A stretch of 64,000 nt of DNA from Amphibacillus jilinensis Y1 (lineage in GTDB: Bacteria > Bacillota > Bacilli > Bacillales > Amphibacillaceae), in the NCBI RefSeq assembly GCF_000306965.1, contig NZ_JH976440.1, forward strand, positions 85,653-149,652. The letters are read 5' to 3'. Of this stretch, positions 1-64,000 are shown piece after piece; the stretch's first letter is position 1, and each line of letters starts with the position of its first letter. The notes beneath the pieces are model-generated. The model saw only the letters and a list, made by a program, of their open reading frames with translations, was not told the DNA's origin and made no database searches. A program made the translations under genes and the position numbers.

Positions 1-801
1 AATAGCGTCTCCCGCAAAAGTGTGTTCACCAACACCGACCTCACGATTAACCATCTCTGTCTCAAATAATGCTAACAGCTCATCTAAACTTGTATCTTCA
101 TCTTCTCTTGACTCTTCTAATTCAGTACCTTCAGACTCCTCATCGATACTAAAAATGTTCATTTGCATTTCAATCAACATCGTTTCAGAGTGCGCTTGAA
201 AGTTACCATCACTATCAATAATAGCCGAACGCCCCGTCTCACCATAAGTGATCTCGTTAACGGTTTCACTGAAAGATAGTGCATTAATTAAACCATATAA
301 AAAACCTGTTTGCGCGTTGCCATCGAAAACGGGCACTGCGATAACCATATAGGGCTGTTCAAAGTTATCTTCTACTATCACATCAGATATAGTGGATTCT
401 CCATTTAAAACGGTCGTTAAGAAATCTTCTCCTGAAAAGTCTTGTTCCGTTTCTTGTTGATTAAACAGATGACCTACACCATCCATATCAGCATAACCAA
501 ATCCCATATAACCAGTAGCATCTTGTTCATTATTGAAAAAGCTTACTAATTCCGACCTATTATCTGCTTCTAGAATATCTGCTCGTGCCAATGTTTCCAT
601 ATAAATTAACTCTTTATTTCTTGTAGCACTAATATGTTTGGCTGCTTCATCAGCTAAATTATATAAAGATTCTTCAGCTAGTTCTCTAATAGCTGTTCTA
701 CTCCCCCACATCGACAATACACTTAATGATAAAGCTACTCCTACTACTAAAAGTGTAAATAGTAAGATCATTTTCGCTTTTAAAGTCTTAATTTTTTTCA
801 T
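1..801 (-). CDS. Chemoreceptor or sensor, N-terminal part (cut by window edge)
   Basis: An open frame of 267 codons starts at an ATG at 801, behind an AAAGGGG ribosome site, and runs off the left edge without a stop, so only the N-terminal part is present. A basic start is followed by one hydrophobic segment (about residues 10-33), then a long acidic extracytoplasmic region. Strands such as TGFLYGLINALSF and GRSAIIDSDGNFQAHS are typical of the double Cache (dCache_1) ligand-binding fold of methyl-accepting chemotaxis proteins. HAMP and signalling domains would lie outside the window, so a chemoreceptor is likely but a Cache histidine kinase or cyclase is possible. The ligand cannot be read from sequence. 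The Cache assignment is family knowledge applied by eye. Confidence 0.75.
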   Translation of the reverse strand, partial: MKKIKTLKAKMILLFTLLVVGVALSLSVLSMWGSRTAIRELAEESLYNLADEAAKHISATRNKELIYMETLARADILEADNRSELVSFFNNEQDATGYMGFGYADMDGVGHLFNQQETEQDFSGEDFLTTVLNGESTISDVIVEDNFEQPYMVIAVPVFDGNAQTGFLYGLINALSFSETVNEITYGETGRSAIIDSDGNFQAHSETMLIEMQMNIFSIDEESEGTELEESREDEDTSLDELLALFETEMVNREVGVGEHTFAGDAI

Positions 802-1060
802 TATAGTCGTCCCCTTTCAACTCAAAGCTAGTTCATTATACTCATCAATTAACTAAAATTAGGTATACTTAATGAATACACAACTATCATTCATTACTTA
901 TGTCCTTTTTAAATTAAATAAATATATAGTAATTGAATTTTCCAATGTCATACACTAGTGCCTTTCAGAGACGTCTCTATTCTATTATCGACAAAATTCG
1001 GCATCATTTTAGTGGCTTATCATACTTTAGCCGCAATACTTATCTATTTTAACAGGACGC

Positions 1061-1089
1061 AAAAAAACATCTGTCTTACTAACAGATGT
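1061..1089 (-). terminator. Intrinsic terminator downstream of the heme monooxygenase
   Basis: On the minus strand ACATCTGT and ACAGATGT form a perfect 8-bp stem with a 7-nt loop, followed by seven T. It would end transcripts coming from the monooxygenase gene, after passing through repeat copy 1. The rest of the gap 802-1314 holds only that repeat and AT-rich sequence with no recognisable gene. Confidence 0.7.
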
Positions 1090-1172
1090 GATGGGTTATT
1101 TATGAAATTTCAATTCTTTTCTTTTTTAAAAAATTCAAACGGTTTGTATTTACCCACCCGTTTAACAGCAAT

Positions 1173-1312
1173 CGGATAAATAACGGTAACATATCGAATG
1201 TATAGAGCTAATTTATTTAGGTGGGCGTTAACGGACGTTAATTCTCCTGATGCATTCACACCCCTATCAGTGGGGGAAGTACGAAAATACCCGCTGATTG
1301 AAGGTTCGCTTT
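1173..1312 (-). repeat. Structured intergenic repeat, copy 1 (reverse orientation)
   Basis: Reverse-oriented member of the repeat family found throughout the window. Read on the minus strand it begins with the family start GCGAACCTTCAATCAG, forms the left hairpin (CAATCAGCGGG against CCCACTGATAG), and continues with TTAACGTCCGTTAACGCCC. The right arm of the second hairpin is degraded. It abuts the stop codon of the monooxygenase gene. It is the only clear copy in this orientation. Confidence 0.7.
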
Positions 1313-1314
1313 CA

Positions 1315-1635
1315 TTAATTTTTGCCTTTATGATAAGATTCGACTTCATACATCTTCACTTCAACATTCAATATATAACTCGGACGCTCTTTCCCTTTAT
1401 TGTTGCGATGGCCTTGAAGGTGAACATCACTCTTCTCCCAGTTTTTCCAGTCTTTTTTTGATTGCCATCTAATCATCATCACCACTTCTTCATGGTCTTT
1501 AAGACGTTTATTCACCATAACCGAGCGATCGATTAAACCGGCAAACTGATCTACTGGGCTTTCTTCAGAAAAGTTCTCAACAACTTGATCGCTATAACCT
1601 TTTTCTACTTCAAATTTCCTTAATTGAACAAGCAT
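1315..1635 (-). CDS. hmoA: Heme-degrading monooxygenase, HmoA/IsdG-like
   Basis: Encodes 106 residues, the usual size of the ABM-fold heme monooxygenases of Bacillus (HmoA, IsdG), which open heme to release iron in the cytoplasm. The core MIRWQSKKDWKNWEKSDVH followed by LQGHR matches the family pattern W.S...W..W..S..H...H. The start chosen is the ATG at 1635, eight bases after AAGGAGG. An ATG at 1641 sits only two bases from that site, and frames extending to 1731 cover the promoter. A Fur box lies inside the promoter spacer, so expression should rise under iron starvation, as for the siderophore locus at the other end of the window. The gene stands alone. Confidence 0.85.
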   Translation of the reverse strand: MLVQLRKFEVEKGYSDQVVENFSEESPVDQFAGLIDRSVMVNKRLKDHEEVVMMIRWQSKKDWKNWEKSDVHLQGHRNNKGKERPSYILNVEVKMYEVESYHKGKN

Positions 1636-1674
1636 AATCATATCCTCCTTACTAAATAACAAACTTAACACCAA

Positions 1675-1703
1675 TAATAAATGATAATGATTATCATTGT
1701 CAA
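1675..1703 (-). promoter_or_regulatory. Promoter with Fur box for the heme monooxygenase
   Basis: On the minus strand TTGACA (1703-1698), a 17-bp spacer and TTATTA (1680-1675) form a SigA-type promoter. GATAATGATTATCATTGTC at 1683-1701 matches the 19-bp Fur consensus at 18 positions and fills the spacer. Bound Fur would block RNA polymerase directly. The stretch 1704-1900 further upstream holds nothing I can name. Confidence 0.85.
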
Positions 1704-1900
1704 TAACTATGATAAAACACACATCGATCACTTTCGTGAGTTAACCCAATTGTTTTTACATTAAAAAAAACCTGATCCTTTTTCTTAAGGAACGAGGTGG
1801 ACGTGTCGGGAACAAGGAAATGCGATCATTTTACATACTTCATGATTAAAATGTTCCCTTCATCGTTCCACACTTCTTTATTCACATGTTAAAAGCTAAA

Positions 1901-1940
1901 AAAGCTAACTTTAAATAATAGAGTCATTCAAGGTTAGCTA
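1901..1940 (-). terminator. Intrinsic terminator after the shortened ABC gene
   Basis: Read on the minus strand, AGCTAACCTTGAA pairs with TTTAAAGTTAGCT across a loop of about 15 nt and is followed by a T-rich run. It lies just past the stop at 1951. Confidence 0.6.
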
Positions 1941-1950
1941 TTTAACAATG

Positions 1951-3255
1951 TTATTTCATTTTTAAAGTTAAAGCGGGCGCTTTCCTTGCCGCTATTCTCG
2001 CTGGGATAATGCCGGTTATTAACATGATCACGACGATAATTGAACCTAAAATAGCCACAGTTGGTAGACTTAACGGTTCTATATATTGGATGAGTGGACT
2101 AGCGATCTGATTCAGTTTAGAAATAATTGAGTCGGTCATAACTAGTCCTAACAAACTTATCATCACTGTAATGATGAACGTTTCCATGATAAAAAGGCGA
2201 GAGATGTCTCTTCTTCGTGCTCCTATACTATATAAAATAGCCACTTCTTTTCTTCGTTCGAGCACAGATAAATAAATTTTACCTCCGAGCATGATCATCG
2301 TCATCATAAATGTAAGCAGTGCAAATCCTAAAATAAGAAGGCTACTAGGTGCTTGATTGGGTTCGATTGCATTCGTAAAAAGACCAGAGAAAGCAAAAGC
2401 TAACGCTAAACTAAACACACCCAAGCTGCCGATCACCACCATCATTAACGTTAAACATTTTTGCGCTAATAAATGTTTAGAAGCTAACACAATTGCCGTG
2501 TATATGGACAGGGACGGCTTATTTGTCGTCTGACTTTTCAATGGCTCAGGACAAGATGACTCCACTTGATCCGTAAGGGGGTGACTATCCGATTGAACGT
2601 TACCATCTATTAAGCTAATTATTCTCGTACTATAGTCCTCAGCGATCACTTGATCATGTGTGGCCACAATTACAAGTCGTGTTTCAGCTAAGTCACGTAA
2701 TAGCGCCATGATGTGATTGCTCGCGTTTGAATCCAGAGCACCAGTCGGTTCATCAGCTACAATAATGGCTGGATCATTAACTATTGCCCGGGCAATAGCC
2801 ACCTGTTGCACTTGCACTTTTGTTAAATGCTTCGGCATCAGATTGATCTCTTTTTCTAAACCTACTTTTACTAAAGCTTGCTCAGCTCGCTTAGCCCGTT
2901 CAGTACGTGCCTCTCGGGACAATACCATAGCTAATTCTACATTTTCGAGGACAGACTGATGCATCAGCAACTGCTCATTCTGACGTACAAAACCGATCAT
3001 ACGGTGACGGTATGCATCCCAGGCTTGATGACGAAAATGCTTAGTAGATTGACCACAGACTGATAAATCGCCTGAATCGTATTGGTCTAATCCCCCAATT
3101 ATATTAATCAAAGTCGTCTTACCTGTTCCAGATGGTCCTAAGACCGTCACTAATTCACGGTCTCTAAAGTCGAGTGAAATCTTTTTTAAGACATGATAGT
3201 ATTGGGTCTCTGCTCGGTACGATTTATTAATATTAACGAGTTTTAGCTTTTCCAA
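1951..3255 (-). CDS. Shortened, probably decaying ABC ATPase-permease fusion
   Basis: Encodes 434 residues: a MacB/LolD-type ATPase (about 1-225) fused to an FtsX-type membrane part. Its N-terminus is a clear paralogue of the 790-residue exporter at 19122-21494. Walker A (GPSGTGKTT) and Walker B ([14 protein letters not shown]) are intact, but the signature LSGGQ reads LTKVQ and the Q-loop region FQNYNLI reads RQNEQLL. The large extracytoplasmic domain between the first and second membrane helices, about 350 residues in the paralogue, is missing, leaving four helices with the usual ERRKEVAILYSIGARR loop. TTG at 3255 is the start, eight bases after GAAGGAG. The frame is open, so it may still be expressed, but ATP turnover is doubtful. 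Confidence 0.75.
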   Translation of the reverse strand: MEKLKLVNINKSYRAETQYYHVLKKISLDFRDRELVTVLGPSGTGKTTLINIIGGLDQYDSGDLSVCGQSTKHFRHQAWDAYRHRMIGFVRQNEQLLMHQSVLENVELAMVLSREARTERAKRAEQALVKVGLEKEINLMPKHLTKVQVQQVAIARAIVNDPAIIVADEPTGALDSNASNHIMALLRDLAETRLVIVATHDQVIAEDYSTRIISLIDGNVQSDSHPLTDQVESSCPEPLKSQTTNKPSLSIYTAIVLASKHLLAQKCLTLMMVVIGSLGVFSLALAFAFSGLFTNAIEPNQAPSSLLILGFALLTFMMTMIMLGGKIYLSVLERRKEVAILYSIGARRRDISRLFIMETFIITVMISLLGLVMTDSIISKLNQIASPLIQYIEPLSLPTVAILGSIIVVIMLITGIIPARIAARKAPALTLKMK

Positions 3256-3311
3256 AGCAATTGCTCCTTCATGATGTCGATTTATTCATGTGACCAAAGT
3301 AAGCTACCCAT

Positions 3312-3500
3312 CTATAAAACAAACCTTCAACCACTGAGCGGAGGGCTGGTCATGCAGATGTTGCCACAGGACGTGGCGGTCTTAGTCTACGATCTTCCCA
3401 CCACTTGGTCGTTAAGTGAATCTCCGTTACCCCTCGCCTCAATAGATCATCGTTGCGTTCTATTTTGAGGCGGGCGTTTTACAGGCGTTTATTCGTTATT
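3312..3500 (+). repeat. Structured intergenic repeat, copy 2 (long form)
   Basis: Begins TAAAACAAACCTTCAACCACTG and carries the long-form insert in the left hairpin: CATGCAGATGTTGCCACAGG followed by ACGTGGCGG and TTAGTCTACGATCTT. It then reads AGTGAATC, TCCGTTACCCCTCGCCTC, ATTTTGAGGCGGGCG and ends near TTCGTTATTATAA. It fills most of the gap 3256-3675. The remainder holds nothing recognised. Confidence 0.75.
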
Positions 3501-3675
3501 ATAACTTTGATTATTTCCAACATAACGTGCTTGACATTTCACTGCAAGTATAGTGATTATTTCAACCCATACTACCTTGATCATTGACTAAACATAGTAT
3601 GAGATTCGATCACCTGTATCATGCGCCAATCGATTAGCTTTTAGTGCTCAATTTATAAATCATCTTGAACGTATG

Positions 3676-5367
3676 TTACACTCGAAAAGTTTTCACAGCC
3701 TCTTCTAAATTCTGAGCAACCTGACTAAGCGAGCTTGCCGCAGAATGCATCTCACCAATGGCTAAATGTTGTTGATCAACGGCACTCACCACTTGTTTAG
3801 TATGTGTTAAAGCTTGATCTGTTAACTGACCAGATTGACTAGCGATATCATTTACTGATTCAATGCTCGCTGTAATTTCTTCAATGGCAGCAGAGACTTC
3901 CTCCACTTCAGCAACCACACCTTCAACGGATTGATTAATAGTGGTAAAGCTATTACCCGCTTGATCTACTAAAGCTATACCCTGATTGACTGCCTTGCGC
4001 TCTTCCTCGATTGCATCAACTGTATGGTCAACTTCTTGCTGAATTTCGTTTACTAACGTATTCACCTTATTAGCTGAACGACCTGATTGTTCGGCTAGGT
4101 GGCGGACTTCTTCTGCGACAACAGCAAAACCTTTTCCTTGTTCACCTGCTCTTGCTGCTTCAATCGCTGCATTTAAGGCTAACAAATTGGTTTGCTCGGC
4201 CAATTGATTAATTAATACAATAATGTCAGTGATCTCTTTTGATTTATAGCCTAACTTATTGACATGGTCAGCTGTTACACTTGTCTTTACATGTATGTGA
4301 TTCATCTGTTCAACGACATCTTTTATTGCACTTCCACCTTGTTGAGCATGGTGATTTGTCGTCATTGCACTATTATTGACTTGTTCGATACTACTAACAA
4401 TTTGATTCATTCCTTGAGTAATATCTTGTACAATATCAGCCACCTGATCAGATGCATCCGATTGCTGCTCAGAACCTGAAGCGACTTGATCAATGGCAGC
4501 CGAAATACTTTTTGAAGAATGATTCGTTTCTTCAGCACTCGCCAGCAATTGTTGGGAAGAAGCTGCCACTTGCTCAGATGTTTTTTGAATGTCAGCGATT
4601 AAACCAATCAAATTTTCCTTCATCTGATTAAAGCTCCGACTTAATTGGCCAATTTCATCGCCGGATCGTTCATTTATATCTGTAGTAAAATCACCACTTC
4701 CAGCTGCCTCCATTGCTGTTGCCACATGTTTCAACCTTGTCGTTACACGTTTTGTGAATGCTAATGTTACAACAACTGCAAGGACAATCACGACTGCAAG
4801 GGCAATTAAAAACCCTTGAATAGTCTTGGCAACTGTTGAATCAATTAGTGACTGGGATGCACCCACATACCACATGCCAATCACTTGATTGTTCACATCT
4901 CTAATTGGTTGGTAAGCAGTTTGATACATATGACCAGCTACATCTGCTTCACCAATATAGCGTTCTTCACGCTCTAACACGGTCTCGATCACTTGCGGTG
5001 AAGCTTTTGTACCCACCGCGCGCTCACCATCAATTGCAACATTTGTCGCCACGCGCGTATCACCTAAAAAAATTGTCACCGTCCCACCGGTCATCTCGCC
5101 AATTTGATCAACCAATTCAAAATGCCCGCTAATTTCAGTCTCTCCCTTATACAATGTCTCGTCCTCAATGTGCCATGCGCCTTGATATCTCGCTTCAATA
5201 TATTGATAGCCTAATTCCAGATCAGATTCCGCCTTTGCAATGGCTGATTCCTTAATCCCTTCACTAATCTGATAATAAGCTACACTCGCTAAACTTACAG
5301 AAACAGCCATAACCAGACAAATAACTAATCCATTTAACTTTATCCCTAAGTTTAATTTACTAATCAA
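3676..5367 (-). CDS. Methyl-accepting chemotaxis protein with Cache sensor
   Basis: A complete transmembrane chemoreceptor of 563 residues. Order: membrane helix (about 10-30), an extracytoplasmic single Cache domain with the strand [12 protein letters not shown] near its end, a second helix (about 185-205), a HAMP linker, then the coiled-coil signalling domain. The conserved hairpin tip is intact ([20 protein letters not shown] then [12 protein letters not shown]), so it can couple to CheA and CheW. The start chosen is TTG at 5367, nine bases after GGAAGG. A GTG at 5376 touches that ribosome site directly and cannot use it. The gene is monocistronic and its ligand is unknown. A second Cache receptor lies at the left edge, so sensing is a local theme. 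Confidence 0.9.
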
Positions 5368-5607
5368 AGTCCTCACCCTTCCGCGTCTTTTTATCAGAAT
5401 ATTTTAAATTCTAAATATTATATCTTATTCGACAAAAATCTACAACGTTAATTTCGTATTACACTGCCCATCCCTGATTATTTAATAGCATTTGTAATTA
5501 AATTGTCATATTTTTAAAAAAGCTGCTAATTATCTTATGTTAAAATAAAGGAATATCTACATATAATATCTTTTGTGAAAAAAATCACATGTATTGGAGT
5601 TGAAAAA

Positions 5608-7566
5608 ATGACGCGTCATTTTAATGGTAAAACAATCGAGTTATTAGCACCTTCTGGAAATTTCGAGATATTCTCAAGTATTGTTCAAACGAGATGTGAT
5701 GCTATTTATTTAGGTGGGAAAACGTTTAATATGCGGATGATCAGAAAAGGGTTTAACTTTACGAACAATGAAATTAAACAAGCAATCAAGCAAGCGCATG
5801 CAGTAGATAAGAAGGTTTATGTGACGGTAAACAATCTTTTACACGACCTTGAAATTGAAGAAGCACTTGATTATTTGTCTTTTTTAGCATCAACAGAAGT
5901 AGATGGTATTATCGTTCAAGATCTTGGTATTGTGGAAGTTTGTAAGGAACATCAGCTAAGTTTGCCGATTCATTCCTCCGTGATGATGAATGTCCATAAC
6001 CTTGATTATGTCAATGCACTAAAGGAAGCTGGTGTAACACGTGTGGTTTTATCAAGGGAAATGGACTTGCAAACTGCCAAATATATTCAAAGTCAAACAG
6101 GGATTGAAACCGAATATTTTGTTCATGGTGATATGTGTACCGTTAATGGTTCCAATTGTTATTTTAGTTCAACTATTTGGGGAAATAGCTCAAATCGAGG
6201 ACGCTGTTTTAAGCCTTGTCGTTGGTCATATCGCATCAAAAAAGACGGCTATCTGTACCCTACTGAATATCCATTAGCAGCAAAAGATATGTACATGTAT
6301 GAACATATACCTGAGCTTATTGAAGCAAACGTCACTTCATTTAAAATTGAAGGGCGGATGCGTGAAACTGATTTTATTGTTGACCTTGTTAATACATACG
6401 CTGATGCGATTGATCGATACATTGCTGATCCAATCGGATATGATCGTAAAGAGCAAGCAGAACATCTTTTTAACAATCGAAAGCGCGACTTCACGACTGC
6501 TTATGCCTTTGGCAATCCAGGTCTTGAATTTATCAACAGACGCTATGAAGGAACAGGAAAATTCTATTCAACTGGAAAGATGTTCTCAACACCCACTGAA
6601 GAACCTGAACTTCACACGCATTTTATTAAAAAAATAGCTGACAGCCTACCTAATAGCAGTAATAAACAAAGCGAATTACCGAGGTTAGCGGTTAAAGTAA
6701 ATAACATGGAACAAGCAAAACTTTGTATCACATTAGGCGTTGACCGCATTTATTTAGCAGCCGATGTCTTTTTCCCTGATCAGCCGTTTACGATTAAACA
6801 AATCAAAGAGCTTGTTCAAATTAAACAAGCATCAGAAGTTTTTTTCGCTTTTCCACAAATGGTTAATCAATCACAAGTTGAACAAATCGATCAATTTCTA
6901 CATCTATATGGTGATTTATTTGATGGATTACTCGTTACCAATTTAGGATCTATCTATAAATACGGTAAGAACTTTCACGTTGTCGCTGATTATAATGTTA
7001 ACATTTATAATCAAAAAGCAAGCCAATTTTATAAGACACTTGGCATCAATGAATTAACTACTTCAATTGAAGCCAAAGCAGACCAGCTTGGCCAATTTAT
7101 TGCGCGAAGCCAGTTACCAATCGAGATGATTGCACATGGTCCACTAAAAGTAATGTATTTAGATCTCGATCTGTACGACAACACGAAAGTACTTGATCCA
7201 ATCGAACAGCAAGATAACCGTTATGTAGCAAATCATATTTTAACGTTACAAACAGATAAAGGAGAAAACCCGGTTTATCGTGACCAGTTTGGTAAGAATC
7301 ACTTATTGACAATGAAGACATTTTGTTTGCTACCTGCTTTCCATCATTTACAGGCACCACAAATCAAACGGTATAGAATTGAAGGTCAAACATACGCACT
7401 CGATCATTTAAAGAAGATTATTCTAACTTATCAGCAAGCAATTGTTCAACCAGAAATAGCAGGTGATTTATTTGAACAGTTAACTACCGATCCTGCTGGA
7501 TACACTTTAGGTGCATTGGCTTACCAATATCAAAATGGTAAACAGACCGTTCAGCCAAAGTGCTAA
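5608..7566 (+). CDS. U32-family protein, RlhA/TrhP-like
   Basis: A 652-residue member of the peptidase U32 family. Relatives RlhA (23S rRNA C2501) and TrhP (tRNA U34) are RNA hydroxylases rather than proteases, and this is the best functional guess. The N-terminal TIM-like domain shows ELLAPSGN, DAIYLGGKTFNMR, the segment ILVHSS-like PIHSSVMMN, and the four-cysteine cluster MCTVNGSNC plus RCFKPCRW near residues 175-210, which binds the cofactor region in the family. The long C-terminal half resembles the second half of large U32 proteins. The ATG at 5608 follows TTGGAG at proper spacing. A GTG 33 bases upstream has no ribosome site. A strong terminator follows. RNA substrate unknown. Confidence 0.85.
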   Translation: MTRHFNGKTIELLAPSGNFEIFSSIVQTRCDAIYLGGKTFNMRMIRKGFNFTNNEIKQAIKQAHAVDKKVYVTVNNLLHDLEIEEALDYLSFLASTEVDGIIVQDLGIVEVCKEHQLSLPIHSSVMMNVHNLDYVNALKEAGVTRVVLSREMDLQTAKYIQSQTGIETEYFVHGDMCTVNGSNCYFSSTIWGNSSNRGRCFKPCRWSYRIKKDGYLYPTEYPLAAKDMYMYEHIPELIEANVTSFKIEGRMRETDFIVDLVNTYADAIDRYIADPIGYDRKEQAEHLFNNRKRDFTTAYAFGNPGLEFINRRYEGTGKFYSTGKMFSTPTEEPELHTHFIKKIADSLPNSSNKQSELPRLAVKVNNMEQAKLCITLGVDRIYLAADVFFPDQPFTIKQIKELVQIKQASEVFFAFPQMVNQSQVEQIDQFLHLYGDLFDGLLVTNLGSIYKYGKNFHVVADYNVNIYNQKASQFYKTLGINELTTSIEAKADQLGQFIARSQLPIEMIAHGPLKVMYLDLDLYDNTKVLDPIEQQDNRYVANHILTLQTDKGENPVYRDQFGKNHLLTMKTFCLLPAFHHLQAPQIKRYRIEGQTYALDHLKKIILTYQQAIVQPEIAGDLFEQLTTDPAGYTLGALAYQYQNGKQTVQPKC

Positions 7567-7636
7567 GACATGATTAGTTAGCGGGGTTAACAAAACATCA
7601 TCGTATTGAAAAACATAAAATACGAATTTAGTTTAA

Positions 7637-7679
7637 AATCCCCTGTATGCAAAACAACACTGCATACAGGGGATTTTTA
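7637..7679 (+). terminator. Intrinsic terminator after the U32 gene
   Basis: AATCCCCTGTATGCA and TGCATACAGGGGATT form a perfect 15-bp stem with a 9-nt loop, followed by a short T run. It ends the U32 transcript and may also serve the oppositely oriented PASTA operon. Confidence 0.9.
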
Positions 7680-7840
7680 GTTCGTGCTGGGCCATTAATT
7701 GCTCGCCCCAACAAAATGATTTGTTCACATCGGATAAGGCAGGCATCGTATGTATTTTACCTGCATTTTTATGCGGAACGCTCCGATTTTTCGACTTCTT
7801 TTTTTGTCACATTGACTAGCTGTTTAAAATGATGCTTTTA

Positions 7841-9274
7841 TTAATCATCATCTACGTTGCCTAAATCGTCGTCAAACAGATCATCTTCATTGTCAAAGTC
7901 TATCTGTGGATTGGGTGCGGCTGAAGCATTATTACTCACTTTTATTTCAACAGTGTAAGTCATTGACACAAATTCATTAAATTTACTCATATCCACAACG
8001 GTACCTTTTACCTCAGGTGCGTTGACATACTTAACCGTATACTTTATATCAGCACCTTTAGACTGATATTCATCGTAAAACAGCCTTGGTAAGTCACCTT
8101 CAAGTTGGCCGCGAAAATCACCTAAGTATGGACGCCCTTCTGAATAAGTAACCGTAATCTCTTTATTGTCGTTTTCTGTTAACTTAGTACCTGCTTCAAC
8201 CGATTGCGAAATTAGGCTGCCATATGGCACATCAGCATGAAACCTTTGCTTCACTAACACAGCCAAATCCGGGTAATTCGTCGTCGCTTCCTCTACAGTC
8301 ATCTCTCCAAAGTTCGGGACCTCTGTCGCTTTTCCTAAAGAAACAACAACTTCCATTTTGTCTCTTTTGGCGATTTTTTCTTCTGGTTCCTCACTTTGAC
8401 TAATAATCATTTCTGCTTCGACACTATTAGAATCTTTTTCTTTATAAGACATTTCGATTTCATTTGTTTCTGCCCATTGTTCCACTTCACTTTTGGGCTT
8501 TCCGGTAAAATCAGGTATAGTGATGTTCTTTTCAAAGACTTCTTGCCCTTTTGAATAGTATACAGCGGCATTGTCTTTTCGTTGGTACTCTGATTCATCA
8601 ACGTCACTTTCCCTGAAGGTTAGTTGCAGAAATTCACCTTCATCAACATCATCGCTATATTCTTCCACGAGTTGAAGGTTCTCCGCCTTGTTCTCTTCGA
8701 TCCAATTTTGGGCTTCCATTTGATTCATTTCTGAAAAATCAGGTAGTGGAAGCACAGCCTCCGGATCGGGGCCTAAGCTACTCACTAATTGAATATCTTT
8801 CCCTTTACGCAACTTTTTTCCAGCAGCTACATTTTGTGACGTAATCTGATTGACCTCATATTCCATGCTGTATTCTTCTGACAATTCAATCGTTATGTCG
8901 TTTTCTTTTGCCCAAGCACGAGCATCTGAAACTGGATTGCCTACAAAATCATCTACTTCTGCATGAACAGCTTGATAATAAACAAAGGCCATTAAGGTAA
9001 AAATCAACAAAGATCCCAAAATAATTAAGCCAATCATACGTTTTCTTCTCTTTTGATAGCCCGGATCAATTTCAACTTCCTCTGCTGCATCGTCTCGTCG
9101 GCTAAGCCTTGAAGACGTTGAGGATGCAGTAGCTGATTCACTTGCTGGAGCAGATGCTGTTTCTACTGCTTTTTGTTTTTGTGGTTCTTCCGGTTTATCA
9201 TCTTTTTTTTCCTCTTGCTCATCTATTAAATCATCGTAGTTTTTTTTGTTAAATTTTGATAAAAAATCACTCAT
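7841..9274 (-). CDS. Membrane-anchored PASTA-domain protein
   Basis: Encodes 477 residues. An acidic, Ser/Thr/Ala-rich cytoplasmic tail (about 1-78) is followed by a basic stop (RRKRMIG), one membrane helix (about 81-103) and a surface region with about four tandem PASTA-like repeats, each 65-75 residues. Repeat starts include VDDFVGNPVSDARAWA, LPDFSEMNQMEAQNW, IPDFTGKPKSEVEQWA and VPNFGEMTVEEATTNY. The end is an Asp-rich tail. PASTA modules bind muropeptides or beta-lactams in PrkC/PknB and some penicillin-binding proteins. No kinase or transpeptidase domain is present here. The start overlaps the ATPase gene by eight bases, so it is the last gene of a permease-ATPase-PASTA operon. A role in sensing or handling cell-wall material with the ABC unit is inference. 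Confidence 0.8.
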   Translation of the reverse strand: MSDFLSKFNKKNYDDLIDEQEEKKDDKPEEPQKQKAVETASAPASESATASSTSSRLSRRDDAAEEVEIDPGYQKRRKRMIGLIILGSLLIFTLMAFVYYQAVHAEVDDFVGNPVSDARAWAKENDITIELSEEYSMEYEVNQITSQNVAAGKKLRKGKDIQLVSSLGPDPEAVLPLPDFSEMNQMEAQNWIEENKAENLQLVEEYSDDVDEGEFLQLTFRESDVDESEYQRKDNAAVYYSKGQEVFEKNITIPDFTGKPKSEVEQWAETNEIEMSYKEKDSNSVEAEMIISQSEEPEEKIAKRDKMEVVVSLGKATEVPNFGEMTVEEATTNYPDLAVLVKQRFHADVPYGSLISQSVEAGTKLTENDNKEITVTYSEGRPYLGDFRGQLEGDLPRLFYDEYQSKGADIKYTVKYVNAPEVKGTVVDMSKFNEFVSMTYTVEIKVSNNASAAPNPQIDFDNEDDLFDDDLGNVDDD

Positions 9275-9938
9275 CAGCCGTCAATACACCTTTCTTGAGA
9301 CTGAAGGTTTGATCAGATTGTAAAGCAATCTCATTGGAGTGGGTGACTACGATGACACATTTTTGATGTTCGTGAGCTAATTTTTTAAAGATATCAATAA
9401 TTTCTTGTTCCATTTCTTCATCAAGATTTCCTGTCGGTTCGTCAGCAAGAATTAATTCTACATTTGTTGCTAAAGCCCGCGCAATGGCAACACGTTGTTG
9501 TTCTCCACCAGACAATTTATTAACGAAGCGGTCCGCTTTACTTTTCACAATGCCGATGTAATCCAATAAATTATATGCCACTGTCTTCTTATCTTCTGGC
9601 AACTCGTTTTCAGTAATGGACATAGGGACCAACACATTTTCGACTGCTGTTAACGTTGGTATCAAGTTATAACTTTGAAATATAATCCCCACATTGTTAC
9701 GACGGTACTTTTCATAACCTATTTGTTTAATGTCTTGTTCATTAAACAAAACGGTACCGCTGTGTGGTGAATCTAAAGCACTCAGCAACGCCAAAAATGA
9801 TGTCTTTCCTGACCCAGATTGGCCTAAAATCGTATAGAATTTCCCCTTTTCAAACGAAGCAGATGTATCTTTTAAGATATAACGACGATTTTCTCCATCT
9901 TGATAAAAGTAATTTAAATCTTTCGCTTCTAAAATCAT
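9267..9938 (-). CDS. ABC transporter ATPase, LolD/MacB type
   Basis: A 223-residue ATPase with Walker [11 protein letters not shown]-loop [11 protein letters not shown], signature [15 protein letters not shown], Walker [13 protein letters not shown] and the switch histidine in VVTHSN. This pattern is that of the LolD/MacB/FtsE group, which drive mechanotransmission or export through FtsX-type permeases. It lies between its permease (16 bases upstream) and the PASTA gene (8-base overlap), so all three are co-translated. The ATG at 9938 follows AGAGGTGAG. All catalytic motifs are intact, unlike the damaged ATPase at 1951-3255. Confidence 0.92.
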
Positions 9939-9953
9939 ATTCTCACCTCTCTA

Positions 9954-11417
9954 TTACATCATTATTTTTTTAGGATTTAAGCGTACAATATAAGTTAACG
10001 GTATAACAGTAGATACAAGAATGGTTAAGAGACCAACCACATAGAACATCACGATATAATTAGAGTTGAGTTGGATTTCATAAGACTCCAATACATCATC
10101 TGTTGTTAAATCTATTTCAAACTCATTATAGACCATCATATCTTCTTGAAATTGGTCGTGTTCAGCCTCGAGCATTGTCTCAGATACGCCTTGAGCCAAA
10201 AAGTTACCAGTGAACAAGGATAAGCTAATGCCGATCATCCCGATAATCATGACTTCAATTAAAATTTGCCCGACCACACGACTCCGACGTTCGCCTAACG
10301 ATAAATAAATACCTAATTCCCGTTTACGATCACGCAAAAACAACAAGACAACTAAGCCAATGATCAGTACCGTTGCAATAACAGCAACGAGTAGAACATA
10401 ACCGGATATTTTAGACATCGATTCAATCGGTCCTGCAATATCTTCATATTGATCGCTAGCATTCACTACCAAATATAACTCTGGTAACAATGGCATGACT
10501 TCTTCCTTAAATGCTTCCGTATCTTCTTGGTTATTTAAGAAAAAGATCGGGGTGTAATACTCTAAATCATCATCCTCCACCAGCATGTCAGCATAGTCAT
10601 TATCAAATTTCACATATTCTTCCCAATAATACCGCTCTTCACTTGAAACCACTTCATTAGGTACATACACGGTATTTTGATAGTCGATGTCCATAAAGTC
10701 CATCATACCACCATCTGACGATTCCCCTTTATCTTCTTTAGCTGATTGAGGCTCAAATAAACCAATTATTTCTAATATAACATCACGAGAAGCAATTAAC
10801 TCTTCTTCTCCAGATTCTGAGTAATCATAAACTGCATTATTTAACGTCAAGGTGTCTCCGACATTAAGATTATTTTTTTCTGCTAACTTATTTGAAATAA
10901 TCGCTACTGCAGAACCATTTTCCACTTCATCTGTTGTAAAAACACGGCCGTCAACAAGTTTTCCTTTCTGCTCTTCAAAATCAACCACAGGAGCATAATT
11001 AATCCCTTTGAGGGTAAACTCCATGCTAGGACCATCCCAAATAATATGTTCTTCTTCCGTCTCCTCTCCTTGATAACTTTCAAGACTTTCTGAGCCTATA
11101 GCCGTAGACATGCTATAGTCATAATATTTTACATATGAAAGCCCACCAATTTGTTTAATGAGGTCAATATCTATATTCGAAATCTCTAACTCCATCCACT
11201 CTTCTTCACTCATCGCTTCTATTTCTTCATAATCAACCTCAAGCATTGCTGCGGTTCCCAGTCTTTCTTTGATGGTAGATTCAACATTATTGGTTGCTTG
11301 TTGAATCGAAATCGCTCCTGATATAAGATTTCCTAGTATAAAAATAACTGCCAATAAAATCAGTGACTTCCCTTTTTTTCTTGTAATACCTAATAACCCA
11401 CGTTTAATGAAATTCAT
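9954..11417 (-). CDS. FtsX/MacB-type ABC permease
   Basis: A 487-residue permease with one N-terminal membrane helix (about 15-38), a large acidic extracytoplasmic MacB-like domain (about 40-335), and three C-terminal helices. The loop LRDRKRELGIYLSLGERRSR is the typical FtsX coupling region. The start is ATG at 11417, six bases after GAGGGGG. A TTG at 11432 precedes the ribosome site and was rejected. It is the first gene of the operon with the ATPase and PASTA protein. One permease gene suggests a homodimer. The surface domain may act on lipids, lipoproteins or peptidoglycan hydrolases. The substrate is unknown. Confidence 0.85.
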   Translation of the reverse strand: MNFIKRGLLGITRKKGKSLILLAVIFILGNLISGAISIQQATNNVESTIKERLGTAAMLEVDYEEIEAMSEEEWMELEISNIDIDLIKQIGGLSYVKYYDYSMSTAIGSESLESYQGEETEEEHIIWDGPSMEFTLKGINYAPVVDFEEQKGKLVDGRVFTTDEVENGSAVAIISNKLAEKNNLNVGDTLTLNNAVYDYSESGEEELIASRDVILEIIGLFEPQSAKEDKGESSDGGMMDFMDIDYQNTVYVPNEVVSSEERYYWEEYVKFDNDYADMLVEDDDLEYYTPIFFLNNQEDTEAFKEEVMPLLPELYLVVNASDQYEDIAGPIESMSKISGYVLLVAVIATVLIIGLVVLLFLRDRKRELGIYLSLGERRSRVVGQILIEVMIIGMIGISLSLFTGNFLAQGVSETMLEAEHDQFQEDMMVYNEFEIDLTTDDVLESYEIQLNSNYIVMFYVVGLLTILVSTVIPLTYIVRLNPKKIMM

Positions 11418-11630
11418 TTCAAACCCCCTCAAATTATAAAAAATTGATTAATATAATAATGCTCCTTGAAACGACTAAACTCCCTTCTCACCACTTTGGT
11501 ATGTTACACAAATTTTTCCTTAAACTACATATATTATATAATTATAAATCTAGTAACATCAACTTTTTACCACAAAAAGATTAAAATTTACCATGTTAAG
11601 ATATACCATAGAACCAAACTATGAAAATAT

Positions 11631-11736
11631 GAAAGCAACCTTCAATTAGTCTGTTCGCTTTTCTCATTTTCGAGTGAATCATGACAGCTCTCTAGTTTTG
11701 GACAGCGTTGTACGGACGGATGTCAGTGATAAAATA
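11631..11736 (+). repeat. Structured intergenic repeat, copy 3 (degenerate)
   Basis: Recognised by order and matches: ACCTTCAATTAGT, TTCGCTTTTCTCATT, CGAGTGAATCATGACA, CTCTAGTTTTG, then TACGGACGGATG and CAGTGATAAAA. Both hairpins are partly lost. A still weaker echo (TTTCTAGTTTGAGAAAG then TTTTACATTACGAATAAAA) lies at about 11808-11842. Confidence 0.55.
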
Positions 11737-12202
11737 TTAGAATATTAGAATGCCTACTGTTATATGTCATCTGGATGGAATTTTAATCCTTTCATATCTT
11801 AGACGCTTTCTAGTTTGAGAAAGTTTTACATTACGAATAAAAATTTTTTCTTATCCGTTTCTCATTAAGAAACTCTTTAATAGAGGTACTTAAATCGATA
11901 TGACAAGACGTTTAAAAAGCGGTTAAGTTAAAAACTTCACATATGTAAAGAAAATCAATTGAAAAAAAGGATAATTTTGATAAAATTAAACTATACAAAA
12001 TTGGAAATTCCACCTAACCCATCAGCATTTATAGACAACAAACAAAAAAATGCTGTTCGATAGCCATCTGGCTTACTCTAAAAGGAACAAGAAACTAGTG
12101 GTATGTAGGCAAAAGAGCTACCGTAGTAGTTAAGCATCTGGCTTGTATTTAGCCTTAAGGGAAAAGGACACGATTAAATATAATAAAAAAGGAGACATTC
12201 AA
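11737..12202 (+). other. Non-coding leader region before the aminotransferase
   Basis: No gene is seen. The last 170 bases hold several small inverted repeats: AGCC-atct-GGCT near 12062, GTAG with CTAC near 12105-12120, and GGCT with AGCC near 12140. The decamer CATCTGGCTT occurs twice, about 70 bases apart (12065 and 12135). This looks like a folded 5' leader, but it matches no riboswitch class I can identify. Confidence 0.35.
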
Positions 12203-13489
12203 TTGAAAGCAATCCATGCAACAGAAATTATAAAAAAGAGACAAGACTATTTAATGCCTGCGACCGCACACTTTTATCAAGATCCTCCACACATTGTGAA
12301 GGGGCGTATGCAATATGTATTTGATCAAGAAGATAAACGTTATGTTGACTTTTATGCAGGGGTTTCAGTGATGAACTGTGGCCACAGCAATCCTGACCTT
12401 ATCGCTAAAACAACCAAACAACTCGAGAATTTACAACATACATCAACGATTTATTTAACCCAACCGATTGTTGATCTAGCTGAAAAATTAGCAGACGTAT
12501 TACCTGGCAACTTAAACCGTACATTCTTTTGTGTAACTGGGTCGGAAGCAAACGAAGGTGCCATGGCACTTGCACGACTGCATACACAAAAGCGGGGGTT
12601 TATTGCACTAAAAGGTGGATTACACGGGCGTACACACTTAACGATGAGTGTAACAGGCATTCCAATGTGGCGTTTAGACGATCAATTAGTTGAGGATGAT
12701 ATTTATTTTATTGATCGGCCTCACCATCCCGAAATAGAAGCTAAAGAGGCGATGGAAACGTCTTTACAACAACTAAAGGTTATTTTAGAAGCACGTGGTG
12801 AACATATTGCTGCACTTATTCTCGAACCGATTCAGGGTAATGGTGGCATCATTATGTATCCTAAAGACTACTTAAGACAAGTTAAGCAGCTCCTAAGCAA
12901 GCATCATGTCTTACTGATTGTCGATGAAGTCCAAACCGGTTATGGACGAACAGGAAAAATGTTTGCCGTTGAACATTATCAAGTCATCCCTGATATCCTT
13001 GTTTCGGCTAAAGCGTTAGGGAATGGTATCCCAATTTCTACTTTTTCTACAAACGACACAATTGCAGCGTCATTTAATAAACCTTCCGCTTCAACATTCG
13101 GTGCTAATCCCGTTGCTGCTACGACAGCTCTACATGTATTGGATTATCTAAACACCCATCAATTGGTGAAGCGCGCAGAAACATTGGGAGACTATTTGAA
13201 AGGAAAATTAGCAACTTTACATAGTAAAGTCATTAAAGAAATACGAGGCATCGGTTTAATGATCGGTGTAGAAATCCAATCCCCTTCATCTAAACTAACA
13301 GGAGCTGAGCTTACTGATCAAATTATCGAAGCTATGAAAGATAAAGGATTTTTAATTGGAAAAAATGGCTTAGAGCGAAATGTGCTTGCCTTTCAACCAC
13401 CGCTTGTCATTGAGAAACAAGATATCGATCAAATGTTAGAGGCGCTAACAAATATATTAGCTAAATTAGAAGCAATTTATTGTGGCTAA
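12203..13489 (+). CDS. PLP-dependent class III aminotransferase
   Basis: A 428-residue fold-type I aminotransferase of the class III family, nearest in style to alanine-glyoxylate aminotransferase 2 and related omega-transaminases. Visible features: the substrate-side segment YVDFYAGVSVMNCGH, the glycine turn CVTGSEANEGAM, HGRTH, the cofactor aspartate in LLIVDEVQTGYGRTG, the Schiff-base lysine in VSAKALGNGIP, and the phosphate-contact STFGANPVAA. The start is TTG at 12203, eight bases after AAAGGAG. Upstream in-frame ATG at 12143 has no ribosome site and would add a 20-residue tail absent from the family. The gene stands alone. Amino donor and acceptor cannot be told apart from related roles in beta-alanine or aminobutyrate use. 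Confidence 0.85.
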   Translation: MKAIHATEIIKKRQDYLMPATAHFYQDPPHIVKGRMQYVFDQEDKRYVDFYAGVSVMNCGHSNPDLIAKTTKQLENLQHTSTIYLTQPIVDLAEKLADVLPGNLNRTFFCVTGSEANEGAMALARLHTQKRGFIALKGGLHGRTHLTMSVTGIPMWRLDDQLVEDDIYFIDRPHHPEIEAKEAMETSLQQLKVILEARGEHIAALILEPIQGNGGIIMYPKDYLRQVKQLLSKHHVLLIVDEVQTGYGRTGKMFAVEHYQVIPDILVSAKALGNGIPISTFSTNDTIAASFNKPSASTFGANPVAATTALHVLDYLNTHQLVKRAETLGDYLKGKLATLHSKVIKEIRGIGLMIGVEIQSPSSKLTGAELTDQIIEAMKDKGFLIGKNGLERNVLAFQPPLVIEKQDIDQMLEALTNILAKLEAIYCG

Positions 13490-13494
13490 AAAAT

Positions 13495-13616
13495 CCCTCA
13501 ATCAGTAGGCGTTTTTGGTTCTTCTCCCACTGATTGATCTGGTCATTAGCGGCCGTTAATTCCCGCTTAAATAAGCTGCAATCTGCTCTTTATTTTACGG
13601 CAGGCGCTTTGATAAA
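13495..13616 (+). repeat. Structured intergenic repeat, copy 4
   Basis: Starts CTCAATCAGTAGGCG and closes the left hairpin with CCCACTGATTG. GGCCGTTAATTCCCGC, a short second hairpin and CAGGCGCTTTGATAAA follow. The outer arm of the second hairpin is shortened. Runs directly into the terminator at 13617. Confidence 0.7.
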
Positions 13617-13653
13617 TTGTCCCCTGAAAGGCCAGCGTGCTTTCAGGGGACAA
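13617..13653. terminator. Terminator between convergent aminotransferase and splB
   Basis: TTGTCCCCTGAAAG and CTTTCAGGGGACAA form a perfect 14-bp inverted repeat with a 9-nt loop. It can act from either side. The splB stop is eleven bases away. Confidence 0.8.
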
Positions 13654-13663
13654 TGCTTTACAA

Positions 13664-14692
13664 TTAAGTAAAATATTCAATGGTTGCTTTAGGGAATAAC
13701 TTAGGGATCTGAGTCATAAAAAGCTCTTTCATCTCTTCTTGCTCTTGATCGGTATAGACATATTTCCAAATCCCATAGCGCCCCCACTTTGTTTTTCGTT
13801 TGGATTCATCTAACTCTAGCTTTGTCATTGGATAATTTTTTTGAATGACTCGCTTAGCTGGAGCCGTAAAGCGATGTTGGATCAATTCGAATGTTAAATC
13901 GGCTTTTGCCTTGCTTGGCAAGGTCTCAGCTAAATTTTCTAGCATCGTTTGATAACCTTCGCGCCACCCTTCATGAAGATAGATCGGTGCGATGATAAAA
14001 CCTAATGGATAATCCGCTTCAGCTACTTTTTTAGCCGCTTCAATTCGCTCAACTAACCGAGATGTACCGGGTTCAAAGTATTTAATCACAAAATCAGCAT
14101 TAATGCTAAAACGAAAGCGTGTTCTGCCCTGATGATTAGCATCCAATAAGTGATCAACATGGGCAAATTTAGTTACAAACCTTAATAACCCATATTGGCT
14201 TTGCCCAAAGTATTCAATCGCTTCTTTTAGTGTGTGTGTTAAATGATCGATGCCAACAATATCTGACGTACACGAGGCCTCGAATCGTGTCACTTCTGGA
14301 TGACGCTCCTCCATATAGTGCTCAGCAGCTTCAAAAATATCTTCCGTATTAACATAAGTTCGGATATAGGGTTTAGAACCCATTGTTGTTTGTAAGTAAC
14401 AATAATGGCAGTGTCCCATACAACCCGTTGCAAATGGAATCGCGTACTCTGCTGATGGTTTGGAAGTGTCAAACTTCAACGTTTTACGCAACCCCACAAC
14501 TAGCGTTGACTTAGCATGACGATACTTTTGGAAATCATTATCCCCAGGTAAGTTACGCACTTGATTATGTGACGTTGTTTCTCTTATCTCTATATCCATT
14601 TTAGAAAATTTATCATATAATGCTTTTCCTAATGGATATTCGAGGGCTTTAGGCTCAAAATAAGCAAGTTGAGGAACAAATGCTTTAACCAT
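13664..14692 (-). CDS. splB: Spore photoproduct lyase
   Basis: A radical-SAM enzyme of 342 residues, the same length as Bacillus subtilis SplB. It splits the thymine dimer 'spore photoproduct' in germinating spores. The CxxxCxxC iron-sulfur motif reads CMGHCHYC. The cysteine in EASCTSDIVG corresponds to the conserved hydrogen-donor cysteine of the family. The start is ATG at 14692, five bases after GAGGG. An ATG at 14704 precedes that site. It overlaps the end of splA by eight bases, giving the same splA-splB arrangement as in Bacillus. This is the clearest sign that the organism forms spores. A SigG promoter is expected upstream of splA, but I could not identify one with confidence. Confidence 0.95.
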   Translation of the reverse strand: MVKAFVPQLAYFEPKALEYPLGKALYDKFSKMDIEIRETTSHNQVRNLPGDNDFQKYRHAKSTLVVGLRKTLKFDTSKPSAEYAIPFATGCMGHCHYCYLQTTMGSKPYIRTYVNTEDIFEAAEHYMEERHPEVTRFEASCTSDIVGIDHLTHTLKEAIEYFGQSQYGLLRFVTKFAHVDHLLDANHQGRTRFRFSINADFVIKYFEPGTSRLVERIEAAKKVAEADYPLGFIIAPIYLHEGWREGYQTMLENLAETLPSKAKADLTFELIQHRFTAPAKRVIQKNYPMTKLELDESKRKTKWGRYGIWKYVYTDQEQEEMKELFMTQIPKLFPKATIEYFT

Positions 14693-14939
14693 GATATCCC
14701 TCATTCTCTACTTGACCAAAGGCATCGCGATAGGCGATTTCGGCTTCAAAATAATCTTTGAACACGGCTAGATCATCCCGTAAAGGAAAATACTCTTCAT
14801 TTAAGAAAATTGCTAATTCATTGGGCGAATCGGGTTTTGAGACGACTTGCGCTTCTTGAACATTAACAGCACCTTGTACATGGGGATTTCGCAACATAAC
14901 ATAAACGTGATCACCTATTTTATATTCTTGATTTAGCAT
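14685..14939 (-). CDS. splA: SplA, TRAP-like regulator of spore photoproduct lyase
   Basis: An 84-residue protein directly upstream of and overlapping splB. B. subtilis SplA (79 residues) resembles the TRAP protein and lowers splB expression. The sequence IGDHVYVMLRNPHVQGAVNV is consistent with that small beta-rich family. The ATG at 14939 follows AAAGGATGG. Identity rests partly on gene position. Confidence 0.85.
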   Translation of the reverse strand: MLNQEYKIGDHVYVMLRNPHVQGAVNVQEAQVVSKPDSPNELAIFLNEEYFPLRDDLAVFKDYFEAEIAYRDAFGQVENEGYHG

Positions 14940-15023
14940 GATTAGCTACCATCCTTTTTTTAAGGATAGTTTTCCTTCAAGATGCTAAATTATCAGTGTT
15001 ATTTAATGACACACATTTTATAG

Positions 15024-15992
15024 TTATACCCACCACATATTAGCTGGTTGCTCTGAAATATTGATCGCCTTCAAATTTTGGATTGCTTTCTTAAAACCTT
15101 CATCAATTGACATAATCGGATCTTCATGCTCAATGCTAACTACATAATCATAACCGTAGGTTCGAAGCGCACTAATGATGTCACTCCAGACTTGAAGACT
15201 ATGCCCATAACCAACCGAACGAAAACTCCAAGCGCGCGTTTTTACGTTACCATAGGGTTGCATATCTGTTAGACCGTACATATTTACATTGTCTTGATCA
15301 ATAGCCGTATCTTTAGCATGGAAATGGTGGATCGCACCTGCTTTTCCTAAAATTTTGATTGCTGCCACCGGATCAATACCTTGCCACCACAAATGGCTCG
15401 GATCCAAATTGGCGCCAATCGCAGTTCCTGTTGCTTCGCGCAACTTCAACATCGTGTGTGGCGTATGAACAAGGAAACCTGCATGTAATTCTAAGCCTAT
15501 TTTCACCTGATGTTTTTCGGCAAATGTAGCTATCTTTTTCCAATAAGGAATTAATTTCTCTTCCCATTGCCACCTTAATAGCTCACTATATTCATTCGGC
15601 CACGGTGTAACTGGCCAATTCGGATATGTTGCCTGCTCACTATCTCCAGCGGTTCCAGAAAACGCGTTAACAACTGGCACCCCCATTAATCCTGCTAATT
15701 CGATAGTTTTCATTAACTCGTCATCTGATTTTTGTGCAAATGTCGTATCTGGTGAAATCGGATTACCATGACAGCTAAAGGCACTAATCGTTAAACCGCG
15801 CTCTTTAACTTCTGCTAAGTATCGCTCACGTTCCACTTCACTTTTAAGAAGCAAATCTAATTTAGCGTGGGCATCTCCAGGATAGCCACCTGTGCCAATT
15901 TCAACAGCTTCAATCCCTGTTGATTTCACATAATCGAGCATCTCTTCAAATGGTTGATCCGAAAAGAGCACGGTAAATACACCTAATTTCAT
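15024..15992 (-). CDS. Sugar phosphate isomerase/epimerase family protein
   Basis: A 322-residue TIM barrel of the xylose-isomerase-like AP-endonuclease-2 superfamily (IolE, YcjR). Seen: MKLGVFTVLF at strand one, VEIGTGGYPGD, metal-ligand segments GLELHAGF, GANLDPSHLWWQG, HFHAKD and SIEHEDP, all in the expected order. It lies 12 bases downstream of a Gfo/Idh/MocA dehydrogenase and is third in an operon of two dehydrogenases and this isomerase. Such sets oxidise, epimerise and reduce sugars or cyclitols through 3-keto intermediates, as YcjR and YcjS do. The real substrate is unknown. AGGAGGG at good spacing supports the ATG at 15992. Confidence 0.88.
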   Translation of the reverse strand: MKLGVFTVLFSDQPFEEMLDYVKSTGIEAVEIGTGGYPGDAHAKLDLLLKSEVERERYLAEVKERGLTISAFSCHGNPISPDTTFAQKSDDELMKTIELAGLMGVPVVNAFSGTAGDSEQATYPNWPVTPWPNEYSELLRWQWEEKLIPYWKKIATFAEKHQVKIGLELHAGFLVHTPHTMLKLREATGTAIGANLDPSHLWWQGIDPVAAIKILGKAGAIHHFHAKDTAIDQDNVNMYGLTDMQPYGNVKTRAWSFRSVGYGHSLQVWSDIISALRTYGYDYVVSIEHEDPIMSIDEGFKKAIQNLKAINISEQPANMWWV

Positions 15993-16004
15993 CTGTGAAC
16001 CCTC

Positions 16005-17033
16005 CTATTTAATTGTTATTAAGCGACCCGTTTCACTTGATTCTAGTGCTGCTAAAATAACATTTAATGAACGTAGACCCTCTGCTCCGGTAATCAGTGG
16101 TTCGCGATTATCTTTGATAGCTTCAACAAAATGATCAATCACCTGTGAAGTGGTTTGACCGCCTGCATCGTTAGACTGGATTTTTCCTAATTGATATTTA
16201 ATTGTCCGTCCATCTGTATAGTTAATAATCAGATTATATTTAGGATCGTCTTCAATACGTAATGTTGCTTTTTCTCCATAGATAATGGTTGAGTTGTCTT
16301 CACTTGTGTTGTATGCCCAACTTGCTGTCAGTGTCCCAATCACACCTGATTGACTCTTTAATAAACATACAGCATTATCGTCAACTGTTGCCCCAGCTTT
16401 AGCGTTTGTTTCGACCAATGCAGATACTTCTGTAAATTCTTCACCTAAAATATAACGCATCAGATCAGCTTTATGGACACCTAAATCACCCATTGCCCCA
16501 ATAAAGGCTTGCTCCTTGTCAAAAAACCAACTATCCGCTCCATCCACACTCCAACCTTCTGGCCCACCATGGCCAAAGGCTGTTCTAAAGCTGTAAATCT
16601 TTCCTAATTCGCCAGCTTCAATCAATGCCTTCGCTTGTTGATGTGAGGCTACAAATCGTTGGTTATGTGCAATCATCAACTTTTTATTGTGTTTTTCAGC
16701 GGTTTCAATCATCGCTTGTGCTTCTTGATAAGAGGTTGCCATCGGTTTTTCACAAAGCACATGACAGCCAGCTTCAAGAGCAGCTATTGAAACAGGTGCA
16801 TGTAAATAATTAGGCAAACAAATACTAACAAGATCGATATCCAATTGGGCTAATAAAAGTTCATAATCAGTAAAGGCTTGTGCTTGATATTGTTGTGCGG
16901 CTTCCTTCGCACGCACCTTTACCTTATCACAGACAGCGACAATGTTAACATCTGGATTTAAATGATATTCAATGAAATGACGATGCTTAGCAATACTCCC
17001 ACAGCCAATAACGGCTACACGTAGTTTTTCCAT
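16005..17033 (-). CDS. Gfo/Idh/MocA family oxidoreductase
   Basis: A 342-residue NAD(P)-dependent sugar or cyclitol dehydrogenase. The Rossmann fold opens with VAVIGCGSIAKHRH. The catalytic lysine is in CEKPMAT, and GAMGDLGVHKADLMRYILG matches the family's substrate-binding helix with its conserved Asp and His. AAAGGAG supports the ATG at 17033. It is second in the operon after a related dehydrogenase (about 95 bases upstream) and before the TIM-barrel isomerase. Two such enzymes with an isomerase suggest an oxidation and a reduction step in one route. The substrate is not deducible. Confidence 0.9.
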   Translation of the reverse strand: MEKLRVAVIGCGSIAKHRHFIEYHLNPDVNIVAVCDKVKVRAKEAAQQYQAQAFTDYELLLAQLDIDLVSICLPNYLHAPVSIAALEAGCHVLCEKPMATSYQEAQAMIETAEKHNKKLMIAHNQRFVASHQQAKALIEAGELGKIYSFRTAFGHGGPEGWSVDGADSWFFDKEQAFIGAMGDLGVHKADLMRYILGEEFTEVSALVETNAKAGATVDDNAVCLLKSQSGVIGTLTASWAYNTSEDNSTIIYGEKATLRIEDDPKYNLIINYTDGRTIKYQLGKIQSNDAGGQTTSQVIDHFVEAIKDNREPLITGAEGLRSLNVILAALESSETGRLITIK

Positions 17034-17127
17034 TTAAACGACTCCTTTCGTTATTACCTCTGTGTAAATCTTCTTCAAGGTTTGGGCTTTTCTTTTCAAT
17101 AAGCGCTATGACTACTTCCTTCTCAGA

Positions 17128-18156
17128 TTAAAAAGTAATACGCCTTTTTTCTTTTCCAGATTGATAAATACCATTAATCATTTTTTGTGTGACAAGTGCT
17201 TCTTCTCCCGAAATGTCTAACGTGGCTTTTCCTTGTAGGGCATCGTAGAAATTATTAATTTGCTTTACGTGACTAACTCCCCAATAGCCTTTCACACCTG
17301 AATCATAAGTGAATGATTCAAGAGGGTTATGGTCAGCGATAAAAGTCCGTCCATCATCCAATGTTACTGTCGCCTTATCTGCAAATAGCTTAGCTAATCC
17401 ATTTTCACATGCGAGCTCAATTTCAACAGGTGCATCATAGCTGTAATAGTTAATCGCATGAAAAGCAGTAACTACGCCATTTTGATAAGCAATAACGCCT
17501 TCAGCAGCGTCTTCTACTTCAATCCATTCATGGGCTCGATTACTGATCGATGCATCAATATATTTCAAGTCACTGTTAATAAACCAACGCATCAAATCCA
17601 TTGTGTGGATCGCTTGATCAATAATGACACCCCCACCTTCTTTATCCCATGTTCCTTTCCAGTCGCTTTGTTGATAATAAGCATCTGAACGATCCCATGT
17701 AACCGAGAGCTTACCTGCCTGGATCCGCCCTAACTCTCCACTTTCCAGCATGGATTTAATTAATTGAGAACCTGGATTATAACGATTCTGAAAAATGACA
17801 CCTAAGGCAACAGCTTTTTGCTTTGCCGTGTTGACCATTGCCTCTGCATCTTGGTAACGAATCGCCATTGGCTTTTCTGTTAAAATATTTACGCCACGTT
17901 GGGCTGCCTCTATGGCTACCTCCGCATGTAAATGGTGCGGCAGACAAATATGGATCACATCAAGTTGTTCCTTTTCAAACATCGTGTCAACAGAAACATA
18001 CGCATTGCAATGATATTGAGTTGCTTTAGCTTCAGCGCGATCCTTTTTTATATCGCAGACAGCAACAAGCTCAGCATCTTCTCTTTCAACAATTGAGGCC
18101 GCATGCATTGGAAAGATATTACCGCACCCTATAATGCCTACTTTAAACTTCCTCAT
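17128..18156 (-). CDS. Gfo/Idh/MocA family oxidoreductase
   Basis: A second 342-residue family member, first gene of the three-gene operon. Rossmann motif VGIIGCGNIFPMHA, catalytic EKPMAI, and the C-terminal substrate helix VIIDQAIHTMDLMRWF are visible. The start is ATG at 18156 behind AAGGGAG. A start at 18204 would add 16 basic residues covering the ribosome site. The divergent AraC regulator begins 147 bases away. A palindrome AAGCGCTT at 18176 lies between the start and the likely promoter and could be a weak cre or a local operator. Sequence is clearly different from its neighbour at 16005, so this is an old pair rather than a recent duplication. Confidence 0.9.
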   Translation of the reverse strand: MRKFKVGIIGCGNIFPMHAASIVEREDAELVAVCDIKKDRAEAKATQYHCNAYVSVDTMFEKEQLDVIHICLPHHLHAEVAIEAAQRGVNILTEKPMAIRYQDAEAMVNTAKQKAVALGVIFQNRYNPGSQLIKSMLESGELGRIQAGKLSVTWDRSDAYYQQSDWKGTWDKEGGGVIIDQAIHTMDLMRWFINSDLKYIDASISNRAHEWIEVEDAAEGVIAYQNGVVTAFHAINYYSYDAPVEIELACENGLAKLFADKATVTLDDGRTFIADHNPLESFTYDSGVKGYWGVSHVKQINNFYDALQGKATLDISGEEALVTQKMINGIYQSGKEKRRITF

Positions 18157-18302
18157 CTCATACCACTCCCTTCTTAAGCGCTTCCAACTATTCAATTTGC
18201 TCAATCAAATTTGATTACACCATTATATTAACGTTATATTGATTAATTTTATATAGATGATATGATAAAAACATATCTCATTTTGCTAAAAGAGGTGATT
18301 GA

Positions 18303-19067
18303 ATGGAAATCGGGCATTGTGGTTATTCTTTTCACACAGATGGCTATGACGAAACGAGAAAGGCAGGATTTGATTCCTTTTTAATTCGTCTACAAACAGA
18401 AGGACACGCTGAGGTAACAATTGATACTGAAACCTATACGATTGAGCAGGGCGATATCATTATTGTACCTGCCCACCACTTGTATCGTTTAATCATTCCA
18501 TCAGGCGTACCGAGTGGAGATTTTCATTTATTTGGGAAGGGGGATTGGCTTAATCACTGGTGGAATCATTTAACTCAACCATTTCATGTGAAAATTAGTA
18601 ATGTCGATCAAATAACAACGCTTTGGCGCTTTCTTTCTATTGAGTTAAGGCGTCCTTCAGCTGAACAGAATCAAGAATTAATCGAACATTTCTTTAAAAG
18701 TATTTGCCTCCTTATCCAGCAAGAAATGGTTGCTCAAACCGCTTTAAATCGACCTTTCGTTGTCACTCGAATGATGCGCTATATCGAAGAGCACGCGCTA
18801 GGTCATTTCACGATTCAGCATGTTGCCGATGATGTTGAATTAAGCGTTTCTCGTGCTGTCCACTTATTTAAAGAACATACGAATCAAACGATGATTGGCT
18901 ATGCTCAAAAGATCCGATTAGCTGCAGCCATCAATCAAATGAACTATACCAATATGACATTGGAGCATATTGCGGAAAATTGTGGTTTTGGAAATTATCC
19001 TTACTTTCACAGGGTCTTTAAAAAGGTTTATGGTGAAGCACCAGGAAGATATCGAAGGATGAAATAA
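18303..19067 (+). CDS. AraC-family transcriptional regulator
   Basis: A 254-residue regulator. An N-terminal cupin-like sensor (about 1-100, with GDIIIVPAHHLYRL) precedes two helix-turn-helix units (about 155-254). The signature region is AENCGFGNYPYFHRVFKKVY followed by GEAPGRYRR. It is divergent from the dehydrogenase-isomerase operon and probably activates it in response to the sugar. AAGAGGTG precedes the ATG at 18303. A terminator shared with the convergent exporter lies just downstream. Confidence 0.9.
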   Translation: MEIGHCGYSFHTDGYDETRKAGFDSFLIRLQTEGHAEVTIDTETYTIEQGDIIIVPAHHLYRLIIPSGVPSGDFHLFGKGDWLNHWWNHLTQPFHVKISNVDQITTLWRFLSIELRRPSAEQNQELIEHFFKSICLLIQQEMVAQTALNRPFVVTRMMRYIEEHALGHFTIQHVADDVELSVSRAVHLFKEHTNQTMIGYAQKIRLAAAINQMNYTNMTLEHIAENCGFGNYPYFHRVFKKVYGEAPGRYRRMK

Positions 19068-19068
19068 A

Positions 19069-19099
19069 AAGGGAGAGCAACATAACAATCGCCCTCCCT
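19069..19099. terminator. Terminator between AraC gene and ABC exporter
   Basis: GGGAGAGC and GCCCTCCC form an 8-position stem with one A-C mismatch around a 12-nt loop, in a convergent gap of 54 bases. A near-identical sequence with a perfect stem stands at 22401-22431 without its gene. Confidence 0.7.
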
Positions 19100-19121
19100 C
19101 ATGTCTCATGTAAATGAATTC

Positions 19122-21494
19122 TTATTCTGTTCTTAAAGCTTCAACCGGATCTTTCTTTGCTGCCATACGTGCTGGAATCACGCCTGCAATCAATGTGAGA
19201 ATCATACTCCCAACGATAAGTACGAGAGATGATACCATATTTAAACTTGCTACATCAGCTATATCAGTTAATTGTTCAATTACATTATTAATTGGGAAAA
19301 TAAGCAAGTATGAGGTTAAAACCCCAAAGGAACCTGCCACAAAACCAACAATCAATGTTTCGGCATTAAATACGCGAGAAATATCTTTTTTACGTGCACC
19401 GACACTTCGTAGTATCCCAATTTCTTTCGTTCGCTCGATAACGGATACATAAGTAATAATGCCAATCATGATTGTTGAGACAACTAATGAAATAGCAGCA
19501 AAACCAACAAGGACATAAGTTACTGTATTAATCATATCTGTCATAATGTCTCCTAGCATCTCTGCCAAATCATTATATACAACTTGATCTTCCTCATCTA
19601 AACCTGCATTATAGTCATCTAAATAGGCTTTTATTTCGTCCTTACCCTCAAAATGGGTTGGATAGATATCAATACCCGTTGGTGTTGTAATCGCACCTAG
19701 ACGTATCAGCGCCTGTTCTTTTGCATCGTCATTTTGAAAAGGGGTATTTGTCAACACATCAATATCGGCTTCCTCTTGGGCTTGCGCAATTTCAGAGCTT
19801 TGTGCATCTGCAACAATATAGTTTGTTAATGCTTCAGGATAAATAAATCCTTCTGAGAAATAACTGGTTGCTGCATCTTCTTTCACTCTTAAAACACCAG
19901 TAATAACAAGATCTTTCCCAGTCTCTTCTTCAAATAGCGCTTCATAAGTTTTTGGATTGGCTGCTGTAAAAAAACCATTCTCATCTTCTAAATAATATTG
20001 ATCATTAGGAACAACCTTTAAGATAGTTTCTCCAATAAAATCTGTTACTTCATAACTTTCTTCATCTTCGTTAAGACCTAGTTTATCAAAGAATTCGGCA
20101 CTTATTCGGTTATAGCTATCAATTACAAGTGCTATCTCATCACTTGCCTCAGGCAACCGACTGTTTTCACCAATTAAATCATACATTTCTAAAATAAAGT
20201 CTTGATCAGTTGGCATCTCCTGCCAATACACACTATCACCGGTCATATTAGCCATCCCTGGCATCGTCATCTGTGATATCGTTTCAAACTTAACCACTTG
20301 ATCATTCGTCTGTGCTAATAAATTAACTTCGACACCACGTGTATAAGAAATGTTGTCAATTGCTTCAGGTATTTCCGCTTCCATTTGCTCCACATAATCA
20401 AGAAAATCATCCGTTAGAAAGTTAGTATGTGCTGATAAACTGTCTGAATTATCATAGCGATAAATGATTGTCTCCTCAGGATATTCTTGATAATCATCAC
20501 TTTCGTCTTGATTTGGTGGCCCCATTTGCTCAAAGTCCACAACTTGTTCATTTGTATCGATCATAATTGGGAAATTAGCTAATGTATCACCTTGCATCAC
20601 ATCAAGTTGATTAGATAAACCATTTGATAATGCTAGGACAAGTGCAACGCCGATAATACCGATACTACCTGCAAAAGCCGTTAAAATAGTTCGTCCTTTT
20701 TTCGTTAACAAATTTTTAAAGGAGAGTGATAAAGCAGTGAACATAGACATCGACGTTTTATTGCGTTTTTTGGCTTTCGAAACCTGTTTATGTTGTTCAT
20801 CTCCACTACTCGTTAATGGATCGCTATCTGACTGAATTTCTCCATCTAGGAAGCGTATAATTCGTGTACTGTATGCCTCAGCAATATCCTCGTTATGTGT
20901 GACCATAATAACCAATCGCGTTTTAGCAACATCTTTAAGAATCTCCATCACTTGTGTGCTTGTCTTTGAATCTAATGCACCAGTTGGCTCATCTGCTAAA
21001 ATAATATCAGGATTGTTAACTAATGCACGTGCAATAGCAACACGTTGCATCTGCCCACCTGATAATTGATTCGGTCGCTTATCAATGTGATCTTTTAAAC
21101 CGACTTCCTCAAGTGCATGTTTAGCACGCGCTTTACGCTCAGAACTAGAAACACCTGATAATGTCATCGCGATTTCAACATTTTGTAAAACTGATTGATG
21201 GCTAATTAAATTATAATTTTGAAAAACAAAACCAATTGAACGATTTCGATAGGCATCCCAATCGCTATTTTTAAAATGCTTTGTCGAATTTCCATTAATA
21301 ATAAGATCACCTAAATCGTAATGATCTAACCCCCCAATTATATTTAGTAGTGTTGTTTTCCCAGAACCAGAAGGACCAAGTATTGAAACGAATTCATTCT
21401 CTCTGAATTCAAGTGATATGTGCTTTAATACATTTAAATAACTATTTCCTGTTTGATATGACTTATCAATATTGACTAATTTTAGTTTACTCAT
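19122..21494 (-). CDS. ABC exporter, ATPase fused to MacB/FtsX-type permease
   Basis: A 790-residue fusion. The ATPase (about 1-225) has Walker [10 protein letters not shown], signature [15 protein letters not shown], Walker [15 protein letters not shown] and the switch histidine in MVTHNE. A linker leads to a first membrane helix (about 272-293), a large acidic surface domain, and three C-terminal helices with [20 protein letters not shown]. Relatives export antimicrobial peptides or other amphiphiles, or confer resistance to them. It is the second gene after a TetR regulator (40 bases upstream) whose promoter carries two operators, so induction by a toxic substrate is likely. A shortened, damaged paralogue lies at 1951-3255 and a vestige of another 3' end at 22401. 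Confidence 0.9.
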
Positions 21495-21534
21495 AAACTC
21501 TATCCCTTCACTTTTTGTTAACCATTCAGCTGCT

Positions 21535-22149
21535 TTAGCTTTTAATCAACCCATTTTTTAGAAATTTTAGTTGTAGCTGATAATTGGCGTATGCGTCCTC
21601 AATTGACAATTGCTTCGCGAAAACTTCAATTATATTATGTAAAGTTACTGCTAACAATATTTTCATAACATGTTGCAAGTCTTCTTTAGTAGAAATGGCT
21701 AGATGATTATTCAATAACCATTTTTCTAAAACTTCGAAAACTTTTTCAAAATCTTCTTTTTTCCTATTATGGGTGAATGCCTGCTCCATTTTATGATTCA
21801 TATTAAGAAACACATTACGAAAAAACTGGTGTTGCTCCTTATTAGCAAATTCACGCATAATCCATTCAAACATTTCTGTGAATGAAGCAAACAAATCTCC
21901 TTTTGTCCGGTCAAGACTGATAAGAAACCGCTCTTTGTTTTGTTCTCCGTAAGATTCTAGCAGATACAAAAAAGCATCTTCTTTATCTACAAAGTATTGA
22001 TAAAAGCTCCCTCTTGGTATTTGTGCGGTTTTCACAATATTTGCAATTGACGCATCATGCACAGGCACGCGTGAAAACTCTACTTTTAATGCTTCAATCA
22101 ATTGCGTCTGTTTCTGCTCAGCTAAATTAAAAAAGGTTTGTTTTGGCAT
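21535..22149 (-). CDS. TetR-family repressor of the ABC exporter
   Basis: A 204-residue TetR-type regulator. The N-terminal helix-turn-helix is ASIANIVKTAQIPRGSFYQY followed by FVDKEDAFLYLLE. The C-terminal half is a helical ligand domain without a recognisable specificity motif. AAGGAG precedes the ATG at 22149. It is the first gene of a two-gene operon with the exporter, behind a promoter that contains two matching palindromes, so it most likely represses itself and the pump and releases on binding a pump substrate. Confidence 0.92.
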   Translation of the reverse strand: MPKQTFFNLAEQKQTQLIEALKVEFSRVPVHDASIANIVKTAQIPRGSFYQYFVDKEDAFLYLLESYGEQNKERFLISLDRTKGDLFASFTEMFEWIMREFANKEQHQFFRNVFLNMNHKMEQAFTHNRKKEDFEKVFEVLEKWLLNNHLAISTKEDLQHVMKILLAVTLHNIIEVFAKQLSIEDAYANYQLQLKFLKNGLIKS

Positions 22150-22174
22150 GCTTCTATTCTCCTTTTCAAATGAT

Positions 22175-22231
22175 GTGACACAGTGTCATTTCTTTTGAGA
22201 TAATCATATATGACACCGTGTCATTTGTCAA
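22175..22231 (-). promoter_or_regulatory. TetR-operon promoter with two operators
   Basis: On the minus strand TTGACA (22231-22226), a 17-bp spacer and TATGAT (22208-22203) form a near-consensus SigA promoter. TGACACCGTGTCA (22211-22223) fills the spacer, and TGACACAGTGTCA (22175-22187) lies just downstream of the start of transcription. The two palindromes differ only at the centre and are 36 bases apart. This is a clear autoregulatory design. Confidence 0.9.
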
Positions 22232-22331
22232 ATAAAAATGAAATTTGACAAAAAAGCAAAGGGCTGGGATGTTCTAGACATCAAAAAAACAAGCATAATC
22301 CCATCAAAATCATGAAGAATTACACTTGTTT

Positions 22332-22400
22332 TTTTAGTTGAGTGAATCAGGACACTTCTCTCTATTCTGAGAAAGGTATTTTACGGACAGTTATATATGG
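22332..22400 (+). repeat. Structured intergenic repeat, copy 5 (3' part only)
   Basis: Contains TTGAGTGAATCAGGACA, CTCTCTATTCTGAGAAAGG, TATTTTACGGACAGTTA. The left hairpin and the left arm of the second are missing. It directly abuts the vestigial terminator at 22401, so rearrangement here has cut both. The part of the gap at 22285-22338 also has an inverted pair AAACAAG/CTTGTTT. Confidence 0.55.
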
Positions 22401-22462
22401 AAAGGGAGAGCAACATAACAATCGCTCTCCCTCATGTGAATGAGTTCTTATTCTTTCTTTTA
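22401..22462 (-). pseudogene. Vestige of an ABC exporter 3' end with its terminator
   Basis: About 60 bases repeat the end of the exporter gene at 19069-19136: the terminator GGGAGAGC...GCTCTCCC, then CTCATG, then an AATGA-TTCTTATTCT stretch that includes the TAA stop and last codons of the exporter (minus strand). The match stops after about four codons. No exporter coding sequence continues upstream; the gap leads directly to the acetate transporter. The simplest reading is a remnant of a second, lost exporter copy. Confidence 0.6.
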
Positions 22463-22504
22463 GGTTGTAACAAAAAAAGCATCTTCTTAATCGACAAATA
22501 TTCG

Positions 22505-23113
22505 CTATTTAAACACACCGAATGGTTTGCCAATTGGTAATACTGATTTTCCAAAATGTGTATTCAACACAATTGCTGCACTTCCATAAAATGATAATAA
22601 TGCGATCATTAATTCTGAAACAGCAGCAAGCATATGTGTAAAATCATACATTATGCCAAATGCACTTAAAGCTAACCCAATAAATAATAGATCAATAAAA
22701 ACAAAAATAAAAAACAAAACTTTATGTGTTTCCATCGCTCCCACTGTCATAAACACACTGAAAATTAAATAGCCGATAAACGCGACACCTAACTGTTTCG
22801 CATCAGCTGTTAACGCCAACGTTTCACCAAAGGCCCCCATCTCGATTAACCAGGTCATCCCGACACCAAACCAGAACAAACCGAAAGCGCCAAAGGCTGT
22901 TGTGCCAAAGATATTATTATGCTTAGCATCTTGTGCGGCTGCAAACAATTGGGCCAACCCCCCTAAAAAGAAAGCCCATGGTAAAACATTCGCGACACCT
23001 TCTGTTAATCCTAATTTTTCTGATGAGGCTACTAATGTAACCATCGCTAACCCAAACAATCCTAATGCTGATGGATCAGCTGTTGTAATCTTTATCTCTG
23101 TTTGATTGTGCAT
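22505..23113 (-). CDS. satP: Acetate/succinate-type transporter, GPR1/FUN34/YaaH family
   Basis: A 202-residue membrane protein with six predicted helices. Near the N-terminus ADPSALGLFGLAMVTLVAS corresponds to the family signature NPxPLGLxxF. Members such as SatP (YaaH) move acetate and succinate, probably as passive channels or proton symporters. Here Asn and the first Pro of the signature are replaced, which is common in Firmicute members. It stands alone between a degenerate repeat and repeat copy 6. GGGGGATAATTAAGGG precedes the ATG at 23113. Confidence 0.85.
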   Translation of the reverse strand: MHNQTEIKITTADPSALGLFGLAMVTLVASSEKLGLTEGVANVLPWAFFLGGLAQLFAAAQDAKHNNIFGTTAFGAFGLFWFGVGMTWLIEMGAFGETLALTADAKQLGVAFIGYLIFSVFMTVGAMETHKVLFFIFVFIDLLFIGLALSAFGIMYDFTHMLAAVSELMIALLSFYGSAAIVLNTHFGKSVLPIGKPFGVFK

Positions 23114-23338
23114 CCCTTAATTATCCCCCATTTTATTAACTTGTCCTCGTCCAAGACTTTATTTGTTTATATGCTGGACTTTAATCATTTTGCTGGCTTA
23201 CTCCACCACTACTTCATGCAAATCTTTAATTAGACTCACATGTTAGCAATACGTGCATTTGGGACTTAAACATTTTCACTTTCACACTTTTCGCAAACTG
23301 GTCTTTGACGATGGCTTAACCATCATATCTATCACCAG

Positions 23339-23487
23339 TATAAAACGAACCTTAATCAATAGGCGTTCTCGTTTCCCCTCCCACTGATTTATGTTGAGCG
23401 AATCAGGATATTCACGTCCGTTAGCTCCCACCTAAATAGCTGATCTCTACCTCTCTATTTTGAGATGGGCGTTATTCGTGATAAAAA
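23339..23487 (+). repeat. Structured intergenic repeat, copy 6
   Basis: Begins TATAAAACGAACCTTAATCA, left hairpin closing with CCCACTGATTT. TTGAGCGAATCAGGATA, ACGTCCGTTAGCTCCCACC and ATTTTGAGATGGGCG follow, and it ends TTCGTGATAAAAA. The rest of the gap 23114-23596 shows no gene. Confidence 0.75.
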
Positions 23488-23596
23488 AGCACACCAGAAT
23501 AATTTATCGGAAAGCTTAAGTGGTGTCAATGTCTATTCGTACTCGAACCGAATCCTAGCAACAGCACATGTTCAAACAGGCCCACTGATTAACCGC

Positions 23597-24472
23597 TTAC
23601 CTAATTATTTTTGAATATTGCTTTAAAGCAAGGTCGTCAAGAGCTTGTTCAGTTAAGTCGGTAACATCAATAATACGTTGATATTGGAAACCTGCTTTTA
23701 TCATCTTTAAGGCTAACCGCTCTTTCTCTATTCTTTGCCCGCTCTCAATACCTTGCTTTAATATGGCTTGGTCTTGCTTAACTTTCTTTACATACCAACA
23801 ACGATGATCCCCGCTTAACGGCTCTAGCATGAATGATTCAACTGTATCCGTGGCATATTTAAATAATCGATCTTCTTTGATTAATTGCGACCAGAATGAT
23901 GGCTTCTGTCTTTTGCTAAGATACTTGAAAAGAAACAACCATTTTTCAATCTGTTTCTTCGGATATGAATTTAAGAGCTTAGGTAGCTCAAAATAGTGGA
24001 TGTTAAGACTTGGTTTGTACTGAGCAGACTCATGTTGGTTAGTGACTTGATAGAGGTTGTGATAAGCCATTGATTCTTGGAGCAAATTAAAATTTAAAAT
24101 ATTAATAACAAAGCTTTGTCTAATGAACGGATCACTTTTCTCTAACGATAATGCGTTAAGATAGGGCGGTTCCCACTCATATAATGATTGTTTATCATAA
24201 AAATCTTGGTGACGCACTTGTATCTTCAGATCAAGATGTTTTTTCTGTACCGTACGCGCTTTAACGACTAAGCAAAATTGGTAATCCTTTAACACATCAT
24301 TTTGTTGCTCTTGTTGGGTATAGACGATCTCCTCCACACCATCTGACCATCCTTCTTCTAATACCGCATTAATAAATGCAATCAATAACTGATGTTGCAT
24401 GGGGCGCTCTTGACAAAACAATTGTTCAAAAATCACATGGATTGGTACATCCCTTTCCAATAAATGACTCAT
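23597..24472 (-). CDS. Rpn/PD-(D/E)XK nuclease-transposase family protein, active site degenerate
   Basis: A 291-residue member of the Rpn (recombination-promoting nuclease, PDDEXK_2) group. Start ATG at 24472 follows GGAGG; a longer frame to 24511 covers that site. Family landmarks are visible: IFEQLFCQERPMQHQLLIAF near the start, and the helix after the core ending ITDVTDLTEQALDDLA-like. In active members the core reads LDVKA...IEIQ with Asp and Glu as metal ligands. Here the matching segments are CLVVKA and LDLKIQV, so both acidic residues seem lost while the lysine and glutamine remain. This predicts a protein without nuclease activity, or a decaying gene. It is isolated, with a repeat nearby. 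Confidence 0.7.
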   Translation of the reverse strand: MSHLLERDVPIHVIFEQLFCQERPMQHQLLIAFINAVLEEGWSDGVEEIVYTQQEQQNDVLKDYQFCLVVKARTVQKKHLDLKIQVRHQDFYDKQSLYEWEPPYLNALSLEKSDPFIRQSFVINILNFNLLQESMAYHNLYQVTNQHESAQYKPSLNIHYFELPKLLNSYPKKQIEKWLFLFKYLSKRQKPSFWSQLIKEDRLFKYATDTVESFMLEPLSGDHRCWYVKKVKQDQAILKQGIESGQRIEKERLALKMIKAGFQYQRIIDVTDLTEQALDDLALKQYSKIIR

Positions 24473-24592
24473 ACCTCTAACCTCCTTCTGTTGTGAACAT
24501 ACCATAGACATTCGTATTTGTAAAAATGTTCCTTTTAAGTATTTGAAGCTATTATTAGTGAGAAAGCTGCTTTTTCTTAACAGCTATTCAAA

Positions 24593-24618
24593 AAAAGACT
24601 TCGATTTCGAAGTCTTTT
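24593..24618. terminator. Terminator after the rRNA methyltransferase gene
   Basis: AAAAGACTTCG-ATTT-CGAAGTCTTTT is a perfect 11-bp hairpin with A and T ends, so it can act in both directions. It lies between the methyltransferase stop (24656) and the Rpn gene start. Confidence 0.85.
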
Positions 24619-24655
24619 AAATAATTATATTTAACCATGTCTTTAAACCTATTTA

Positions 24656-25849
24656 TCAATGATTAGCCACTTTCTTAATAAAAACAACTTTCAAATAGTT
24701 ACCCTCTTCAAATTGCGGGTGATATCGAAAATCTTCAGGCAATTGAAAAGTTTCAACAAATTGATACTGTTCACCAACTTCACGAAACGCTTTTGTGATC
24801 ATTTGTTTAAATTTCTCGATATTAAATCCACTAAAATTTGTCGATGCAACGATAACACCTTGATCTTTAGTCATCGCAATCGCATCTGTAAGCAAACTGA
24901 CGTAGTCCTTTGCGACACTAAAAGTTCTCTTCTTAGAACGGGCAAAGCTTGGTGGATCAAGTATCACTAAATCAAATGTGAGCTGTTTTTTAACAGCATA
25001 GTTAAAATAATTAAAGACATCCATTGTGCGAATCTCATGTTTAGTATAATCCAAGTCATTCACTTGAAACTGTTCAATTGTTTTCGGTAAACTCCGATTA
25101 GCTAGATCTACACTAACTGTTTTCTCAGCGCCACCCATTGTGGCATAAACAGAAAAAGCACCCGTATAAGAAAAGGTATTTAATACGGTTTTCCCTGCTG
25201 CATACTGGTCAAGTATCCTTTGCCTCACTTCCCGTTGATCAAGAAAAAGCCCCGTCATGGGCCCATCATTTAAATCAACAGCGAAATGAATGCCATTTTC
25301 TTTAATAATAATTGGGAAATTAGCCCGCTCTCCCGTTACAAAATCATCATCATCAATATACTTTCCACCTGTATCAAAACGTTTTTTCTCATAAATCGCT
25401 TTGCATACGGTCAGTTGCTGTATGGCGTTTACAATAATTTCCTTGAATTGATAGATACCATCACTGTAGAATGTCATTAAAAAATAGTCAGCATAATAGT
25501 CAATCGTTAAACCACCAATTCCATCACCTTCCCCATTAAACACACGAAAAGCTGTGGTCACTTGACTTGCAAAAAAGTTAGATCGCCTTGCTAAAGCAGC
25601 ACTTATTTTCTGGATGAAAAACGACTGATTAATTTTTTCGTCTTTATCATTGGTTAATAGCCAGCCATACCCTTTGTTTTGGCGTCCATAATAACCTCGA
25701 CCAATAAATTGATCGTGTTGATCAACAAGATCAATGATCGTTCCTTCTTCTTGTAATTGATCAATATCAACAATAGCCTCTTTAAATAGATGGGGATAGC
25801 CATTACGAAATTTATTGACGAATTTGTTGTTTATTTTTACTTGTGTCAT
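24656..25849 (-). CDS. 23S rRNA cytosine methyltransferase, RlmI-like
   Basis: A 397-residue SAM-dependent methyltransferase with an N-terminal PUA domain (about 1-75), a linker domain and a C-terminal Rossmann catalytic domain. RlmI of E. coli forms m5C1962 in 23S rRNA. Bacillus relatives (YwbD) are expected to act alike. Visible motifs are VFNGEGDGIGGLTIDYY, GLFLDQREVR, the SAM site NTFSYTGAFSVYA and the catalytic LVILDPPSFARSKK. AGGATGG precedes the ATG at 25849. It is a single gene ended by a strong terminator. Confidence 0.88.
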   Translation of the reverse strand: MTQVKINNKFVNKFRNGYPHLFKEAIVDIDQLQEEGTIIDLVDQHDQFIGRGYYGRQNKGYGWLLTNDKDEKINQSFFIQKISAALARRSNFFASQVTTAFRVFNGEGDGIGGLTIDYYADYFLMTFYSDGIYQFKEIIVNAIQQLTVCKAIYEKKRFDTGGKYIDDDDFVTGERANFPIIIKENGIHFAVDLNDGPMTGLFLDQREVRQRILDQYAAGKTVLNTFSYTGAFSVYATMGGAEKTVSVDLANRSLPKTIEQFQVNDLDYTKHEIRTMDVFNYFNYAVKKQLTFDLVILDPPSFARSKKRTFSVAKDYVSLLTDAIAMTKDQGVIVASTNFSGFNIEKFKQMITKAFREVGEQYQFVETFQLPEDFRYHPQFEEGNYLKVVFIKKVANH

Positions 25850-25902
25850 TGTTTACCATCCTATCTTTTTCTTTATTCTAGGTAATACCGTAAAATATAC
25901 GT

Positions 25903-26826
25903 TCAAAATAAAATCCGTGCTAGATAAACTACAAATGTGACCGTTACCGCACTAGCCAAGGTAGAAAATAAAACAATCTGGGCAGCAAAGTCAGAATGAT
26001 CACTATATTCTTGTGCAATAATCGCACTATTAACCGACGTAGGCATTGCTGAAGCAATAAAAAGAGCTTGAGCAGTAATTCCATCTAGCTGTACAACATA
26101 TATAATGACTAACGCAAGCAATGGACCGATAATCAGCCGAATCATTAAACTAAAGTAAATCTTGGACATACCTGAGCTAAATTTGATCATCGCCACTTGT
26201 GCGCCCAATGTCATCAGTGCTGTTGCAATCATCGCATCAGCAATATAATTAGCCGGGATCAGTATCAATTCGGGTAACTCCACCTGCCATATATTTAAAC
26301 ATATCCCAGCTAATAAACCATAGAGAACTGGCATACGAAAATAACCAAGCATCGCCCGTAGCGCCCCTTTTTTAGCCGCTCTTAATGAAAATACCCCATA
26401 TGAAAATAGAAAAATATTTTGAAAAGTTAGCGCCACAACTTGAATAGACATCGCATATGGATCGCCTTGAAAGACGAGGTCATTAACAGGGACACCATAA
26501 TTGCCTGAATTAAAAAACATTGCACTATTGGTGAAAATCGTTTGTTTGTCTTTATTCATTTTTAACCATCTACCAAATAAACGAGCAACGATAAATAGAA
26601 GACTCACAAAAACAATAAAAAATAATACGACACCGCCGAACACTTCACCAGACCATTCTGCATGATATAAAGCATTAAAAATAAAGCCTGGCGCCAGAAA
26701 GTATATATTGATTTTAGCTAATGTTGGCAAATCTAGTTTGAACTTAATTTGTAACACATAACCAATGAGCATCATCACAAAGATTGGCCCAATAATTTCG
26801 CTTAGAATAAGTAATAATTCCGCCAC
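25903..26826 (-). CDS. AEC-family (auxin efflux carrier-like) transporter
   Basis: A 307-residue membrane protein with about ten helices in two five-helix halves, typical of the AEC family that moves malate, malonate or other organic acids. Seen: SEIIGPIFVMMLIGYVLQ at the start, FFNSGNYGVPVNDLVF at the central discontinuous helix, and ASAMPTSVNSAIIAQEY in the second half. The start is GTG at 26826 behind AGGGGGAG. A longer frame to 26865 has no ribosome site and adds a non-family basic tail. The substrate is unknown. Gene stands alone. Confidence 0.85.
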   Translation of the reverse strand: MAELLLILSEIIGPIFVMMLIGYVLQIKFKLDLPTLAKINIYFLAPGFIFNALYHAEWSGEVFGGVVLFFIVFVSLLFIVARLFGRWLKMNKDKQTIFTNSAMFFNSGNYGVPVNDLVFQGDPYAMSIQVVALTFQNIFLFSYGVFSLRAAKKGALRAMLGYFRMPVLYGLLAGICLNIWQVELPELILIPANYIADAMIATALMTLGAQVAMIKFSSGMSKIYFSLMIRLIIGPLLALVIIYVVQLDGITAQALFIASAMPTSVNSAIIAQEYSDHSDFAAQIVLFSTLASAVTVTFVVYLARILF

Positions 26827-27014
26827 ACTACTCCCCCTACACTTGAATTTTAATCGCCTTTTCACGATTTTTCTCTTCGTTAAGTTATTAAAAATCAGGA
26901 AAGCTAATCAAACATTAAACCATAGAAAAAGCACTATGTCTGATGCTGTCAAACATAGCACTTACTACTTTAGTATAGCGGATTTACAGGGAGATGTCAT
27001 GGTTACTTGTACAC

Positions 27015-28097
27015 TTACTCTTGTAAAATATCTTCTAACCGATGAAATCCATCTGCGACAATCGTTTCCTCAATATTGTTTTGATCCACGGCAATCGGTG
27101 TCAAGAAAATGGTTGGCACCTCTTTTTTGCCATTGTTAATGGTTGTCTCTGTTTTAATCTCTTCTCCGCTAGCCATGCTAACGGCTAGTTTTGCTGCTTG
27201 TTCTGTCAAAGCATTAATGGGTTTATAGACCGTCATTTCCTGTTCACCGTTAATAATTCTTTGTATCCCTGCTAATTCAGCATCTTGGCCAGCTACCGGT
27301 ATTTTCCCATTAAGTCCATGCTGTTTTAATGCTTCAATCACCCCGCCCGCGGTCGCATCATTAGCAGCAATGACTGCATCAATATCATTAGCGTTTGCTT
27401 CCAGAGCAGCTAACATATTTTCTTTCGCATGAGCAGGCATCCACGCCTCTGTCCATTGGTCATATACGACCGTAATATCACCAGCTTCAATTAGCGGCTG
27501 AAGTACACTAAAAACACCTTCTTTTAATAAATGTGCATTATTATCAGTTGAAGCACCGCCTATGTAAACATATTTACCTTTAGGCACCTGCTTAGTAATG
27601 GCCTGAGCCTGTAAGACACCAACCGCTTGATTGTCAAATGAAATATAAAGATCAATATTAGCATTTTTGACAAGACGATCATATGAAATCACCGGTATCT
27701 CAGCCATTTGCGCCTTCCCGACAATTGTTGCTGCAGCTTCAGCATTGTGTGGCACCAACACTAATAAATCAACACCTTGACTAATTAATGTTTCAGCCTG
27801 CGCAATTTGCAAAGCATCATTGCCATTCGCTGCCTTAACTTCAATTTGAGCACCTAACGCTTCCACTGCTTGTTTAAACATATCTCGATCTTTTTCCCAT
27901 CGTTCTTCGACTAGTGTATCCATAGACAAGCCAATTTTTATTGTTTTGTTTGTCATCGGCTCATCTGTGTCATCCGAAGCATCCACTTGTGAAGAAGTTA
28001 ACGGGAATTCTTGATGAGACCCTTGACCTTGACAGCCAACGATGCCTAAACTAAAAATGACAACAAAAAACCAGATTCGATAAGTTTTAACTCGCAT
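27015..28097 (-). CDS. XylF-like sugar-binding lipoprotein of the sensing cluster
   Basis: A 360-residue lipoprotein. The signal peptide ends in the lipobox LGIVGC, so it is anchored outside the membrane. The fold is the D-xylose-binding (XylF) type I periplasmic protein: IKIGLSMDTLVEERW, LVPHNAEAAATIV, VISYDRLV, IGGASTDNNA, GQDAELAGIQRI and EMTVYKP are all standard. It is the fourth gene after a membrane binding protein, a YesM-type kinase and a YesN-type regulator (25 bases downstream), so it may present sugar to that sensor or share the ABC importer at 32581-36545. The second XylF-like gene of the region (35370) is well diverged from it. Confidence 0.9.
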   Translation of the reverse strand: MRVKTYRIWFFVVIFSLGIVGCQGQGSHQEFPLTSSQVDASDDTDEPMTNKTIKIGLSMDTLVEERWEKDRDMFKQAVEALGAQIEVKAANGNDALQIAQAETLISQGVDLLVLVPHNAEAAATIVGKAQMAEIPVISYDRLVKNANIDLYISFDNQAVGVLQAQAITKQVPKGKYVYIGGASTDNNAHLLKEGVFSVLQPLIEAGDITVVYDQWTEAWMPAHAKENMLAALEANANDIDAVIAANDATAGGVIEALKQHGLNGKIPVAGQDAELAGIQRIINGEQEMTVYKPINALTEQAAKLAVSMASGEEIKTETTINNGKKEVPTIFLTPIAVDQNNIEETIVADGFHRLEDILQE

Positions 28098-28121
28098 GAT
28101 CTCCGTTCCTCCAATATGTGT

Positions 28122-29672
28122 TTACTGAGAAACATTTTCTTTCAACCATAATTTATCTCGATATGTTTTTGGTGATACATTTGTCATCTTTTTAAATACT
28201 TTACTAAAATAATTAGGATCATGGTATCCAATTTCAAAGCTAATCGCTTTAATGCTTTTTTCTGGATCGGCAAGTAACGCCTTTGCCTTCTCTATCCGAC
28301 ATTCTGTCAGAAATTCAATATAATTAACCCCGAGTTTTTCCTTAAACATCTTACTAATATAAATTGGACTTAAACCCACCTGCTCACTTAGCCGTTCAAG
28401 TGAAATATCTTCATAAGCATGATCAATAATATACTGTTTGACTTGCTGCATGCGATCGAGGGACAATGCTTGGTAGTGTGTCATATACTGGCTTTTCATT
28501 TGCGTTAAAAAATGCTTGGCCTCATCAATAAATGCTTGATACGTCTGACCGTAAAACGTAAGCTGCTCCCACTCAAACTCAAGATGTAAGTCCTCCAGAA
28601 TCCTTTTCATCATCCAAACCATTTCCAAAATGCGTTGTTGCGCTTTTTGAAGAGGCGCTCCCTCATTCTTATAACATTGAATAAATGTCAGCCATTTTTG
28701 AATAACTTGATCCCATTCACCGAAGCGCACCTGATCAAAAAATAGTTGGGTTCGATACTTACGAAGCTGCTGATCACACCCATTATCTCCTGAAGGTATA
28801 TCTTGATAAAAACGATGGGTACTCGATCCTGTCATATCAACGAGAGCAATTAGCGATTGATGATATGACTTCTTTAAATCACTAAGCGATGGGTAAGGTT
28901 GACCGACTCCTACAAGCCACTGATGTTCAGCATGGTGGTCGATTACTTTTAAGCTATCTTGAATAATCGCAATCGCTCGTGCCCGGTAACTTTGTTTCCC
29001 CTCGTAGCCAACAATAACAGGAAATTGGCGACCATATAACGGACCTACCCAGATGCTTTGCTTCTGTTTAATTCGCTCAACGATAGGAGCATATTGACGT
29101 TCTTGCCCTTCGGGTAGCAAAAATACAATAACAAATACATGCTCAATGGTTTTGATATGAAGGGCATCGACCAACATACTTAAATGGATATCATGAACAT
29201 GGTCAAATAATAGCTGTGTAACCATATCTCGTTCTGCCGCACGTTTTGCTTTTTGAAAATGTTCTTCTTGTTTTAACTGTTCAGCATGTAAACGCTGTTC
29301 ATTTTCTATCTGTGCAATCACTTGACCAACTATCTCAATAATCTCATTCACTTTACTAGGCTTTAATAAATAATCTTTCACCCCTAATTTAATCGCTTGT
29401 TTGGCATAAGCAAAGGTATCATAAGCGGTTACCATAATACATTCGACTTTTGGCAAATCTTTTTTGATCTCCAGAATCGCTTCTAAGCCACTGATACCTG
29501 GCATTTTAATATCCATCAACACTAAATCAGGTCGGTATGTTTTAGCTAAATTAACTGCCACCTTGCCATTCTTCGCTTCTTTAATGTCAATATTGTTAAA
29601 GGCTTTCGATAGAATCATCAGCATACTTTTACGCTCTATTTCCTCATCATCAACGACTAGTAGCTTGATCAC
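28122..29672 (-). CDS. YesN-type response regulator with AraC output domain
   Basis: A 516-residue regulator. The receiver domain (about 1-120) has the acidic pair VVDDEE, the phospho-acceptor Asp54 in LVLMDIKMPG, and the lysine in LLKPSKV. A long middle region precedes two C-terminal AraC helix-turn-helix units, ending EIGYHDPNYFSKVFKKMTNV. The GTG at 29672 overlaps the kinase stop by four bases, so kinase and regulator are co-translated. It probably activates the sugar importer operon at 36545. The binding site is not evident. Confidence 0.92.
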   Translation of the reverse strand: MIKLLVVDDEEIERKSMLMILSKAFNNIDIKEAKNGKVAVNLAKTYRPDLVLMDIKMPGISGLEAILEIKKDLPKVECIMVTAYDTFAYAKQAIKLGVKDYLLKPSKVNEIIEIVGQVIAQIENEQRLHAEQLKQEEHFQKAKRAAERDMVTQLLFDHVHDIHLSMLVDALHIKTIEHVFVIVFLLPEGQERQYAPIVERIKQKQSIWVGPLYGRQFPVIVGYEGKQSYRARAIAIIQDSLKVIDHHAEHQWLVGVGQPYPSLSDLKKSYHQSLIALVDMTGSSTHRFYQDIPSGDNGCDQQLRKYRTQLFFDQVRFGEWDQVIQKWLTFIQCYKNEGAPLQKAQQRILEMVWMMKRILEDLHLEFEWEQLTFYGQTYQAFIDEAKHFLTQMKSQYMTHYQALSLDRMQQVKQYIIDHAYEDISLERLSEQVGLSPIYISKMFKEKLGVNYIEFLTECRIEKAKALLADPEKSIKAISFEIGYHDPNYFSKVFKKMTNVSPKTYRDKLWLKENVSQ

Positions 29673-31108
29673 ATCATGCCACCCCTTTTTTGTTTTGGAA
29701 TCCGCAAGCTTATTTTTGTACCGCGTTCACTATCAACTTGTACCAAATCATCCCGTCCGTAAAAAATTCGCAAACGCTTGACAACATTTGTGAAACCAAT
29801 GCCTGTCGAATGACCTTCTTCCGGTGACAGAAGGCCTTGCACCAAATGGATAGCCTTCTGTTTGGGCATACCTGGACCATCATCTTCTATCTCTATTTGA
29901 ATAAATTCATCTTCATCATAGACACGAAAATGAATCGTCCCCCCATTTTCCCTAGGCTCAACCGCATGAATAATCGCATTTTCAATAATAGGTTGTAGCG
30001 TAAGCGCTGGAATCGGCACCGATAAAAGCTGCTCATCTATTTCCTCTGTAAATTGAAGCCGATCGGTAAAGCGTGCTTTTTGAATATCAATATACTGTTT
30101 TAAAATGGTAACTTCATCCTGCAATGTGACCGAACGATTCAATCGCCTTAAATTATATCGTAATAGGCCGGCAATATTGACTAATAAATCACTGGTTTGT
30201 ACCGCCCCTTCTAGATATGCCTTTTTTGATATTGTATTCAATGTATTAAAAAGAAAGTGTGGGTTAATTTGGCTTTGCAAACTATGAAATTGGCTTTCTT
30301 GTAATAACAATTTATTTTCTTGTAGCTCCTTTTCTAGTTGTGCTTTTAAGTGAATTTCTGAGATAAGTTCATTAATGTTAAGACGCATGCGATTAAAGGT
30401 TCTCGCTAAAAAAGCAATTTCGTCATTTGAATTCACTTTAATCTCAACATTAAATTCTCCGCGTGATAAGTGATTAGCCGCTTCTGTTAATTGATTAATT
30501 GGTTGCGTTATACTACGCGACAGCGTATAGGTAACAATTATAAGAAAAAATGTTAACAACAATAACAGCCAAATACCTAGTTGATTCAACTCGGCAGATT
30601 GTTGGATAATACTTCGATAAAAGTCATCATATGTTTTTAATTCTTTATCCACTAATGCTAAAGTCGTTTCCGAAATATAATCAGCGATCCGTGAGGCATC
30701 ATTAAATTCACTGCGAGCAGCTTCAGCATCTTGTTGATCATGTAAACGAATCGAGCGCTCAACAGTTTCTGATAAGCTCCCAATTAAATTGATGTAATTG
30801 ATTAATTCAAATTCATTTTCTTGATGGCCAAGCTGCCAGGCCTCTTTCTTTTTAGTTTCCAGTTGTTCTTGACTGTCATTGATTTTTATTAAATGGTCCA
30901 CCGAAGATAGTGTTAAGAAATTATTTAAATCGGTCATCATATTTTGACTAACTTCATTAATCTCGTTTAACAGCAAATAGCGTTGAAGAATCGCATTGTA
31001 CTGCTCCTGTGTTTGCCGATTATAATAGGTGAGTGCACTCCAGATCATAACCATCATTACGATAACGATGGTTGTCAATAGTAAAATTTTCTTTTGAATC
31101 GTATTCAT
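29669..31108 (-). CDS. YesM-type sensor histidine kinase
   Basis: A 479-residue membrane kinase. Two helices (about 8-30 and 172-195) flank a helical extracytoplasmic sensor, then HAMP. The phospho-acceptor histidine is in QSQINPHFLFNTLNTISKKA, near residue 280. The ATP domain shows NAIIHAVEPRENGG and EDDGPGMP. The ATG overlaps the stop of the membrane binding protein by four bases. The close coupling with a periplasmic-type binding protein suggests that sugar is detected by that protein and relayed to the kinase, as in other three-component sugar systems. Confidence 0.92.
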   Translation of the reverse strand: MNTIQKKILLLTTIVIVMMVMIWSALTYYNRQTQEQYNAILQRYLLLNEINEVSQNMMTDLNNFLTLSSVDHLIKINDSQEQLETKKKEAWQLGHQENEFELINYINLIGSLSETVERSIRLHDQQDAEAARSEFNDASRIADYISETTLALVDKELKTYDDFYRSIIQQSAELNQLGIWLLLLLTFFLIIVTYTLSRSITQPINQLTEAANHLSRGEFNVEIKVNSNDEIAFLARTFNRMRLNINELISEIHLKAQLEKELQENKLLLQESQFHSLQSQINPHFLFNTLNTISKKAYLEGAVQTSDLLVNIAGLLRYNLRRLNRSVTLQDEVTILKQYIDIQKARFTDRLQFTEEIDEQLLSVPIPALTLQPIIENAIIHAVEPRENGGTIHFRVYDEDEFIQIEIEDDGPGMPKQKAIHLVQGLLSPEEGHSTGIGFTNVVKRLRIFYGRDDLVQVDSERGTKISLRIPKQKRGGMM

Positions 31109-32082
31109 GGCGCATCAATGGCTTTCAAAATATCAATATTTGTGAAGTAGCCGTCAAAATCAAGTGGCACGGTCTCTCCATTTAACCATTCTACAATAAG
31201 CTGAACACTTAATCGCCCCATCTCTTCTGGTTCTTGTCGAATCACTGCATCCACCTTGTTTTTTTCTAAAAGCTTTGCAACATCGGCATGATCGTCGAAC
31301 GTATAAATATATAGGGAATCAACTTGCCTCCTCCTACCAATTTCTTGGACCATCCCAGCTACAATATTTGCATTGACAGCAATAAAACTATCGACGTTTG
31401 GGTAGTGGTTTAATAAAGCCTGTGTCGTTGCTAATACATCATCCATATGCTCAGTGGTCATTGCTGGAATGACACTAATGCCAGGGTATTGTTCTAGAAC
31501 CTCTTCAATACCTGCCTTACGCTGCTCTTGAAAATAGGGCTCTGATTGATCATAAAAAAGCACAACCTCACCACTCACACCCATATCTTCAACGAGTTGC
31601 CTTGCCAGTAATTGTCCCGCTTGATACTGTGGCGAGCCCACATAAGTTCTTCTTAAGCTTTCTTCCATCGGTACATCATTTGCTATCGTAATAATTGGAA
31701 TACTATAAAAAGCTGCTTTTATTTTAGTAAGTTCTTTAAATTCATCTGTATCCAGCCCTTGAACAATAATACCATCTACCTTTGCATGAATCGCTAGCTC
31801 TAAGTTGCGTAAAAAATCATCTTCATTGTGACTATAATTGCCTAAACGCTCAAGCATCACTCCATCTTGTCTTGCCTGTAAAGAAGCACCCTCAATCACC
31901 TCATCCCAAAAGGGTGTATCAATGTCTTGGGTAATTAAAGCAAGTCGATAAGATTGATCGGTTTGGTCTAATGGTAAAGGCTCTTGCCAATCCGATCGAA
32001 CAACTTTCTCAACTGATGTCACCGTAAAATAAGCTAACAATAAGCATACACCTATAATTAAAGCGGTTACAATTTTACGCAT
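31105..32082 (-). CDS. Membrane-anchored sugar-binding protein of the kinase system
   Basis: A 325-residue periplasmic binding protein of the RbsB/LacI type with an uncleaved-looking N-terminal helix (about 5-25) and no lipobox cysteine. Core segments: YRLALITQDIDTPFWDEVIE, VDGIIVQGLDTDEF, IPIITIANDVPM and YIYTFDDHAD. It is the first gene of the sensing operon and overlaps the kinase by four bases. Membrane tethering and strict coupling suggest a co-sensor rather than a transporter subunit. Which sugar it binds is unknown. Confidence 0.88.
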   Translation of the reverse strand: MRKIVTALIIGVCLLLAYFTVTSVEKVVRSDWQEPLPLDQTDQSYRLALITQDIDTPFWDEVIEGASLQARQDGVMLERLGNYSHNEDDFLRNLELAIHAKVDGIIVQGLDTDEFKELTKIKAAFYSIPIITIANDVPMEESLRRTYVGSPQYQAGQLLARQLVEDMGVSGEVVLFYDQSEPYFQEQRKAGIEEVLEQYPGISVIPAMTTEHMDDVLATTQALLNHYPNVDSFIAVNANIVAGMVQEIGRRRQVDSLYIYTFDDHADVAKLLEKNKVDAVIRQEPEEMGRLSVQLIVEWLNGETVPLDFDGYFTNIDILKAIDAP

Positions 32083-32159
32083 TTACTTAGCTCCTTGCCC
32101 TTTTCGTTGATCAATCGTAAATTTATCTTATCACTGTTCTGTAACAGTTAGCAATAACA

Positions 32160-32295
32160 CAAATCTTCCATCAACAATAATTTTCGTTCTTCTCCCACTG
32201 ATTGTTTAAATCAGCGGTTAACATCTCCCTAAACAGGTACCTGCTATTCGCTAGTTTAAGACGGGTGTTTTACGGACGGTTAGCTGCGATAAAAC
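32160..32295 (+). repeat. Structured intergenic repeat, copy 7
   Basis: TTTTCGTTCTTCTCCCACTG and ATTGTTTAAATCAGCGGTTA are the left half; the left arm of hairpin one is eroded (CATCAACAAT). The right half reads AGACGGGTGTTTTACGGACG, then GTTAGCTGCGATAAAACG. It separates the sensing operon from the importer operon. Confidence 0.7.
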
Positions 32296-32437
32296 GTTCC
32301 CTTGCATTCAAATCCAAGTTATCTTGGGCAGAGCGTTACACCATTAAACGAACCCTAACTGAGATCAGACCATTGATCAGAAGAGTGAAAGCTATTCAAA
32401 TTTAATATTACTGGACTTTAGTCCACTTAATAAAGTG

Positions 32438-32486
32438 CCCCCAGTAGGTTCACTGAGGGACATTCAACAGTAACATGCCTGTTGAA
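32438..32486 (-). terminator. Tandem hairpins after the sugar permease gene
   Basis: Downstream of the permease stop (minus strand) come TTCAACAG/CTGTTGAA (32463-32486, perfect 8 bp) and CCCTCAGT/ACTGGGGG (32438-32459, one mismatch) with a T-rich stretch. The small pair GGAC-TTTA-GTCC at 32413 follows. Together they probably end the importer transcript. Confidence 0.6.
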
Positions 32487-32580
32487 ACTTATTTATGCAC
32501 TCGGAAAGTAGTACAGCAATAGGAAAAGACTGAAGCCAAATGCAAATCTATGTGCATAAAACAAGGAAATGCGGATTTTC

Positions 32581-33753
32581 CTAGCTTTTTTTGCGTGTTA
32601 ATACATCAAAGATAACAGCGCCGGCTAGTACTCCACCTCGAATCATATATTGATAAGAAATACCAACACCAAGCAAATTCATCCCATTTGTTAACGAAGC
32701 CATGACAATCGCACCAATAATAGCACCTGAAACTTTCCCAACACCACCTGCTGATGAGACACCTCCTACATATGCAGCAGCAATCGCGTCGAGCTCAAAT
32801 AACATACCGGCTGTGGTTGTTGCTGACTGCAATCGTGCTGTATATAGAATACCTGATAGTGCCGCGAGCATCGACATTGAAGCCATGACAATATACGTGA
32901 TTTTCTTGACATTGATTCCACTTAAATGAGCGGCTTCTGGATTACTTCCGACAGCGTAAATTTGTCGACCAAGTACGGTTTTATTTGAGATAAAATGATA
33001 AATCATTGTTACCAGCAGTACAATCATTACGGTCCAAGAAAAACCGTTGTAACCGGCTAAAATCCAAGTAATATAGCCAATAATGACTGAGACAAAAAAG
33101 AGTTTCAGAATAAAAATGCTTAATGAAACGACTTCAAAGTTATATTTTAACTTATCATATCTTGTCTTTACTTCACCATAAATATAAGTAACAATACCGA
33201 GTATGCCCACAATTAAAGTAAGCAAGTGGAGATCATTTAATTGAGTAAGTGATGGGATAAATCCATTACCAAGTGCATTAAATGTAGAATTCTGCACAAT
33301 AATGGTTCCAGTACCTTCTGTAACTTGTAGTAAAGCTCCCCTGAAAATAAGCATACCAGCTAATGAAGCAACAAAGGCCGGAATACCAAGCTGTGCAATA
33401 AGAAAACCATTAAATAAACCTATAATAATACCTAATAATAAGATAACAGGGATAACGATATAAACAGGCAAGCCGTGTTGCATTAATAATATAGCTGCGA
33501 TTGCCCCCAAAAATCCTGCCACATAGCCAACCGATAAGTCAATGTGTCGAATAACAATGACTAGTGTCATTCCAACCGCTAACACAGCAATATAACCAGC
33601 AGAATCTAGTAAATTACTTATATTTCTTGATGACATAAACATACCGTTTGTCATCACATTAAAGGTCAGCATGATGACAAATAGGGCAATATACATCCCA
33701 TAATCACGAATGTTATCTTTTATCAATGTGCCCGCTTCATGTAAAATTTTCAT
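32581..33753 (-). CDS. Xylose/multiple-sugar ABC permease (XylH/GguB type)
   Basis: A 390-residue permease of the BPD_transp_2 family, with about ten or eleven helices. GMTLVIVIRHIDLSVGYVAG and LGIPAFVASLAGMLIFRGAL are hallmark segments of the XylH/GguB/RbsC group. AVGSNPEAAHLSGINVKK is the conserved cytoplasmic loop that docks to the ATPase. It is the third gene of the importer operon, 11 bases after the ATPase gene. AGGAGGG supports the ATG at 33753. Confidence 0.92.
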   Translation of the reverse strand: MKILHEAGTLIKDNIRDYGMYIALFVIMLTFNVMTNGMFMSSRNISNLLDSAGYIAVLAVGMTLVIVIRHIDLSVGYVAGFLGAIAAILLMQHGLPVYIVIPVILLLGIIIGLFNGFLIAQLGIPAFVASLAGMLIFRGALLQVTEGTGTIIVQNSTFNALGNGFIPSLTQLNDLHLLTLIVGILGIVTYIYGEVKTRYDKLKYNFEVVSLSIFILKLFFVSVIIGYITWILAGYNGFSWTVMIVLLVTMIYHFISNKTVLGRQIYAVGSNPEAAHLSGINVKKITYIVMASMSMLAALSGILYTARLQSATTTAGMLFELDAIAAAYVGGVSSAGGVGKVSGAIIGAIVMASLTNGMNLLGVGISYQYMIRGGVLAGAVIFDVLTRKKS

Positions 33754-33764
33754 TATATTCCCTC

Positions 33765-35285
33765 CTATTGCGTTGCCAATTCCATTATTTTCTCTTGATT
33801 GGCATCATCTGTTGACACTTCACCTTTAATTTCTCCTTCAGCCATCACGTAGATGCGATCACTCATCCCTAATACTTCACCAAGCTCTGAAGAAATCATA
33901 ATAATACTTAATCCTTGATCAATTAATGTATTCATAACAGAATAAATTTCAAATTTAGCTCCTACATCGATGCCACGTGTAGGTTCATCCAAAATTAACA
34001 CATTTGGGGTTACAAATAGCCATTTACCCAGTGACACTTTTTGTTGATTACCTCCACTTAACTTCCCAACCAATTGCTCAATTGAAGAGGCTTTAATATG
34101 AAGGGATTGCTTATAGTGTTCAGCAACTTTAATTTCTTCATTGTCATTAATAATGCCCTTATTAGCGACACCATTTAATTTAGCCGCTGAGACATTATGC
34201 GTAATATCTTGAATAAGAAAAAGACCATTTCCTTTACGATCTTCTGTCACATATGCCAGGCCTTCTTTAATAGCATCACTGGTATGCTTTAACTTTTTCG
34301 GCTGACCATTTATAACAAGATCACCACTCAATTTATAGTTTTTCGGGTTGCCAAAAATACTTAAGGCCAGTTCTGTTCGACCAGAGCCCATTAATCCTGC
34401 CAATCCGATTATTTCCCCTTTTCTCAAATGAAAATCTGCTTTTTTTACTACATAACGTCCCAATTGAGCATCGTAAGCAGACCAATTATGCACTTCTAGT
34501 ACGTTGTCACCCATTTGTTTATCAGGTCGCTTTGGATATATATCATTAATTTCTCGACCTACCATATGTTTTATGATCGTACGTTCTTCAACTTCACCTT
34601 TTTTCGCATCTAATGTGCAAATGGTTTGTCCATCACGTAAAACGGTTGCTTTATCTGCAATCGCAACTACCTCTTTAAGCTTATGTGAGATCATAATACA
34701 CGTAATGCCTTCGCTCTTTAATGCTTTGATCAGTTCTAATAAATTTTCACTATCATCTTCATTTAGAGCAGCTGTTGGCTCATCAAGTATAAGCAACTTA
34801 ACATGTTTACTTAAAGCTTTAGCAATCTCAACTAACTGTTGCCTTCCCACACCTAAATCTTTAATTAAAACTTCTGGGTTTACTTTTAACTTCACTTTAT
34901 CTAGCATTTGCTTGGCTTTAACAATCGTTTGATTCCAATTAATCACTCCACCATGTTTAACTTCATTACCGATATAAATATTTTCATAAACAGATAGATC
35001 AGGGAATAAAGCAAGTTCTTGATAGATGATAGAAATACCTACATCAACGCTATCACTAATTTTATTAAATTGTTGAATCTTCCCTTGATAGACAATATCG
35101 CCTTCATATTCACCATGGGGATATACGCCACTAAGTACTTTCATCAATGTTGATTTCCCTGCACCATTTTCACCGATTAGGCAATGAATTTCCCCTTTTT
35201 CAACCTTGAAATTAACACGACTTAATGCTTTGACACCTGGAAATGTTTTCGTGATGTCATGCATCTCCAAAATATAATCCGCCAT
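33765..35285 (-). CDS. Sugar ABC importer ATPase, two-domain (XylG/GguA type)
   Basis: A 506-residue protein with two ATPase domains, as in XylG, GguA and RbsA. Domain one has Walker A GENGAGKSTLMKVLSG and Walker B LLILDEPTAAL. Its signature is the degenerate LGVGRQQLVEIAKAL usual for this group. Domain two has GLMGSGRTELALSIFG, the canonical-type LSGGNQQKVSLGKWL and LILDEPTRGIDVGAK. The ATG at 35285 (MADYILEM), six bases after AAAGGTGGG, is preferred. ATGs one or two codons earlier are possible; the frame to 35336 lacks support. It is the second gene of the operon. Confidence 0.92.
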   Translation of the reverse strand: MADYILEMHDITKTFPGVKALSRVNFKVEKGEIHCLIGENGAGKSTLMKVLSGVYPHGEYEGDIVYQGKIQQFNKISDSVDVGISIIYQELALFPDLSVYENIYIGNEVKHGGVINWNQTIVKAKQMLDKVKLKVNPEVLIKDLGVGRQQLVEIAKALSKHVKLLILDEPTAALNEDDSENLLELIKALKSEGITCIMISHKLKEVVAIADKATVLRDGQTICTLDAKKGEVEERTIIKHMVGREINDIYPKRPDKQMGDNVLEVHNWSAYDAQLGRYVVKKADFHLRKGEIIGLAGLMGSGRTELALSIFGNPKNYKLSGDLVINGQPKKLKHTSDAIKEGLAYVTEDRKGNGLFLIQDITHNVSAAKLNGVANKGIINDNEEIKVAEHYKQSLHIKASSIEQLVGKLSGGNQQKVSLGKWLFVTPNVLILDEPTRGIDVGAKFEIYSVMNTLIDQGLSIIMISSELGEVLGMSDRIYVMAEGEIKGEVSTDDANQEKIMELATQ

Positions 35286-35369
35286 CATCATCCCACCTTT
35301 TTCGCATCCATTTAAAGTACGAAATAGTGATAGCATGCTATCACTATTTCGAATTAATTTAAAATGCGT

Positions 35370-36545
35370 TTACTCTAGTCCGGTAAACTCACTTGCTTCA
35401 TAATAACCTGAATCAATTAATTCAGATTGAACGTTGTCTTGATCTACAACAATAACTTCTGATTGCATGGCTTCAACATCTTTTGCACCATTATCGTATG
35501 CTCCAGTTGTTTCTGGTGTCTCACCGTCCAAAACGTTAATGGCCATACCCATTGCATCCTCGACCAAACGACGTACATCTTTAAACACGGTCATTGATTG
35601 TTTACCGTCGATAATATACTGAATAGAAGCCATTTCTGCATCCTGACCAGTCACAACATACGCAGTTATATCACTATCAGCTGCAAATGTATCAGCAATC
35701 GAACGAGCCGTACCATCATTTGGTGCTAGAATGGCGACGTCTCCTTTAAGGTCATCACCAGCTGACGTTAAATGGGTTTGGGCTTTATTAATCGCTTCAT
35801 TCGGATCCCAATTTGTGGTCACTTGCCCTAAAATGCTTCCCATTTCATCCCGTGACAATTCAGACTGATCCGCTAACGCCTCGGCCTCACTTGAATTTGC
35901 AATGACAAAAGTACCATCAGCGATTTTCGGTTGTAACACTGACCAAGCCCCTTCAAAGAATAAGAAAGCATTGTTATCAGACGATGCACCAGCATATAAA
36001 TAAAGCGGCACCTCTGTTCCTTCCGCATGGTCAACTAAATACTGTCCTTGAGCAGCCCCTACAGCAAAGCTATCAAACGTAACATAATAATCTACTGCAT
36101 CGGTATTCGTAATCAAACGATCGTAAGAAATAACCGTTACACCCTCAGCAGCTGCTGCTTGTGCTGCTGCACCTGCCGCATCACCATCATGTGGACTAAT
36201 AATTAAGACATCGATCCCTCTACTAATTAGTGTTTCTACATTTTGTAATTCGTTAGCTGATGAACCTTGACTAAATAAAATTTCTGTAGTGTAATCAGAA
36301 TCAGCTAAAGCATCTTGAAATCGCTGTTCATCTTGTACCCAACGAGGCTCATCACGTGTTGGCAACACAATCCCAACATTAATTGCATCACTTGATGTAT
36401 CGTCGCCATTCGTTTCAACATCTTCTGCCCCATCTGGATCTGATGCATCTGCCTCACCAGAAGCACCATCTGTACAACCCACTAACAAAAATGCAAACAA
36501 TACTGCGACTAGTAAAAACCATAATGCTTTCCCCTTTTTAAACAT
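35370..36545 (-). CDS. Sugar-binding lipoprotein of the importer (ChvE/XylF type)
   Basis: A 391-residue lipoprotein with lipobox FLLVGC, followed by an acidic linker (about 25-50). The binding fold resembles ChvE/MmsE and XylF: INVGIVLPTRDEPRW, DVLIISPHDGDAAG, VISYDRLITNTDAV, YAGASSDNNAF, VVTGQDAEMASIQYI and MTVFKDVRRL. ChvE-type proteins bind several monosaccharides (arabinose, xylose, galactose, glucose). It is the first gene of the three-gene importer, with a perfect cre about 65 bases upstream of its ATG, so the operon should be repressed by CcpA when better carbon is present and activated by the nearby YesMN-type system. Confidence 0.92.
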   Translation of the reverse strand: MFKKGKALWFLLVAVLFAFLLVGCTDGASGEADASDPDGAEDVETNGDDTSSDAINVGIVLPTRDEPRWVQDEQRFQDALADSDYTTEILFSQGSSANELQNVETLISRGIDVLIISPHDGDAAGAAAQAAAAEGVTVISYDRLITNTDAVDYYVTFDSFAVGAAQGQYLVDHAEGTEVPLYLYAGASSDNNAFLFFEGAWSVLQPKIADGTFVIANSSEAEALADQSELSRDEMGSILGQVTTNWDPNEAINKAQTHLTSAGDDLKGDVAILAPNDGTARSIADTFAADSDITAYVVTGQDAEMASIQYIIDGKQSMTVFKDVRRLVEDAMGMAINVLDGETPETTGAYDNGAKDVEAMQSEVIVVDQDNVQSELIDSGYYEASEFTGLE

Positions 36546-36609
36546 GTGTTTACCCCTCTCAATAACTTTGTTTTACTTGCTCTTTAAGTATATTAGGGAT
36601 TTAGCCTCA

Positions 36610-36625
36610 TTGTAAGCGCATTCAA
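36610..36625 (-). promoter_or_regulatory. cre site of the sugar importer operon
   Basis: TTGTAAGCGCATTCAA matches the catabolite responsive element WTGNAANCGNWNNCWW at every constrained position. It lies between the importer start and its upstream region, where bound CcpA would block transcription. Confidence 0.85.
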
Positions 36626-36821
36626 TAGCTGTTTTTTAGTTTGTTCTGTAATTTTTTAAGGTGATCATCTGTTTAATTATAATTAGTACAATGAGCACAT
36701 TTTTTTGATTAAACTATAAAAAGCGAAAACATTAACGATTACATTATTCTTATCATCTCAATTTTCATAGGTCTATTTAAAAGCCAAGTATAATTAACGA
36801 AAGTAAAAGTGTGAATCAATT

Positions 36822-36859
36822 CTAAAACCCTTTGTGCATTTAGACACAAAGGGTTTTAG
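36822..36859 (-). terminator. Terminator after the small membrane protein gene
   Basis: CTAAAACCCTTTGTG and CACAAAGGGTTTTAG form a perfect 15-bp stem with an 8-nt loop, 29 bases beyond the stop of the small gene at 36888. Apart from this and the cre, the gap 36546-36887 shows only AT-rich sequence that should hold the importer promoter. Confidence 0.75.
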
Positions 36860-36887
36860 AGGATAGATGATTTAACCATAGATAGAA

Positions 36888-37064
36888 TTATTTGAAAAAA
36901 GTTATATTTAATTTTTCTTTAACAATTACAGTAAGAATTATCATTGATAACAATATTATTTGAAGGCTAGAATCACTAATCCAATTTAATATATATCTCA
37001 TGCCAAAAAAAATAAAAAGCAATACTAATAACAATATTATAAATATAGCATTCTTCATGAACAT
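36888..37064 (-). CDS. Small two-helix membrane protein, unknown function
   Basis: A 58-residue hydrophobic protein with two predicted helices (about 4-22 and 33-50) and a basic end KEKLNITFFK. AAGGGG precedes two in-frame ATGs (37064 and 37058); the shorter would give 56 residues. An extended frame to 37214 runs through the likely promoter and is not credible. It is followed by a strong terminator, which supports a real gene. I do not recognise a family. It is divergent from another small membrane protein gene starting at 37168. Confidence 0.5.
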   Translation of the reverse strand: MFMKNAIFIILLLVLLFIFFGMRYILNWISDSSLQIILLSMIILTVIVKEKLNITFFK

Positions 37065-37167
37065 ACCGCCCCTTCCATAATATTTCCAAAACCTTTTTTT
37101 ATGATTATACCATATAATGAAAGAAGTGGTATACTGTGTTAAATCCATTTTTTGAAAGGTTGTGAAC

Positions 37168-37497
37168 ATGATTGATACCTTTATTTTATTAACGCTAGCA
37201 GGATTGTTTTTCATTAGCCTTGGTAGTGTGATTTATTATTACAAAGCAGGTGATATGATAAATTTTTTTAACCCTAAAAAACATGACAAAGCAAAAGTGA
37301 GTCGAATTGCCGGACGTAACCTTTTGCTTATGGGTCTGACTAACCTTTTATTTGCGATTATCAGTTTACTAGTTAATCAACAAAGATTAAATTTTTTGTT
37401 AACTGTGCTGTTTCTCTTGGTATTAATAGGCATCATTGTGACAGTGTATCAAATATTTGTTTGCGCAAGACTTGATTCAGATTACAAGAATGATTGA
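37168..37497 (+). CDS. DUF3784-type small membrane protein
   Basis: A 109-residue protein with three helices (about 3-22, 50-67 and 76-96). The segment YYKAGDMINFFNPKKHDKAK followed by VSRIAGRNLL between helix one and two fits the DUF3784 family pattern (KaGdlIaGfN...K). The function of the family is unknown. Start ATG at 37168 lies eight bases after AAAGG; a GTG at 37162 is too close to it. A partial repeat copy follows. Confidence 0.7.
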   Translation: MIDTFILLTLAGLFFISLGSVIYYYKAGDMINFFNPKKHDKAKVSRIAGRNLLLMGLTNLLFAIISLLVNQQRLNFLLTVLFLLVLIGIIVTVYQIFVCARLDSDYKND

Positions 37498-37539
37498 TTC
37501 CTCCATTACCCATCTCACGATCCGTACTAGATAAAGCTT

Positions 37540-37599
37540 CACTCTTTCTACTCTCTATTTCCAAGGGGCGTTTTACAGACGGTTAACTGTGATAAAAGC
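37540..37599 (+). repeat. Structured intergenic repeat, copy 8 (3' part)
   Basis: Reads TACTCTCTATTTCCAAGGGG, then CGTTTTACAGACGGTTAACT and GTGATAAAA. Only the right half of the second hairpin is recognisable. Confidence 0.6.
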
Positions 37600-37751
37600 C
37601 AGCTATCGACTTCCATTATTACCTTGAATATGATTCAATAATGAATATGCGATCGCTTTCAGTTCTTGGTTTGCGTTTGATAAGTTAGAAGGCATATTTT
37701 TTATTTGTTTACATGCATATAACAGCTACTTACAAGAAAGGAGGGAGAGAC

Positions 37752-38534
37752 ATGGCGTATAGCATTGGAGAGATTGCTGAGTTGTTTGGATTGAGTAAAG
37801 AAGCGATTAGGCATTATGAAAGGCTACATATTATAAAGTCTAATAGAAATCCTCATAATAATTATCGTTTTTACGATGAAGAAGCAGTTAACACACTGAG
37901 AGTCGTAAGATCCTATCGCTCGCTTAACTTCTCTCTGGATGAAATTATTGGCTTGATTAACTCGCAAGAAAAAGAGGCGATGTTGAACGAATTGAATAGC
38001 AAAGAAGAAATACTTAAGACAGAAATAGAACAGTTAAAGCAACAAGTTGACATCATTCACCAACAAAAGCACATGTTACAGCAATTAGATCATCAACTTG
38101 GAAAGTATCAAATTAAAACAAAGCCATCAACTTTATGGTTGTCATATAACCATGAAGACAAAAAAGATATTTTATACAAAAATACAGCGTACAGCTGGTC
38201 AAAACAAATGCCAAGCGCAAGAATATCCGCTCGTTATGTGTTAAACAAAGGTGAAATTACCAGTATCCCTGGATTTTGCATCTCATCAAAAGATGCCGAA
38301 AAGGCCAAATTGGAGCATAACGGATATATTAAGGAGTTCCCGTCTTGTAGAGCCGTTCATACTGTAATGACTAGTAACCTAGCTTTTGACCAATACATTG
38401 ATGAAACCTGGATTAATAAGGTTCTTCAGCATGAGAAAGAACACGGGTTGCAAACGAGTAATGAAATATTATCGATGGGTATCATAAAAATTGGAGACCA
38501 ATATTATTTTGAAATTTGGCACCCACTCATTTAA
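37752..38534 (+). CDS. MerR-family transcriptional regulator
   Basis: A 260-residue regulator. The winged helix SIGEIAELFGLSKEAIRHYE and NNYRFYDEEAVNTL are standard MerR. A coiled-coil dimer helix (about 90-125) is followed by a GyrI-like ligand domain of about 120 residues ending in a strand pair with YYFEIWHPL. The start ATG at 37752 lies six bases after AAAGGAGGG; a longer frame to 37713 covers that site. It lies 207 bases upstream of the secreted flavoprotein gene in the same direction and may control it. No ligand can be assigned. Confidence 0.88.
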   Translation: MAYSIGEIAELFGLSKEAIRHYERLHIIKSNRNPHNNYRFYDEEAVNTLRVVRSYRSLNFSLDEIIGLINSQEKEAMLNELNSKEEILKTEIEQLKQQVDIIHQQKHMLQQLDHQLGKYQIKTKPSTLWLSYNHEDKKDILYKNTAYSWSKQMPSARISARYVLNKGEITSIPGFCISSKDAEKAKLEHNGYIKEFPSCRAVHTVMTSNLAFDQYIDETWINKVLQHEKEHGLQTSNEILSMGIIKIGDQYYFEIWHPLI

Positions 38535-38664
38535 AAAAACATATTGACCATACAATAGCTTGATGGTTTAGGATGAAGTAGAAAAAGGTAGCTACTTTTT
38601 ATCTCTAAAATGACAAATGACCTCTAATCATTTTACTTATTAATCAGATACGTATCTAAATACT

Positions 38665-38680
38665 TGTGAATTATATCACA
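38665..38680 (+). promoter_or_regulatory. Fnr/Crp-type box before the flavoprotein gene
   Basis: TGTGA-ATTATA-TCACA is a perfect 5+6+5 palindrome identical to the Fnr/Crp family consensus used by Bacillus Fnr. A second palindrome AGATACGTATCT lies at 38646-38657, a possible MerR site. Position is about 70 bases upstream of the start codon, suitable for activation. Confidence 0.7.
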
Positions 38681-38741
38681 TATTTAAAGAGGTAAAGTCA
38701 TTACAGCAATTCCAACAGACAAACTAGAATGGGGATTTTTT

Positions 38742-40658
38742 ATGAAGAAAAGAAGTTCACTCAAACACGTACTTATCCTACTCCTATGCTTTACCATGTT
38801 GGTCATAACAGGGTGTTCAGACAAAGAGACAACTAATGATGAGGCAAAACTTTCATTTGAGCCTGGCACCTATACAGCTGAAATAGATGGAAATAACGGA
38901 CCTATTACAGTGGAAGTTACTTTTTCTGCCGACAAAATAGAGCAAGTAAACATTGTTGAGCACTTCGAAACTGAAGGGTTAGGCGATGAAGCTATGGAAA
39001 CCATCGCAAGTTTAATAGTTGATGAGCAATCACTTGATGTCGATACAGTAACCGGAGCAACAGTTGCCAGTGACGCTGTATTACAGGCTGTAGAAGACGC
39101 AGTTACTCAAGCCAATGGTAATATATTAGCATTAAAAAATGATCAGTCAGAGAAAGAAACGGAAGCGTTAGAAGCTGATGTAGTCGTTATCGGCGCGGGT
39201 ACTTCTGGCACTTCAGCAGCTATTTCTGCAGCAGATCAAGGTGCAAAAGTCATTTTAATTGAAAAAACAGGCGTCATTGGTGGCGCAAGTAACTATTCTT
39301 GGGCAGGAAAATTCTATAATTCTTCTATTTCACTAGAGAATGACTTAGAAATTGACGTTGAAGCAGAAATTTCTGATTGGATAGAAAATAATCATTGGCG
39401 AGTAGACGCTTCTGTCATTAGAGAATATGTAACTAAATCTGGTGAAACCTATGATTGGTTAAAGGAAAAAGGCTATGAAACAAGCTTCCTTAATTATAGT
39501 GATGAACCCCTTCATGTCTTACCTCCATATGAAGAACGTGAAGGCTTGTTAAGAACCATGTTGGCTAACTCCGTTGAAAAGAATGAGGGTCAGATTATAA
39601 CTGAAACAACAGCTAAAGAACTAATTACAGATAAAGATGGAAATGTTGTTGGTGTGATAGCTGAAAAAAAAGACGGGACAACACTAGAAATTAATGCCAA
39701 CAGTGTAGTGATGGCTACAGGAGGATACGCAGGTAATCCTGAAATGGTTAAAGAACACTTTGAATTTGAGGGTCCAAATGGCGGTTTAAGTCAAAACGTT
39801 GGCGAAGGGTTACACATGGCCTGGGATGCTGGAGCTAAGGTACCGATTAATTTAGGTGGACAAATGCTCCATCAAACACTAGCAAGAGCAACACATGATT
39901 TAAAAACAGATTATGAGTCTTTTCAAGCAAGCTACCCATTAATGCTAACTTATCTACCAAACTTTATGAATGTTGGCCCATCTGGCGCAAGATTTAGAGA
40001 TGAAGAAGCGACATTAACTGCAGTGGCCGCTGCCAATACAAGTGCTTTCCAAGGTGCTTATCATTATGTTATTTTATCCAAAACACAAATCGATAAATTA
40101 ACAGCCGATGGAATGAGCGGTGTGCAAGCACCTAAACTGCCAGGTATGCCTCCAGAGTTCTATGCTGATTTTGCTGATCAGTTCACATTGGAAACCCCAT
40201 GGAATGACGCACAAGAAGTTTTTGATAAGATGGTCGAAAATGGGGATGGATTTAAAGGGGACACCATTGAAGCGTTAGCAAAAAATGCTGGAATGGATGT
40301 TAAACTATTTACCGATACATTTACGCTTTATGAAGAAGCAACCCAAACAGGACTAGACACTGAATTTGGTAAATCTGAAGATTATTTACTTTCATATGAT
40401 GAAGGCCCTTACTATGCGATTACTGCAGAAGTCAATAATTTAGGTTCTGTAGGCGGCTTAGTAATCAACAAAAATTTTCAAGTACTAGACGACAACCGCA
40501 TTCCTATCAAAGGTTTGTATGCTGTCGGTTTAGAATCTGAAGGTGTCATGTTCAATGATACGTATGTTGGGAATGGTGTTGGTGTTGGCTATGCGTTTAC
40601 ATCTGGACGATTAGGTGGAGAACATGCCGCTACCGATGCGTTAGACTCAAATAATTAA
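38742..40658 (+). CDS. Secreted FMN/FAD flavoprotein reductase (fumarate/urocanate reductase type)
   Basis: A 638-residue lipoprotein (lipobox VITGC). An FMN-binding domain (about 35-125) has the covalent flavinylation motif DTVTGATVASDAV, in which ApbE links FMN to the threonine. Then comes an FAD domain of the flavocytochrome c/UrdA type: VVVIGAGTSGTSAAISAADQ, EKTGVIGGAS, VVMATGGYAGN, GPSGARFRDE and GLYAVGLESEG. Such enzymes pass electrons from the membrane to an external acceptor in anaerobic respiration. Two residues that hold fumarate in Fcc3-type enzymes, His in HTMGG and Arg in NRLGGN, are absent (here LGSVGG and TYVGNG), so the acceptor is probably not fumarate. MerR gene and Fnr-type box lie upstream. 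Confidence 0.85.
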   Translation: MKKRSSLKHVLILLLCFTMLVITGCSDKETTNDEAKLSFEPGTYTAEIDGNNGPITVEVTFSADKIEQVNIVEHFETEGLGDEAMETIASLIVDEQSLDVDTVTGATVASDAVLQAVEDAVTQANGNILALKNDQSEKETEALEADVVVIGAGTSGTSAAISAADQGAKVILIEKTGVIGGASNYSWAGKFYNSSISLENDLEIDVEAEISDWIENNHWRVDASVIREYVTKSGETYDWLKEKGYETSFLNYSDEPLHVLPPYEEREGLLRTMLANSVEKNEGQIITETTAKELITDKDGNVVGVIAEKKDGTTLEINANSVVMATGGYAGNPEMVKEHFEFEGPNGGLSQNVGEGLHMAWDAGAKVPINLGGQMLHQTLARATHDLKTDYESFQASYPLMLTYLPNFMNVGPSGARFRDEEATLTAVAAANTSAFQGAYHYVILSKTQIDKLTADGMSGVQAPKLPGMPPEFYADFADQFTLETPWNDAQEVFDKMVENGDGFKGDTIEALAKNAGMDVKLFTDTFTLYEEATQTGLDTEFGKSEDYLLSYDEGPYYAITAEVNNLGSVGGLVINKNFQVLDDNRIPIKGLYAVGLESEGVMFNDTYVGNGVGVGYAFTSGRLGGEHAATDALDSNN

Positions 40659-40671
40659 CTATAATAATAAA

Positions 40672-40711
40672 ACCCGTACCATTCTTTATTCAGGATGGTG
40701 CGGGTGCTTTT
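40672..40711. terminator. Terminator between flavoprotein and LacI-type regulator genes
   Basis: ACCCGTACCAT pairs with ATGGTGCGGGT (one G-U pair) around a 12-nt loop, followed by GCTTTTTG. The two genes converge here, so it may serve both. Confidence 0.85.
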
Positions 40712-40741
40712 TGTATTATACCACCCGAAGTCATCGTTATT

Positions 40742-41773
40742 TCACACACGTTTGTCGAGGCGTTTCGTTGAGCTTCGACAAATAATTTTGTGGGGAACGA
40801 TAATCCGTTTCGCCGGTTCATCCTGGTCTTTAACTTTCTCAATGACACATTTTGCAGCTTGAACACCAAGGTTAAATATATGAATATCTACAGTGGTAAG
40901 GCGTGGTCTAGTCATTTCAGATAGATATAAATTATTAAAACCGGTAATGGAAATGTTCTCTGGACAAGATATCCCTATTTCATCTAGCATGTTAATCACA
41001 CCAAAGCTCAAGATGTCATCGGCAATCACCATAGCAGTAGGAGGATTTCTTAATGAAAACAATTGTTTCACCGCTTTTCGCTCCCCTGAGTTCAAACATT
41101 CTACATGAACGATGTATTCGGGTGATGTTGGTAAAGTCGCAAGTTTTAACGCTTGTTTGTATCCGTGAAGTCGATCACCAGTAACAGCTATGTCAATGGA
41201 ACTACCAATAAAAGCAATATATTGATGTCCTAAATCAATGAGATGGTTAGTGATATCTTTGCTTGCCGTTATATTATCATTATCAACATAAGTCATTTTG
41301 CACTCATCTATAGATGGTTTTCCGACTAAGACAAAAGGAAAATTTGCAGTCATCAGAAAATCGATCACCGGATCAGCTTCACAGGAAGAAAGTAATATGA
41401 TGCCATCGACCTGATGACCATAAACCATTCGTTTAACTTCTTTGCATGATTGTTGCACATCCCCACCAATAGATAAATAAAGTGAATACCCTGCTTGATG
41501 CATTAAAGAACCTACGCCACGTAATAATTCACTGAAAAAAGGATGCTGAAAAATAGTTTCAGTAATTGTAGGCATGACCACACCAATTGCTTGTGTAGCG
41601 CGGACAACTAAGCTTCTTGCATTGATATTTGGATGGTAGCCTAACTGTTTCATCGCTTTTTGGACACGCTTTTTAGTGTCTAAACTAATCCTTGAACGAT
41701 CAGCAATGACATGAGAAACAGTAGACGGAGAAACATTTGCTTTCTTCGCAACATCTTTAATCGTTACAGCCAT
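40742..41773 (-). CDS. malR: LacI-family regulator, probably of the maltodextrin genes
   Basis: A 343-residue LacI-type repressor. The helix-turn-helix TIKDVAKKANVSPSTVSHVI is followed by the hinge NINARSLVVRATQAIGVVMP and a periplasmic-binding-like sensor domain. It lies downstream of and in the same direction as the MdxEFG importer, 245 bases from its last gene, with repeat copy 9 between. Control of the dextrin genes, through CGCAAGCG-type operators found before mdxE and the amylase gene, is inference from position. The start is ATG at 41773 after AGAGGATG; a TTG at 41779 is less likely. Confidence 0.8.
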   Translation of the reverse strand: MAVTIKDVAKKANVSPSTVSHVIADRSRISLDTKKRVQKAMKQLGYHPNINARSLVVRATQAIGVVMPTITETIFQHPFFSELLRGVGSLMHQAGYSLYLSIGGDVQQSCKEVKRMVYGHQVDGIILLSSCEADPVIDFLMTANFPFVLVGKPSIDECKMTYVDNDNITASKDITNHLIDLGHQYIAFIGSSIDIAVTGDRLHGYKQALKLATLPTSPEYIVHVECLNSGERKAVKQLFSLRNPPTAMVIADDILSFGVINMLDEIGISCPENISITGFNNLYLSEMTRPRLTTVDIHIFNLGVQAAKCVIEKVKDQDEPAKRIIVPHKIICRSSTKRLDKRV

Positions 41774-41817
41774 AAACAAGTCATCCTCTAAATACTTCGT
41801 TCATTATGATTTTTTTA

Positions 41818-41975
41818 AAAAAACGAACCTTCAATCAGTGGGGCTCCCTTCTCCCATTGTTTGAAGTTTGAGTGAATCGGAACATTAACGTCCGTTAGCT
41901 CCCGCCTAAATAGCTGAGCTGAGCTCCGCTCTCTATTTTAAGGCGTGTGGTTTACGGACGGTTACCTGTGTAAAC
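41818..41975 (+). repeat. Structured intergenic repeat, copy 9
   Basis: Begins AAAACGAACCTTCAATCAGT, then GGGGCTCCCTTCTCCCATTG, TTTGAGTGAATCGGAACATT and AACGTCCGTTAGCTCCCGCC. The right arm is TATTTTAAGGCGTGTGG then TTTACGGACGGTTACCTGTG. A near-consensus copy filling the gap between regulator and permease. Confidence 0.8.
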
Positions 41976-42019
41976 AAATAGCCTAGCAACTGATTAGCAG
42001 TCACTGAGGTGCTTGCCTT

Positions 42020-42859
42020 TTAACCTTTCGTTCCACCAGCAGTTAAGCCTGATATTAAATACCTTTGTAAATACAAATAGACAGCCGCTACAGGAATAGC
42101 AACTAAGATTGATCCAGCAGCAAATCTTGTAAAGTTATTAGCAAACTGATCGTTAATAAAATTGAATAATCCAACTGCAAGTGTATAATTTTCCTTGCTT
42201 GATAGAACAATAGATGGCAACAAAAAATCAAAAAGTGGCATCATAAAATTAAAGAGTGCAACAACCGCTAATATCGGTTTAGCAAGCGGAAGAACGATAC
42301 TCCAAAAAACTCTAAGATGCCCAGCGCCATCAATGCGTGCAGCCTCATCAAGTTCGCGCGGGATCGTATCAATGTAGCCCTTGACTAACCAAGCATTAAA
42401 AGGAATCTGTCCACCAAGATAAACAAATATCAATCCAGTTAGCGTATCTAGCATTCCTATCATATTTAAGAATACATACAATGCAACCATAGCCATCATA
42501 ACTGGGAACATCTGCAGCAATAGAAAGATATAAAGTGCGTTCTTTTTACCTACAAATTGATATCTAGAAAAAGCATACGCAACTAACGATGTTATAATCA
42601 CACTGCCAACCGTTACTGACACCGAAACAATTAAAGAATTTTTGTACCATAGCAAATAATCACTATTTATACTAAATAACCATCTATAATGATCCAAAGA
42701 AAAATTTTCTGGAATGATAGAAGATGAATATAAGCTCGTACCCTGATTAAAGGACATCCCGATCGTCCAAATAAGCGGATAAAAAATAGCAATAGAAGTA
42801 ATGGTTATAAACAGATACATAATTGACACTTCTACTATTGAGGTCTTTTTGGGATTCAC
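42020..42859 (-). CDS. mdxG: Maltodextrin ABC permease MdxG/MalG
   Basis: A 279-residue permease with six helices. The EAA loop reads DEAARIDGAGHLRVFWSIVL, and the C-terminus RYLISGLTAGGTKG is the classical MalG ending, which contacts the binding protein or substrate in MalFGK2. GTG at 42859 is the start. It overlaps the last base of the mdxF stop (TAGTG), so the two are translationally coupled. Third gene of mdxEFG. No dedicated ATPase is nearby; a shared MsmX-type ATPase elsewhere is expected, as in Bacillus. Confidence 0.93.
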   Translation of the reverse strand: MNPKKTSIVEVSIMYLFITITSIAIFYPLIWTIGMSFNQGTSLYSSSIIPENFSLDHYRWLFSINSDYLLWYKNSLIVSVSVTVGSVIITSLVAYAFSRYQFVGKKNALYIFLLLQMFPVMMAMVALYVFLNMIGMLDTLTGLIFVYLGGQIPFNAWLVKGYIDTIPRELDEAARIDGAGHLRVFWSIVLPLAKPILAVVALFNFMMPLFDFLLPSIVLSSKENYTLAVGLFNFINDQFANNFTRFAAGSILVAIPVAAVYLYLQRYLISGLTAGGTKG

Positions 42860-44160
42860 TATAATTCACCTTCTTCTTTAAAGGATTTGGTTTGTCTAAA
42901 TTGATAAAAAGCAAAGCATGAGATGATCATCCCCATAATCAGGGAGATGGCCGCAGCCATAGCATAATTATTCGTATCAAAGGTCAACTTATAAACCCAT
43001 GAAATTAAAATATCGGTTCCCCCTGCATTTTGCCCTCTCACCGGAGGTCCACCTTCATTAAACAAGTAGATTATGTTAAAGTTATTAAAGTTTTGCGCAT
43101 ATTGCATTATGAGTAATGGCGCCGTAGCAAACAAAACATGTGGAAGAGTAATGAATCGGAATTTCTGAAAACGCGATCCACCATCGACATCAGCCGCTTC
43201 GTACCAATCTTTAGAAATGCTTTGGAGCACCCCTGTAAATAGAGCAAAAATAAAGGGAAAACCTAACCATGTTTGAATTAAAATAACTGCTGTTCTTGCA
43301 TAGAGTGGATCACTTAACCAAGGTATCCCATCTCCACCGAACAGCGGAATGATAATATCTCTGTTAATAGCACCGAAATCATCATTAAACATGGCTGAAA
43401 AGATTAAAATCGTAACAAACGCAGGGACAGCCCAAGGCAGAATTAAAATTGTGCGAATAAGTTTTTTGAATTTTATTCTCGGGTCATTAACCATTAATGC
43501 CAAAGTCATTCCTAAGGCGATCTGTAATGTGGTTGCTACGATTGTCCATACAACCGTCCATGATAAAACACTCACAAACGTATCCTGCCAAATGGGAACA
43601 GTAACTAATTCTTTAAAATTTCCAATCCCTATCCAATCTACTAGACTTCTTGGTGGCGAAGTATAAAGACTGTAGTTAGTGAATGCTAACAGCACAGAAA
43701 AAAGCAATGGGAAGATGACGACAAAAATCATCAGTAACAACCCTGGAAATGTCATTAAATAAGGAAATGAATGATCATAAAAGCTGATAATTGACGCTTT
43801 AAATCCTTTTGGAAGGCAACCCGCTTTAATTTGTCTCGCTTGATTTCTTGCGTCTATTACATTAAAGACATACAGCGTTATCAACATAACACTCCCAATT
43901 AGCGACAAAACACCAAAAACGAGTAATCTTATCGAATGATCTTCGCCAGGAATTGTACCTAACGTTCGTAATCCCCAAAGTCCATAGTTAAGCGAATCAA
44001 TGAGTGTGATTAAAATAACCACTTCTAATAAAATAAAAATGATCCCTTTCAGAAATCTTCGATTGTAAAGCTGACCTAACCCTGCAAATACAATAGACAG
44101 TACAGTCGCAATGTTTGGATTATGTCTGTCCGCCCTTTTATTTGTTAATGTATTATCCAT
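42859..44160 (-). CDS. mdxF: Maltodextrin ABC permease MdxF/MalF
   Basis: A 433-residue permease, the size of Bacillus MdxF. An N-terminal extra region (about 15-140) has three helices, with GLGQLYNRRFLKGIIFILLE. The transport core follows, with the EAA loop YEAADVDGGSRFQKFRFITL. GGPPVRGQNAGGTDILISW near the C-terminal end is typical of MalF in maltose systems. It is second in the operon, 231 bases after mdxE with repeat copy 10 between, so the repeat is transcribed within this operon. AGGGAG precedes the ATG. Confidence 0.93.
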   Translation of the reverse strand: MDNTLTNKRADRHNPNIATVLSIVFAGLGQLYNRRFLKGIIFILLEVVILITLIDSLNYGLWGLRTLGTIPGEDHSIRLLVFGVLSLIGSVMLITLYVFNVIDARNQARQIKAGCLPKGFKASIISFYDHSFPYLMTFPGLLLMIFVVIFPLLFSVLLAFTNYSLYTSPPRSLVDWIGIGNFKELVTVPIWQDTFVSVLSWTVVWTIVATTLQIALGMTLALMVNDPRIKFKKLIRTILILPWAVPAFVTILIFSAMFNDDFGAINRDIIIPLFGGDGIPWLSDPLYARTAVILIQTWLGFPFIFALFTGVLQSISKDWYEAADVDGGSRFQKFRFITLPHVLFATAPLLIMQYAQNFNNFNIIYLFNEGGPPVRGQNAGGTDILISWVYKLTFDTNNYAMAAAISLIMGMIISCFAFYQFRQTKSFKEEGEL

Positions 44161-44206
44161 TTTGATGACTCCCTGTTTAGTAATTTATCATCCGTCTAAC
44201 TTCTGA

Positions 44207-44368
44207 GACCGATGAAACCAACCATCAATCAGTGGGCGTTTTCATTCTTTTCCCACTGATTGGGCATTGAGTGAATCAGGATACTAGCATCCGTTAGCGC
44301 CCGCCTAAATAGATTCTCTGTTCTCTATGTTGAGGCGGGCGTTTTACGGACACTTATCTTTGATAAGT
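44207..44368 (+). repeat. Structured intergenic repeat, copy 10 (inside the mdx operon)
   Basis: One of the best preserved copies. The left hairpin is a perfect 11 bp (CAATCAGTGGG / CCCACTGATTG). The second hairpin pairs CGCCCGCCTAAATAGA with TCTATGTTGAGGCGGGCG, then GTTTTACGGACAC and TTTGATAAG. It lies between mdxE and mdxF, so in mdx mRNA it is read as its reverse complement and could give unequal gene expression. Confidence 0.85.
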
Positions 44369-44390
44369 TTTCAGTGCGGTATAGGGCATT

Positions 44391-45674
44391 TTACTGGGCA
44401 CCACTTGCTTCTATGTTATTATGAATGTGTTCTACTGCTTCATCTAAAACAGAGGAAACATCCTCGCCTTCAGCTAAAAATTGTAACGCATTATTCATAG
44501 GTTCCCATACTTGAGACATTTGTGGCGTACTAGGCATAGGCACACCGTTAGCAATCTGCTCACTAAATGCAGCGAAAATCGGATCTTCAATGGCTTCTAG
44601 CGCATTTCTATTAGTCGGTAATTCTCCAGCTATTTCAGAATAGTATTCTTGATTTTCTTGATTAGTCATAAACAATGCAAGATCAGTGGCCCATGCTACA
44701 TTTTCAGAATAATAGGATACCATCCACGCTTTTGTCCCTACTAATGTTTGGGCAGGTTGACCATTAATGTCTGGAAATGGCGCAAAACCAAGGCTATCAC
44801 CTAATGCTGCTGTATAACTCGGAATACTCCATGGCCCATTAATTACAGCGCCAACTTTACCTTCAGTAAACAACCCATCAATAACATCGATAGTAGTAGA
44901 TGACGGTATTCTACCTCTCTCAAAAAAGGATTGGAATAATTCCCCGCCCTCAATGGCTCCTTCATTATTAAGACCAATATCTGTCGTATCATAATCACCT
45001 GGTTCTCCCCCAAAGATATAGGACCCATGTGTTCTGAAGAAAGGGTAAGCAAAGTATATATCATCTGGTTTCATCAGAAATCCAAATTGATCTTGCGACG
45101 GGTCAGTATGTTCATCTAGCGCTACTAATAAATCATCAATGGTTTGGGGTTCATCAATGATATCTTTGTTATAAAAGATTCCATAGGTTTCAATAACAGC
45201 CGGAATACCATAAATATCGTTAACACCATTAAATTCATATTGAACCGACTCAATAGACGCCGAGCTATATTTATCTAATTGCTCATCTGTTAAATCTAGG
45301 GGGTGAGATAATCCTTGAGCGACAATATCCCCTGTCTGATTATGAGGTTGAAAGAATAAATCGGGTCCATGACCTTCAGGCCCAGCTAAAGCTAATTCAG
45401 ACAACTGTTCTAACATTGATTTTGCCACGACATTAACTTTAATGCCTTGCTCTTCTTCATAATCTAAAGCAATTTTTTCTATAGCTTCTAATTGTTCTTC
45501 TTCATCATTGGCCCAGACCGTTAACTCTTCAGGTTTGTTCACTTCCTCACCATCTGTATTTTCTGAATTAGAATCGACATTGGTAGGATCATCTCTGTCA
45601 GGAGAACATGCACCTAATGTCAATAGTGCCACTAATAATGTGATCAAAAAAATAAGCATACTTTTATTTCTCAT
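44391..45674 (-). CDS. mdxE: Maltodextrin-binding lipoprotein MdxE/MalE
   Basis: A 427-residue lipoprotein with lipobox LTLGAC and an acidic linker. The family-1 binding fold shows LTVWANDEEEQLEAIEKIAL, GPDLFFQPHNQTG, YGIPAVIETYGIFYNKD, GAVINGPWSIPSY and AQTLVGTKAWMVSYYSEN, all close to MalE/MdxE. The start is ATG at 45674 after AAAAGGAG; the frame to 45683 is not needed. It is the first gene of mdxEFG. Its transcript has a long leader with a terminator-like hairpin, and a cre overlaps the -35 box. Confidence 0.93.
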   Translation of the reverse strand: MRNKSMLIFLITLLVALLTLGACSPDRDDPTNVDSNSENTDGEEVNKPEELTVWANDEEEQLEAIEKIALDYEEEQGIKVNVVAKSMLEQLSELALAGPEGHGPDLFFQPHNQTGDIVAQGLSHPLDLTDEQLDKYSSASIESVQYEFNGVNDIYGIPAVIETYGIFYNKDIIDEPQTIDDLLVALDEHTDPSQDQFGFLMKPDDIYFAYPFFRTHGSYIFGGEPGDYDTTDIGLNNEGAIEGGELFQSFFERGRIPSSTTIDVIDGLFTEGKVGAVINGPWSIPSYTAALGDSLGFAPFPDINGQPAQTLVGTKAWMVSYYSENVAWATDLALFMTNQENQEYYSEIAGELPTNRNALEAIEDPIFAAFSEQIANGVPMPSTPQMSQVWEPMNNALQFLAEGEDVSSVLDEAVEHIHNNIEASGAQ

Positions 45675-45698
45675 AATAACCACTCCTTTTTATTTTTG

Positions 45699-45712
45699 CG
45701 CAAGCGCTACCA
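45699..45712 (-). promoter_or_regulatory. cre or MalR-type operator in the mdxE leader
   Basis: CGCAAGCGCTACCA fits the cre consensus at 12 of 14 positions and shares the CGCAAGCG core with the operator before the amylase gene. It lies 25 bases upstream of the mdxE ATG, inside the transcribed leader, where bound repressor would act as a roadblock. Confidence 0.55.
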
Positions 45713-45752
45713 TTTAAATCTTTAGTCTAAAGTAAAACAACCCTCCTTCCCC

Positions 45753-45829
45753 AAAAAAACAACCCCGACTTTTTATAAAAAAAGCCGGGGTTGTTTGCAA
45801 TAATCGCAAAAGCAGCGCCCTCAATTTGA
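45753..45829 (-). promoter_or_regulatory. Leader element with terminator-like hairpin before mdxE
   Basis: A block of about 77 nt nearly identical to the leader at 46553-46628 of the divergent glucanotransferase gene. It starts CAAATTGAGGGCGCTGC, passes TTTGCGATTATTGCAAA and ends in a hairpin (45757-45796) in which AAACAACCCCGGCTTTTT pairs with AAAAAGTCGGGGTTGTTT, followed by a T run. It lies after the promoter and before the gene, in the sense orientation, as an attenuator would. Confidence 0.7.
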
Positions 45830-45858
45830 GAATTGAGTAATAACTAGGTTGTGCCATC

Positions 45859-45896
45859 ATTTTATATAATAAAATTAATTTATGCAAGCGTTTTTT
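45859..45896 (-). promoter_or_regulatory. mdxEFG promoter with overlapping cre
   Basis: On the minus strand TTGCAT (45887-45882), a 17-bp spacer and TAAAAT (45864-45859). TGCAAGCGTTTTTT at 45883-45896, a cre-like or MalR-like site, covers the -35 region. The transcript would start near 45852, giving a leader of about 180 nt. Confidence 0.65.
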
Positions 45897-45924
45897 CGAA
45901 ATAAAATTTTAAAACATGAAACAC

Positions 45925-46068
45925 ATCTTCAATCCGTCGGCGGTTTCGTTATTCGCCCACTGATTGGTAGCTGAGTGGATCAGAACATTAGCTCCCACCT
46001 AATTAGATTTACTCTACTCTCCATTTTGTGAAGGACGTTTTACGGATGGTACTCTGCGCTAAATTAAA
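45925..46068 (+). repeat. Structured intergenic repeat, copy 11
   Basis: CTTCAATCCGTCGGCGG, CGCCCACTGATTGG, TGAGTGGATCAGAACATTAG, CTCCCACCTAATTAGA, then TTTTACGGATGGT. The ACGTCCGTT segment is deleted. It lies in the divergent mdxE/glucanotransferase gap, upstream of both promoters. Confidence 0.7.
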
Positions 46069-46201
46069 CCTCATACTTCATTTAGTCAGATTATATTAAA
46101 AGCGTGACGAAATTATGTATCGAGCCATCATTCATCATGGATTAATTCATAATCAATAGTGAATAGGCTTAGCTTTGCTACTGCTTCCTAATACCAAAGC
46201 T

Positions 46202-46403
46202 AATAAAACGAACCTTCATGTGCGAAGAGCTACAGGATGTAAGTCATGCAGACGTTGCCACAGGACGTGCGGTTTTAGTCTATGGTCTTACTGATTGTTG
46301 CGTGGGTCAGGACCTTAACGTCCGTTATCACCTACCGATAGGATTTACCTCCGTTCTCGATTTTGAAGTGGGTATCTTATGGACAGTGATCTGTGATAAC
46401 AAA
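46202..46403 (+). repeat. Structured intergenic repeat, copy 12 (long form)
   Basis: Begins AATAAAACGAACCTTCATG. The long-form insert has two loop hairpins: CTAC-AGGA-TGTAAG, then CATGCAGACGTTGCCACAGG with ACGTGCGG and TTTTAGTCTATG. TCAGGACCTTAACGTCCGTT, a weak second hairpin and TTATGGACAGTGATCTGTGA follow, and it ends TAACAAAAG. Confidence 0.75.
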
Positions 46404-46492
46404 AGCAAAAATCCCCCTCGCCCAATTTTTTGGATTGCAATCGATTTCGTCAAAATATACCACTGCTCTTTTAAATTAATCTTTAATAGTTA

Positions 46493-46521
46493 TTGACATT
46501 GTCAATTGATCTTGTAATAAT
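46493..46521 (+). promoter_or_regulatory. Promoter of the glucanotransferase gene
   Basis: TTGACA (46493-46498) and AATAAT (46516-46521) are 17 bp apart. GACATTGTCAATTG just after the -35 includes a TTGACA/TGTCAA inverted pair that could be an operator. The leader would be about 160 nt long. Confidence 0.7.
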
Positions 46522-46552
46522 GAGAGTAACAACCTTGTGATAACTTAATTTG

Positions 46553-46628
46553 CAAATTGAGGGCGCTGCTTTTGCGATTATTGCAAACAACCCCGGCTTT
46601 TTTTATAAAAAGTCGGGGTTGTTTTTTT
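46553..46628 (+). promoter_or_regulatory. Leader element with terminator-like hairpin before the glucanotransferase gene
   Basis: Same element as at 45753-45829, in the sense direction. The hairpin 46585-46624 has an 18-bp stem with one G-U pair and a 4-nt loop, followed by eight T (46622-46629). A run-through is needed to express the gene. An upstream imperfect palindrome TTTGC-GATTATT-GCAAA ends inside the left arm of the hairpin (GCAAA overlaps AAACAACC), so the two structures compete. Confidence 0.7.
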
Positions 46629-46645
46629 TGAGAAAGGAGGATCGT

Positions 46646-46696
46646 TTGTCGTTCAACATATTTCAAAAATTGAAGGGTTGTGAACAATATGCTTAA
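46646..46696 (+). CDS. Possible 16-residue leader peptide overlapping the glucanotransferase start
   Basis: After the hairpin the best ribosome site of the transcript, AAAGGAGG (46633-46640), is five bases from a TTG that opens a frame [16 protein letters not shown] ending at TAA 46694-46696, in a different frame from the enzyme. It overlaps the enzyme's ATG at 46689. Translational coupling is possible. The frame is short and could be chance. Confidence 0.3.
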
Positions 46697-48806
46697 TAAA
46701 TTTTTTCTAAAAATGAAAGCGATTGCGTTTGTCGGTATTGTATTTGTGGTTTTTTTAGCGTTAGCAAATGATGTGTATGCCGCTAGCCAACTAAATAAAG
46801 TGAATTATTCCAAAGATACCATTTATCAAATTGTGACAGATCGATTCCTTGACGGTGATCCTTCTAATAACCCTGATGGCGCATTGTATAGCGAAACAGA
46901 TTTGCATAAATACATGGGAGGTGATTGGAAAGGGATAACAGAAAAGATAGAAGATCATTACTTTACTGATCTAGGGATTACTGCATTATGGATTTCCCAG
47001 CCTGTTGAGAATGTTTATGCTGTTCACCCTGAAGGCTATACCTCTTACCATGGTTATTGGGCTAGAGACTATAAAAAAACCAATCCATTCTATGGAAGCT
47101 TTAATGACTTTGATGAGTTAATATCTACGGCGCACAGCCATGGCATTAAAATAATCATGGATTTTACACCCAATCACTCTTCACCAGCCTTGAAAACGGA
47201 TAGTGATTATGTAGAAAACGGAGCTATTTATGACAATGGATCATTAATTGGTAATTACTCAAATGATATGGATTTATTCCATCATAACGGTGGTACGGAT
47301 TTTTCATCTTATGAAGATGGTATTTATCGAAATCTATATGATCTAGCTGATTATGATTTACAAAATCAAACCATCGATCAATACCTTAAAGAATCGATAG
47401 AGTTGTGGCTAGACAAAGGTATTGATGGCATAAGAGTGGATGCCGTAAAGCATATGTCACAGGGCTGGCAAGAAACCCTAACCAATCACATTTATTCCTA
47501 TCAACCTGTCTTTACATTCGGTGAATGGTTTTTAGGTGAAAATGAAATCGATCCAAGAAATCACTATTTTGCCAATGAGAGTGGTATGAGTTTGCTAGAC
47601 TTTCAATTTGGCCAACAAATTAGAGGCGTACTTATGTCTAAAGAAGATGATTGGACCGATTTTCATACGATGATTGAAGATACATCCAATAGCTATAACG
47701 AAGTCATTGATCAAGTCACATTTATTGATAATCATGATATGAGCAGATTCCATAAAGAAGATCGTGCGAAGACCAATACAGATATAGCCTTGGCTGTCCT
47801 ACTTACCTCTCGCGGGGTGCCAACGATTTATTATGGCACAGAACACTATTTAACAGGTGAATCTGATCCAGAAAACAGGAAGCCAATGCCCAGTTTTGAT
47901 CGAACAACAACAGCTTATCAAATAATAAGTAACTTAGCACATTTGCGTCAATCAAACCCAGCTTTAGGTTATGGTACAACAACAGAACGTTGGCTTAATG
48001 AAGACGTCTATATATTTGAGAGAAAATTTGGTGACAATGTCGTGGTTACTGCTGTAAATAGTGGTGAGCAAAGTTACACCATTAATAATCTTCAGACATC
48101 ATTATTAGAAGGTACCCATCCCGATGTATTAGAAGGTTTAATGGGTGGGGATGCTCTTCAGATAGATGAAAAAGGGCAAGCCAGCACGTTTGAATTAAAA
48201 GCAAATGAAGTAGCAGTTTGGGAAGTAACCGCCGAATCAAACGCACCATTAATTGGTCATGTCGGCCCAATGGTGGGGCAAGCTGGAAATGAAATTACGA
48301 TAAGCGGCGAAGGCTTTGGCGAAGGACAAGGCACAGTACTGTTCGGCAGTGATCAAGCTAGTATTGTATCTTGGGGAGATTCAGAAATAGTAGTCAATGT
48401 TCCTGATATACCAGGTAATCACTATAACATTGAAGTCGTAACAAATGGTAATAAGGAAAGTAACCCTTACTCAGACTTTGAGATCTTAACAAATAAATTA
48501 ATACCTGTTCGGTTTATCGTTGAAGAGGCCGTAACTGATTACGGTACGTCTGTATATCTTGTTGGTAATACACAAGAGCTAGGGAACTGGGATACAGATA
48601 AAGCAATTGGGCCATTTTTCAATCAAATAATAGCGCAATATCCAACATGGTACTACGATATAAGTGTTCCGGCTGATTATACACTGGAATACAAATTTAT
48701 TAAGAAAGATGCGCTTGGAAATGTAGTTTGGGAGAGTGGGACTAATCGCTCCTACGATACGCCAACTGATGGGACAGATACGTTAACTTCAACATGGAGA
48801 AATTAA
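46689..48806 (+). CDS. Secreted cyclodextrin glucanotransferase (GH13, CGTase type)
   Basis: A 705-residue exported enzyme with the five-domain CGTase plan: signal peptide ending near DVYA, catalytic barrel A with domain B, domain C, an IPT/TIG domain D ([20 protein letters not shown]) and a C-terminal CBM20 starch-binding domain E (VPVRF-like start, [13 protein letters not shown]). Catalytic residues are present: Asp in [12 protein letters not shown], Glu in FTFGEWFLG and Asp in [12 protein letters not shown]. The central aromatic Tyr of CGTases is kept in YRNLYDLAD. The following LNHNN loop reads YDLQN, and the domain B loop after PVENVY is shorter than in classical CGTases, so the ring size or hydrolysis ratio may differ. 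The ATG at 46689 follows a weak GAAGGG. The next gene is a cyclomaltodextrinase. Confidence 0.88.
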
Positions 48807-48836
48807 ATCTAATCTAGAGGCAATGTTTGAATAACT

Positions 48837-48869
48837 AAACAACCCCATTAACTATTAATGGGGTTGTTT
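48837..48869 (+). promoter_or_regulatory. AACAACCCC-type hairpin between glucanotransferase and cyclomaltodextrinase
   Basis: AAACAACCCCATTAA-CTA-TTAATGGGGTTGTTT is a perfect 15-bp stem, 24 bases before the next start. The outer ten pairs equal those of the two leader hairpins at 45757 and 46585; the inner part differs. It could end the first transcript partly or set the ratio of the two enzymes. Confidence 0.75.
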
Positions 48870-48892
48870 AATGGAGAAAAGGAGAATGTAAT

Positions 48893-50650
48893 TTGTTAAT
48901 GGAAGGTATTAAACATAGAGCTATTCAGCCATATGTTTATGGCAAAAATGAAAATGAAATTCAAATCATGCTAGAAACAAGTCGAGATGATATGAAAACA
49001 GTTGAATTGATATTTGGTGACCCTTATGACTTTGTAGAAGATAAATGGCAATATCATACGTTACCCTTGCTTAAAACAGGTAAATCAAAAATAAAAGACT
49101 ATTGGAAACTAACCCTTACACCAAAACATCGAAGGCTTCGCTATGGTTTTCGATGCATCGATCAACATAACCAAGTCGTGATTGTGACAGAAAAAGGCTA
49201 TCATACTGAAATAACGAATAATATACAGAGCTATTTCTGCTTCCCTTATTTACACAAAAAAGATATATTTCAAGCGCCAGAATGGGTAAAGGAAACAGTA
49301 TGGTATCAAATATTCCCTGAACGATTTGCAAATGGTGATGCTTCAACAAATCCGGAGCATACGTTACCATGGGGTTCAATCACGCCTAAACAAGATAGTT
49401 ACTTTGGGGGAGATTTTCAAGGGATTATCAATCACCTCGACTATTTACAAAAACTCGGTATTACAGGCATATATTTATGTCCAATTTTCAAAGCAGCTTC
49501 TAATCATAAGTATGATACGATTGATTACATGGAGATTGATCCACAATTTGGTGATAAATCCACTTTTCGAGAGCTCGTTAAGCAATGTCACCAACGAGGT
49601 ATTCGCGTCATGCTTGATGCGGTATTCAATCATAGCGGCTATTATTTTGAACCTTTTCAAGATGTTCTGAAAAATGGGGAAGCGTCGCCATATAAGGAAT
49701 GGTTTCACATATGGGACTTCCCCGTGCAAACAAAGCCCTCGCCTAATTATGATTGTTTTGGTTTTGTATCAAACATGCCAAAATTGAACACTGAAAATCC
49801 CGAAGTAAAAAACTATTTACTTGAGGTTGCACGCTATTGGATTGAAGCATTTGATATTGATGGTTGGCGTTTAGATGTAGCCAATGAAGTTGATCATAAC
49901 TTCTGGCGCGACTTCCGAAGCGTGGTTAAATCAGTCAAACCAGATGCTTATATATTAGGGGAAGTTTGGCATGACGCCCTGCCATGGCTAGAGGGAGATC
50001 AATTTGACGCAGTAATGAATTACCCATTTACAACAAGTGTGATTGATTTTTTTGCTAAAGACAAGATAACGACCACTCAATTCGCTAACCAGATCACAGA
50101 TCTATTGCACATGTATCCAGAGCCTGTAAGTGAAGTAGCTTTTAACTTGTTAGATAGTCATGACACCGCACGTATCCTAACATTGGCAAACGAAGATGAA
50201 GAACGGATGCGCTTAATATATGTTTTTCTCTTCTCTTTTATTGGCACACCATGCATCTATTACGGTGATGAAATAGGGTTAAGTGGTGGCGAAGAACCCG
50301 ATTGCCGGAAGTGCATGGAATGGGATGAGACCAAACAAGATCAACAACTATTTCAGTTTATTCAACAGTTAATAACCATGCGAAAAGAAATAGCAGCGTT
50401 TGGTAATTTAAGCACTTTTCGTTTTCTACAAATAAACGATCAAGAAAAAGTCATTGCTTATGAGAAGCAAAAAAAGCAAGAAAAAGTTATTATTGTTTTA
50501 AACAATGATTCAAAAGCTAAAACGATAGCTGTAGCGGCGTTGAATGGGAAACGTGTAAAAGAATGCTTTTCCGGAAATGAAATGACTTTTGGAGCAAATG
50601 CAACAGTTAAACTTGCACCATTTGGTTTTACTTGTTTTCAATTACATTAA
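48893..50650 (+). CDS. Cytoplasmic cyclomaltodextrinase / neopullulanase (GH13_20)
   Basis: A 585-residue enzyme with no signal peptide. An N-terminal CBM34 domain (about 1-125) that forms the dimer active-site lid is followed by the GH13 barrel: VWYQIFPERFANGD, the calcium-region YDTIDYMEIDPQFG, VMLDAVFNHSG, nucleophile Asp in IDGWRLDVANEVDH, acid Glu in YILGEVWHD, and Asp in NLLDSHDTAR. Members open cyclodextrins and cut pullulan to panose. Placed after a CGTase gene, it should open imported cyclodextrins inside the cell. The start is TTG at 48893, eight bases after AAAGGAG; the ATG at 48899 is 14 bases away. Repeat copy 13 follows. Confidence 0.9.
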   Translation: MLMEGIKHRAIQPYVYGKNENEIQIMLETSRDDMKTVELIFGDPYDFVEDKWQYHTLPLLKTGKSKIKDYWKLTLTPKHRRLRYGFRCIDQHNQVVIVTEKGYHTEITNNIQSYFCFPYLHKKDIFQAPEWVKETVWYQIFPERFANGDASTNPEHTLPWGSITPKQDSYFGGDFQGIINHLDYLQKLGITGIYLCPIFKAASNHKYDTIDYMEIDPQFGDKSTFRELVKQCHQRGIRVMLDAVFNHSGYYFEPFQDVLKNGEASPYKEWFHIWDFPVQTKPSPNYDCFGFVSNMPKLNTENPEVKNYLLEVARYWIEAFDIDGWRLDVANEVDHNFWRDFRSVVKSVKPDAYILGEVWHDALPWLEGDQFDAVMNYPFTTSVIDFFAKDKITTTQFANQITDLLHMYPEPVSEVAFNLLDSHDTARILTLANEDEERMRLIYVFLFSFIGTPCIYYGDEIGLSGGEEPDCRKCMEWDETKQDQQLFQFIQQLITMRKEIAAFGNLSTFRFLQINDQEKVIAYEKQKKQEKVIIVLNNDSKAKTIAVAALNGKRVKECFSGNEMTFGANATVKLAPFGFTCFQLH

Positions 50651-50685
50651 AAAGTTCTCGCTCGCTTCCTAAGCGAAACTTCAAA

Positions 50686-50842
50686 AACATAACGATCATT
50701 CAATCAGGCGACATTTTCGTTCTAGCCCGCCGATTCGTTCATGTGTGAATCAGGATCTCAACGTCCGTTATCTCTCGCCAAAATAGATAAGCTCTGTTAT
50801 CTATTTTGAGCGAGGCATTTGACGAACGCGTACCTATGATCA
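50686..50842 (+). repeat. Structured intergenic repeat, copy 13
   Basis: CATTCAATCAGGCGACATTT, CGTTCTAGCCCGCCGATTCG, GTGTGAATCAGGATCTCAAC and GTCCGTTATCTCTCGCC. The second hairpin is strong: CTCGCCAAAATAGATAA pairs with TTATCTATTTTGAGCGAG, with stem bases changed together relative to the consensus. It ends GACGAACGCGTACC, TATGATCA. Confidence 0.8.
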
Positions 50843-50876
50843 CATTGCTTTGAATGATTTACTTGATTGCCTGAAA

Positions 50877-52556
50877 CTAAAACCTCCCCGATTTAAAGAT
50901 AGAGTATAATAACCAAATAAACATCGATACGGCTACAAAAAAACCAATTTCAATCGCAGGCAGACTCCAAATTAATGAGCCTTGCCCTGATAACGCTGAT
51001 CCAATAATTAATCCTACCATAATAATACTAAAAGCCAATAGAACGATGGCGAAAGAGAGTTGATTACTGATTCGATCCATCTTTTTTAATAACAGTTTTA
51101 AATCCGGGAGTACAATTTCAATGCGGATCTTGTCGTTCTTGATCACAGAGGATAAGTGCTTTAATTGCTTTGGTAAGGAAGTAAAAAGTTCACTAAACGC
51201 CCATACTTGATCGACTGCATTTTGAATGATCCGTTTCGGATGATATCGCTCACGCAACATTTTACGCCCAAATGGTTCAGCTATTTCAACAATACTAAGT
51301 TCGGGATCTAATTGTTCAATCGTCCCTTCTAAAGTAAGTAGTGTTTTACCGAGTAAGGTAAAGTCCGCTGACAACTCAATTTTATGTTTATAAGCAACCT
51401 CAAATAGCTCACGAATTGCATCAGCTAAACTAATTTCACTTAAAGCGACACGATAATATTTATCCATTAACAAATCAACATCTTCTTTTAACGCCACTTT
51501 ATCAATTGCTTCTGGTGCTACACCCATTTCCAACATCACATCAACCATTTTCCCTGTGTCCTCTTGCATCAGGGCAATCAATAACGTCCCAAATTGCTGT
51601 TTCATCTCTTCTGTTAATCGCCCGACCATTCCGAAGTCTAACAAAGCGATCTTTTCATCTGGTAAAACGAGAATATTACCAGGGTGTGGATCAGCATGGA
51701 AAAATCCATCTATTAATACTTGCTGGAAAGTCGCTCGTGTTAATTGCTCAGCTATTTTCTTCTTGTCATATCCTGTTACTTTGCCTTCGGTTAAATCTTT
51801 TAGTTTAATTCCATCTATATATTCCATTACCAATACCTTAGACGTCGTTAATTCGCTATTTACACTTGGAATATAGACAGATTCATTATCACTAAACTGC
51901 ATAGCTATACGGTTGGTGTTCCTTGCCTCATTAATATAATCAAGTTCTGCCCTAATTGTTTTAGCAAATTCCTCAACCACTTCACGGGCACGATAGCGTA
52001 CCGCCCACTCTATCCTTAACTCTGCTAAAGTTGCCATTTCTTTCATAATTTCAAAATCAGTTTCGATTTTATTTTCAATGTCTGGACGTTGTACTTTCAC
52101 CGCCACACGTTCACCTGTCTTCAATGTAGCCAGATGCACTTGTCCGATTGAAGCAGCTGCTAACGGGGTTTTATCTATGTCTAGAAAATGTTGCTCTGGG
52201 GAGGAGCCAAGCTCTTGCTCAAGGATGGCATAGACCTGTTGATAGGAAAAAGGGGGGACATGATTTTGTAATTTCTCTAACTCTTGAATAATATTTTCCG
52301 GGAAAAGATCACGCCGTGTACTAGCAATTTGACCAAATTTAATAAATGTTGGCCCTAGCTCTTCAAGAATTAAGCGGATGCGTTCACCTAATGTTTTCTG
52401 CTCTGCTTTAGGATTTCGTTCTTTATATAACCGTTTCGGAATCAGATGTAAATCGCTTAAGCCTAATTCTTTTAGTAAAAAACCTAGACCGTTACGGGAA
52501 AAAGCAACAATAATATCTTTATAGCGTTGCAAATGGCGCATTCTTTTTTCGAACAT
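50877..52556 (-). CDS. UbiB/AarF/ABC1-family atypical kinase-like protein
   Basis: A 559-residue membrane protein of the UbiB family. The KxGQ motif lies in FIKFGQIASTRRDLFPENII, the A-rich nucleotide loop in AAASIGQVHLA, VAVKVQRPDIE is the lysine strand, ELDYINEARN the ExD region, and FFHADPHPGNILV with ALLDFGMVG the catalytic and metal segments. Two C-terminal helices (about 500-520 and 528-552) anchor it. Family members support quinone or isoprenoid lipid metabolism. The ATG at 52556 is better spaced from GGGGGAG than that at 52559. A phasin-like gene lies 26 bases upstream in the same operon, a common pair in Bacillaceae. Confidence 0.9.
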   Translation of the reverse strand: MFEKRMRHLQRYKDIIVAFSRNGLGFLLKELGLSDLHLIPKRLYKERNPKAEQKTLGERIRLILEELGPTFIKFGQIASTRRDLFPENIIQELEKLQNHVPPFSYQQVYAILEQELGSSPEQHFLDIDKTPLAAASIGQVHLATLKTGERVAVKVQRPDIENKIETDFEIMKEMATLAELRIEWAVRYRAREVVEEFAKTIRAELDYINEARNTNRIAMQFSDNESVYIPSVNSELTTSKVLVMEYIDGIKLKDLTEGKVTGYDKKKIAEQLTRATFQQVLIDGFFHADPHPGNILVLPDEKIALLDFGMVGRLTEEMKQQFGTLLIALMQEDTGKMVDVMLEMGVAPEAIDKVALKEDVDLLMDKYYRVALSEISLADAIRELFEVAYKHKIELSADFTLLGKTLLTLEGTIEQLDPELSIVEIAEPFGRKMLRERYHPKRIIQNAVDQVWAFSELFTSLPKQLKHLSSVIKNDKIRIEIVLPDLKLLLKKMDRISNQLSFAIVLLAFSIIMVGLIIGSALSGQGSLIWSLPAIEIGFFVAVSMFIWLLYSIFKSGRF

Positions 52557-52582
52557 CATATCTCCCCCTTAATACAACAACA

Positions 52583-52852
52583 TTACTGTTCTTGATTGAT
52601 TTGAGCTTCTAATTTGGCTAAACGTGCCTCTAACCGATTGATATCATCTTTGGTTGCTACATTTAATTCACTTAGGATATTGCGATGGGTGTCTTGACCT
52701 TTTTTGTAAAACTCATTAAAAAACGCCTTTGATTCCTCCTTCGTCATTTCTCCTTTTTTAACAAGATCATCAATTACACGTTCCGCATGTTCAATGCTCG
52801 TTGCGGCTAATCCTAACCCTAATGCTAACCCTTTTTTGAACGTATCCATCAT
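52583..52852 (-). CDS. Phasin-like small coiled-coil protein
   Basis: An 89-residue protein. A glycine- and alanine-rich N-terminus (KKGLALGLGLAATSIEHAER) leads to an amphipathic helix, VIDDLVKKGEMTKEESKAFF, and a C-terminal coiled coil INRLEARLAKLEAQI. This pattern matches the PhaF/PhaI-like or phasin-related proteins often found next to UbiB genes in Firmicutes. Family members bind polyester granules or act as membrane-associated scaffolds; neither is shown here. It is first in a two-gene operon with the UbiB gene. AAAGGAG precedes the ATG. Confidence 0.7.
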   Translation of the reverse strand: MMDTFKKGLALGLGLAATSIEHAERVIDDLVKKGEMTKEESKAFFNEFYKKGQDTHRNILSELNVATKDDINRLEARLAKLEAQINQEQ

Positions 52853-53101
52853 CGCTTTTCACTCCTTTCGTTTTATTTACTTATTATATGTATCTTCCTC
52901 AATTCTCATTTAATTAAACCAAATACTAGGATGATTTTATTCAAGTTAAGCTTCCGTTCGAGTGTCTGTTAGCTTAGTTGTCTCCTTTTTCACTCCAGGT
53001 CATCAAACCGCTACTTTGTCCTTCAGCGAAGAAGTTAACTTTACACACTTTTCTTACCACGCATTTGGCTCTAATTGTTCCTCTCCTAACCAATACATTA
53101 G

Positions 53102-53141
53102 ACAAAGCGTTTATGCTCGACAACAGACATAAACGCTTTGT
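53102..53141 (-). terminator. Terminator of the alpha-amylase gene
   Basis: ACAAAGCGTTTATG and CATAAACGCTTTGT form a perfect 14-bp stem with a 12-nt loop, eight bases past the amylase stop. The rest of 52853-53100 is AT-rich and should hold the promoter of the phasin-UbiB operon. Confidence 0.85.
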
Positions 53142-53148
53142 TTCGGTT

Positions 53149-54867
53149 TTAGTTATTAAAATTAAAATGGATATCATTATCCCTATCTTCTACAGTGTAG
53201 GTCCGATTAGCACCGCTCTCCCAAACAACATTATTACCGTTTCTTTTGATTGCTTTATACTCAAATGTTGTCCCAATAGGCAACTGAACAGTAGCTTGCC
53301 AACTTGGATAGGTGGTAATATTGGCTAGTAGCGCCGCAGTCGGCTCCCAACTACCAAGCTCAGCAATATTACCGGCAATATAAACATTTTGCCCCCAATT
53401 CGTTGTTGCTTGATTGATATGAAAAGTAACGGGGACAAGTTCATTGCCTGGGTCACTCCCTCCATTATCTTGACCATCATATAAAACGGCAACACTTCCG
53501 CTACCTATCGTTCCAGTGATTCTGCCGTTCGAGACCGTAAAGCTTTCATTACCACTCGCTTGATTGATATAAGTGCCATCTGATAAATTAGTCGTAGCAT
53601 TTAATTCCGTGCGACTACCAAGATTGACAATAGTCATACCATCTTGTCCACGTTCAATAAACATGATGTCATTACTCATCGGTCTTAAATATTCACTTGT
53701 GTCGGCCATCGCCTGGCGAAAATGATTAACAGCGACAACATCCGGATGCTTCCACCAATCATTTCCCGCTTGACCTAGTTGATTGGAAAACTTACCACTT
53801 CCTGCTGGACGATTAAAATAAAGTGGCGTTGATTCAGCGCGACTTGCAATCAGTGCCCATCCCATTCTCAGTTGCCACTCACTCATCGCCGTGGATTCCT
53901 CTGAATCATTGGCATAGGTATCGTGAGATTCAACCCACGTCACCAGTTTATCCGGATCAACATTCACACCGTAATCCTGCATGTCACGAACATTTGGATT
54001 ACTATTAAAACCAACTGCATGTCTCACCCGATCACCATAGTGGGAAGGGGTAACACCCATATATTCGGCATAGCTTGAGAATCGGTCAGCCCCACCTTGA
54101 AGAACTTCTCCATAAATAAAAAGCGCTTCCTTATTATTTAGTGCCCCTAGTACACGAGGCCAGAAGTTCGATCCTACTTGATCATCCGGCAATTCAATAT
54201 GCTTAGCTGCATCAAAACGAAAACCAGCTGCTCCTAATTCAATTGCATCATTTAAGAAGTCAATCACCTTGTCTTGTAATTCTTGATTGGCTGTATTGAG
54301 ATCAGGTAATCCAATCCCCCAATGTGTCACTTGATAACGATTATTCCAATCTTGGACTCCCCTTGGCTCTCTCCAAAAATCAGGGTTATTTAAAATAATC
54401 GGATCGACATTTGGACTTGGTGTATACTGCAGAGATCCACCACCAGCGTTAGCCATGTGGTTGGGAATAACGTCGACAATAATATCAATACCATATGATT
54501 CCGCAGCTTCACAGAGCTGTTTAAATGCTTCTCTGTCACCTAATTGTGTATTACCAATCTCAAAATTAATCGGTTGATAAAGAATCCACCATTGGCTACC
54601 TGCCATCAACGGTTCCTTATTAGCTTGGATTGGTGACGTTTGGATTCGATTAAACCCAGCATCTGCAATATCCGCTAAGTGGGTTCTAATGGTATCAAAA
54701 GACCAATTCCACGCATGGAAAATTGCACTATCATCTGTATCTATCAATTGATTCGTTTCAACACTTGTTTCAGATTGGGCAAGAACGGGTGCAGACATAC
54801 GCCATCCAAGACCTAAAAAAACAAAGATAACACCAAGACAAAACAGTAACTTTAAATTTTTCCTCAT
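53149..54867 (-). CDS. Secreted alpha-amylase with CBM20 starch-binding domain
   Basis: A 572-residue exported enzyme. A signal peptide (about 1-28) is followed by a GH13 barrel of the B. subtilis AmyE type: AIFHAWNWSFDTIRTHLADI, NRIQTSPIQANKEP, DIIVDVIPNHMAN, nucleophile Asp in AAGFRFDAAKHIELP, acid Glu in LFIYGEVLQGG and Asp in VTWVESHDTYAND. A C domain and then a CBM20 (VPVTFHINQATTNWGQNVYI, IAELGSWEP) bind raw starch. The ATG at 54867, eight bases after AAAGGAG, is chosen; the frame to 54984 crosses the operator. Its CBM20 closely resembles that of the glucanotransferase. A CGCAA-N5-TTGCG operator and a cre lie upstream. Confidence 0.93.
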   Translation of the reverse strand: MRKNLKLLFCLGVIFVFLGLGWRMSAPVLAQSETSVETNQLIDTDDSAIFHAWNWSFDTIRTHLADIADAGFNRIQTSPIQANKEPLMAGSQWWILYQPINFEIGNTQLGDREAFKQLCEAAESYGIDIIVDVIPNHMANAGGGSLQYTPSPNVDPIILNNPDFWREPRGVQDWNNRYQVTHWGIGLPDLNTANQELQDKVIDFLNDAIELGAAGFRFDAAKHIELPDDQVGSNFWPRVLGALNNKEALFIYGEVLQGGADRFSSYAEYMGVTPSHYGDRVRHAVGFNSNPNVRDMQDYGVNVDPDKLVTWVESHDTYANDSEESTAMSEWQLRMGWALIASRAESTPLYFNRPAGSGKFSNQLGQAGNDWWKHPDVVAVNHFRQAMADTSEYLRPMSNDIMFIERGQDGMTIVNLGSRTELNATTNLSDGTYINQASGNESFTVSNGRITGTIGSGSVAVLYDGQDNGGSDPGNELVPVTFHINQATTNWGQNVYIAGNIAELGSWEPTAALLANITTYPSWQATVQLPIGTTFEYKAIKRNGNNVVWESGANRTYTVEDRDNDIHFNFNN

Positions 54868-54947
54868 CAGTTGCACTCCTTTTTTTAAAAAATATGAGAA
54901 CATTACAACTTTTTTATTTGTTTTGACTGTAGCATTTATTTGTTTTT

Positions 54948-55083
54948 CGCAATACGCTTGCGCTTTAATTTCACCTCCATCCATTAAAGTAAAGTGTTGT
55001 CAAAATTAACCCTTGTTGAATGATTAATTTTCATCCTTTACACAACACTGTCCTGCTCTCTCTTTTTAGTGCAAGCGTTTTCA
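54948..55083 (-). promoter_or_regulatory. MalR-type operator and cre before the amylase gene
   Basis: On the minus strand CGCAAGCGTATTGCG (54948-54962) has CGCAA/TTGCG arms, like the MalR operator CGCAAACGTTTGCG of streptococci. TGCAAGCGTTTTCA at 55070-55083 matches the cre consensus at 13 of 14 positions, and its first ten bases recur in the mdxE promoter. The amylase and importer are thus likely under the same repressors. The remainder of 54868-55432 holds repeat copy 14. Confidence 0.65.
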
Positions 55084-55181
55084 TTTTATGTTAAAAAAAT
55101 ATAGCGAGACAAACATCACATATATTAAAACATTTATCCTATTGCTTGTAAAGTGTTTTAACAACCTTTTTTTAGGATAAA

Positions 55182-55332
55182 ACATACCTTCAATCAGTGG
55201 CGTTCTCATTCCTCTCGCATTGATTGGCCGGTGAATGAGTCAGAGCATTACCGTCCGTTAGCGCCGATCTCAAATGAGCTCTACTCGCTCATTTGAGATC
55301 GGCGTTTTACGAGCGGTTACCTGTGATGAACA
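55182..55332 (+). repeat. Structured intergenic repeat, copy 14
   Basis: ATACCTTCAATCAGTGGCGT, CGCATTGATTGG, GAGTCAGAGCATTACCGTCC then GTTAGC. The second hairpin is a perfect 16 bp, GCCGATCTCAAATGAG / CTCATTTGAGATCGGC, whose sequence differs from the family consensus on both arms. GTTTTACGAGCGGTTACCTG and TGATGAA end it. Confidence 0.85.
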
Positions 55333-55432
55333 TAAACTTCTAGTTTTAAAATTTTATGTATACCTAGTCGGTTAAAAAACAAACGTATTCCCAATGATAA
55401 ATTTACATAGGCATACGCTCGACTTTAATTGT

Positions 55433-56932
55433 TTATGTTCGCATCGCTTTGCTGACAACTTTATGATCTACCCAGAGATTTGAGCGCTCAATTAAGCTCG
55501 CAAGACTTAACAACAAATCTTCTCTTCCCTTTGATGCAACAAATTGAACACCAATCGGTAAGCCTTGACGACTGAGATGGGTCGGTACACTCATTGCCGG
55601 CTGACCGGTGAGATTGGCTAATTGAGTAAAAGGTGTATAAGTTAAGCTTGGCAAAAACATATCATAAACGAGCTGTTGCTGTTCAGTTGATGACAAATGA
55701 TCAACCTTTAGCAACTCTTTTACTTCAGATTCAGATGGCGTCAACTCCCCTATTTTCGGTGGTTCACTGGCATTGGTTGGCGTTAAGTAAAAGTCATACT
55801 GATCATGAAAGTCTACCATTTGAGCTGCGGCCTGATCCCAACCATTTAAGCTTTCACTATATGCTGCAGCAGAGATATTTTTCCCAGCTACATGTAGCAC
55901 CCACGTAAAAATATCAACATCATCTGGTGTTAGTAACCTTCCTGATTGGCGTTCCAGCTGCTCAATCACGCGATTGATCTCCCCACTATTCATGACGTAA
56001 TATTGCTTCATTAAATCAATGCCATTAACCGGCGCTTCCATTTCTTCGACCAAGTGACCTTGTTCTTCTAACCAGTTAACCATACGGTGAACAGCTTGTT
56101 TAGCGTCATCACTTACCGTTGTTCGAACAGGTGATGCTGTGGTATAAGCAATTCGATATTTTTGATCATAAGGTTTTTCGACAATGTCATGATAACGTCC
56201 CGGATATAGAGGCGTTTGAAAAGCAGCTTCTGGCTGAACGGTTTGTAGCAGGTCAAGAAACGTGGCACTATCACGAACAGAACGACTAAGGACAAAGTCA
56301 ATCGATGCGCCTTGCCACTGTCGGCCGACACCTGGCCCAACTGGTGTTCGACCACGTGTTGGTTTAAGACCCATTAATCCAGTAAAACCAGCTGGTATTC
56401 GAATCGATCCCCCTCCATCACTTGCTCCAGCAACAGGAACAACACCTGCAGCAACCATGGCGGCTGCACCTCCACTCGAGCCACCAGGTGAATAATCCGA
56501 ATGCCATGGATTCCTTGTAGCTCCATAGTAAGCAGGTTCCGTTATATTTTTCAAACCGAATTCTGGTGTGTTGGTATGACCTAAAAATAAACAGCCTTCC
56601 TTGCGCAGTTTTGCAACGAAATGCGAATCCTGCTTGGCTATATTTTGAATGAATAGCTTTGATCCCGAACTTAGGACCTCACCCTCAATCGTTTGTGAAA
56701 TGTCTTTTAATAACATTGGTACGCCATACAGAGCTTGTCCTCTATTTTCTAGTGAACTCGCCTCTTGATAAACTTTTTCTTGGCGTGTCCGTGTAACAGC
56801 ATTTAAAGTAGGATTGGTTTGTTCAAGTCGCGCAAAAGCCAGATCAAGCAATTCCTTCGGTGTCACTTGATTATCTCGGACTAATTCAGCTAATCCTACT
56901 GCATCATATTGAAGATAGGTTTCAATATCCAT
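55433..56932 (-). CDS. Amidase-signature family hydrolase
   Basis: A 499-residue amidase. The Ser-cisSer-Lys triad is visible: Lys in VPMLLKDIS, the glycine/serine segment [18 protein letters not shown], and the nucleophile serine in [20 protein letters not shown]. The family includes GatA and many amide or carbamate hydrolases. Without gatB and gatC neighbours and with the longer C-terminus, a GatA role is unlikely. The gene stands alone between repeat copies 14 and 15. GGGGAGG precedes the ATG at 56932. Substrate unknown. Confidence 0.88.
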
Positions 56933-57079
56933 GATTCAGCCTCCCCTGCATATTTTCCCCAGTATAACTCTGATTGGTTAAAATAGAAAAGCACATGCCA
57001 CCAATTGACATGTGCTAATCATCTAATTGTAAACAAATTGTCACAAACAGCCTGAAATTCCTCAGAATTTACTTATTTT

Positions 57080-57300
57080 TCTTTATAAAATGAAACTTCA
57101 GTCAGTGGGCGGAGAGCTACTGGAAGTAGACCATGTAGACGTGGGCACAGGACGTGGCGTCCTTAGTCTGTAACCCATCTTAAAGATTTGGCAGTTTTAG
57201 TCTACGAAGGCATTAGCGTTCGTTAGTTCCCACTTCAATAGATTTACCTCTGTTATCTATTTTGAGGTAGGTTTTTTACAGACGGTTATTCTGTGATGAA
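57080..57300 (+). repeat. Structured intergenic repeat, copy 15 (long form)
   Basis: AAAATGAAACTTCAGTCAGT, GGGCGGAGAGCTACTGGAAG, the insert CATGTAGACGTGGGCACAGG with ACGTGGCG and CTTAGTCTG, a second GCAGTTTTAGTCTACGAAGG, then GCGTTCGTTAGTTCCCAC, ATTTTGAGGTAGG and TTTTACAGACGGTTATTCTG. TGATGAA ends it. The right end overlaps the last codons and stop of the DinB gene. It fills the gap 56933-57285. Confidence 0.75.
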
Positions 57301-57750
57301 TTTTCTCAAATCCATAATCGCTTGGACATGCATGCCTTCATGGAAGATCGTCCGCACCAACACTTCTTCAATCGTTCGCATCCCCATCTCAATTGGTTCA
57401 AATACTTCATCTAAACGCGCTTGATAGCTATGCTTGATAAATGAAGATTGTGTTTTTAATAAATGCTTTAATTCTTCAAAGCTTGGTGTTTCTTCAGTAA
57501 AATCCTTTGGAGATGTACCAAAGCCAAACCATTGAGTGAAACGTTCAGGTACTGCCGTTCTTTCTTTTGTTAATGCTTCAATCCAAAGAAACTGATCTAA
57601 ATACACATGACCTAAGTTCCACCGTACATTATTATGAAAGCCTTGCGGTATTATATTTGCCTGTTGATTCGATAAGCCTTCCACAACTGCTAATAGATCA
57701 TGCCGATAAGACTCTAATTGATTGAACAGTACTTTTTGATGTTGTGTCAC
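57286..57750 (-). CDS. DinB/YfiT-fold protein
   Basis: A 154-residue four-helix protein of the DinB superfamily. Three histidines that could bind metal are in place: His in RWNLGHVYLD, and the pair in TIFHEGMHVQAIM. The family includes thiol-S-transferases (bacillithiol or glutathione) and damage-induced proteins of unknown role. The GTG at 57750, nine bases after GGAGG, is preferred to an ATG at 57756 only three bases away. The last codons (FITE and stop) are formed by the end of repeat copy 15, so the repeat supplied the gene's end or was trimmed to it. Confidence 0.8.
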   Translation of the reverse strand: MTQHQKVLFNQLESYRHDLLAVVEGLSNQQANIIPQGFHNNVRWNLGHVYLDQFLWIEALTKERTAVPERFTQWFGFGTSPKDFTEETPSFEELKHLLKTQSSFIKHSYQARLDEVFEPIEMGMRTIEEVLVRTIFHEGMHVQAIMDLRKFITE

Positions 57751-57843
57751 TGACATCCGCCTCCAGAATATAGATGTCTTTACCATACTATTTTCAACTA
57801 TGATTGTATAGCTTTTTGACAGAGTTGTGACAAATTAATCTAG

Positions 57844-58623
57844 CTAAGATGATGCTAAACGTAACATATCGTTAACAAGAGGAAGTACTACAGAAGCGTG
57901 CCCTTCACCTGCAAATTGTTTAAAAAAGCTTTTTATACCTATTTTGTCTTGTAATCGTTCAGCCAATGCAACAGCGTGATCCACCATCCCACTTGGATGC
58001 TCTCGCTCCCGTTCGCCCACTGTTATTAAAAGTCGCTCACCTCGCCCTTGAAATCGTTGCTGATAGTCTGCTAGTAATGTTTGATTCCAATGAATCGACG
58101 GGCTCCCAGCGGCAAAATAACTGAAGGTACTTGACATCGACAGCAAGGCGTATAATGTAAATAATCCACCTAAAGAGTGCCCGAAGAGCGTTTGACGTTT
58201 TAAATTAATAAAGCATCTTTCTTGAATAGTTGGTTTTAACTCCTGTTCAATAAATTCTAAGAATAAGCGTGCTCCTCCTTGTTTCGGCCACGGTGATCCA
58301 TCAGGACGATTAGCCATAAACTGATTATGCTCAGTTAATGTGTAATCATAAAACCTTTGGTCTGAGAACGGTTGATCAGTTTGATAACCAATCCCTACAA
58401 CTACGATCGGGCAGACACCTGTCTTATCAGGTTTTCTTGATTGAACGTTTACAGCCTCCACGACGGTGCCAAAAAATGCATTACCGTCTAATACATACAA
58501 GACCGGATACCCGTCTTCAGGTGGTTCACTCGTGGGAACCGAGATAAATACTTGATAGTTTTCCTTCGTTTGTGATCTTAAAGTAAACTGCTTTGTATGT
58601 GGTATCGTATAACTATCTTCCAT
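57844..58623 (-). CDS. ybbA: Siderophore esterase, BesA/YbbA-like alpha/beta hydrolase
   Basis: A 259-residue cytoplasmic hydrolase of the esterase D / Fes-like family. Nucleophile serine in LFGHSLGGLFTLYAL, YPVLYVLDGNAFFGT at an early strand, and the C-terminal histidine in FAGEGHASVV complete the triad. B. subtilis YbbA and BesA open trilactone siderophores after import to free iron. Position at the end of the feu-like operon is the same as in B. subtilis. The ATG at 58623 lies eight bases after GGAGG; a GTG at 58638 covers it. The gap to the permease stop is 18 bases. Confidence 0.88.
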   Translation of the reverse strand: MEDSYTIPHTKQFTLRSQTKENYQVFISVPTSEPPEDGYPVLYVLDGNAFFGTVVEAVNVQSRKPDKTGVCPIVVVGIGYQTDQPFSDQRFYDYTLTEHNQFMANRPDGSPWPKQGGARLFLEFIEQELKPTIQERCFINLKRQTLFGHSLGGLFTLYALLSMSSTFSYFAAGSPSIHWNQTLLADYQQRFQGRGERLLITVGEREREHPSGMVDHAVALAERLQDKIGIKSFFKQFAGEGHASVVLPLVNDMLRLASS

Positions 58624-58641
58624 GAACCTCACCTCCACGAT

Positions 58642-59670
58642 CTAAGCTTTGTTAAAGCTTGTCAATAATAAATACATAAAAAATGGGACGCCAATAATTG
58701 ATATAACAGTACCAACAGGAAGCTCAACCGGAGCAAAAATAACTTTAGCGATTAAATCTGCTGATACAACTAACAGCATGCCAATTAATCCACTGGCTGG
58801 CAAACTGTATCGATGATGGCGACCTATTAATTGGCGACTAATATGTGGTGCAATTAAGCCAACAAATACTAAACTACCAGAAATCGAAACTGAAGCACTA
58901 ATGACACCAATACTACTTAACAGTAAGATGATTTTTTCTTTTTCCACTGCGACACCTAATCCAATTGCCTTTTCTTCACCTAACTGAAGCAAATCCAGTA
59001 CAGTGGCCTTTAAAAAAATAAGCGGAACAAAGCAAATAAGCCATGGCAGGATCATTACAATATTGAGCCAATTGGCATTGGACACACTTCCACGAATCCA
59101 AATAGTGGCCATTTCAAAATCTTGTGGCGCCATTTTTAATGACACAAACAAGATCAGCGCACTGAGCCCAGCGCTAATTGCAATACCAACTAAAATTAAC
59201 CGTTGCGGATCAAGTTGACCTTGCTTTCTAGAAAAAAAGTAAATAAACAGTGCTGTAAACAAACCACCCACCCATCCGAATAGTGGCATCATGATAGCTC
59301 CAGACCAACCGATATCTGTTAATTGGCCCTGAAAGAAAAACATAAATAGAATGATTGCTGCGCTTGCTCCTGTATTAATCCCTAAAATGCCCGGATCTGC
59401 TATTTCATTTCTTGTAATGCCTTGAAGGACGTTACCACTAATACCCAGACCAAAACCTACAAGGATCGCTACGACGATTCGAGGCAAACGAAAGTCAAAG
59501 ACAACCAATTGAAAGGCTGGATCATCTTCCAACCCCAAAAGGGTAGTGACCACTTCTTTTACCGAGATTTGAAAACTACCTTGTGTTAAACTGATAAATA
59601 CGATCATTATCAACAACAAAAAACTTATTAAACATGTTAACCAAAATCTGTTATGCTTTCGACTAGACAC
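58642..59670 (-). CDS. feuC: Iron-siderophore ABC permease, FecCD family (FeuC-like)
   Basis: A 342-residue FecCD permease with nine or ten helices. Hallmarks: RLPRIVVAILVGFGLGISGN, DPGILGINTGA, LGEEKAIGLGVAVEKEK and FVGLIAPHISRQLIGRHHR. It forms a heterodimer with the permease before it, whose gene it overlaps by eight bases. The GTG at 59670 follows GGGGAGG. No ATPase gene is in the cluster, as in B. subtilis feuABC, where YusV serves; the same is likely here. Confidence 0.92.
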   Translation of the reverse strand: MSSRKHNRFWLTCLISFLLLIMIVFISLTQGSFQISVKEVVTTLLGLEDDPAFQLVVFDFRLPRIVVAILVGFGLGISGNVLQGITRNEIADPGILGINTGASAAIILFMFFFQGQLTDIGWSGAIMMPLFGWVGGLFTALFIYFFSRKQGQLDPQRLILVGIAISAGLSALILFVSLKMAPQDFEMATIWIRGSVSNANWLNIVMILPWLICFVPLIFLKATVLDLLQLGEEKAIGLGVAVEKEKIILLLSSIGVISASVSISGSLVFVGLIAPHISRQLIGRHHRYSLPASGLIGMLLVVSADLIAKVIFAPVELPVGTVISIIGVPFFMYLLLTSFNKA

Positions 59671-60670
59671 TTGCTTTTCCTCCCCGTGTTCGAATTAAGT
59701 AGAGGAAAAAAGGCACACCGATTAATGATGTGACGACACTAATTGGGGTTTCAAACGGGTAATTTATAAAACGGCTTAACAGATCAGATAGGGTCAAGAA
59801 TATTGCTCCAATCATACCGGCACAAGGGATAATCCAGCGATAATCGCTACCAACTAAAAAACGGGTTAGATGCGGAATAATTAAGCCAATAAATGCAATG
59901 TGACCAACTAACGCAACAGAAATACCTGTTAATATAATAACAGCTACCATAGCAAGCCATTTTATATACTTTGTCTTTTGCCCTAAGCCAACAGCAACCT
60001 CTTCTCCTAATGATAGAATGGTAATTCCATTGGAAAGCACCAGAGTTAAACCAATCCCAATCACCCCAAAAGGAATAGCCCATTTTATTAAGGAGGGATC
60101 CAGTTGATGCAACCGCGCATTATACCAAAAACTAATATCTTGTGAAATATGAGAGTAAGTAGCAAGTCCTGCAGAGATGCTACTTAAAAATGTCCCTACA
60201 ACTGTCCCCATAATCGCTAATTGAACCGGAGAAAAGCCATTAAGCAGGCGTGAAGCCATCCCAATAACAAGTAAGACAGATAACGCTGAGCCAACTAATG
60301 AGTAACCGATCATCTGAAGCGAGGAGGCTTGTGGAACGAAGATCATTGCTAAAGTAATTGCAAACACTGACCCATCTGAGACCGCCATAATCGAAGGGGA
60401 GGCAAGGTAATTTCTTGTCACCCCCTGCATAATAGCACCAGATATAGCTAAAAATCCACCGATCAACAATGATCCTATTGCTCTAGGCATCCGCGAATGC
60501 CAAATAATCTGATGATCAACATTTTCTGCATCAAATGCAAAAAATGCTTGTTCGACCGTGGTTAAACTGATGTCTTTCGCACCATAGATAATAGATAAAA
60601 GGGTTACCATGATCATAATTATTGGTGAGATCATAAGAATTAGCATAGGAATGGTACGTTTTTTTTTCAT
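59663..60670 (-). CDS. feuB: Iron-siderophore ABC permease, FecCD family (FeuB-like)
   Basis: A 335-residue FecCD permease: SRMPRAIGSLLIGGFLAISG, GVTRNYLASPSIMAVSDGSV, LGEEVAVGLGQKTKYIK and FIGLIIPHLTRFLVGSDYR. It is the second gene of the uptake set after the binding lipoprotein, but a gap of 532 bases with an IS-like end and repeat copy 16 separates them, which is unusual for this operon. The start is ATG at 60670 after GAGG; a TTG at 60679 touches that site. Confidence 0.9.
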   Translation of the reverse strand: MKKKRTIPMLILMISPIIMIMVTLLSIIYGAKDISLTTVEQAFFAFDAENVDHQIIWHSRMPRAIGSLLIGGFLAISGAIMQGVTRNYLASPSIMAVSDGSVFAITLAMIFVPQASSLQMIGYSLVGSALSVLLVIGMASRLLNGFSPVQLAIMGTVVGTFLSSISAGLATYSHISQDISFWYNARLHQLDPSLIKWAIPFGVIGIGLTLVLSNGITILSLGEEVAVGLGQKTKYIKWLAMVAVIILTGISVALVGHIAFIGLIIPHLTRFLVGSDYRWIIPCAGMIGAIFLTLSDLLSRFINYPFETPISVVTSLIGVPFFLYLIRTRGGKASV

Positions 60671-60857
60671 ACTACTCAACCTCGTATAGTCTGTTTAGGC
60701 TTGTTTTCAGCCCATCAATTTTTACTCATTTTTCTGAATGACAGCCTTGCTAAAACCGTGACCTTCCCCTTTTGTCAAGCGCTTTCCACAGGCAGGGCTT
60801 GAGCTTCCTCGCTGGCAAGTCCATCTCACTGTGAGGTCTCAATTTAAAGCATGGCTA

Positions 60858-60890
60858 TTTTGAACTGTCCCCCATTTATTGGACACTGCC
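60858..60890. mobile_element. Solitary IS3/IS150-like end, remnant
   Basis: TGAACTGTCCCCCATTTATT followed by GGACACTGCC resembles the terminal inverted repeat of IS3-family (IS150 group) elements. No transposase is nearby. It is flanked by an inverted pair, ATGGCTATTTT and AAAATAGCAT, so it may also be a short non-autonomous element of about 55 bp. Confidence 0.4.
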
Positions 60891-60919
60891 ATAAAAAATA
60901 GCATAGGTCAATGAAGTAT

Positions 60920-61095
60920 AAACGAACCTTCAATCAGTAGAGGACGTAGGTCATGCAGACATTGCCACAGGACGTGGCGGTTTTAGTCTGCGATCTTACC
61001 CTCCTACTGATTGGGCTTTTAGTGAATCAGAACATTGGTGCCCATTAGCTCCCTATTTTGAGGTGAGCGACTTATGGACGGTAATCTCGCTAAGT
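60920..61095 (+). repeat. Structured intergenic repeat, copy 16 (long form)
   Basis: TATAAACGAACCTTCAATCA, GTAGAGG, then the insert GTCATGCAGACATTGCCACA with GGACGTGGCGG and TTAGTCTGCGATCTT. The left stem closes with CCTCCTACTGATTG: its CAATCAGTAG/CTACTGATTG arms are changed together from the usual CAATCAGTGG/CCACTGATTG. TTAGTGAATCAGAACATTGG and a shortened second hairpin follow. Confidence 0.8.
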
Positions 61096-61202
61096 AGCTT
61101 CTCAAACTCTTTCTTTAGAATAGTTCCGTTTTGCTTTAAAACAAATGAAATCTTGACTATCATTCATTATCTCTTAACATCATACTATAGATCTTGTCTC
61201 AT

Positions 61203-62201
61203 TTAATTTCCAATTATTTTTTCATTAATAACATCTAGAAACGTTATTCGACTATAAGCTGTTCCACCTTCGAGAAGTGGATCAACAGTATTTAAATAAA
61301 CCCGATCATTTTTTACTGCTTCAATACTTTGCCAAATCGGGTTGTTTTCTAACTCTTCAATCACATCTGGCTGATCTTGATTTTCACTTTCTTCCATTTG
61401 CACAAATAAGTAATCAGGGTTAAGATCACTAAACATCTCTAGTGAGATCACTTCTTGGGCTTCCGCAGCTTGTACGACTTCAGGCGCTTCAAGACCAAGA
61501 TCACCATATAATAGATCGTTAAAATAAACATCCTCTGGATAAATCATAATATTTCCATTACGAATCCGCACCATTACAATGACTTCTTCATTCAATTTAT
61601 CAACTATATTGGCTTTGACATTTTCTAAATCTTGATCATAATTTTCTAATATAGAGTCTGCTTCGCTTGTTTTACCCGTTATCTCTGCCAGTAATTTTAA
61701 GTTTTCTTGCCAATTTGAAGCAATATGAGAAACTGGAATCGTTGTTGTCACTTTGTCTAAGTCTGTTGCTACATCTTCTGGGAATTTAGCAGTACTTAGA
61801 ATTAAATCAGGATCAAGTTGTAAAATGGTCTCAACATTTGGTTGTTGTTTTTCCCCGATAGCTTCAGCATTTGTCGTGATTGACTGGTACAAGTCAGGAA
61901 ATTCTCCACCTACCGTAATCGCACCTGTCGGCTCGATACCAAGTAATAAGGCATCTTCCATTGCCTCCATACTTCCTGTAATAATCAGGTTCTCCGCCAA
62001 ACCATCAACAGGGTATCTTTCTCCTAAATAAGTCACTTCCGTTAATGTTTCTTCAACTTGATCATCATCTTCTGCTATAGCCGCTTGCTCCGGATCAGCT
62101 GTAACCTCCACATCCTCTACTTGGTCTTGGTCTCCACATGCAACCAATATTGCAAAAATAAAAGCCCATAGGCTAAATTTAATTACCCTTTTTTTCATCA
62201 T
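61203..62201 (-). CDS. feuA: Iron-siderophore-binding lipoprotein (FeuA-like)
   Basis: A 332-residue lipoprotein with lipobox FAILVAC and an acidic linker. The class III binding fold (two lobes joined by a long helix) shows ENLIITGSMEAMEDALLLGI, NVETILQLDPDLILSTAKF and PDYLFVQMEESENQ. FeuA of B. subtilis binds ferric bacillibactin and enterobactin. The Fur-controlled promoter lies just upstream and the Btr-like regulator precedes it, as in B. subtilis. GGAAAGGAAG precedes the ATG at 62201. Confidence 0.92.
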   Translation of the reverse strand: MMKKRVIKFSLWAFIFAILVACGDQDQVEDVEVTADPEQAAIAEDDDQVEETLTEVTYLGERYPVDGLAENLIITGSMEAMEDALLLGIEPTGAITVGGEFPDLYQSITTNAEAIGEKQQPNVETILQLDPDLILSTAKFPEDVATDLDKVTTTIPVSHIASNWQENLKLLAEITGKTSEADSILENYDQDLENVKANIVDKLNEEVIVMVRIRNGNIMIYPEDVYFNDLLYGDLGLEAPEVVQAAEAQEVISLEMFSDLNPDYLFVQMEESENQDQPDVIEELENNPIWQSIEAVKNDRVYLNTVDPLLEGGTAYSRITFLDVINEKIIGN

Positions 62202-62219
62202 GATTTACTTCCTTTCCAC

Positions 62220-62248
62220 TTATAATTGATATTGATTCTCATTTTCAA
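62220..62248 (-). promoter_or_regulatory. Promoter with Fur box for the feu-like operon
   Basis: On the minus strand TTGAAA (62248-62243), a 17-bp spacer and TTATAA (62225-62220). GATATTGATTCTCATTTTC at 62228-62246 agrees with the Fur consensus at 16 of 19 positions and fills the spacer, the same layout as before the heme monooxygenase gene. Sequence 62249-62290 should contain the Btr site. Confidence 0.8.
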
Positions 62249-62293
62249 TGATAAAGATCATCCGACATCACGTCCATGTAGAATTTGAGGTTT

Positions 62294-63907
62294 TTATTTT
62301 GACAAACCCCCGAATTTTTCTGTAAATTTTGCTAAAACACGTTGATAGGCATAAGCTGAACACTCACGCCAAGGATCGGAAGCAATATGAAAAATTTGTT
62401 GATAGCGCACAGCTTTGAGACCCTGCCACACTATTGTCCCTTCCATAGCTGTCCACTGTGTAAGTGTTTCTGTTTCTTGACAAATATTTAATAAGATCCA
62501 ATCTGGATTTAAGTTTGATAGCTTTTCTAAAGAAAGCGGTTGTTGATTTGCAATTGGTAACGCCATAACCGTTTGACATGATAGTTGATCAAAGATAAGC
62601 TCACGCATAGTTGTCGAATAATCTAAATACAAGGTGCCTTTATAAAATCGCAAGGGCAAAAAGCGACTTCGTTTCACATCATTAGACAATACCTTTTGGC
62701 TATGGCAAAGGTCGTCTTGATAGCGAATTAACCAATCACTATATTCTTGTTCTTCACCTAAGTATTGTGCAATTACCCTTACTTGGTCTATACAGGATAG
62801 CGATTGATCATAAAAGAATACAGGGGCAATAGCTAATAATTGATCAACTTCTTCTTGTGCTTGTCCACTTTTACATATGATCAAGTCTGGTTTACTCGCT
62901 TTTAACAGTTGTAGGTTATGCCACCTATCTTTATTAATCTGAAATGCACTTAAATGGACGGGAATATCGTAACGGTATTTTTGATAATAGTATGCTGTCC
63001 ACTTTGGATGAATCGGAGCTGCATATGGAAAAATATTTAACGCCAACAAGTGTCCCGTTGAAGATAAGTCATAAGCAGCAATTTTTCGTTTTCTTTGCTT
63101 GCGATATAAAGAAGGAGACACCCCAACGATTTGCTTGAATTTTTTACTCAAATAAAACTCATCGGAGTAGCCGACTTGGTTAGCAATTGAGCGTAATTTG
63201 TCTTCTGTCTGAATTAACAATTGTTTCGTTTTATTGGTCTTTTTCCTTGCTATATAGTCACTCACATTCTGTCCATAAACCTTTTTAAACATCTCGGCAA
63301 AATAGACTTGACTTAATCCAGTCTTTTTTGCTAAATAGGCCATAGAAAGCGGTTGATCAAAATACGAATCAATGTAATGCTTAGTATCGGCTAGCAATTG
63401 CTCGGTTCGTTGATTTTCTAATGACTGCTCTTGATCAATACACAATACGATGATTTGTTCAAACGCTAATCGCTTTTTAAATTGATCAACTGAACGCTCG
63501 TGATTAGAAAGTGTGACTAGCTGATCGATCCGTTTTAATACTTTCTGTGGATCGGCTAAATAATAACTACCTTGTAGTGGAAAGTCTTGATATGAAAGGA
63601 AATGCTCTGATTGATCGAGATTAATGATCTGAAAACTTATTTTTGTATAATTAAACGCATCATCGTCAACTGACGTCAATTGATAAACTTGGCTCGGATG
63701 AATAAAGCAAATACCCTCAGTAGTTAAATGGACCTCCTGGTTGTCAATTTGAACCAATGCCTTTCCACTTCTAATCATTATAAATTGATATTGTGTCGCT
63801 AACCGGTGGGCGAGAGTACCTGCTTGCTTTTGTTCAATATCATGTAATACAAAACCGACGCCACCCCAATTAAAATCGTGTTTTGGAAACTGTTTACTAT
63901 TGATCAT
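62294..63907 (-). CDS. btr: Btr-like regulator: AraC DNA-binding plus siderophore-binding domain
   Basis: A 537-residue regulator with three parts: an N-terminal cupin (about 1-130), two AraC helix-turn-helix units (about 170-275, with NQVGYSDEFYLSKKFKQIVG), and a C-terminal class III binding-protein domain (about 280-537, with KPDLICKSGQAQEEVDQLL-type and LSNLNPDWILLNI segments) related to FeuA. B. subtilis Btr has this plan, senses ferric bacillibactin with its binding domain and activates feuABC-ybbA. Location just upstream of the feuA-like gene is the same. Its own promoter region has a Fur box in a long palindrome. Confidence 0.9.
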   Translation of the reverse strand: MINSKQFPKHDFNWGGVGFVLHDIEQKQAGTLAHRLATQYQFIMIRSGKALVQIDNQEVHLTTEGICFIHPSQVYQLTSVDDDAFNYTKISFQIINLDQSEHFLSYQDFPLQGSYYLADPQKVLKRIDQLVTLSNHERSVDQFKKRLAFEQIIVLCIDQEQSLENQRTEQLLADTKHYIDSYFDQPLSMAYLAKKTGLSQVYFAEMFKKVYGQNVSDYIARKKTNKTKQLLIQTEDKLRSIANQVGYSDEFYLSKKFKQIVGVSPSLYRKQRKRKIAAYDLSSTGHLLALNIFPYAAPIHPKWTAYYYQKYRYDIPVHLSAFQINKDRWHNLQLLKASKPDLIICKSGQAQEEVDQLLAIAPVFFYDQSLSCIDQVRVIAQYLGEEQEYSDWLIRYQDDLCHSQKVLSNDVKRSRFLPLRFYKGTLYLDYSTTMRELIFDQLSCQTVMALPIANQQPLSLEKLSNLNPDWILLNICQETETLTQWTAMEGTIVWQGLKAVRYQQIFHIASDPWRECSAYAYQRVLAKFTEKFGGLSK

Positions 63908-63927
63908 TATTATGTTCCTTTCCTTCT

Positions 63928-63980
63928 TTTCCTTCCATTATAATTGATATTGAATATCATTATCAATTATAATGGAAGGA
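63928..63980. promoter_or_regulatory. Long palindrome with Fur box upstream of btr
   Basis: Perfect 21-bp inverted arms (63928-63948 and 63960-63980) surround an 11-bp centre. GATATTGAATATCATTATC at 63945-63963 matches the Fur consensus at 17 of 19 positions. Both ends carry a GGAAGGAA ribosome-site-like sequence, one on each strand, which points to divergent genes: btr to the left and an unseen one beyond the right edge. Confidence 0.8.
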
Positions 63981-64000
63981 ACCACTCTTTGTATAGGTAA

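Follow-up and report, generated by a model that had tools for sequence, protein, structure and literature searches.

A family of attenuator-like leader RNAs with a predicted antiterminator at starch and maltodextrin genes of the Bacillaceae and Paenibacillaceae

The leaders of the mdxE-like and CGTase-like genes of Amphibacillus jilinensis Y1 belong to a widespread RNA family of the Bacillaceae and Paenibacillaceae. Computation found two structures with one common arm, covariation, proximity to promoters and a conserved gene context. These RNAs probably act by conditional transcription termination, in which a signal would stabilise a small antiterminator hairpin, whose internal loop is asymmetric and conserved, and so open the terminator. 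The strongest result is the covariation of bases 17 and 49, a pair of the predicted antiterminator that had been missed in an earlier note made from the letters of this DNA. The window analysed here is the whole stretch of 64,000 nucleotides (contig NZ_JH976440.1, positions 85,653 to 149,652 of the forward strand).

Leader copies and genes of the locus

The leaders on the mdxE side and on the CGTase-like side are nearly identical (Table 1). The earlier note had described them as a duplicated divergent block of about 76 nt, which was borne out, the block being longer: the inverted pair extends over 119 nt (45734-45852 against 46529-46647) with 88% complementarity, and the core is identical in both copies. 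When the repeat block was compared with its own genome by BLAST, these 2 places and their antisense reading were found, and none besides. Each copy does end in the 18-bp hairpin followed by seven or eight T that had been reported; the stem is 94% complementary, and the terminator of each copy has an energy of -26 kcal/mol compared with -7.0 in shuffles (z -7.6). A good promoter had been claimed on both sides. The plus copy has such a site, with TTGACA at 46493, a 17-nt spacer and AATAAT ending at 46521, and its repeated block starts 8 nt past the -10 box of this strong promoter-like site. The claim failed for the minus copy, where the promoter scan reported no site above its threshold; by eye, TTGCAT-17-TAAAAT is seen there, with 8/12 matches and under that threshold.

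Table 1. Coordinates of the leader RNAs, their predicted structures and the neighbouring genes (window positions)
Feature	Position	Strand	Basis
Leader RNA copy 1	45753-45835	-	R2 83.3 bits, E 5.7e-16; inverted repeat; upstream of mdxE
Leader RNA copy 2	46546-46628	+	R2 84.2 bits, E 3.7e-16; inverted repeat; upstream of CGTase-like gene
Leader RNA copy 3, diverged	48803-48873	+	R2 37.4 bits, E 1.6e-5; own-genome E 9.2e-5
Intrinsic terminator, copy 1	45753-45796	-	Stem 45757-45796 and T run; absent from the list of the pattern scan
Intrinsic terminator, copy 2	46585-46629	+	18-bp stem 46585-46624 and T run
Predicted antiterminator hairpin, copy 2	46561-46593	+	MFE of truncated leader; covariation
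Predicted antiterminator, copy 2, lower pairs	GGG 46561-46563 : CCC 46591-46593; UG 46567-46568 : CA 46588-46589	+	
Predicted antiterminator, copy 2, top	CU bulge 46569-46570; TTTGC 46571-46575 : GCAAA 46583-46587	+	
Sigma-A-type promoter-like site, CGTase-like gene	46493-46521	+	11/12 matches; TG before second hexamer
mdxE-like binding protein (maltodextrin-binding-protein-like)	44391-45683	-	NCBIfam MalE and GanS models, below cut-off
Alpha-amylase/CGTase-like gene	46680-48806	+	Pfam Alpha-amylase, TIG, CBM20
Neopullulanase/cyclomaltodextrinase-like gene	48893-50650	+	Pfam Alpha-amylase_N, Alpha-amylase, Malt_amylase_C
LacI-type regulator gene	40742-41779		After the mdxG-like ORF; Pfam LacI

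A third copy, overlooked in the earlier note, lies between the CGTase-like and neopullulanase genes, and its terminator has an energy of -21.3 kcal/mol. The earlier gene calls, an mdxE-like binding protein and a glucanotransferase, agree with the Pfam matches and, for mdxE, with NCBIfam matches below the cut-off; the neopullulanase gene is an addition. The domain order Alpha-amylase, TIG, CBM20 is presumably the CGTase layout. The open reading frames 42859-44160 and 42020-42859 come after the mdxE-like gene and were taken as mdxF and mdxG from the earlier note. A second amylase-like gene was seen at 53149-54984 on the minus strand, of which residues 517-597 are 41% alike to the CGTase-like gene of locus L058; a search for the leader at this gene with covariance model R2 (described below), in the window and in its own genome, found no copy.

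Control at the DNA level may be layered on the leader RNA at mdxE, where positions 45694-45711 and 45882-45898, near the mdxE start and promoter, hold putative CcpA/MdxR-like operator sequences. Such sequences were also seen by eye near mdxE in relatives. Other elements of the intergenic DNA were recorded as well. GGAGG occurs shortly after each terminator (46636-46640 plus, 45742-45746 minus), inside the repeated block and about 40-60 nt ahead of the listed start codons. A hairpin, CTYAATT..AATTGAG, that precedes the core in the window was not conserved in the relatives read.

Two mutually exclusive structures and a covarying pair

The family core consists of RAGGGCNMUG, a bulge, a variable stem, CAACCCC and the terminator. 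As in an attenuator, two mutually exclusive structures are predicted, one of them a terminator, and they share the CAACCCC arm. The competing element named in the earlier note, TTTGC-GATTATT-GCAAA, is present and overlaps the left arm of the terminator by its AAA. It is incomplete as a competing structure, since it makes up the top only of a larger hairpin to which the UG:CA and GGG:CCC pairs also belong.

Covariation was evaluated on an alignment of 43 sequences (A3). In this alignment, 90.9% of cells are paired compared with 74.6% in shuffles, a value reached by 0/500 shuffles, and double changes occupy 153 cells compared with 54.7, again with none of the 500 shuffles reaching 153. Changes on both sides were found in 7 of the 9 pairs of the upper helix and 7 of the 14 pairs of the terminator; the resulting number of pairs changed on both sides (14 vs. 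11.9) is only mildly unusual, being reached by 19/500 shuffles. Sliding the partner columns by 1-3 positions dropped pairing to 41-58%. The selection pattern of A3 fixes AGGGCRMTG, AACAACCCC and GGGGTT, and the invariance of those columns, including the six AACCCC:GGGGUU pairs, is by construction. Pairing in the upper stem persists despite variation in its sequence and length (mean 5.7 pairs vs. 2.6 in shuffles, 72 cores); the shuffles used here and for the promoter statistics preserve mononucleotide content only.

For the truncated leader, the minimum free energy fold was the antiterminator hairpin, both in the two window copies tested and in an example of either subtype; the free fold of these window copies has GGG:CCC shifted by one base. 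The energy of the antiterminator fold was -7.5 kcal/mol when constrained (first copy only) and -8.0 kcal/mol when free. The whole plus leader folds into other upstream pairings, not into the antiterminator. Over 124 cores, the pairing probability P(G18:C48) had a median of 0.61 and a mean of 0.50, compared with a mean of 0.33 when the loop was shuffled, and it exceeded 0.5 in 68 cores compared with 40 after shuffling of the loop. Among 143 parsed copies, C20 was found in 139, and position 22 was A in 109 and C in 34, counts biased in that direction by the parse, in which UG is fixed and a score of 4 out of 7 points over RA, GGG, C20 and M22 is required. Three of 146 rows were unparsed, and two of the 143 (L168, L209) were mis-parsed at the right end; with these two set aside, the pairs 18:48 and 19:47 showed no variation among the parsed copies. 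The sole antiterminator pair tested by covariation is 17:49.

Base 17 opens the GGG and base 49 lies in CAACCCC; only in the antiterminator do the two pair. Patterns in which base 17 was left free (A or G) and G18, G19, C20, M22 and UG were fixed were searched in 388 Paenibacillaceae genomes. Terminators of the form CAACCUC:GAGGUUG gave 102 matches in 88 genomes, with A17 in 101 and G17 in 1 (G850), and those of the form CAACCCC:GGGGUUG gave 121 matches in 96 genomes, with G17 in 120 and A17 in 1 (G782); both sets contain many closely related genomes and their matches do not count as independent, 31 of the 102 A17-U49 cases coming from one genus (g111). The G782 exception looks like an ordinary terminator. 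The counts were made by eye from listings whose row totals are consistent with the 88 and 96 genomes tallied, one row (G874) being read from locus L237, and the backward-pattern controls gave 2 and 0 matches. One locus (L160) has G17 with U49, a wobble. The third window copy carries AGAGGC (A17) with CCCC, so that its lowest antiterminator pair is mismatched, and the A. cookii orthologue has the same A17 with C49. Both subtypes occur in a single genome (G498): L161 is of the first kind, and of two divergent A17-U49 copies one precedes a neopullulanase gene.

Distribution, promoters and target genes

The leader block was searched in relatives, a check suggested in the earlier note, and was found before CGTase-like and/or neopullulanase genes. 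BLAST of 61 genomes showed that several genera carry this leader at the corresponding locus; a weak match (L031) was left out because it has no core. At locus L026 a second copy (5148-5225) separates the two genes within their operon, with no promoter obvious by eye. A pattern scan of 84,980 species genomes returned 72 stretches, 61 of them in the class Bacilli, and the 11 others, outside this class and with no related gene downstream, were set aside as chance.

Covariance model R2, built from the 43 sequences of A3, identified the element in 46/398 genomes of the class at E<=1e-4 (the lowest-scoring of these possibly by chance) and in 161/394 Paenibacillaceae genomes at E<=1e-5. It was preferred to an earlier model (R1), which has a spurious RNAalifold helix and weak matches (98/159 genomes, E<=0.01) that include antisense readings of terminators. 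Two of the 394 genomes, G833 and G835, had the most matches (9 and 11 at E<=0.01, antisense included), their copies being scattered across several contigs. Besides antisense readings, the remaining matches in the A. jilinensis genome were weak (C2:115348, E 0.03 with R2; C6:85148, E 1.5e-4 with R1 only).

Promoter scores were determined for the 123 unique instances with enough upstream DNA. A score of at least 10 was reached by 76 of them compared with 4.4 in shuffles, and a score of at least 9 by 97 compared with 28.1; among these 97, the -10 box ends a median of 31 nt upstream of the core. It follows from the scores and this spacing that most copies are probably near transcript starts.

After removal of antisense matches overlapping better ones, rows without a relaxed core and exact duplicates, 178 unique instances were obtained; many come from closely related genomes, and they do not count as independent. 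Sense orientation ahead of an assigned gene was found in 174, each target being categorised by its best tblastn match among 16 reference proteins. Starch or maltodextrin genes follow 127 instances (70 amy/CGTase, 44 neopullulanase, 8 mdxE, 3 CBM21 protein and 2 pullulanase). The other 51 comprise 15 before an esterase gene, 32 before other genes (25 AAC(3)-like acetyltransferase, 2 DUF7948-like, 2 ABC ATPase, 2 MFS and 1 lipoprotein) and 4 without an assigned gene, 2 of which lie at the edge of the retrieved sequence. Seven of the 15 esterase cases have a CGTase leader adjoining divergently, the same arrangement as in the window; at L144 about 110 nt separate the esterase-side and CGTase-side elements.

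The A17-U49 subtype stands before neopullulanase genes at 24 of 30 loci and before an mdxE-like gene at 1. In 8 genomes it precedes a nucleotidyltransferase-like protein of 256-279 aa (L276, L282, L284, L308, L312, L314, L315 and L319); three of the eight proteins were scanned and the other five recognised by eye. The Pfam scan of these three gave no match, the NCBIfam scan of two gave weak, below-cut-off similarity to lincosamide nucleotidyltransferases, and one PDB match was found (E 0.0018). The AAC(3)-like proteins belong to PF02522, with E-values of about 1e-83 to 1e-84 for L111, L125 and L210, the three that were scanned, and their nearest solved relatives are FrbF and the aminoglycoside N3-acetyltransferase/YokD group. 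Further AAC(3)-like loci of the Paenibacillaceae (L115, L143, L156, L162, L207 and L213) were assigned by sequence likeness. Copies with long terminator loops were seen in G833 and G835 (L201, L221, L222); they precede 804-aa DUF7948-like proteins (L201 weak, below cut-off) and also a lipoprotein-like protein of 175 aa that has no Pfam match. At L090 (6899-6972 minus) and its twin L166 the element points antisense into a regulator gene and has no gene immediately after it. There it follows a neopullulanase-like gene and faces a LacI-type gene of convergent orientation, beyond which mdxE-like DNA is found, an exception to the leader position.

The window and 16 element-bearing loci were scanned against Rfam 15, and no family reached its gathering score at the element. 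Weak overlaps were given by bglG-cis-reg (RF03530, 22.8 bits, cut-off 80) and ncr1175 (RF02450, 26.6 bits, cut-off 60), and the leader is a member of neither. The only family above its gathering score in the window was Bacillaceae-1 (RF01690), away from the leader element. It has four copies, at 46229-46294 minus, 3331-3401, 57116-57182 and 60927-61002 minus, the first lying between the divergent leaders. The literature search, which covered titles and abstracts, found no description of the leader, in agreement with the earlier remark that no such attenuator had been described. Term searches of the main texts of three RNA-discovery papers (PMC11109978, PMC8632094, PMC6429828) found no mention of starch or maltodextrin targets or of Paenibacillus, the one match being a mention of Bacillus in a reference list, and a Paenibacillus transcriptome paper (PMC5670726) does not mention cyclodextrin, amylase, aminoglycoside or maltodextrin.

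Proposed mechanism and candidate signals

During transcription, the leader RNA would decide whether RNA polymerase halts or continues. The nascent RNA would form the antiterminator, composed of three GGG:CCC pairs, an internal loop (5' CNM, 3' A), two UG:CA pairs and, above them, a bulge of 1-2 nt and an upper stem that varies in both sequence and length. The CAACCCC stretch used in this hairpin would also be the left arm of the far stronger terminator. Since the terminator has -26 kcal/mol and the antiterminator -7.5 to -9.2 kcal/mol, the switch would be OFF by default unless the earlier-formed antiterminator is stabilised, and a weak antiterminator without a binder could act only kinetically; these energetics therefore point to an ON switch that needs a binder. 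With no signal, the terminator would win and transcription would end ahead of the gene. Binding of a signal, most likely to the conserved internal loop, would stabilise the antiterminator and allow transcription to go on, and the conserved bases C20 and position 22 are the likely binding site. We infer, then, a conditional switch whose signal turns the genes ON and whose sensor is the internal loop. With three copies, importer (mdxEFG), CGTase-like enzyme and neopullulanase would all answer to one common signal.

Joint control of importer and enzyme by conditional termination, as proposed in the earlier note, fits these results. Its competing structures gain support from covariation, promoter proximity and linked genes, its drawing of them was incomplete, and the neopullulanase gene now joins the set. 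Maltodextrin and cyclodextrin are candidate signals, and the signal may be other than maltodextrin because the targets in the Paenibacillaceae include AAC(3)-like, nucleotidyltransferase-like and other genes.

The signal could be a small molecule bound by the RNA or it could be an RNA-binding protein, which we rate about equal. That the RNA is itself a riboswitch, the internal loop of the antiterminator being a compact aptamer for a sugar, a sugar phosphate, an aminosugar-like compound or a general metabolite, is a serious possibility just short of even. Conservation of the loop bases, as counted by a parse that favours them, is consistent with an aptamer, as is the single layout shared by two subtypes that differ in helix bases and bulge length. 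No RNA-binding regulator gene was seen beside the leaders in the loci read, in an unsystematic look. The aptamer would, however, be very small, no single ligand is indicated by the target genes, and a general RNA-binding protein would yield the same pattern. We know of no natural riboswitch for a neutral sugar. A narrower form of this reading, in which the RNA senses a carbohydrate-like ligand directly, either a maltose-type sugar or an aminocyclitol or aminosugar pseudo-oligosaccharide such as a natural amylase inhibitor, is rather unlikely.

Compact aptamers that overlap a terminator do exist. The HMP-PP (thiS motif) riboswitch is very compact, its sensing part overlaps the terminator and HMP-PP is reported to suppress termination (PMC6478431, excerpt); the leader resembles it in compactness and in the overlap of its presumed sensing part with the terminator. 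The HMP-PP aptamer, in contrast, is almost wholly inside the terminator stem, whereas the sensor hairpin of the leader would be upstream with the left arm alone in common, and the targets are unrelated. The AAC(3)-like copies also recall the leaders of integron aac/aad genes, RNA leaders before genes of the aminoglycoside-modifying type for which an aminoglycoside riboswitch has been claimed (PMC7588185, excerpt) and disputed (PMC9410878, excerpt). The organisms differ, however, the main targets of the present leader are starch genes, and the two are likened by description, not by sequence.

About as plausible as a riboswitch is an RNA-binding protein, of neither the BglG/LicT nor the ANTAR type, that binds the antiterminator hairpin. 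Ribonucleic antiterminators bound by BglG/SacY have internal loops. The size of the hairpin and its overlap with the left arm of the terminator resemble these elements (PMC9981650, excerpt). The protein reading has no candidate gene, however, and the copies in G833 and G835 are scattered over several contigs. ANTAR proteins as the obligatory partner were rejected, as none was found in 14 of 19 motif-bearing genomes, G000 and G001 among them; G032, G506, G577, G833 and G835 have one each, and 0/14 control genomes gave a match.

The possibility was considered that the hairpin is a constitutive partial terminator or a feature of mRNA ends that sets expression ratios. Internal terminators can set the stoichiometry of ABC importers in clostridia (PMC9045158, excerpt), and some copies do lie between operon genes, as at L026 and in the third window copy. 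Most copies are, however, just below promoter-like sites, and this reading does not explain why RAGGGCNMUG is conserved outside the terminator, why the second hairpin covaries, or why base 17 covaries with the terminator arm. It is judged improbable.

A RAT element bound by a PTS-controlled antiterminator of the BglG/LicT/GlcT type would follow the same logic. In RAT, a short hairpin overlaps the left arm of the terminator, the two structures are mutually exclusive and the genes serve sugar utilisation (PMC9981650, excerpt), all of which the leader has in common. Three CAT_RBD genes are found in the genome of the window, and 50/61 motif-bearing genomes have at least one. The domain is missing, however, from the other 11, G833 and G835 among them, which contradicts BglG/LicT proteins as the obligatory partner unless a diverged domain was missed; in a smaller survey it was missing from 1/20 motif-bearing genomes (G091, also in the larger survey) and 1/8 motif-less genomes. 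The several scattered targets and the score against bglG-cis-reg also argue against a RAT, and the conserved core is unlike the RAT consensus. Identity with RAT is thus given very little credence. By analogy, the leader appears to work like a RAT or a compact terminator-overlapping riboswitch, and it is filed as neither.

Leader-peptide attenuation from a conserved AUG, present within GGGCNAUG in 109/143 parsed copies, is equally hard to credit, in that the alternative base C (34/143; patterns and parse favoured A or C) gives CUG, not GUG or UUG, and the many lengths of the distance to the terminator break any common frame. A DNA operator or dispersed repeat, suggested by the near-palindromic TTTGC-N7-GCAAA and the LacI-type regulator gene in the locus, is next to negligible, as the palindrome varies in sequence and length across cores while pairing is kept, nearly all instances (174/178) are in sense orientation ahead of an assigned gene, and the three sense copies of the own genome are all in one locus, the rest being antisense or at two weak places.

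Conditional termination by these leaders would thus be the work of a conserved regulatory RNA family of the Bacillaceae and Paenibacillaceae that is absent from Rfam 15 and sits on industrially used kinds of starch enzymes, CGTase and neopullulanase. Its mixed targets, starch genes and antibiotic-modification-like genes, link two fields and could reveal the roles of AAC(3)-like and related enzyme families in Paenibacillus. If it is true that the RNA binds a sugar itself, a gap in the known riboswitch ligands would be filled, and a carbohydrate-ligand riboswitch would, to our knowledge, be the first natural one for a neutral or pseudo-sugar. A sensor of pseudo-oligosaccharides, if true, would switch on extra amylolytic enzymes together with modifying and efflux functions, namely the AAC(3)-like acetyltransferase, the nucleotidyltransferase-like protein, the MFS protein and the DrrA-like ABC ATPase.
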